The notes under the pieces are model-generated. The model was not told where the DNA came from. It did not search any database and saw nothing but the letters and a program-made list of their open reading frames with translations. Both the position numbers and the translations under genes were made by a program. A stretch of DNA of 23,666 nucleotides from a virus. The DNA is taken from positions 1-23,666 of IMG/VR virus record IMGVR_UViG_3300035698_032233. One strand, 5' to 3'. Positions 1 through 23,666 of the stretch are shown here, piece after piece; positions within the stretch are counted from its first letter, which is position 1, and each line of letters opens with the position of its first letter.

Positions 1-1
1 G

Positions 2-1024
2 ACGACCAAGGTCTGGTGCGACGGCTGGGGGGAGGAGATCGGATCACCGTCGAAGGCCGACGCGGCCGCAGCACTCGATCGGATCTTTCGGTTCGCCGAC
101 GCCGGGCAATGGGAGTCGGACGCCGACGGCGTCGCGTGGCTGGCCCACGTGCTCACCGTCGCTGCCCGGCCTGCGATCGACGGCGAGGCGCCAGCGTTCG
201 TCTACAGCTCTCCGATGCCGGGCTCTGGCAAGTCAACGCTGGCACGCGTCGCAGGCGAGATCGGTGGGAGGTGCGCCGGCTACACGTCGCCCGGCAAGAA
301 AGACGACGACGAAGAGCTGGCGCGCAAGCTCGACACGCACGCGCTCGCTCCCGCGATCATGTTGGACAACATGCGTGGCGTGCTGGCATCTGTGATCCTC
401 GAAGGGGCGATCGCTGGCGGTGTGCTGCCCGTCCGTAGGCTGTACGTCGGGCATGCGCAGGTTCCGTGGCGCACCGTTTTGTCCGTCACATCGAACGGTG
501 CCGAGATCGGGCGCGACTGGGCACGCCGATCGGTGCCGGTCCGTTTGAGTGGCAAGGCCCTCCCCGGCGCCCGTGACGTGCTCGCCGACGCCAAGGCGAC
601 GCCGTCCCTCACCACCGACGCCGTCGCCGTCCTGGGGGCGTGGCTGCGCTCGGGCGAGGCGAGTACATGCACACCACTGCTCGGCTTCGCCTCGTGGTCT
701 CGAGTCGTCGGAGGGGCCATCGCGTGGCTCGGACGTGGCGACGTCGTCGCGGCCACACGCGAGGCGTCGGAAGACATGATCGCCGTCGGCGACGACTCGG
801 GATCGCTGCTCGACGCGATCGAGCAGTGGCTCGAGGATCGCGGCGAAGGCGCCGAGTTCACCGCGCGATCGGCGTGGGAGGCGCAACAGCTGTCCGACGT
901 GCGGTCGGGATTCCGCGACTTCGCGGCGTTCTCCGCGCACCTAGGGCGGTGCTCCGACAAGACCAGGGTGCTTCGTCGCCGGCGGAGCAAGAAAGCGCGA
1001 CTCTGGTGTGTGGAAAAAAGGTAG
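2..1024 (+). CDS. Phage replicative P-loop ATPase/helicase, C-terminal part
   Basis: The reading frame is open from the window edge, so the 5' end is missing; about 340 residues are visible. A nucleotide-binding loop (PGSGKST, about nt 218-238) is followed by a Walker-B-like stretch IMLDNMRG (about nt 355-378). A further conserved strand VTSNGAEIGRDWARRSVPVRL-type segment near nt 484-545 resembles sensor/arginine-finger regions of phage primase-helicase ATPase domains. These features suggest a replicative helicase or primase-associated ATPase that unwinds phage DNA in the cytoplasm. The first glycine of a classical GxxxxGKS loop is replaced by proline, so the Walker A is relaxed. No primase domain is visible, but it could lie upstream. 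The gene ends just before the iteron element at 1053. The ATPase call is firm; the exact family is inferred. Confidence 0.75.
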   Translation, partial: TTKVWCDGWGEEIGSPSKADAAAALDRIFRFADAGQWESDADGVAWLAHVLTVAARPAIDGEAPAFVYSSPMPGSGKSTLARVAGEIGGRCAGYTSPGKKDDDEELARKLDTHALAPAIMLDNMRGVLASVILEGAIAGGVLPVRRLYVGHAQVPWRTVLSVTSNGAEIGRDWARRSVPVRLSGKALPGARDVLADAKATPSLTTDAVAVLGAWLRSGEASTCTPLLGFASWSRVVGGAIAWLGRGDVVAATREASEDMIAVGDDSGSLLDAIEQWLEDRGEGAEFTARSAWEAQQLSDVRSGFRDFAAFSAHLGRCSDKTRVLRRRRSKKARLWCVEKR

Positions 1025-1052
1025 TGTGGAACACACAAACACACACCTACCG

Positions 1053-1168
1053 GGTGACACTGGTGACACTGGTGTCGCCACTTCGCCAAGCTCTTAAGGG
1101 AGAGGTCCTTAAAGACCTAAATTACAAGGGGTCCTGGGATCGGTGTCACCAGTGTCACCAGTGTCACC
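1053..1168. repeat. 116-bp iteron element, copy A
   Basis: Three 9-bp units (GGTGACACT at 1053 and 1062, GGTGTCGCC at 1071) face three inverted units (GGTGTCACC at 1142, AGTGTCACC at 1151 and 1160) across an AT-richer 62-bp core. The core carries a small stem-loop, TTAAGG at 1094-1099 with CCTTAA at 1107-1112. The reverse complement aligns end to end, without net length change, to the element at 7944-8059. Nothing coding is supported in 1025-1319 beyond this element and the promoter at 1305. Possible roles are an operator, replication origin, partition site or miniature mobile element; the sequence alone does not decide. Confidence 0.85.
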
Positions 1169-1304
1169 CCGACGGGCAGGCGCGCCATCGAGCACACCTA
1201 CGACGCCTGCGAGATCGCCACCCGGCGCGACGCCGCCCGTGAGCGTCGAACGACACCCACCGTGCGGCACTAGCGCCAGAAGCGACATCCCCGACAGCCT
1301 GCGC

Positions 1305-1310
1305 TAGACT
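1305..1310 (+). promoter_or_regulatory. -10-like hexamer TAGACT ahead of the HTH gene
   Basis: TAGACT ends 9 bp before the ATG at 1320. A GCGACA at 1282-1287 sits exactly 17 bp upstream and matches the last four bases of the TTGACA -35 consensus. There is no Shine-Dalgarno sequence, so a very short or leaderless transcript is likely. Confidence 0.5.
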
Positions 1311-1319
1311 CCCGACAGG

Positions 1320-1835
1320 ATGGCGAAGGGGAAAAAGGCGCCGATGACGTCTGCGGGGGTGGCAGCTGCACTCCTGCGCGGAGTGACGCACCCCGACATC
1401 GCCCGACGCCACGGCTGCACCGTGCGCACGGTCGAGCGGTTCATCGCGGCGGAGCGCCGCACGAACGCGCGGTACCCGCAGGGGACCGACGCCGCCGAGA
1501 TCGTCCGGGCGCTGGCTCCTCCCGAGCGCGCGCACGACGCGGCGCCAGCGCTGGTCATGCCCACCCTGCCCGACCTGTGCGACCCTGTGGCGGTGCGCGC
1601 GTACGTGGGCGCGCTCGTCGCGGGGATCGCCAGCTGCGGCGGGGACCCCGTGCAGGTGGTGGCGTGCAGGCTCCTGCTCGAGGGGTGGGGCTCGGCGCCC
1701 ACCGTCACCGGCCCGACGCGGCTCGACCGCGCTGCAGCCGGCGCGCGGATCCTCGCCGCCACCGCCAGCGCCGCGCGGGTGGAGCCCGAGCTCGAGAAGA
1801 CGCCGGTGCCGGGGCGAATCGAGCTCGTGAAATAG
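1320..1835 (+). CDS. HTH DNA-binding protein, candidate small terminase subunit or regulator
   Basis: This is a 171-aa protein with a basic N-terminus (MAKGKKAP) and a helix-turn-helix-like segment at about residues 12-45, including HPDIARRHGCTVRTVERFI, where the second helix would contact DNA. The rest is alanine-rich and helical, ending in an acidic/proline segment VEPELEKTPVPGR. Small terminase subunits and phage regulators both have this build. The position ahead of head genes favours a terminase small subunit, but no large subunit follows, so a regulator is equally possible. The start is preceded by TAGACT and lacks a ribosome-binding site. The last 60 or so bases of the gene recur downstream at 2154-2222 as a non-coding remnant, part of a tandem duplication. 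Confidence 0.65.
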   Translation: MAKGKKAPMTSAGVAAALLRGVTHPDIARRHGCTVRTVERFIAAERRTNARYPQGTDAAEIVRALAPPERAHDAAPALVMPTLPDLCDPVAVRAYVGALVAGIASCGGDPVQVVACRLLLEGWGSAPTVTGPTRLDRAAAGARILAATASAARVEPELEKTPVPGRIELVK

Positions 1836-1838
1836 TCC

Positions 1839-1896
1839 TTGCGCCTCGGCGCGGCGCCGGGTATATACACTGCGTGGGCGGAGAGAGACGCCGCCC
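1839..1896 (+). promoter_or_regulatory. Cassette 1 promoter and leader hairpin
   Basis: TTGCGC at 1839-1844 and TATATA at 1862-1867 are separated by 17 bp, a good sigma-70-type arrangement. The transcript would begin near 1874. It would at once form a stem GGGCGG (1876-1881) with CCGCCC (1891-1896) closing a 9-nt AGAGAGACG loop. Promoter and leader are conserved in the second cassette. Confidence 0.6.
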
Positions 1897-1912
1897 CCGA
1901 AAGCCACACACC

Positions 1913-2098
1913 ATGACCACCGACACCGACACCCGCGCCGCGCTCACCCAGTCCCTCAATCTCGCCCTCGCCGCGCGCATCGCCGCCGATGCAAACTACG
2001 ACGCCGACGGATCGCTAGATGTCGCCGGCGAGCGCGCCGTCTCCGAGGCCTGGACGGCCTACTTCGCGGCAGTCGATGCGCTTTGGGCGCATGGGTAG
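1913..2098 (+). CDS. Small cassette protein, copy 1 (61 aa), unknown function
   Basis: A 61-residue protein starting MTTDTDT and containing NYDADG near its middle; it is acidic and alanine-rich with no signal or membrane segment. I do not recognise the family. The start is fixed by comparison with the duplicate gene at 2318: promoter, leader and the first seven codons are nearly identical, whereas the rest is diverged except for the AAR..A..YDADG stretch. There is no clear Shine-Dalgarno sequence in the conserved leader. With its own promoter and terminator it has the layout of a phage moron, an independently transcribed accessory gene. Confidence 0.65.
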   Translation: MTTDTDTRAALTQSLNLALAARIAADANYDADGSLDVAGERAVSEAWTAYFAAVDALWAHG

Positions 2099-2118
2099 CC
2101 CGCCCCGGCTCCCGCCCC

Positions 2119-2149
2119 GCCCCGTACCTCGAGCCGAGGACGGGGCTTT
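2119..2149 (+). terminator. Rho-independent-type terminator of cassette 1
   Basis: GCCCCGT-A-CCTCG (2119-2131) pairs with CGAGGACGGGGC (2135-2146) around an AGC loop, with one bulged A, and is followed by TTT. The stem is very stable but the T-tract is short. A homologous hairpin follows cassette 2. Confidence 0.6.
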
Positions 2150-2243
2150 CGGGGCGCGGGTGGAGCCCGAGCTCGAGAAGGCGCCGGCGCCGGGGCGGAT
2201 CGAGATCGAGATCGTGAAATAGTCCGGCCGAGTGAAATAGACC

Positions 2244-2301
2244 TTGCACCTCGGCCCTCCCAGGTATATACCTCATACGTGGGCGGAGAGAGACGCCGCC
2301 C
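2244..2301 (+). promoter_or_regulatory. Cassette 2 promoter and leader hairpin
   Basis: TTGCAC at 2244-2249 is followed by TATATA at 2265-2270 (15-bp spacing) or TATACC at 2267-2272 (17-bp spacing). The leader hairpin GGGCGG (2281-2286)/CCGCCC (2296-2301) and its loop are identical to those of cassette 1, while the spacer between the promoter boxes has diverged. Confidence 0.55.
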
Positions 2302-2317
2302 CCGAAAGCCACACACC

Positions 2318-2614
2318 ATGACCACCGACACCGACACCGCCACCACCACCGCCACCGCCACCGAGCTGCTCGCCGCCGCCACCAAGCTCCTGCCCGCCGC
2401 GCGCACCGCGTACGACGCCGACGGCAACCCCGCCGGCGTCATCTACTTCGCGGCGGAGACGCGGCTGTGGTACGCCGTCGGCGTGGCCGATCTCGCCGCG
2501 CTCGTCGAGGGGCGGAGCCACGACTGGTATAGCGAGTGGTGTGCGGACTCGGCCCCGGTGGGCGAGGGCGGCGCCGCAGACGATGCAGCCTCGGACGCCG
2601 GCTGGAGGTTGTAG
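2318..2614 (+). CDS. Small cassette protein, copy 2 (98 aa), unknown function
   Basis: A 98-residue protein starting MTTDTDTATTT, paralogous in its first residues and in the YDADG segment to the 61-aa product at 1913. The longer C-terminal half (VIYFAAETRLWYAVGVADLAALVEG, then an acidic tail with two tryptophans) is absent from copy 1. The start chosen is the ATG conserved between the cassettes; upstream GTG codons in the frame lie in the conserved non-coding leader. No known domain is recognised. Its arrangement between its own promoter and terminator suggests an independently expressed accessory protein, possibly acting on the host or on superinfecting phage; that role is only inference. 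Confidence 0.7.
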   Translation: MTTDTDTATTTATATELLAAATKLLPAARTAYDADGNPAGVIYFAAETRLWYAVGVADLAALVEGRSHDWYSEWCADSAPVGEGGAADDAASDAGWRL

Positions 2615-2635
2615 ACCGCCCCGGCCCACGCCCCG

Positions 2636-2661
2636 CCCCGTACCTCGCAGGAGGACGGGGT
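2636..2661 (+). terminator. Terminator-like hairpin of cassette 2
   Basis: CCCCGT-A-CCTC (2636-2646) pairs with GAGGACGGGG (2651-2660) around GCAG, followed by only two T residues. It is homologous to the hairpin at 2119-2149 and lies just ahead of the GTG start of the lipoprotein gene at 2671. Confidence 0.5.
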
Positions 2662-2670
2662 TCGCGCGGT

Positions 2671-2943
2671 GTGACCACCCGCATCATCGCCTCCCTCGCC
2701 GCCCTGATCGCCGCCGCGTGTGACCCCGCTCCGGTCTACTGCGACCCCGCCTTGGCCGCCGGCGTCGAGCACACCATCGAGCTGCAATACTCGCCGTGCG
2801 TGCTCGAGTGCCTCGACGAGCAGCTCGGCTGCCTGTCGGCCGAGGGCCCGGGCGTCACCGAGGCGTGCAGGGCGTGCGAGTTCTCGGCGTCGGTCTGCCG
2901 CTCGGAGTGCACCCCGCCCGTCATCACCGGGGGTGCGCTGTGA
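2671..2943 (+). CDS. Cysteine-rich lipoprotein
   Basis: Translation from GTG 2671 gives a 90-residue protein with a short signal peptide, MTTRIIASLAALIAAAC, whose final AAAC can act as a lipobox cleaved by signal peptidase II. The mature part holds eight further cysteines in a compact 70-residue segment, suggesting disulphide-bonded folding outside the cytoplasm. Lipoproteins in phages include outer-membrane spanin subunits and superinfection-exclusion proteins; nothing here decides between them, and the Cys content is atypical for Rz1-type spanins. The gene overlaps the methyltransferase start by GTGA. The signal peptide resembles that of the lipoprotein at 8476-8853 (TT..IASL). Confidence 0.6.
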   Translation: MTTRIIASLAALIAAACDPAPVYCDPALAAGVEHTIELQYSPCVLECLDEQLGCLSAEGPGVTEACRACEFSASVCRSECTPPVITGGAL

Positions 2944-3470
2944 GCCCCGCTCCGCGCGTGATGCGGAACTCGGGCAACAACGAGTGGTACACCCCGCCGC
3001 GCTTCCTCGTGGCCGCGCGCGTGGTGATGGGCGGTATCGACCTGGACCCCGCGAGCTGCGCGGTGGCCAACGTCGCGGTGGGTGCGACGACGTACTACGA
3101 CGCGGCGTCGGACGGGCTCGCCCAGCGATGGGCGGGGCGGGTGTGGATGAACCCGCCCTACGCGCAGCCGCTGATCCGCCAGTTCGTCGACAAGCTCGTG
3201 GACTCGTACTCGGCCGCCGACGTCGAGCAGGCGATCGTGCTGGTCAACAACAGCACGGAGACGGCGTGGGCGCAGCGGCTGGGCAGGGCGGCCACCGCGA
3301 TCTGTACCCCGGCGGGGCGCATCCGGTTCCTTGACGCAAATGGGGTACTAGTGCCAGGGAGCCCGCTGCAAGGGCAGCAGATCTACTACCTCGGGGACGG
3401 TGCGGGCGCGTCGCGCTTCGTCGGGGCGTTCGACATGTTCGGCTTCGCCAGGCTATACAATAGGCCATGA
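2940..3470 (+). CDS. Phage Dam-like DNA N6-adenine methyltransferase
   Basis: A 176-aa enzyme expected to transfer a methyl group from S-adenosylmethionine to adenine N6 in phage DNA. The catalytic motif NPPY is at residues 71-74 (WMNPPYAQP). The N-terminal NNEWYTPPRF and DLDPAS (34-39) are characteristic of the short phage Dam family (Pfam DNA N-6-adenine-methyltransferase). Its length is that of a complete member. The start is GTG overlapping the lipoprotein stop (GTGA); a longer upstream ATG frame reads through the lipoprotein gene and is unlikely. No restriction endonuclease partner is visible, so it is a solitary methylase, probably protecting phage DNA from host restriction or marking it for regulation. 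The target sequence cannot be read from the protein. Confidence 0.88.
   Translation: MSPAPRVMRNSGNNEWYTPPRFLVAARVVMGGIDLDPASCAVANVAVGATTYYDAASDGLAQRWAGRVWMNPPYAQPLIRQFVDKLVDSYSAADVEQAIVLVNNSTETAWAQRLGRAATAICTPAGRIRFLDANGVLVPGSPLQGQQIYYLGDGAGASRFVGAFDMFGFARLYNRP
3454..3459 (+). promoter_or_regulatory. -10-like TATACA(AT) ahead of gene 3467
   Basis: TATACAAT at 3454-3461 lies within the end of the methyltransferase gene. The TATACA hexamer ends 7 bp before the ATG at 3467, matching the leaderless pattern seen elsewhere in the window. Confidence 0.45.
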
Positions 3471-3736
3471 CCGACACCGACACCGACCTCGCCATCGCCG
3501 CCCCGCCGTCGAGAGACGCGCGGGGCTCAGGGCGTGTGACCGACACAACCCGCAAGACCATCTCGGCACTCAGCGCCGCGATCTGCTCAAACATCCGCAT
3601 CCGCGCACTGCGCGGGCGCCCGCTCCCGCTCCTCGCAGACACCCTGACGTGGTGCGAGCTGGACTCGCTCGTGTCATGGGGCTCTCGCCCGACGGCGGTC
3701 GACACCATCGTGGTGGACGTGGGTGGTGGTCGATGA
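3467..3736 (+). CDS. Hypothetical 89-aa protein
   Basis: The ATG overlaps the methyltransferase stop (ATGA). The protein begins MTDTDTD, reminiscent of the MTTDTDT starts of the two cassette proteins, but shows no further similarity to them. The middle (TRKTISALSAAICSNIRIRALRG) is basic and helical and the end (TAVDTIVVDVGGGR) is beta-like. No recognised domain, signal or membrane segment is present. It may be expressed both by coupling and from the internal -10-like element at 3454. Confidence 0.6.
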   Translation: MTDTDTDLAIAAPPSRDARGSGRVTDTTRKTISALSAAICSNIRIRALRGRPLPLLADTLTWCELDSLVSWGSRPTAVDTIVVDVGGGR

Positions 3737-3807
3737 CCCTGTCCGACCGACTCGACCACACGGTGATCTGCTGGGTCGCCCCTGGCGGTGCTACCATCCC
3801 CGGGTGA
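3733..3807 (+). CDS. Possible 24-aa micro-protein
   Basis: An ATGA overlap with gene 3467 opens a 24-codon frame (MTLSDRLDHTVICWVAPGG...) that ends by overlapping the GTG start of the next gene. It may be a real coupling ORF or merely spacer carrying the promoter of the membrane protein. Evidence is positional only. Confidence 0.3.
   Translation: MTLSDRLDHTVICWVAPGGATIPG
3792..3797 (+). promoter_or_regulatory. Extended -10 (TGC-TACCAT) for the membrane protein
   Basis: TACCAT preceded by TGC gives an extended -10 element. It ends exactly 6 bp before the GTG at 3804, the spacing expected when transcription starts on the start codon. The surrounding sequence closely matches that ahead of the wedge gene (20886-20901). 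Confidence 0.5.
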
Positions 3808-4175
3808 CCGCCATCACGCACGCCATCGCCCGGTACCAGACGCACCTCGCCCTCGTGTGTGTGCTCGCGCTCGCCGTGGACGCAGCAGGGCTGTACGCCC
3901 TGCCCGCCACCGCGGTGTCGGTCTTGGTCGCGATCGCCGCGGCGGTCGGAGTCAAGCGACCGAGCGAGGTCGCGTTGCGCCTCGCCGCCGAGGTCGGTCC
4001 TCACCCACGCGGGCGATCGATCACGGTGGCGAGCATGATCGCGGTCGTGCTCGGCGCCCTCGCCCTGCACGAGCCCGAGCCCACCCCATCGCCGACTCCG
4101 CGACGCGCCGCGCCGGAGCAGAGCCCCGACACTACCGGGGGCGAGAGCAGCAGCTCGAGCGGGGGGTCCACGTGA
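3804..4175 (+). CDS. Holin-like small membrane protein
   Basis: A 123-aa protein with three hydrophobic segments at about residues 15-33, 35-50 and 72-89, a basic loop between the last two, and a Pro/Ser-rich hydrophilic C-terminal tail. Three segments, small size and a charged tail fit a class I holin, which would form the inner-membrane lesion at lysis. No endolysin is adjacent, so the call rests on topology only; an unrelated phage membrane protein is possible. The GTG start at 3804 is preferred over an upstream GTG at 3723 because of the extended -10 at 3792 and because the upstream extension would overlap gene 3467. Confidence 0.5.
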   Translation: MTAITHAIARYQTHLALVCVLALAVDAAGLYALPATAVSVLVAIAAAVGVKRPSEVALRLAAEVGPHPRGRSITVASMIAVVLGALALHEPEPTPSPTPRRAAPEQSPDTTGGESSSSSGGST

Positions 4176-4330
4176 GTGAGCCCGCGCCCGCGCTGGTGTG
4201 CCCATGTGGCGGTAGCGTCGACGCGTGTCGACTCACCCGCGCTGCCGGGTGCCCGTACGCGCCTGCGCCTCGCACCGACTCCCGCCCGTCGGACGAGGAT
4301 CCGACTCCGCAGGTGGATCGCCGTGGCTGA
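4172..4330 (+). CDS. Small cysteine-rich, possible zinc-binding protein
   Basis: A 52-aa protein begun at a GTG that overlaps the preceding stop. Cysteines at residues 10, 12, 19 and 27 (VCPCGG...ACRLTRAAGCPY) could ligate one zinc ion, followed by a disordered, charged C-terminus. Function is unknown. Tight overlaps on both sides support it as a genuine member of the operon. Confidence 0.5.
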   Translation: MSEPAPALVCPCGGSVDACRLTRAAGCPYAPAPRTDSRPSDEDPTPQVDRRG

Positions 4331-4463
4331 GGGAGCGTCGCCGATCCGGCGCGTCGACCCTCGGCGGGTCTCCGCGTACACCGAGCGCCACCTCGCGATC
4401 TGGAGCGTGTGTCTGTGGCTCTGCGCGCGCCATCACACCGCAGGCACGGTGCGCGATGTCTAG
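4323..4463 (+). CDS. Hypothetical 46-aa protein
   Basis: A GTG-started frame overlaps the previous gene by 8 bases and the protease gene by 8 bases (ATGTCTAG). The product (VAEGASPIRRVDPRRV..., with IWSVCLWLCARHH) is basic, with two Cys and a CARHH segment, but no recognised domain. It could be a short coupling ORF. Confidence 0.4.
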   Translation: MAEGASPIRRVDPRRVSAYTERHLAIWSVCLWLCARHHTAGTVRDV

Positions 4464-5649
4464 GCGCGTCCGATACGATCGACTCGCGCCGCTCTGGATC
4501 GTGACGGAGCTCGGCGACGCGCCGACACCGACGCGCACGCCGGCGGCGCTCACCCCAGAGGGATACCTCGAGGCGGATGCCCTGCTCGCGCGCGACGGGC
4601 TGCTGCGGTACTCCGACGCGACCGGATCGTGGCTCGAGCACCGCCCGCGCGACGAGCTCGATCGCGCCGCGTGGACGTGGGCCCACGCGCCGATCACCGA
4701 CGATCACCCGCCCGAGATGGTATCGGCGGCGACGCACAGCGCGGTCGCCCGCGGCGTCGTGCTCGGCACTCCGACAGTGATCGAGCTAGACGGCGTCGGG
4801 TACCTGCGCGCGCGCGTGCGTATCTCCGACGCGGCGCTCGTCGCTCGTGTCCTCGCCGGGCACGACCAGCTGTCGATCGGTTTCGTGGCGACCGTCGAGC
4901 CGACGCCGGGCACTCACGATGGGCAGCGCTACGACGCGGTGCAGCGCGAGCTCGCCGGCAATCACGTCGCCGTGGTGGCGCTCGGGCGTGCTGGTCCCGC
5001 GTGCCGGATCCTGGATTCCGCGACGTGCTACGCTACTTCCGTGCCTGCTACTCCCATCGCTCACAAAATCACCGCCAAGCGCGACGAGGCGGGCTCGCCG
5101 TCCACCGTGGCGACCGTCACTGGTCCCGAGGGTACCGAGGTCGAGGTACCGTCGTGGGTCGCCGCGGCGGTCGAGTACGCGAGGAGCAACGGATGGCTGG
5201 GCATGGGGGGACCCGAGCCCGAGGCGGCGCCCGAGATGCCCTCCGCCGATGCGCCCGAAGACCCCGAGAAGGACCCCATGATGCGCCCCGATGCCGTCTC
5301 CAAGCTCGTCGCCCGAGCTAAGGCGGACGCGGTCGCCGAGGCGTCCATGCTCTCGCAGCTCCAGCGCCGAGCCGATCGAGCGGGCATCCCCGCGATCAAA
5401 GTCGACTCGCTCGACTACACCGGGCTCGCCCGCGCGTACGTGACCCAGCTGTGCCCTCACCTCCGGGCGATCGCCGACGCCGCCACCGGCTCCGCGCTGT
5501 CGCTGCTGGTCGAGGCGGCTCACGCCACCCCGGCGCAGCCCGTCGCCGCCAACCCCTTTGAGCGCCGGGCGCCCGTCGCCGACGCAGCCAGTGACCCCGA
5601 GGTCCTGGCACACGCCGCCTACCTTGTTCGTATGGGCTTCAGCCGCTAG
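4456..5649 (+). CDS. Prohead protease (DUF2213-type) with scaffold-like C-terminal region
   Basis: A 397-aa protein with two parts. Residues 1-190 resemble DUF2213 head-maturation proteases, with conserved DDHPP (82-86), QLSIGF (candidate nucleophile Ser140) and NHVAVV (candidate His170). It should cleave scaffold and capsid precursors inside the prohead. After a junction near residue 196 the C-terminal 200 residues are charged and helical, with no catalytic motif, as in scaffolding proteins. The longer frame upstream of 4456 is rejected because it overlaps two small genes; ATG 4456 overlaps the preceding TAG. A GTG at residue 196 is preceded by an extended -10, suggesting the C-terminal half is also made separately. 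The gene ends in a double TAGTAG. Confidence 0.82.
   Translation: MSRRVRYDRLAPLWIVTELGDAPTPTRTPAALTPEGYLEADALLARDGLLRYSDATGSWLEHRPRDELDRAAWTWAHAPITDDHPPEMVSAATHSAVARGVVLGTPTVIELDGVGYLRARVRISDAALVARVLAGHDQLSIGFVATVEPTPGTHDGQRYDAVQRELAGNHVAVVALGRAGPACRILDSATCYATSVPATPIAHKITAKRDEAGSPSTVATVTGPEGTEVEVPSWVAAAVEYARSNGWLGMGGPEPEAAPEMPSADAPEDPEKDPMMRPDAVSKLVARAKADAVAEASMLSQLQRRADRAGIPAIKVDSLDYTGLARAYVTQLCPHLRAIADAATGSALSLLVEAAHATPAQPVAANPFERRAPVADAASDPEVLAHAAYLVRMGFSR
5029..5034 (+). promoter_or_regulatory. Internal extended -10 (TGC-TACGCT) inside the protease gene
   Basis: TACGCT, preceded by TGC, ends exactly 6 bp before an in-frame GTG at 5041. It has the same layout as the promoters at 3792 and 20889. 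It would start a leaderless message for the C-terminal half. Confidence 0.45.
5041..5649 (+). CDS. Putative nested scaffolding protein (in-frame internal start)
   Basis: Starting from GTG 5041 the same frame yields 202 residues (MPATPIAHK...), that is, the protease without its catalytic part. Composition is charged and helical, with an EPEAAPEMP acidic linker, a central LVARAKADAVAEASML helix and an RAPVADAASDPEV tail. Phages lambda (C/Nu3) and Mu (I/Z) make their scaffold from an internal start within the protease gene, so the arrangement has precedent. Support here is the junction position, the extended -10 and the start spacing; the separate product itself is inferred. Confidence 0.45.
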   Translation: MPATPIAHKITAKRDEAGSPSTVATVTGPEGTEVEVPSWVAAAVEYARSNGWLGMGGPEPEAAPEMPSADAPEDPEKDPMMRPDAVSKLVARAKADAVAEASMLSQLQRRADRAGIPAIKVDSLDYTGLARAYVTQLCPHLRAIADAATGSALSLLVEAAHATPAQPVAANPFERRAPVADAASDPEVLAHAAYLVRMGFSR

Positions 5650-5661
5650 TAGGACGCCGCC

Positions 5662-6825
5662 ATGATCACGCAATACCCCAACGGACTCACTCCCGCGATC
5701 CAGGGCCAGAGCCTCGCCGCGCCTCGGCGATGCAAGCCGATGCAGTTGCCTCTGCTCGCGCAGATCGACGATCACACGATCACCGGTGGAACCACCACCG
5801 ACGACGTGACGCTGCGAGTGCTCGACCGCGAGAGCGGCGTCACCCACCAGATCGTGATCCCCGGCAACGCGACGGAGGCGACGCTACTCGCGTCGATCCT
5901 CGCCGCGGTGCGAGCGAACGCGCAACTCAACGCGCTGTTCGCCGTCGCCGACGCCGGCACCGGTGCGAACGTCATCGTACGCTTCACGGCTCGGCACGCG
6001 AACCGTGCATACACGATCTCGTCCGTCGGCGGTCCCTCGGGTCCTGCTGTCGCGGGTAGCACCGCGGTGGTGCAGGCGCCAGGCGGAGCCGGTCTCACGT
6101 TCGGGTCGCTCGTCGCGCGCGGCGACGATGACAATTCTTTCGCCTCGATCGGGGCCGCCACTACCCTCACGCAGATCACCGGCGCGCTGTGGCGTGACGA
6201 GAGCCTGTTCCAGGATATCCCAGCCCCCCTATCGGTGGCGGTCCCCAACGCGGTGCCGCTCTCGGTCCGCGGGCGACACTACCCGATCGCCGAGCTGATC
6301 CGAATGTGGGTCACCGTCGAGACCGCGGTCACCCCCGCGAGCGCGGTGCACGTGCGTAGGGCGCTGACGTCGGGCGCTGGTACCGTCGGCTCGGGCTTCC
6401 GCGCGACGGCTGCGGGCGTCGCCCAGGTCGCCACCGTGACCCCTGGCGCGGGGCAGAACTCCGTGCCGCTCTCGATTGAGATCCGCATCCTCACCGGCGC
6501 GCGCGCGGGGCAAAGCAAGGTCCTGTTCCATCAGTCCGATGCGTCCATGACGGCCACCGAGGCGGCGGACGCGTTCCGTGCCGACCTCGCCGCCGACGTC
6601 GGTTTTTCTTCGGCTGTCGCCGGCACGGGCACGGCGACGCTGATCCTGACCGCCGCATCGGCAGACGTGACGTTCACCGTGGACGTCATCGAGGGCACGT
6701 TCACGGTCGCCGAGGCGACCACCGCCGGTGCGACGCACACGATCGACGTGAGCAGCGTCGCCAAGTTTGAGAGCTCGGCCCCCGCCGGCGGGCTCGCTGT
6801 GCTCGCGATCAACCTCCAGCCGTAG
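5662..6825 (+). CDS. Capsid cement/decoration protein with two repeated beta modules
   Basis: A 387-aa protein between protease and major capsid gene, the usual site of a structural cement or decoration protein that binds the capsid lattice. Two copies of a beta-helix-beta module are visible, at about residues 47-122 (with ATEATLLASILAAVRA) and 256-345 (with TATEAADAFRADLAAD). Each contains a strand, an alanine-rich helix, then an AGTGA/T strand followed by F/Y-T-V/I. Similar modules occur in three other structural genes of this window. A region around residues 195-215 (PLSVRGRHYPIAEL) is distinct. A weak AGGA sequence lies about 10 bases ahead of the ATG. The decoration role is inferred from position. 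Confidence 0.65.
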   Translation: MITQYPNGLTPAIQGQSLAAPRRCKPMQLPLLAQIDDHTITGGTTTDDVTLRVLDRESGVTHQIVIPGNATEATLLASILAAVRANAQLNALFAVADAGTGANVIVRFTARHANRAYTISSVGGPSGPAVAGSTAVVQAPGGAGLTFGSLVARGDDDNSFASIGAATTLTQITGALWRDESLFQDIPAPLSVAVPNAVPLSVRGRHYPIAELIRMWVTVETAVTPASAVHVRRALTSGAGTVGSGFRATAAGVAQVATVTPGAGQNSVPLSIEIRILTGARAGQSKVLFHQSDASMTATEAADAFRADLAADVGFSSAVAGTGTATLILTAASADVTFTVDVIEGTFTVAEATTAGATHTIDVSSVAKFESSAPAGGLAVLAINLQP

Positions 6826-6848
6826 CCCCAGAGTAGCAGAGCACCACC

Positions 6849-7931
6849 ATGAAGACTCCATCCCCTCTCGTACTGCAGCGCGCCGCGCAAGAGATCGCCG
6901 ACCGTCGAGACGCCACCAGCGAGTGTGCGCAGCGACTCGTCGCTCTCCGGCGAGCCAAGGCCGACCTCGCGCCGATCTGGTCGCAGAGCCTGGTCTACAC
7001 GTACTCGCAGGTCGAAGAGGTCCCATACCCGGATCTGCCGGCGCACGAGGGCATGGTGCTCCCGATCGACACCGCGGTTGACCCCGCGTCGATCGATTAC
7101 GAGTACTTCCAGGTCGACCGGGGCGGACTCGCCGACTGGATCGACGAGCAGGGCAACGTGATGCACTCGTCGTTCCTCACGTCGCAGCGCTTCACCGGGC
7201 GCCACCACGAGATCGGGCACGGCTACGAGTGGACGATCTTCGACCTCGAGCGCTCCGCGATGGCGAACTTGCCGTTGCCGAAGCTCAAGCAGGACATCGC
7301 ACGTCGAGCGCATGCGGAGAAGACCGAGTGGGTGTGGATGTACGGTGATTCCGCGAAGGACCTGAAGGGCCTCGCGACCCACCCCAACATCCCGCGCACG
7401 CTCGCGCCTCTCAACGCTGGCGCCACCTCGCGTTTGTGGGCGAACAAGACCGCCGACGAGATCATGGCGGACATGACCCTGTTCCTCGATGCGATCCCCG
7501 CGGGCTCGCAAGAGATGCACTTCGCGACCAAGGTGCTGATGCCACCGAGCCTGATCCGTGTCCTGCGCTCGCGCTTCGTCGCCGCGACTGCGGACGGCGC
7601 CGTGTCGCTGTGGGATCGGCTGCAGAAGCTCTATGCCGGCGACGCCGCAGGTCAGGGCAAGGTCGAGTTCGTCTCGATGCGCACGCTCGCCGGCGCGAGT
7701 CGCATCAACCCGCTCACGGGCACCGACACCAGCGGTCTCGCTGGAGACCTCATGATCGCCCTGCCCCCCGACGACGTGAGCCGAGCGGCGTTCATCCGCG
7801 CGCGCCCGTTCACCACGCTGTCGCCACAGGAAGATGACTTCTCGATCAAGACGCTGACGCACTCCCGCATCGGCGGGGCGAAGATCGTCTACCCGCGATC
7901 CATCGCGATCTTCGAGTTCGGCGTCACCTGA
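6849..7931 (+). CDS. Major capsid protein (DUF2184-type)
   Basis: A 360-aa protein of the HK97-like coat lineage, forming the icosahedral shell. The order is typical of the DUF2184 family: a helical N-terminus, an early VYTYSQVEEVPYPDLPA stretch, a central helical segment ending GDSAKDLKGLATHPNI, a DEIMADM helix, a MPPSLIRVLRSR strand/helix, and a final TLTHSRIGGAKIVYPRSIAIFE beta segment. The N-terminus shows no long scaffold domain, consistent with a separate scaffold. It follows the cement gene by 23 bases and is followed by the second 116-bp element. Confidence 0.88.
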   Translation: MKTPSPLVLQRAAQEIADRRDATSECAQRLVALRRAKADLAPIWSQSLVYTYSQVEEVPYPDLPAHEGMVLPIDTAVDPASIDYEYFQVDRGGLADWIDEQGNVMHSSFLTSQRFTGRHHEIGHGYEWTIFDLERSAMANLPLPKLKQDIARRAHAEKTEWVWMYGDSAKDLKGLATHPNIPRTLAPLNAGATSRLWANKTADEIMADMTLFLDAIPAGSQEMHFATKVLMPPSLIRVLRSRFVAATADGAVSLWDRLQKLYAGDAAGQGKVEFVSMRTLAGASRINPLTGTDTSGLAGDLMIALPPDDVSRAAFIRARPFTTLSPQEDDFSIKTLTHSRIGGAKIVYPRSIAIFEFGVT

Positions 7932-7943
7932 TCCTCTACCGGG

Positions 7944-8059
7944 GGTGACACGGTGACACCCGGTGACACCGATCCCAGGACCTCTTGTACTTTTACTCCT
8001 TAAGGACCTCTCGCCTATAGAGAGGTAAAAAGGGAGTCACCGGGTGTCACCGTGTCACC
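7944..8059. repeat. 116-bp iteron element, copy B (inverted relative to copy A)
   Basis: GGTGACAC units at 7944, 7952 and 7962 face GTGTCACC-type units at 8035 (degenerate), 8044 and 8052. The core contains the palindrome CCTTAAGG (7998-8005) and a stem ACCTCTC (8006-8012)/GAGAGGT (8020-8026) around GCCTATA. The block 7962-7981 is the exact reverse complement of 1131-1150, and 8002-8011 of 1101-1110. The element occupies most of the gap between the capsid gene and gene 8111. Confidence 0.85.
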
Positions 8060-8097
8060 TCGACGGGGCGGTGGGTGCCACAACCGCAACCGCGGAG

Positions 8098-8103
8098 TAC
8101 ACT
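8098..8103 (+). promoter_or_regulatory. -10-like TACACT ahead of gene 8111
   Basis: TACACT ends 7 bp before the ATG. GTGCCA at 8075-8080 is 17 bp upstream and matches four of six -35 bases. The site lies 38 bp beyond element B, so the element could control it. Confidence 0.5.
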
Positions 8104-8110
8104 GGACACC

Positions 8111-8479
8111 ATGACCAAGCTCGCCGAATCCCCCACTCCCTCCGCTCCCACCCACGCGTGGCTGGAGAATCACAGCGCGGCGCCGCTGATCCTCCCGTAC
8201 CGCGATGTCGATGGCACGCCCTCGCGCTGTGAGACGGCCCCGGGAATCAACATCGTGCCCGACTCCGTGGCGAGCGCGAACTTCCTCCCCGGCGAGACCG
8301 CGGTGTTGAACGGCGCGCTCGAGCTCGTCGAGCCCCCCACGTCGCTCCGTGATCGTGAAGCGGTCGCCCTCGTCGCGAAGACCAAGAGCCGTCAAGCGCT
8401 CGCAGCGTGGACGAAGCTCGAGACCCGCCCCGCGGTTCTCGCTGCGATCGCTGCGCAGCTCGGGGCGGTGACTCGGTGA
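8111..8479 (+). CDS. Hypothetical virion-region protein (122 aa)
   Basis: The protein lies directly after the capsid gene and its element. It has a Pro/Ser/Ala-rich start (MTKLAESPTPSAP), a beta-like middle (LILPYRDVDGTPSRCETAPGINIVPDSV... GETAVLNGALELV) and a helical end (TRPAVLAAIAAQLGAV). I do not recognise a family. Genes at this position in related phages often encode head-associated or connector accessory proteins. The ATG at 8111 is chosen over an upstream in-frame ATG at 8075 because a -10-like TACACT sits 7 bp before it; the upstream codon overlaps the end of the regulatory region. Confidence 0.6.
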   Translation: MTKLAESPTPSAPTHAWLENHSAAPLILPYRDVDGTPSRCETAPGINIVPDSVASANFLPGETAVLNGALELVEPPTSLRDREAVALVAKTKSRQALAAWTKLETRPAVLAAIAAQLGAVTR

Positions 8480-8853
8480 TCGCCGACCTCATCAATTCCC
8501 TCTGTCCGTACCATCGGCGGGTCGATCCATGGGGATCCGCGGGCTGTAGACCCGTCGCGCTTCGGCGCACAGGGGGTTCGATTCCCTCCCCGCCGACAAC
8601 CATCGCATCCCTGCTCCTACCTGCCGTCGCCCTGGCCCTGGCCGCGTGCGGGAGGGTGTGTCCCGAGGGCGAGGTCTGGGGCCCGGTCGAAGGGCACTAC
8701 AGCTGGAGTTGCGTCCCCTGCGACGGCGGCGGAGACGACCCGGACAGGTGCCCCGAGGCCCCCGGATCGGGGACCGGAGGATCCGCGACGACGACCACCG
8801 ATCCGACGGCGGCAGACACCACGACCGAGGCGTCCAGCCCCAAGAAGCACTAG
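8476..8853 (+). CDS. Lipoprotein with Thr-rich linker; 5' end overlaps a tRNA gene
   Basis: The frame from GTG 8476 (GTGA overlap with the previous gene) encodes 125 aa, but residues 14-40 are read from the tRNA gene and look non-protein-like. A convincing lipoprotein signal starts at about residue 41 (TTIASLLLPAVALALAAC) with Cys58 as the lipidated residue. The mature part has four cysteines and a low-complexity Gly/Thr linker (GTGGSATTTTDPTAADTTTE) typical of surface lipoproteins. No ATG, GTG or TTG lies in frame between the tRNA and the signal peptide. Either translation starts at 8476, a non-standard codon (ATC 8602) is used, or the gene lost its start. The role is unknown; a spanin or surface-exclusion protein is possible. 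Confidence 0.45.
   Translation: MIADLINSLCPYHRRVDPWGSAGCRPVALRRTGGSIPSPPTTIASLLLPAVALALAACGRVCPEGEVWGPVEGHYSWSCVPCDGGGDDPDRCPEAPGSGTGGSATTTTDPTAADTTTEASSPKKH
8515..8596 (+). tRNA. tRNA-Tyr (anticodon GTA)
   Basis: The acceptor stem CGGCGGG (8515-8521) pairs perfectly with CCCGCCG (8589-8595), with A73 at 8596. The D arm is GATC/GATC with a short CATGGG loop. The anticodon stem is GCGGG/CCCGT with loop CTGTAGA (8544-8550), anticodon GTA at 8546-8548. A long variable arm GCGC-TTCG-GCGC (8557-8568) is the class II form expected of bacterial tRNA-Tyr. The T arm is GGGGG-TTCGATT-CCCTC. CCA is not encoded (CAA follows A73). The D loop lacks the usual A14, so the D arm is slightly degenerate. C1-G72 and G37 are unusual for a bacterial tRNA-Tyr. 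Confidence 0.85.
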
Positions 8854-8856
8854 ACC

Positions 8857-9213
8857 GTGCCATACGCCACCGACGCAGACCTGCTCGCGCGAGTGCCCGC
8901 CGCATCGGCGGCGAGCAGCGTCGCGCGTGCGCTCGCCCTGGCGGACGCCGCGGCGATGATCGACGACGCGCAGTTCGGCGGGAGATCCGTCCGAGCCAAC
9001 GTCGTACTGGCGGCACACTACCTGCAGCTCGGCGGGCTGCTGCCCGGGGGCGAGGGCGGGCTCGTGGCGTCGCGCGCCGCGGGTGCGATCTCGGTGTCGT
9101 ACGCTGTACCTACGTGGAGCGCCGACGTCAATCCTGGTCTGGCGAGCACCATCTACGGTCGTCAGTATCTGGAGATCGTGGCGACCCTCGTGTCGGTACC
9201 GGAGGTGGGGTGA
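8857..9213 (+). CDS. Head-tail connector/adaptor protein (DUF4054-type)
   Basis: A 118-aa protein of the DUF4054 pattern: a short N-terminal helix (TDADLLARVP), then ADAAAMIDDAQFGGRSVRANVVLAAHYLQL, a Gly-rich turn (LPGGEGGLVASRAAGAISVSYA), and a Tyr-containing helix (TIYGRQYLEIV). Members join the portal to the neck after DNA packaging. The GTG start lies 3 bases after the lipoprotein stop and in the same frame. The downstream gene overlaps its TGA. Confidence 0.75.
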   Translation: MPYATDADLLARVPAASAASSVARALALADAAAMIDDAQFGGRSVRANVVLAAHYLQLGGLLPGGEGGLVASRAAGAISVSYAVPTWSADVNPGLASTIYGRQYLEIVATLVSVPEVG

Positions 9214-9605
9214 TGGTCGATCGACGTCTGCCACCCGCCGCACCGTCGCCGCCGTCGGGTACTTACGCCCGCGTGGAGTCGCTGGGCGAGCAGCTCGACA
9301 GAGTGTTGACCAAGCTCGACACCATCGACTCGCGCGTGCGTGAGTCGGAGCTGATCACCCGCGAGGCGCTGGTAGGGCTGCGGCTCGAGGTGAGCCACAT
9401 CCGCGACCTGCTCGATCGGGCTAGTCGCGATCACGCCGATCTGCGCCTCGAGGTGCGGTCCGCAACCGGGCGCTTGGACAAGCTAGAGGATGACGCGGCG
9501 GAGCAACGCGGTGGTCGCCTCGCGGCCGCAGGCGCTGGGATCGGTGGTGGTGCCGCAGTCGGCATCCTCGCCGAGGTCATCCGGCGCGTGGTGGGTGCCG
9601 GGTGA
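9213..9605 (+). CDS. Coiled-coil protein with C-terminal membrane-like helix (XhlA-like)
   Basis: A 130-aa protein: a proline-rich head (residues 1-17), a long heptad-type coiled coil (about 20-97, including LGEQLDRVLTKLDTIDSRV and VSHIRDLLDRASRD) and a glycine/alanine-rich hydrophobic segment (103-121, AAAGAGIGGGAAVGILA) with positive charges at the very end. This is the layout of XhlA-type haemolysin/holin accessory proteins, which anchor at the membrane. Its position inside the connector cluster is odd for a lysis gene, so a small structural protein is an alternative. ATG overlaps the preceding TGA. Confidence 0.5.
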   Translation: MVDRRLPPAAPSPPSGTYARVESLGEQLDRVLTKLDTIDSRVRESELITREALVGLRLEVSHIRDLLDRASRDHADLRLEVRSATGRLDKLEDDAAEQRGGRLAAAGAGIGGGAAVGILAEVIRRVVGAG

Positions 9606-9847
9606 GCTCCGTCGATCACCGCTTCCGCGATTTGATCGAGTCGCTCGACGCTCTGCGCGTCGGGCTGGTCGAGCGCGCCGTCGAGCTCGCGATCATCGCA
9701 GACGACGCGCGGCGCGGGGCCCCACGCCGAGAGATCGCCGAGCGCGTCGACGGCGTAGCGCGCAGGCTCGCCCTGTCCCTCGAGTCCGTCCACCGCCTCT
9801 CCGGCGGGGACATCACCGTACCCATCGACGTGGAGCCCCAGAAATGA
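9602..9847 (+). CDS. Hypothetical 81-aa helical protein
   Basis: A GTG start overlaps the previous stop (GTGA). The product is charged and mostly helical (FRDLIESLDALRVGLVERAVELAIIADDARRG, then EIAERVDGVARRLALSLESVHRL). It has no known domain, Cys or membrane segment. Coupled translation on both sides supports expression with the neck genes. Confidence 0.55.
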   Translation: MSSVDHRFRDLIESLDALRVGLVERAVELAIIADDARRGAPRREIAERVDGVARRLALSLESVHRLSGGDITVPIDVEPQK

Positions 9848-10164
9848 ATCGCGGCATCCTGATCCCCTCGCTCGCCAACACCCCGATCTCCGTCGACGAG
9901 GGACGAGTCGGGCAGGTGCAGACCGTCGAGGTCTACAACTCGGGAGGCACCGGCGCCTTCGTCAAGCTCTATCAGAGCCTGGCCGCCCCGACGGGCGCGA
10001 GCGTGCCGACGTGGAGCCGGTTCGTCCCGAGCGCGACGGCGGTCACGATCCCGCCGTTCGTCGACGGCGCGAACTGGTGGATCGCCGTCGCGACCGAGGT
10101 CGCCGCCGGGCTCTCCGCTCCCGCATCACCCTTCCAGGCATCGGTCACTTTCCGGCGGGCGTGA
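9844..10164 (+). CDS. Small beta-rich structural-region protein (106 aa)
   Basis: The protein is translated from an ATGA overlap. The sequence alternates short hydrophobic strands with turns (QTVEVYNSGGTGAFVKLYQS, PPFVDGANWWIAVATEV, PFQASVTFRRA), as in small beta-sandwich virion proteins. No family is recognised. The next gene begins immediately after its stop, and the two may act together as a virion-surface or fibre component. Confidence 0.55.
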   Translation: MNRGILIPSLANTPISVDEGRVGQVQTVEVYNSGGTGAFVKLYQSLAAPTGASVPTWSRFVPSATAVTIPPFVDGANWWIAVATEVAAGLSAPASPFQASVTFRRA

Positions 10165-10165
10165 G

Positions 10166-11773
10166 ATGCTGCAGCAGCAGCAGAGAGCCGCCTCCATCGC
10201 GGCGTCCCAGCGCTCTGGTGGAGGACCCGCGTCCCCCGCGTCCGTCTCGCTCACGATGGTGCCCGCGTCCATCGACACGCGCGAGCGTGCCTACCGCGAG
10301 GGCAACGGCGGCAGCAACTACGGTGTTGCCTTCGCCCGGATCAGCCCGCTGCGCTATCTCTGGTGGTCGCACGCGGGCGCGGGCGCCAATCCCTCCCTGA
10401 CGGTGGCGGCACTCTCGGGGCTCACCGGGATCCAGGTGTCGCTGGGCGCAGGGAGCCACACCGCCGCTGCAGTCGCCACCGCGACGCGCAGTGCAGCGAC
10501 CTCCGCCGGTCTCACCGCCTCGGGCACGGGCGCCGTCGTGACGCTCTCGGGGCTCGACGTCGCGGGTGGTGCGATCACCACGGGCACACCGGCGACGAGC
10601 CGCGGGCTGCGGAGATGGTGGGGACACCGCCACAGCACCGGTGACTTCGGCACGGATCCACTGAGGCAGGCAGTTGCCGCGCGCGTCGTGTCGCCGGCGA
10701 GCTCCAACCTGCTCGACGCGATCGGCGTCCACCTCGTCGGCGCGACGTCGGACAACATCCGGCTGGCGGTCTACTCCGGCGGAGCGACTAACGATCTCAC
10801 TGGTACCACCCTGATCGCCGAGGGCAACGTGACCGCGGACGGCACGGGCTGGTACTGGGTCGAGCTGCCGGCGGCGCAGTGCCGGATCGTGACGGCGAGC
10901 ACCAGCCTGTGGATCGTAGCCAAGTCCGATACGGGCACGAGCGGTGCGCTGCGCTCCACAATCCAGGGCGTGTCGGGCAGCGACATGGACGCGGCAGGGG
11001 CCATCTACGTCTTCCAGCCCGGCGGCGGCGGGGCGCAGATCGACCCCGATCCGACGGTGGCCTATCCCGCGTCCCTCGCACCGATCACGGTCGACGCGAC
11101 GTTCAGCGTGACGCTGTTGGTGGGCGTACGGCTGCGCTCCGCCACCGAGGGTACCGACGCGTCGCTGCTCACCCAGATCGGCACGCACGGCGACCACGTG
11201 TTCGACGGTCCGCAGTCCGACCTGCTCGTGCCCGATGCGGGCGGCGCCAACCCGTCGATCCACACCGTCGCGCCTGCGCTGCTCGGGATGCAGCTGCACG
11301 ACGTCTCGGTCGCCTACGGCACCAACAACACGACGCCACACAGGCTCGGCATCTACACCGGTGGGACCTTCACGGCGCGCACCGACGCGACCGTGCTGTG
11401 GGACGCAGGGCAGACCGCGAGCGGCATCACCGAGGCGTGGGCGACGATCGCCGCGCCGACTGGCGGAGCCTCGATCTCCGTACCCGCGTCTGTCGTGCTG
11501 TGGCCCACGGTCCGCAACCGCGGCGGCGCCACGCTGCGGTTCGCCGAGTTTGCTGCGCCCGAGGCTGGCGGTCCGCGGTGGGATCCACCGGACTACGTGA
11601 TCGGCACGGGACCCGACACCGGCGGCGAGTACGAGTCGGTGGCCGCCAACACGGCGCACGCCACCAACCCAGCGACGCCGTTCGAGTCGCCGAGCATCTT
11701 CGCGGTATCGGACATCCGCCCAGGCAACGGGCCTGGCGTCCGGTACCGGCTGCGGATACCCGGCATCGGCTAG
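10166..11773 (+). CDS. 535-aa beta-rich fibre or decoration-like protein
   Basis: A large protein with a Gln/Ala/Ser-rich start (MLQQQQRAASIAASQRSGGG), a repeated beta-helix-beta module at about residues 75-140 (SHTAAAVATATRSAATSAGLTASGTGAVVTL), and two similar beta domains. The domains are recognisable by LLDAIGVHLVGATSDNIRLAVYSGG (about 175-210) and by MQLHDVSVAYGTNNTTPHRLGIYTGG (about 375-400). These domains look like carbohydrate-binding or fibre-head jelly rolls. It lies between connector and neck genes, where fibres are not usual, so it may be a head-attached fibre or neck whisker. It ends in TAG, which is also the first part of the TAGACT box of the next gene. Confidence 0.5.
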   Translation: MLQQQQRAASIAASQRSGGGPASPASVSLTMVPASIDTRERAYREGNGGSNYGVAFARISPLRYLWWSHAGAGANPSLTVAALSGLTGIQVSLGAGSHTAAAVATATRSAATSAGLTASGTGAVVTLSGLDVAGGAITTGTPATSRGLRRWWGHRHSTGDFGTDPLRQAVAARVVSPASSNLLDAIGVHLVGATSDNIRLAVYSGGATNDLTGTTLIAEGNVTADGTGWYWVELPAAQCRIVTASTSLWIVAKSDTGTSGALRSTIQGVSGSDMDAAGAIYVFQPGGGGAQIDPDPTVAYPASLAPITVDATFSVTLLVGVRLRSATEGTDASLLTQIGTHGDHVFDGPQSDLLVPDAGGANPSIHTVAPALLGMQLHDVSVAYGTNNTTPHRLGIYTGGTFTARTDATVLWDAGQTASGITEAWATIAAPTGGASISVPASVVLWPTVRNRGGATLRFAEFAAPEAGGPRWDPPDYVIGTGPDTGGEYESVAANTAHATNPATPFESPSIFAVSDIRPGNGPGVRYRLRIPGIG

Positions 11774-11776
11774 ACT
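11771..11776 (+). promoter_or_regulatory. -10-like TAGACT overlapping a stop codon
   Basis: TAGACT begins with the stop codon of the 535-aa gene and ends exactly 6 bp before the ATG at 11783. No Shine-Dalgarno sequence is present. No good -35 is visible at 17 bp. Confidence 0.5.
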
Positions 11777-11782
11777 CGTCCC

Positions 11783-12106
11783 ATGGCGATTTTTGTCCCC
11801 AAAGCCATCGTCGACGAAGCCCGTGCAACCGCCCGCGCTGCGCTAGACCGTGCGTTCAGCGGCGCCTTCGGGCTGATCCAGAGCGCCGTAGATCGGCGCC
11901 AGTCCGCCGAGTACGCGCACGAGAAGGCGCTGTACCACGCCGAGATGGCGCGGCTGCTGCCCACCATCGCGCTCGTCGCGAAGGCGAGCCGCGTCCGTCG
12001 TCACCGCCGCCTCGCCATGCGCTGGGGCGCGCGTGCCTACGCCCGAGATCCAGTGCTCGCGGCGGTGTGCTCGATCGAGTCTCCACATCTCGGAGGGCAC
12101 GCCTGA
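11783..12106 (+). CDS. Hypothetical basic helical protein (107 aa)
   Basis: The protein begins MAIFVPKAIV and is nearly all helical, with a basic stretch AKASRVRRHRRLAMRWGARAYARD near residues 67-90 that could contact DNA or RNA. No family is recognised. It is the first gene of a coupled run leading into the neck genes and has its own leaderless-type promoter. The stop overlaps the next ATG. Confidence 0.6.
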   Translation: MAIFVPKAIVDEARATARAALDRAFSGAFGLIQSAVDRRQSAEYAHEKALYHAEMARLLPTIALVAKASRVRRHRRLAMRWGARAYARDPVLAAVCSIESPHLGGHA

Positions 12107-12612
12107 TGTCGCGCCCGAAGATCGACTTCAAGGACCTTGGCCTCGGCAGGCTCAAGGAGGAGCTCGCGAAGATGCGGTCGACCCGCATCACCGTGGGGTT
12201 CCAGGGCGCGTCCGGGGCGCGTGCCCACCCCGGCGCCGACGGGGCGAGCGTGGCCGACGTCGCGCGGTGGCAGGAGTACGGCACTTCCACAGCACCCGCG
12301 CGCCCCTTCATGACGACCGCGTTCGAGCGCGCGGAGCAGTTCAAGGTGCATCTCCGCAAGGCTCTGTCCGACGTCATCGACCAGCGCGCCGACGTGCCCA
12401 CCGCAGTGCGCACGCTGGGAGACACAGCCGTAGCGGCGGTGCACGCCGCGATCGACGACTCCCGCACATGGGCGGAGCCGCTGGCGGCGTCGACCGTCCG
12501 ACGGAAGGGTCACGACCAGCCGCTCGTCGACACCCGCACCATGCGCGACGCCGTGAGCTGGGCGGCGCACGAGGGCGTCGGCGGCGTCGTGCAGACCGGT
12601 GGAGGATCCTGA
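12106..12612 (+). CDS. Virion morphogenesis/tail-completion protein (HK97 gp10-like)
   Basis: A 168-aa protein with the hallmark segment ADVARWQEYGTSTAPARPFMTTAFE (about residues 47-71), shared by gp10-like and G-type phage morphogenesis proteins, preceded by a strand RITVGFQG. These proteins act at the head-tail junction or finish the tail. The C-terminal part includes the common PLAASTVRRKGHDQPLVDTRTMRDAV motif for substrate-like turns. The start overlaps the preceding TGA and the end overlaps the following ATG. Confidence 0.75.
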   Translation: MSRPKIDFKDLGLGRLKEELAKMRSTRITVGFQGASGARAHPGADGASVADVARWQEYGTSTAPARPFMTTAFERAEQFKVHLRKALSDVIDQRADVPTAVRTLGDTAVAAVHAAIDDSRTWAEPLAASTVRRKGHDQPLVDTRTMRDAVSWAAHEGVGGVVQTGGGS

Positions 12613-12983
12613 TGCCACTCGGGATCGACGTGGCGGCTCTCGTCGGCGACATCGGCACGACCGCCGTCGTGATCCGCACCTATCTGACGAGCTCGATCAA
12701 CACCTTCGGCGAGTCGACCGCGCTGTACGACGACGCCGACGCGCAGCTGGTGATCCACCCCGCGAGCGTGAGGCAGAAGCTCGCGATGCCCGAGGGCGAC
12801 CGCACGCGCGACACCATCGCGTGGTACTCCACCGCCCCACTCGCCGGCGCAGGCATGACGCGCCCCGCCGAGATCCAGTACCCCGCCACCACCGGTCCAT
12901 GGTACCAGGTGCAGGACGTCGCAGATTTCGGCGAGGGCGGCGGGATCTACTTCGGCACCGCCACCCGGATCGAGGGATCGTGA
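12612..12983 (+). CDS. Head-closure/stopper-like neck protein
   Basis: A 123-aa protein, beta-rich, with a long strand pair (VVIRTYLTSSINTFGE, DDADAQLVIHPASVRQKL) and an end GPWYQVQDVADFGEGGGIYFGTATRI of the kind found in small neck proteins that close the portal channel. Position between the gp10-like protein and the tail terminator supports this. GGAGGATCC just before the ATG provides one of the few good Shine-Dalgarno sequences in the window. Confidence 0.6.
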   Translation: MPLGIDVAALVGDIGTTAVVIRTYLTSSINTFGESTALYDDADAQLVIHPASVRQKLAMPEGDRTRDTIAWYSTAPLAGAGMTRPAEIQYPATTGPWYQVQDVADFGEGGGIYFGTATRIEGS

Positions 12984-13858
12984 CGACTCTCCCCGTCCGT
13001 CTAGACCGACTACAGGCGGGGATCATCGCGTGGGTCGAGTCCGTGATCCCGTCCGTCACCACGCTGTGGGCACCGAGCGAGTACCCGCGCGAGGCCGCTG
13101 ACGACGTCGTCGTCGCCGCCAAGCTGCTGCTCGGCCCCGACGGCGAGCCTGGTGGGTCGCTGTCCCGCAGCTACGCGCTGCTGCCCACCGCCGCCACGCT
13201 CCGTGTGTTGCCCGCCGCAGCCGCAGCCACCGGCGAGAGCGTTGGCCTGCGCGTGAGCGGGCGCCGCTTCGAGTTCACGATCCCGCCGGCTGCCACGACG
13301 GCGATCGTCCGTGACGGGCTGCTCGCGGCGATCGGCACGACCGAGTCGTCGATGGTGAGCGCCACGTGGTCCGCCGTCGGCACCGACACGATCTCCATCA
13401 CCCAGCTCGAGCTAGGCGACCTGTACCAGCTCGAGCTGCTGTCGTCGCTGCCGGGGCTAGCCGAGGTCGTGATCACCGGCAGCGCCATCGGGCGCGTGTC
13501 CACCGGCGACGTCTCGAGCCTGGTCGAGCTGCAGGCGTACGGGCGCAGCCGCTACCTGCGCAGCGGCGCGGGTGCTGCACTCCAGCGGCTGCGAGGGACG
13601 GTGCGACTGCCCACGCCGCTGTCGGTACTCGATGCCTTCGGTCTGGCGATCGTAGGGGGACCCGGTCCGGTGGTGCCGCTCGACGATCTAGCGGGCCCGA
13701 CGTGGCAGAGCCGTGCCGCCTGGCGGGTGTCCGTCGCTCAGCTCTCGCTCGCAGCCGAGCCCCTGGGGGGCGTCTCCGGCGTGCGTGCTAGTCTTGACCT
13801 GCGCGGCGCTACGGCGGCGCCGATCCTCGTGACCTTGCCGATCGTGACCCCACCATGA
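12980..13858 (+). CDS. Tail terminator (neck terminator gp12-like)
   Basis: A 292-aa protein immediately before the sheath gene, where the terminator that caps the tail tube is encoded in DUF3383-type phages. The N-terminal helix RLQAGIIAWVESVIPSVTTLWAPSEYP and the Tyr-rich VSSLVELQAYGRSRYLR segment fit that family. Residues 71-160 carry the inserted beta-helix-beta module (RRFEFTIPPAATTAIVRDGLLAAIG...TDTISIT) also seen in cement and sheath. GTG 12980 overlaps the previous TGA. The end overlaps the sheath start. Confidence 0.65.
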   Translation: MTTLPVRLDRLQAGIIAWVESVIPSVTTLWAPSEYPREAADDVVVAAKLLLGPDGEPGGSLSRSYALLPTAATLRVLPAAAAATGESVGLRVSGRRFEFTIPPAATTAIVRDGLLAAIGTTESSMVSATWSAVGTDTISITQLELGDLYQLELLSSLPGLAEVVITGSAIGRVSTGDVSSLVELQAYGRSRYLRSGAGAALQRLRGTVRLPTPLSVLDAFGLAIVGGPGPVVPLDDLAGPTWQSRAAWRVSVAQLSLAAEPLGGVSGVRASLDLRGATAAPILVTLPIVTPP

Positions 13859-15291
13859 GCCAGAGCATCACGAACTACGTCTCGGTGTCGGTCTCGCTCG
13901 AGGGCACAGGCCCGCAGCCGGCGGGCTTCGGCACGCCGATGCTTGCGTTCCAGCACGCGCTCGAGTCGCCCCGCCTCGCCGGTCCCTTCTTGTCGGTCGC
14001 GGACGTGATCGCGGCGGGGCATGCTGCGGGCTCCGTGCCCGTGCTGTGGGCCACCGCTGTGTTCTCTCAGCAGCCCCGCGTCACCTCGGTGTTCGTCGGG
14101 CGCATCGACGCCGCCGATGCCACGCTCGCGGTGTCGCTCTCGGCGATCCTCGCAGCGAACCCCGGGGTGTGGTACGCACTCAACATCGCGTCCCGCACCA
14201 GTGCGGACATCCTCGCCGCGGCGGCGTGGGTCGAGGCACAGCGCAAGATCTTCATCGCGCAGAGCAACGACGCATCGCTGCTCACCGGCGCAGGTTCCAG
14301 CTACCAGGCGGTCGTCGGGGGCACCCCGACGGACGGTACGTACGTCCTGACGTTCACGGGCTTCGGCCTGGTGTCCCCGGTCACCGTCACCACGACGCGC
14401 ACCGCCGGCACGCCCGCCACCAGCACCCTGATCGGCGACGCCCTACGTGCGGCGCTCGTGACTGCGGCTGCCGGCTCGCTGCTCGGGCGTGTAGACCCAG
14501 CCAGCATCGGCGGCACGGGTGCGACCCTGACGTGGACGATGCTGGGTACTGTCGAGGCCGGTACCATAGTCGCGAGCGGCACTGCTCTGCCGTCTGCCAC
14601 ACTGCTCGTCACGATCCCCGATCAAGACATCGGCTCTGCTCTCTTCGCGCTGCAGTACACCCGCACCGCGCTGGTCTATCACCCGAGCGACACGGAGTAT
14701 CTCGACGGTGCCTGGACGTCGCGCTGCCTGTCATTCGACCTGGATCAGCGCAAGGGCATCTGGGCCTTCAAGCGGCTGAACGGCATCGCCGGCACCACGC
14801 TCTCGAACGCTCAGATCGCGGCGCTGCGAGCCGTCAACGTCAACTACTTCGCTCCGGCGGTCTCCACCGCTGGCGTGCCGATCTCGGCATTCACCGCGCA
14901 GGGCTGGGTCGGCTCCGGAGCTGCAGGCGCTGGGCGCCGCATCGACGTCACCACTACGCTCGACTGGGCACAGGCGCGATACGAGGAGGCGCTGTTCTCT
15001 GTCCTGATCCGCGAGACGCACGGGGTGCCGTACGACGATTCCGGCTTCAACCGCTTCTACGCCGCGGCCGCCACGGTCAACGCGACCGGGCTCGCAGCCG
15101 GTCACTTCGTCGAGTTCCGCGTCCCCCTCGGAGAGCCGCAGGAGGGCACGCAGACGCCGTTCATCACGATGCCTACGCTGCGTTCTACGTCCGCCGCGGC
15201 ACGAGTCGCGCGCACGCTGACCTTCTCGGCACTGCTCTATCTCCGCGCCGCAATCGAGCGGGTCGTCTTCGCCGTCGAGGTCCGTCAGTAG
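13855..15291 (+). CDS. Contractile tail sheath protein (DUF3383-type)
   Basis: A 478-aa sheath subunit that polymerises around the tube and contracts on infection. Matching features are the N-terminal ITNYVSVSVSLEGTGPQPAGFGTPMLAFQH, an early helical AILAANPGVWYALNIASRTSADILAAAAWVE segment, then ALVYHPSDTEYLDGAWTSRCLSFDLDQRKGIWAFKRLNGIAG, and a C-terminal domain ending RTLTFSALLYLRAAIERVVFAVEV. Residues 158-250 are a surface insertion with the same module as in the cement and terminator proteins. Its presence makes the phage a myovirus. The ATG overlaps the terminator's TGA. A TGC-TAGTCT at 13789-13794 could supply a promoter with a leader of about 54 nt. Confidence 0.88.
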   Translation: MSQSITNYVSVSVSLEGTGPQPAGFGTPMLAFQHALESPRLAGPFLSVADVIAAGHAAGSVPVLWATAVFSQQPRVTSVFVGRIDAADATLAVSLSAILAANPGVWYALNIASRTSADILAAAAWVEAQRKIFIAQSNDASLLTGAGSSYQAVVGGTPTDGTYVLTFTGFGLVSPVTVTTTRTAGTPATSTLIGDALRAALVTAAAGSLLGRVDPASIGGTGATLTWTMLGTVEAGTIVASGTALPSATLLVTIPDQDIGSALFALQYTRTALVYHPSDTEYLDGAWTSRCLSFDLDQRKGIWAFKRLNGIAGTTLSNAQIAALRAVNVNYFAPAVSTAGVPISAFTAQGWVGSGAAGAGRRIDVTTTLDWAQARYEEALFSVLIRETHGVPYDDSGFNRFYAAAATVNATGLAAGHFVEFRVPLGEPQEGTQTPFITMPTLRSTSAAARVARTLTFSALLYLRAAIERVVFAVEVRQ

Positions 15292-15298
15292 GTCCACC

Positions 15299-15751
15299 AT
15301 GTCCGAGCTCAGGCAATACGATCCACTCCAAGTCGTCGGCTCCTTCACGTCGCTGGCTGGGTCCGTCGACATCCTCGACGGCTCGATCGACGGTGGTGAC
15401 TTCGCCGCGCTCGCAACCGACGCAGCCACGTGGACGCGAGAGAACGATCGCGGCGGCAACGCCACGCGCGTCAAGTCGAACAACCGCGGCGGATCGATCT
15501 CCATCTCGCTGTCGGCGAGCTCGCCAACGAACGCGGCTCTCTCGGTGCTCGCGCAGGCGGACTACGTGAGTGAGAACGTCGTGGGCGTGCTCGTGTTGCG
15601 CGATCTCAACGGCACCACGGTCATCACCTGCAACGGCGCGTTCATCGAGGACATCCCAGACTTCGCGTTCGGCTCGACTCGCGGGCAACGGACGTGGGTC
15701 TTCCAGTGCGCTGAGATCGTCGTATTCGCGGGCGGGCACACCATCGCGTAG
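15299..15751 (+). CDS. Tail tube protein (DUF3277-type)
   Basis: A 150-aa protein directly after the sheath gene. It shows the pattern of the inner tube family: YDPLQVVGSFTSLAGSVDILDGSIDGGDF at the N-terminus, a central GNATRVKSNNRGGSISISLSASSPTNAALS and a C-terminal beta segment ending FQCAEIVVFAGGH. It stacks as hexameric rings around the tape measure. AGGTCC just before the ATG is a weak ribosome site. The stop codon TAG is also the start of a TAGGAT box for the next gene. Confidence 0.85.
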   Translation: MSELRQYDPLQVVGSFTSLAGSVDILDGSIDGGDFAALATDAATWTRENDRGGNATRVKSNNRGGSISISLSASSPTNAALSVLAQADYVSENVVGVLVLRDLNGTTVITCNGAFIEDIPDFAFGSTRGQRTWVFQCAEIVVFAGGHTIA

Positions 15752-15754
15752 GAT
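15749..15754 (+). promoter_or_regulatory. -10-like TAGGAT overlapping a stop codon
   Basis: TAGGAT includes the tube gene's stop and ends exactly 6 bp before the ATG at 15761, where no ribosome-binding site is seen. Confidence 0.4.
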
Positions 15755-15760
15755 CTACAC

Positions 15761-16225
15761 ATGCTCGACTCCATGCTCGCGTCCGGTCTCGCTTTCGTCG
15801 AGGGTCTCAAAGATGTCGACTGCAAGCCTGGGATCGTGCAGCTCGCCATCGACACCGACGACCAGGGAGCGCCCCTGGTCTACACCAGTGCCAAGCTCCC
15901 AGCCTCCGTCGGGCTCGAGCTGATGCCGCGGGTCACCACGCTGATCGGCTCGGCGCTCACGCGCTCTGTCGTGACTGGTGATGGAGCCTTCGACGCGACG
16001 GTGATCGTGCGCGTCGCCGATCGTGCGATGCACGACGGGCTCGTGCCGCTGGTCCGCGACCTGCTGCAGCGCGTGCAGGTGAGCCGCTACCGCGGTGGTC
16101 CTGGTGGCGGTCCGCTGCTGCCGAAGTTCGATGACCACTTCGCAGGCGAGTACAGCCACCTCGCTAAAGTCTGCGCGTTCGTGATGGCGCACAACCTCAG
16201 GGGCCCTACCTTCGGCGCCCGCTGA
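15761..16225 (+). CDS. Tail assembly chaperone, short form
   Basis: A 154-aa protein between tube and tape measure genes, the position of tail assembly chaperones (lambda gpG equivalent) that coat the tape measure while the tube grows. It begins MLDSMLASGLAFVEGLKDV and ends with PKFDDHFAGEYSHLAKVCAFVMAHNLRGPTFGAR. The last codons contain a GGGCCCT slippery heptamer followed by a strong hairpin that spans the TGA stop, so a fraction of ribosomes should shift to -1 and make a longer form. Confidence 0.75.
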   Translation: MLDSMLASGLAFVEGLKDVDCKPGIVQLAIDTDDQGAPLVYTSAKLPASVGLELMPRVTTLIGSALTRSVVTGDGAFDATVIVRVADRAMHDGLVPLVRDLLQRVQVSRYRGGPGGGPLLPKFDDHFAGEYSHLAKVCAFVMAHNLRGPTFGAR

Positions 16226-16242
16226 CGAGCTGGGCGCCGAAG
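16201..16242 (+). promoter_or_regulatory. -1 programmed ribosomal frameshift signal
   Basis: The heptamer G GGC CCT (16201-16207) is in register with the chaperone frame and fits X XXY YYZ. Two bases later a perfect 11-bp stem CTTCGGCGCCC (16210-16220)/GGGCGCCGAAG (16232-16242) closes an 11-nt loop containing the stop codon. The -1 frame is open to 16494. Confidence 0.75.
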
Positions 16243-16494
16243 AAAACCCCGCACTCGGGGCCGCACAAAGGCATCGATTACGCCAACGTCCACCCCTTGA
16301 TCGGCAACCTATGCAGCCGCCCCGAGGGCGGACTAGACGTCGAGATGTACCTCGCGCTCACCACCACCCTGTCGCTCGATGCAGCGTACGACCTCGCGGA
16401 GATCGACGAGGTATCGCGCTCGTGGCGTGATGCGGCGCAAGCGAACATCGATCGCGGCGTCGAGATCAAGCGCAGGAAGGCGGGCAAGCGATGA
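16207..16494 (+). CDS. Tail assembly chaperone, -1 frameshift extension (GT-like)
   Basis: Reading from TAC 16207 in the -1 frame adds 95 residues to the chaperone, giving a fusion of about 244 aa (149 + 95). The added part starts YLRRPLTSWAPKKT. It contains HPLIGNLCSRPEGGLDVEMYLALTTTLSLDAAYDLAEID, a segment typical of the downstream frame of such chaperone pairs. No ATG or GTG begins this frame; only a TTG at 16297 without a ribosome site is available, which supports frameshifting. The stop overlaps the tape-measure ATG (ATGA). The extension would bind the tape measure. Confidence 0.75.
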   Translation, partial: YLRRPLTSWAPKKTPHSGPHKGIDYANVHPLIGNLCSRPEGGLDVEMYLALTTTLSLDAAYDLAEIDEVSRSWRDAAQANIDRGVEIKRRKAGKR

Positions 16495-16934
16495 CGACGA
16501 TCGCGGAGTTCTTGGTCGGGCTCGGCTTCGACGTCGACACCAAGCCGCTCGACGACGCCGCCAAGAAAGCGAAGGAGGCGGCGGACAAGTCCGCCGCGAG
16601 CTGGGGGAAGGTCGAGGCGGGGATGGCGAAAGTCGGCAAGGCTGCGCTTGCCGCCGGCGCAGGACTGCTGCTGTTTGCGCAGCAGTCCGCCTCCGCGGGG
16701 GACGAGATCGGCAAGGTCTCGCAGAGAGCAGGCCTCGCGACCAAGGACTATCAGCGCCTGCTGTTCGCGGCGAAGCAGAGCGGAGCAGGACAGGCTGAGC
16801 TCGCCGACTCGTTCAAATCCCTGTCGATGCAGATAGTCGAGGCTGGCAAAGGCGCCGGCCCGGCATCCGACGCTCTCCGCACCCTCGGCATCCGAGCCTC
16901 CGAGCTGATCGACCTGAGCGCGGAGGAGCGATAG
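16491..16934 (+). CDS. Tape measure protein, N-terminal part (ends at amber codon)
   Basis: The first 147 residues of a tail-length tape measure. They comprise a start MTTIAEFLVGLGFDVDTKPLDDAAKKAKEAAD, a hydrophobic segment AALAAGAGLLLFAQQSA (about 51-67), and SAGDEIGKVSQRAGLATKDYQRLLFAAKQSG, a conserved tape-measure N-terminal pattern. The frame stops at TAG 16932-16934 in the middle of a conserved stretch (LSAEER-stop-GKIGDALN) and continues open to 18290. The gene must therefore be suppressed, mutated or mis-sequenced at this codon. ATG overlaps the chaperone extension's TGA. Confidence 0.8.
   Translation: MTTIAEFLVGLGFDVDTKPLDDAAKKAKEAADKSAASWGKVEAGMAKVGKAALAAGAGLLLFAQQSASAGDEIGKVSQRAGLATKDYQRLLFAAKQSGAGQAELADSFKSLSMQIVEAGKGAGPASDALRTLGIRASELIDLSAEER
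16932..16934 (+). other. In-frame amber codon inside the tape measure gene
   Basis: TAG sits in the context CGA TAG GGG, with no frame change on either side. Related tape measures usually carry an aromatic residue here (EERF-type), so a Tyr codon changed by one base is the simplest origin. Confidence 0.85.
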
Positions 16935-16976
16935 GGGAAGATCGGCGACGCGCTCAACAATCTGTCCAACCCCGCT

Positions 16977-18290
16977 TTGAAGTCGCAGATCTCCCTTACG
17001 CTGCTAGGAGGCTCGGCCGACAAACTGATCCCTTTGCTCGACGAGGGCAGCGTCGGAATCAAGCGACTCGGAGACCAGGCGGAGCGGCTCGGCGTCGTCA
17101 TGTCTGACGAGGCGATCAAGCAGAGCACGAAGTTCACCGACGAGCTCGGCGAGCTCAAGGCACAGATCGATGGTGTGACGGCGAGCATCGGCACAGCGCT
17201 GATCCCCATCGTCCGAAAAGCGATCCAGAACTGGGAGTCGTGGGCGGTCGCAATCGGCAGTTTCGCGACGGCGCTTGCCGCAGTGAAGCTCGTCAAATTC
17301 GCCCACGAGATGGGTCTAGTCGGCTCGGCGATGGGCGCGATCAAGTGGGGGGCGGGGATCGGAGGAGCCCTGGCATTCGGTGTGGCGGTCGGCACCGCGG
17401 CGGATCAAATGTTCGGTCTGTCTGACGCCATCGCAGGCGTGAAAAATACACAGGGCAAGCGCGGCGTGGGGGCGTTCGTCGGGGAGTACGACGCCGGCGA
17501 TTTCGCCAAGATGGGTGATCTGAAGGCGGAGCGTGCCGCCATCGAAGGCGACCCACGACAGCGCCGGGACCAGGCTCACCGCATCCGACAGATCGACGAG
17601 GAGCTCGCGGGGATCGAGGGCGCCGCGACGAGGCGAGTGACGGCGCGGCAGGGTGGCGAAAAGCTGCGGCAGATCACCGTCGACGCCGGCAACTACGCCG
17701 CCCGCGAGAACGCCACCGCGAACATCACCGCTGCGGCGGCCGCTACAGAGAGGGCAGCTGCGCGCGCGCGCGAGATGAAAGCGCGGCGTGGCGGTAAAAG
17801 TGCGTCGTTCTCTGCCGACGTTTCGGCGTACGACATCGACGCGGACGAGCGATTCGGCGAGGAGCTGGCGATGCTCGCCGAGCGCTACGGCGCCGGCTCG
17901 GTGGCGGTGGACGAGGCGACCAAAGCCGCGGGCTCGGCACTCGAGAGTGGCGCCCTCGATTCCGTCGCGCGAGAGGCTGCGCTGTCACGGCTAGGCTCGA
18001 GCGTCGGTCAGGACCTCACCAAGAAGGCGGGCAGCGGAGACCCGCTGATCTCGGCGATCTTCGGCGAGGACGTGCCGGACATGAAGCTCTCGCAGATGGC
18101 GATGGGCGCGGAGCCGCAGGTTCTCATCGCGACGATCAACAACACCTTCACCTTTGACAATGACTTCTCGATCTCGGGCGCGGGCAACCCCGGGGACGTC
18201 GGCAGCTCCGTCGCGGCGGCGCTACGCGATGCGTTCCAGGGCGCGATCGCTGCGTCTACCGTCACGGCGAAAGTGAACTTCGCGAGGTGA
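16977..18290 (+). CDS. Tape measure protein, C-terminal part (same frame after amber)
   Basis: The frame is open from 16935; a TTG at 16977 is the nearest possible start but has no ribosome site. The 437 residues continue the conserved pattern (LKSQISLTLLGGSADKLIPLLDEGSVGIKRLGDQAERLG), then a hydrophobic region around AIGSFATALAAVKLV and GAIKWGAGIGGALAFGVAVGTA. A long charged helical region follows, with ENATANITAAAAATERAAARAREM, ending in a small domain with TINNTFTFDNDFSISGAG. With readthrough the full tape measure would be 599 residues, predicting a tail of roughly 90 nm at 0.15 nm per residue. Confidence 0.75.
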   Translation: MKSQISLTLLGGSADKLIPLLDEGSVGIKRLGDQAERLGVVMSDEAIKQSTKFTDELGELKAQIDGVTASIGTALIPIVRKAIQNWESWAVAIGSFATALAAVKLVKFAHEMGLVGSAMGAIKWGAGIGGALAFGVAVGTAADQMFGLSDAIAGVKNTQGKRGVGAFVGEYDAGDFAKMGDLKAERAAIEGDPRQRRDQAHRIRQIDEELAGIEGAATRRVTARQGGEKLRQITVDAGNYAARENATANITAAAAATERAAARAREMKARRGGKSASFSADVSAYDIDADERFGEELAMLAERYGAGSVAVDEATKAAGSALESGALDSVAREAALSRLGSSVGQDLTKKAGSGDPLISAIFGEDVPDMKLSQMAMGAEPQVLIATINNTFTFDNDFSISGAGNPGDVGSSVAAALRDAFQGAIAASTVTAKVNFAR

Positions 18291-18293
18291 GCA

Positions 18294-18914
18294 ATGGCGG
18301 CAACAAACCTAGGCACCCTGCTACGACCGAACACCGTGAGCATCTTCGCGGGCGACCCCGCGTCCAAAGGCAAGGTCGTGGCTTTCTTGCTCAAGGACGT
18401 GGCGGTGCCTGTGCCCGGTCGCGTGCGCCTCGACCTGCTGCGGCAGGTGTCCGCGAGCTCTCGCGCGACGGCGGCACGGAGCCCGGTCGAGCGCGTCGTG
18501 GTCGACAACATCCGGATGGAGCCGCGCACCGTGACTGTCACCGGGCAGCTCTCCGCGACCCCGCTCGGTATCCTCGGCGTGGCGCTCGGGTCGTTCGGCT
18601 CCATCGTCCGTCGTGACCTCCGCGAGCTCGCCAAGCTGCGCCGGATTCAAGAGCGTCGCGAGCCCGTCGTGCTCGTCACACCGGGCGAGGTGTTCTCGTC
18701 GATGTCGATGTCGATCGACGAGTCGCACGTGGGTGATCATCGCGTCGAGCTGACGCTGACGTTCGAGGAGATCCGCATCGTCAGTCCGCTCTCGCTCGTC
18801 GGGGAGCTCGATCTGAACGCCATGTTCGGCGGCGCATCATCGGCGCAGCAGATCGGCGGGCAGCCAACGGAGCTGGTGACCGCCCCCGCTGGCGTCGCCG
18901 GGGGGCTCGGCTGA
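18294..18914 (+). CDS. Dit-like baseplate protein
   Basis: A 206-aa protein directly after the tape measure. The segment SPVERVVVDNIRMEPRTVTVTGQLSATPLGI (about residues 62-92) is the signature of the Dit-like N-terminal domain found in myovirus baseplates, which forms the hexameric ring joining tube to hub. It is followed by FSSMSMSIDESHVGDHRVELTLTFEEIRIV, the typical closing strands. AGGTGA shortly before the ATG serves as ribosome site. The tail of the protein is flexible (QQIGGQPTELVTAPAG). Confidence 0.75.
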   Translation: MAATNLGTLLRPNTVSIFAGDPASKGKVVAFLLKDVAVPVPGRVRLDLLRQVSASSRATAARSPVERVVVDNIRMEPRTVTVTGQLSATPLGILGVALGSFGSIVRRDLRELAKLRRIQERREPVVLVTPGEVFSSMSMSIDESHVGDHRVELTLTFEEIRIVSPLSLVGELDLNAMFGGASSAQQIGGQPTELVTAPAGVAGGLG

Positions 18915-19249
18915 TGGAGCAGCTGATCCGCATCCGCATCCGTCGGAGCGACGAGCTGCGCGCGCCCGAGCAGTACATCGACTTCGCGGACGGCACCCGT
19001 GCCGGGCTCCGAGCGCGGTACTCCGCGATGACGGATCGATGGCACCTGTGGATCCTGGCGCTCGACGGCGAGGTGATCGCGTACCTCGGCGCCGCCGTGC
19101 CGGGATATGACATGCTCCTCGGGCACAAGCACGACCCGCGCGTACCTCAGGGCGAGCTGTTCATCTACTCCGAGGATCGAGCGCCACCCAACCGCGAGAC
19201 GATCGACGTCTCCGCGTGGGTGTTCTATCGCCCGGTGGATCTCGTATGA
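18914..19249 (+). CDS. Baseplate plug protein (DUF6983/Pam3-plug-like)
   Basis: A 111-aa protein starting in the preceding TGA. The order of strands (QYIDFADGTRAGLRARYSAMTDRWHLWILALDGEVIAYLGAAVPGYDMLLGH, then PQGELFIYSED) matches small plug proteins that seal the tube at the baseplate in simple myoviruses. Family assignment is from pattern memory. Its place between Dit and hub supports it. Confidence 0.65.
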   Translation: MEQLIRIRIRRSDELRAPEQYIDFADGTRAGLRARYSAMTDRWHLWILALDGEVIAYLGAAVPGYDMLLGHKHDPRVPQGELFIYSEDRAPPNRETIDVSAWVFYRPVDLV

Positions 19250-20163
19250 TCACCTTCCCGAGATACTACAAGCCCGGGTGCCTGATCACGATCTCGGGGC
19301 TCGTGATCGACGCTGCGATCGCAGCGGCGCTCGGCATCCCCGCGCCGCGCGTGGTGTTCGCGATCAAGCGCTCGATGACTCCGACCCCGGACACCTGCAG
19401 CCTCACCGTGTACGGGCTCGCGCCCGAGCGCGCGACGGCGATGCTCACGTTGTTCGCCGAGATCGGGCGCGCCCCGATGACGCTCGCGATCGGGTACGAC
19501 GGCATCACAGGTCTCGCCTTCACCGGCGACATCCGGTCGATGCGTCTCGACCGCTCGCAGCTCGACCACGCGCTGGTGATGACAGCCGACGACGGAGGCG
19601 ACGCGATCGCCGACGCGGTGCTCCCCGCTGAGTTCGTTTCCACCGCCGGGGCCTCCGCGCGTAGACAGATCACAGCCGCGGTGCTCGTCATGTCCGCCGA
19701 GATCGCCAAGAACGGGCGACCTCCAATCGTCGAGCACCCGTCGGTGGCGGCTGCGGTCGCCGGCACGAGCGTCGCCGCGTCGACGCTGATCTACACCGCG
19801 GTGCGCGTCGGCACGGCGAGCGACTTGTTGAACGAGGCGGCGCGCCTGCTCGGGGTGCGGTGGTGGCTGCGCGACGGGATGCTGTTCATGGCGGCGCGCG
19901 GCATCCCGACCGACCACAGGGCGGTGCTGCTGCCGCGTGCGCACTGGCTCGACACGCCGAGCGAGGATGCCGAGGGGCTGATGCACGTCAAGACCTTCGC
20001 CGACCCAAACATCACGCCGGGGCGGATGATCGCGATCCAGGGCAGGCTCTCGATCGGCGAGGTGGACTGGCTGCGCGTGGAGACCACCGACGTCGCCGGC
20101 GACACCGAGGGCTCTACCCCGTGGTCCACCACGTGTGTGTGCCGTAGACTGGTGGGGGCGTGA
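19246..20163 (+). CDS. Baseplate hub protein (gp27/gp44-like)
   Basis: A 305-aa protein with an ATGA start. The N-terminal half has a beta domain (VVFAIKRSMTPTPDTCSLTVYGLAPE, IGYDGITGLAFTGDIRSMRLDRSQLDHALVMTADDGGDAIADAV). The C-terminal half has a TASDLLNEAARLLGVRWWLRDGMLFMAARG segment and a closing strand pair near GRMIAIQGRLSIGEVDWLRVETTDV. This is the pattern of phage hub proteins that bind the spike and the tube. Transcription of the spike may start inside its end (TAGACT 20145). The upstream GTG at 19216 is disregarded in favour of the overlapping ATG. Confidence 0.7.
   Translation: MITFPRYYKPGCLITISGLVIDAAIAAALGIPAPRVVFAIKRSMTPTPDTCSLTVYGLAPERATAMLTLFAEIGRAPMTLAIGYDGITGLAFTGDIRSMRLDRSQLDHALVMTADDGGDAIADAVLPAEFVSTAGASARRQITAAVLVMSAEIAKNGRPPIVEHPSVAAAVAGTSVAASTLIYTAVRVGTASDLLNEAARLLGVRWWLRDGMLFMAARGIPTDHRAVLLPRAHWLDTPSEDAEGLMHVKTFADPNITPGRMIAIQGRLSIGEVDWLRVETTDVAGDTEGSTPWSTTCVCRRLVGA
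20145..20150 (+). promoter_or_regulatory. -10-like TAGACT ahead of the spike gene
   Basis: TAGACT lies in the 3' end of the hub gene, with 9 bp between its last base and the GTG at 20160. No convincing -35 is seen. Confidence 0.35.
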
Positions 20164-20870
20164 CCGACCGCCGCGACAGCATCGACGCAGTCCCCCCGTC
20201 CGCCGTGCTCGGCGACCTCCTGTCGCTGATACGCCGGGGGATCGAGCTCGACCTGCGTGTGGCTGCGCCGGCGCACGTGATCGCCTATATGCCCGCCACC
20301 CAGCGCGTGACGGTGGCGCTGGGCTTCCTGCCGGTGCTGTTCACGCGTGTCCCCGGAGCGACGGACATCGAGGTTCCGCAGCCCCCGATCACGATCCCGG
20401 ACGTGCCGGTGCAGTGGGGCGGTGGATCGCTGGGGTACGTCACCACGCCGCTCGTGCCGGGCGACACCGGACTCGTCCTCTTCACCGACCGCTGCCTCGC
20501 CGCGTGGCGCCAGACCGGCGTGCCGAGCGACCCCATCAACGGGCGCACACACGCCCTGGGCGACGCGGTGTTCCTCCCGGGCTGCAGGGCGGACCTCGCC
20601 CCCATCGTCCCGCCCACCAGCCTAGTGGCGACGGTGGTCGAGGGACCGCTCGTGTGGCTGGGCGCCGGTGCGACACAGCCGGCGGTGCTCGGCACAGCCC
20701 ACGCCGCCGCGCTCATCACGTTCTCGGAGGCGATCTCGTTGGCGGCCACGACGTGGGCTGGGGTGCCCGGAGCCCCGGCGGTGACCTTCGCGTCCGCGGT
20801 CGAGGCGGCGTGTTCCGTCTTCACGGCGGCGATCCCCGCCACCCTGTCGGCCAAGGTGCTGGTGCAGTAG
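20160..20870 (+). CDS. Central spike/baseplate assembly protein (Gp138 N-terminal type)
   Basis: A 236-aa protein whose N-terminal domain matches Gp138/gpV-type spikes: IELDLRVAAPAHVIAYMPATQRVTVAL, IPDVPVQWGGGSLGYVTTPLVPGDTGLVLFTDRCLAAWRQTG and DPINGRTHALGDAVFLPGC. Trimers of this protein pierce the outer membrane. The C-terminal 90 residues are alanine-rich. No metal-binding HxH tip is visible, so the piercing tip may be another protein. GTG overlaps the hub stop by 4 bases. Confidence 0.75.
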   Translation: MTDRRDSIDAVPPSAVLGDLLSLIRRGIELDLRVAAPAHVIAYMPATQRVTVALGFLPVLFTRVPGATDIEVPQPPITIPDVPVQWGGGSLGYVTTPLVPGDTGLVLFTDRCLAAWRQTGVPSDPINGRTHALGDAVFLPGCRADLAPIVPPTSLVATVVEGPLVWLGAGATQPAVLGTAHAAALITFSEAISLAATTWAGVPGAPAVTFASAVEAACSVFTAAIPATLSAKVLVQ

Positions 20871-20888
20871 GGGGCGCAGCCCCGGTGC

Positions 20889-20894
20889 TACACT
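20889..20894 (+). promoter_or_regulatory. Extended -10 (TGC-TACACT) ahead of the wedge gene
   Basis: TACACT preceded by TGC ends exactly 6 bp before the GTG at 20901. A GGGGC-GCA-GCCCC hairpin (20871-20883) lies just upstream, after the spike stop. Confidence 0.5.
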
Positions 20895-20900
20895 TCCCGG

Positions 20901-21281
20901 GTGACCGACTTCGCGATCGCAAACACCGGCGGGGGGTTTGACCTCGATATCGTAGACGGCGATCTCGTGCTCACGGCCGGGATCTCCCGCGCCGCCGAGG
21001 TGGCGCAGCGGGTCACCTACCGGCTGATGACGTGGCTCGGCGAGAGCCCCTATCAGACGACCGCGGGCATCCCGTACGAGGATGTGGTGTTCGGGTTTGA
21101 GCCGGTCCCCGGGACCGCCTCGCTGCTCGTACAGGTCATCCTCGACACCGAGGGAGTCGACGGTCTTGCGGAGGATCCAGTGTTCGTGCTCGGCGACGAT
21201 CGCCAGCTCTCGATCGCGGTGGCGATCACCGTCGGTGAGGACACCGTACCAATCAGCCTCGCGCTAGACGGGGGGCTCTGA
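20901..21281 (+). CDS. Baseplate wedge protein (gp25/GpW-like)
   Basis: A 126-aa protein between spike and J genes. DLDIVDGDLVLTAGISRAAEVAQRVTYRLMTWLGESPYQTTAGIPYEDVVFG fits the gp25-like wedge, which starts sheath assembly, followed by a helix (TASLLVQVILDTEGVDGLAEDP) and a terminal beta segment. The GTG start is supported by the -10 element 6 bp upstream. The next ATG overlaps its TGA. Confidence 0.7.
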   Translation: MTDFAIANTGGGFDLDIVDGDLVLTAGISRAAEVAQRVTYRLMTWLGESPYQTTAGIPYEDVVFGFEPVPGTASLLVQVILDTEGVDGLAEDPVFVLGDDRQLSIAVAITVGEDTVPISLALDGGL

Positions 21282-22504
21282 TGGCCGCAACGATCGACGC
21301 TGCCGGGATCACGATCCAGCCGTACGACGAGATCCTCGCGGAGATCGTCGAGGCGCTGGCGACCGCCCTCACCCTCACCGAGGCGCAGGCGTACCGCGTC
21401 GCCACCGACGTGCGCTCGAGCCTCGGGCAGATCGCCCGCATCGAAGCCGAGCGCGAGGGCGTCATGCAGCAGACGTTGCTGGACGTGTACAACACGCTGA
21501 GCTTCTCCGCCGAGGGGGCTGCGCTCGATCGCACCGTGCGCCTGCTCGGCGTCACGCGCTCTCCGGCGATCTCCTCGCGCGTCGAGGGTCTCGCCACCGG
21601 CACCAACGGCACGGAGATCGCCAACGGCGTCCGCATCCGATGGAACCGGACCGGCTCGGTGTGGGTCGTCGTCGATGGTCCGTACACGATCGGCGCCGGC
21701 GGCACCTCGATCTTCGTCGAGGGGGAGGTGGCGTCCGATGCCGTCGTGGTCCTTTCGCCCGCCGCGAGCTCGGACGATTGGACCGTCCTCGACACCGTGA
21801 TCGGGTGGTCCGACGTCGCCGCGCCTGACGCCTTCGATGCCACCGCGCAGCCGGTGATCGGCGCGGCTCGGGAGTCCGACGCGGCGCTGCGGGGGCGAGC
21901 AGGCATCGAGGCTTTCCGGCGCGCGCAGGGTCCCCTGCTCGCGATCGACGCCAACGTGGCGGCGGTGCCCGGCGTCACGTACGTGAGGACGTACGAGAAT
22001 CGCACGCTCGCGATCGACGCCAACGGGCTCCCAGGAAAGTCGATCAACACGGTCGTCGATGGCGGCGACAACACCGAGATCGCGGAGGCCATCTTCGCCG
22101 CGCGCCCAGCCGGCGCCGAGGTGCACGGCACCGACGTGACGGTCGTACTCACCGACGCGTACGGCTTTGCGCAGACGATGCGGTTCGATCGCGTCGCCGC
22201 GGTGCCGATCTGGATCCGAGCCACTCTCACCACGAGCACATCCGAGGAGGCTACTACGCCCGGCATCGTCGATTCCGTCGCGGCGCTGCTGCTCGAGCAG
22301 GCTCCCATCGTCTTCGGGATCGGATCGGATGTCCTGCCGTGGCGCATGGCAGCAGCGATCGGAGCGGCAGGGTACGAGGGCGTGGACAACGTCGTCGTCG
22401 AGCTGTCTCTCGATGGCGTCACATACTCCACCGCGCGGCGTGTGATCACTACGCGGCAGCGCTCCACCTACGCCGCCGCGCGCATCACCGTGTTGGAGAA
22501 CTGA
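21281..22504 (+). CDS. Baseplate J-like protein (gp47-like)
   Basis: A 407-aa wedge protein. An N-terminal helical segment (IQPYDEILAEIVEALATALTLTEAQAYRVATDVRSSLGQIARI) is followed by QTLLDVYNTLSFSAEGAALDRTVRLLGVTRSPAISS, a signature of the J family. Next come a beta domain with GTNGTEIANGVRIRW and a central RESDAALRGRAGIEAFRRAQGPLLAIDANVAAVPGVTYVRTYENRT. The C-terminal segment is VDSVAALLLEQAPIVFGIGSDVLPWRMAAAIGAAG. It builds the six wedges that trigger sheath contraction and carry fibres. The ATG overlaps the previous TGA. It is followed by the micro-ORF and fibre. Confidence 0.85.
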   Translation: MAATIDAAGITIQPYDEILAEIVEALATALTLTEAQAYRVATDVRSSLGQIARIEAEREGVMQQTLLDVYNTLSFSAEGAALDRTVRLLGVTRSPAISSRVEGLATGTNGTEIANGVRIRWNRTGSVWVVVDGPYTIGAGGTSIFVEGEVASDAVVVLSPAASSDDWTVLDTVIGWSDVAAPDAFDATAQPVIGAARESDAALRGRAGIEAFRRAQGPLLAIDANVAAVPGVTYVRTYENRTLAIDANGLPGKSINTVVDGGDNTEIAEAIFAARPAGAEVHGTDVTVVLTDAYGFAQTMRFDRVAAVPIWIRATLTTSTSEEATTPGIVDSVAALLLEQAPIVFGIGSDVLPWRMAAAIGAAGYEGVDNVVVELSLDGVTYSTARRVITTRQRSTYAAARITVLEN

Positions 22505-22506
22505 TT

Positions 22507-22530
22507 ATGTCCACGGGGATCGACAAGTAG
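22507..22530 (+). CDS. Seven-codon leader ORF (MSTGIDK)
   Basis: ATG TCC ACG GGG ATC GAC AAG TAG lies between the J stop and the fibre ATG. It ends directly on the fibre start (TAGATG), in the same frame. Probably a coupling leader; it is too short to judge as a protein. Confidence 0.25.
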   Translation: MSTGIDK

Positions 22531-23631
22531 ATGGCGAATACAGATCCATTCGACTTCGACTCGAGCGATGCAGTGTTCGCCGCGGCGAACTCTCTCCTGC
22601 TGGTCGCGCCCAAGCTCAACCACAACGCCGCGGGCGTGCCCGTGGGCGCGCTGCCGGAGAGCTTCGCCACCCGTTTCTGGACGGCCGAGATCGCGAATCT
22701 CGTCGACGATTTCATCCTCGCCACCCGCTCTCGCGTGCGATGGCTGCGTCACGGCACGGGCTCACCCGAGGACGTCGTGACTGCTCCGGTCGGTACCGTG
22801 TACGTCCGCACCGACGCACCGACAGCCGACCTCACTCTGTACACCAAGGGGTCCGGGGTGCTCGCGACGGGCTGGGTGCCGGTCAGCAACAGCGCGACAC
22901 TGACGGCATCCACCGACGTGCAGTCGCAGATCACCGCCGGCGCAGGCACGTGGGTGAAACCCGCGTGGGCGACCGCCACCACCCCGGTGCGTGTGATCCT
23001 GCGCGGTGGAGGTGGAGGTGGAGGTGGTGGCGGCACCAGCCAGTCCAACGCCTTCGGCGGGGCCGGCGGGGGCGGTAGTGCGTGTGTGATCGTCGACCTT
23101 CTCGCGGGCGATCTGCCCGCAACCGTCGACTTTTCCGTCGGTGACGGCGGCGACGGCGGTGACGGCGGTGACGGATCCGGCGGCTCTGTAGGCAGCGACG
23201 GAGCGCAGGGAGCCAACGGAGGCAACACAACATTCGGCACCGGCGCCTATCTCGTAACCGCCTTTGGCGGTGGCGGTGGCGGATGGGGCAACAATGCGTC
23301 GGTCAACCAGCGCGGCGGTGGCGGTGGCGGTACCGGTGGGGCGGGCGAGCAGGGCAGCACCGCGTCGGATGTCGGCGGCGCCGGAGGGGCACCCAACAGC
23401 GTGTCGCAGTCGGTATCGGTGAGCGGTGGATCGGGCGGACAGTCCGGTCGCTCCGGCGCAGGCGCAGGAATCAGCGCCGAGTTCGGCGGCGGTGGCGGTG
23501 GCGGTCGCACGTCCACCGGCGTCCTGGTCGGCACCGGCGGCGGGTCTCTGCGCGGCGCGGGCGGGGGCGGTCACGGCGGGTGCCCCCCCCCCCCCGGGGT
23601 CCCCCCCCCGGCGGGAGCGGGCGGGGCCTAG
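22531..23631 (+). CDS. Polyglycine tail-fibre adhesin, likely incomplete
   Basis: The N-terminal 130 residues (MANTDPFDFDSSDAVFAAANSLLLVAPKLN..., TRFWTAEIANLVDDFILATRSRV, TAPVGTVYVRTDAPTADLTLY) look like a wedge-attachment and beta region. From TWVKPAWATATTPVRVILRGGGG onward, runs of 4-10 glycines alternate with short variable stretches (GDGGDGGDGGDG, FGGGGGGGR). This resembles polyglycine-II adhesins such as gp38 of S16-like phages, which set host range. The last codons run into long C tracts after 23582 and the stop at 23629 is untrustworthy, so the true end is probably beyond the contig. The glycine loops are the expected receptor-contact sites; the receptor is unknown. Confidence 0.65.
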   Translation: MANTDPFDFDSSDAVFAAANSLLLVAPKLNHNAAGVPVGALPESFATRFWTAEIANLVDDFILATRSRVRWLRHGTGSPEDVVTAPVGTVYVRTDAPTADLTLYTKGSGVLATGWVPVSNSATLTASTDVQSQITAGAGTWVKPAWATATTPVRVILRGGGGGGGGGGTSQSNAFGGAGGGGSACVIVDLLAGDLPATVDFSVGDGGDGGDGGDGSGGSVGSDGAQGANGGNTTFGTGAYLVTAFGGGGGGWGNNASVNQRGGGGGGTGGAGEQGSTASDVGGAGGAPNSVSQSVSVSGGSGGQSGRSGAGAGISAEFGGGGGGGRTSTGVLVGTGGGSLRGAGGGGHGGCPPPPGVPPPAGAGGA

Positions 23632-23666
23632 GGCCTCCGCGCTCCCGGCCCCGCGCCCGCCGCCGC

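Follow-up and report, generated by a model that had tools for sequence, protein, structure and literature searches.

The locus and its two inverted-iteron elements

The window analyzed here, namely the whole stretch of 23,666 bases, is a virus record with tailed-phage genes, including those for a head protease (DUF2213), a major capsid protein (PF09950), a DUF3383 protein, and a baseplate J protein. The contig start cuts into a gene for a P-loop replicative helicase, and two 116-bp elements with inverted iteron arms (E1 and E2) are found behind the helicase and capsid genes, respectively, at a distance of 6.8 kb from each other. The main features are listed below.

2..1024, plus strand: P-loop replicative helicase gene, C-terminal part; 5' end lost at the contig start; predicted to bind E1 and E2
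1053..1168, no strand: E1, 116-bp inverted-iteron element; candidate origin element; helicase stop codon 28 bp before
1053..1079, plus strand: left iteron arm of E1; units GGTGACACT GGTGACACT GGTGTCGCC
1081..1140, no strand: core of E1, AT-richer (48% GC); proposed unwinding region
1142..1168, minus strand: right iteron arm of E1; units GGTGTCACC AGTGTCACC AGTGTCACC
7944..8059, no strand: E2, 116-bp inverted-iteron element; candidate second replicon site; capsid gene stop codon 12 bp before
7944..7970, plus strand: left iteron arm of E2; units GGTGACAC GGTGACAC CC GGTGACACC
7971..8032, no strand: core of E2, AT-richer (45% GC); contains the lowest-GC 62-base stretch of the window
8033..8059, minus strand: right iteron arm of E2; units GGAGTCACC GGGTGTCACC GTGTCACC

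The GGTGACAC units in the inverted arms of both elements are spaced at 8–10 bp steps, and a search for iteron clusters placed all 10 exact GGTGACAC words of the window inside E1 and E2, with none elsewhere. The arms of E1 (28 nt, 93% complementary) and those of E2 (27 nt, 96% complementary) each enclose 62 nt. The first-pass annotation described both elements as imperfect palindromes with three units per side. The inverted arms agree with this description, but the third unit is degenerate in the left arm of E1 (GGTGTCGCC) and in the right arm of E2 (GGAGTCACC). The cores are AT-richer, as had been noted, relative to the 69.6% GC of the window, and the E1 region ties for second place behind E2 among its lowest-GC 62-base stretches. 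As single-stranded DNA, E1 and E2 both fold much more stably than shuffled sequences (z of -5.4 and -7.3, respectively). The sign of GC skew switches near E1; however, 23.7 kb with mostly one gene direction is too little for this signal to be usable.

The coordinates and equal lengths of the two elements were given correctly in the first-pass annotation, as were the 20/20 match between the reverse complement of 1131–1150 and 7962–7981 and the 10/10 match between 1101–1110 and 8002–8011. In an ungapped comparison, the reverse complement of E1 matches E2 at 78 of 116 positions, compared with 60 of 116 in direct orientation. When the iterons are excluded, the inverted alignment of the two cores has a score of 31 (mean 7.7 and maximum 16 in 2000 dinucleotide shuffles), whereas the score of 11 in direct orientation is inside the shuffle range (maximum 15). 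The two cores are thus homologous in inverted orientation, far above chance. The strong homology covers about 76 bases at 79% and becomes weak on the far side of the core, which refines the end-to-end alignment described in the first-pass annotation. An inverted core within one element, with the outer flanks of E1 and E2 alike in direct orientation, was also considered and dropped because shuffles gave 0.06–0.07 for the outer-flank likeness. No other copy of the core was found in IMG/VR, and neither blastn searches of phage and plasmid collections with E1 and E2 nor an Rfam search gave a match.

The helicase gene and a related contig

The helicase ORF (2–1024) matches PHROG 29234 (E 2e-17). 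The fragment has no Pfam match, and the D5 and DUF5906 families are among those unmatched. Neither the helicase nor the capsid protein of the window had a close relative in IMG/VR. Helicase relatives are present in 42 of 284 genomes from the phylum of the genome G027. An alignment of the window helicase with 11 of these relatives indicated that Walker A, DN, SN/GNN, and RR motifs are kept, and that the C-terminus has a basic stretch with a W.V motif, which looks like a winged helix at the sequence level. An AlphaFold model of the fragment (mean pLDDT 32) was discarded, and a profile search of solved structures found no match. With the gene truncated at the contig start and the model discarded, the putative DNA-binding domain is read from the alignment only. 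One relative carries a Prim-Pol domain; any primase part of the window helicase would fall beyond the contig start.

A pattern scan of genome contigs matched CAIVJW010000363.1 (L064, G027:C363; hereafter C363), which is labeled as an uncultured deltaproteobacterium. In this contig, a Toprim/CHC2 primase gene precedes a helicase gene related to that of the window (37–40% identity over the matched part), which in turn precedes a GGTGACA palindrome composed of three GGTGACAC and three GTGTCACC units. The spacing between the helicase stop codon and the array is 25 bp in C363 and 28 bp in the window. The core of the C363 palindrome is not similar to that of E1/E2, and the gene after the array has no similarity to the gene at 1320 of the window, suggesting that the helicase and the iterons are what the two loci share. 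This palindrome is the sole tandem GGTGACA site of its MAG. A stricter palindrome pattern was found in none of 379 genomes from the phylum of this related MAG, although its core-length limits also miss C363 itself. For 20 other helicase relatives, no array was found within the flanks of about 1.5 kb examined.

GGTGACA arrays at replication genes of other phages

Palindrome-pattern scans of IMG/VR found 39 stretches in one scan and at least 120 in the other. Among the matches listed, the large genes next to the arrays encode Prim-Pol, VapE-like, DUF5906, and D5_N proteins, some arrays are located inside an HTH_36 lambda-O-like gene, and other neighbors are terminases or genes without a match. 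A DUF3987 protein is the array neighbor in a genome contig. In a census of 112 dereplicated arrays among the matches listed, based on local profiles and compared with random positions in the same loci (2000 draws), 32 are no more than 300 bp from the 3' end of a primase-helicase gene (4.3 expected; random maximum 15) and 19 are inside lambda-O-like genes (1.6 expected; random maximum 7). When the seed loci and their relatives are removed, the counts among the matches listed are 20 of 90 (3.0 expected) and 10 of 90 (0.9 expected), respectively. Arrays in this same listed set are found on the 3' side of the primase-helicase gene in 32 cases and on the 5' side in two, and 82% of the listed array cores are AT-richer than their own locus.

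GGTGACA palindromes were also found at loci without a recognized replication gene. Two arrays (L061 and L069) are at chromosomal-looking loci, and in L125 and L160 similar GGTGACAAGGTGA palindromes are present at several gene junctions. As these cases show, a repeat of this kind can also be of another nature, perhaps REP-like. BLAST searches with two arrays from other phages found no match in phage and E. coli collections, and a literature search found no paper on a GGTGACA phage iteron.

The positional pattern was also examined in VapE-type loci gathered by protein (80 loci, of which 64 are distinct), with an iteron cluster defined as some 7-mer occurring at least four times in 300 bp. Such a cluster is present at the gene 3' end in 46 of the 64 distinct loci, which were collected with a query alignment built from loci with GGTGACA arrays, compared with 88 of 980 control tiles (9%). 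Therefore, iterons located 3' of such genes are a general feature. The repeated words vary (GGTGACA, TGTGACA, GGTTACA, GTTGACA, and others), with GTGACAC and GGTGACA being the commonest. None of 42 VapE loci had another, distant cluster of its repeated word within the flanks examined. The sequences of the D5-type alignment diverged too strongly for a scan.

A layout with more than one site is apparently rare in full-size phages. L072 (IMGVR_UViG_3300032236_001323) has two AT-cored GGTGACA copies arranged as direct repeats at a distance of 5.75 kb, one beside a PriCT_2/DUF5906 gene and the other upstream of a terminase gene. L183 (IMGVR_UViG_3300044796_000232) has three homologous GGTGACA copies, one of which is at the 3' end of a Prim-Pol/DUF3987 gene. 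No sign of close kinship was seen between either phage and the window phage, suggesting that the two-site layout may have arisen repeatedly. In L183, two of the three elements flank a gene that resembles a LexA-type repressor by eye.

Comparison with known origins and interpretation

P4 is the well-studied example of a two-site phage origin, in which crr and ori work together in replication. For P4 and for phage-inducible islands alike, the current understanding is that the primase-helicase uses iterons located just 3' of its own gene. In the P4 record (NC_001609), crr (4291–4590) is 46 bp 3' of the gene for the alpha primase-helicase and has two repeats, each of 120 bp, in which type 1 iterons (GGTGAACA) surround an AT-rich core, while ori (9086–9809), about 4.7 kb from crr, has six more type 1 iterons. 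The window resembles P4 in having an element right after a replication helicase gene (28 bp, compared with 46 bp in P4), an AT-rich core surrounded by iterons of both strands in a repeat unit of similar size (116 and 120 bp, respectively), and two separate iteron-bearing sites (6.8 and 4.7 kb apart, respectively). P4 crr/ori is thus the closest precedent for this layout. However, P4 is a satellite, its crr comprises two direct repeats, and its ori is distinct from crr rather than a copy of it, whereas the window has two single, homologous, and inverted sites, the second beside a capsid gene. Moreover, GGTGAACA is found nowhere in the window, where the iteron is GGTGACAC, and alpha has Toprim, D5_N, DUF5906, and Pox_D5 domains, whereas the window helicase fragment has no match to such families.

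Two other systems share the position of E1. In the pri-rep-ori module of PICI/SaPI, the origin directly follows the 3' end of the initiator gene and has an AT-rich region between two sets of iterons (PMC6092414). The placement of E1 and of the C363 array, as well as the inverted arms around the AT-rich cores of E1 and E2, fits this description, although one origin per element is described for these satellites, which lack capsid genes of their own (PMC6092414). The origin of the archaeal plasmid pRN1, which is required for replication, is a stem-loop of about 100 nt (21-nt stem and 58-nt loop) located 54 bp past the primase-helicase gene (PMC4234260). E1 has similar dimensions (28-nt stem and 62-nt loop), but the pRN1 stem-loop has no iterons (PMC4234260). 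For lambda-type origins, which lie within the O gene, the likeness is to the GGTGACA palindromes inside HTH_36 initiator genes of other phages; by contrast, the window element is outside the gene and its neighbor is a helicase rather than an O-like protein. Taken together, the window is close to the P4/PICI/pRN1 plan, but it differs from the P4 type proper in iteron sequence and helicase family.

The favored reading, with a probability of roughly 0.7, is that this phage carries an iteron-type replication element in two copies, E1 and E2, with the helicase as the predicted binder. The helicase would bind the inverted GGTGACAC iterons, probably via its C-terminal winged-helix-like domain, assemble at both flanks of the AT-rich core, melt the core, and start a replication fork. 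That E1 is a replication site is highly probable given the neighboring helicase gene, the same gene order in C363, and the link between such arrays and replication genes. Among the functions offered by the first-pass annotation, a replication site is thus strongly supported for E1, while for E2 we infer it. E2 is somewhat favored to be a functional part of the same replicon, in which it may act as a second binding site 6.8 kb away, either firing as a second origin or cooperating with E1 in the manner of P4 crr and ori. That the two sites form a truly cooperating two-site origin is proposed tentatively.

Alternatively, E1 alone may be the origin, and E2 may be a duplicate with no firing role, or may act as a decoy, limiting copy number by titration of the initiator. 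This explanation is conceivable, if on balance doubtful. A single array is apparent in most array-bearing phages, C363 has one element, and the VapE loci had no second cluster within the flanks examined. Because the core is not shared with C363, the similarity between the E1 and E2 cores may simply reflect a recent duplication. However, E2 retains both arms at 96% complementarity as well as an AT-rich core, and P4, L072, and L183 indicate that more than one site does occur.

It is improbable that E1 and E2 are REP-like gene-end palindromes that act in RNA as terminators or mRNA stabilizers. Both elements are close behind a stop codon and fold strongly, and the GGTGACAAGGTGA palindromes of L125 and L160 are a parallel for such gene-end repeats. 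However, E1 and E2 have neither a T run nor a terminator-like match, and their non-stem cores are homologous. The GGTGACA palindrome behind the related helicase in C363, the concentration of such arrays at replication genes (among the matches listed), and the lack of matches in the 379 related-phylum genomes (for a pattern that misses C363 as well) provide further arguments against REP-like repeats here.

Even less likely is that E1 and E2 are operators for a regulator, such as the repressor operators suggested for the HTH protein at 1320, or partition or packaging sites. The inverted repeats adjoin this HTH gene (1320–1835; weak HTH_23 match), and the L183 elements flank a LexA-like gene (by eye). 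However, the gene in the same place in C363 is unrelated in sequence whereas the helicase is common to both loci, and no promoter of the sigma-70-like type, the type scanned for, is present near E1 or E2. Finally, it is very improbable that E1 and E2 are copies of a miniature mobile element or sites at which recombination inverts the 6.8-kb head block: the inverted homologous copies have 27–28 nt terminal arms like the terminal inverted repeats of MITEs, but the two borders carry no identical sequence that would represent a target-site duplication, no dispersed copies were found in IMG/VR or in the phage and plasmid collections searched, the stricter palindrome pattern is absent from the 379 related-phylum genomes, and the inversion, while physically possible, gained no support. 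For the operator, mobile-element, and inversion explanations, the repeat geometry is the sole positive support.

Returning to the replication-element reading, a bolder and rather speculative extension is that two inverted copies of one palindromic iteron element form a bipartite origin of the P4 crr/ori kind, with the helicase on both sites, the head-gene block looped between them, and initiation coupled over 6.8 kb. GGTGACA-type elements would then constitute an origin class that is widespread but little described and that serves several unrelated families of initiators in tailed phages. Under the replication reading, a pair of repeats with no prior explanation becomes a replication module that can be put to the test. 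This reading also provides a simple rule for finding phage origins, namely to look for inverted iterons directly 3' of primase-helicase genes or within lambda-O-like genes; the former half of the rule was borne out in loci selected by protein rather than by motif. The GGTGACA iteron accompanies initiators of the VapE/D5, DUF3987, and lambda-O-like types, and one may ask whether these have a DNA-binding solution or a host factor in common. The window phage, L072, and L183 would be natural further two-site cases beside P4.

Genes and repeats of the window

Two further genes were annotated:

2952-3470, gene with a match to PHROG 111 (DNA methyltransferase)
8515-8597, tRNA-Tyr gene (anticodon GTA)

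The tRNA-Tyr gene is located within the structural-gene block, approximately 450 bp past E2, the inverted-iteron element found 3' of the capsid gene. A tandem duplication is formed by positions 1773-1933 and 2154-2338. The duplicated part comprises the end of ORF 1320-1835, the gene with a weak HTH_23 match, together with a 107-bp leader (85-91% identical) that precedes two small ORFs, both starting with MTTDTDT. At the contig end, a C/G-rich low-complexity run (23575-23666) lies within a glycine-rich ORF and is possibly low-quality sequence.

Palindromes and iteron elements in other contigs

The related contigs L125 and L160, which have terminase- and portal-like genes as judged by eye, contain four and five GGTGACAAGGTGA palindromes, respectively. 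These palindromes have short loops and are found for the most part at gene junctions. Among the three iteron elements of the phage L183 (IMGVR_UViG_3300044796_000232), those at 2029-2102 and 3456-3537 are mutually inverted, and a gene that appears LexA-like by eye is located between them.

Iteron words at VapE-type genes

Across the VapE-type primase-helicase loci collected by protein (L186-L265), the iteron words located at gene 3' ends vary from phage to phage and frequently resemble GGTGACA variants. These loci provide a suitable set for studying co-evolution between iteron words and the DNA-binding domain.
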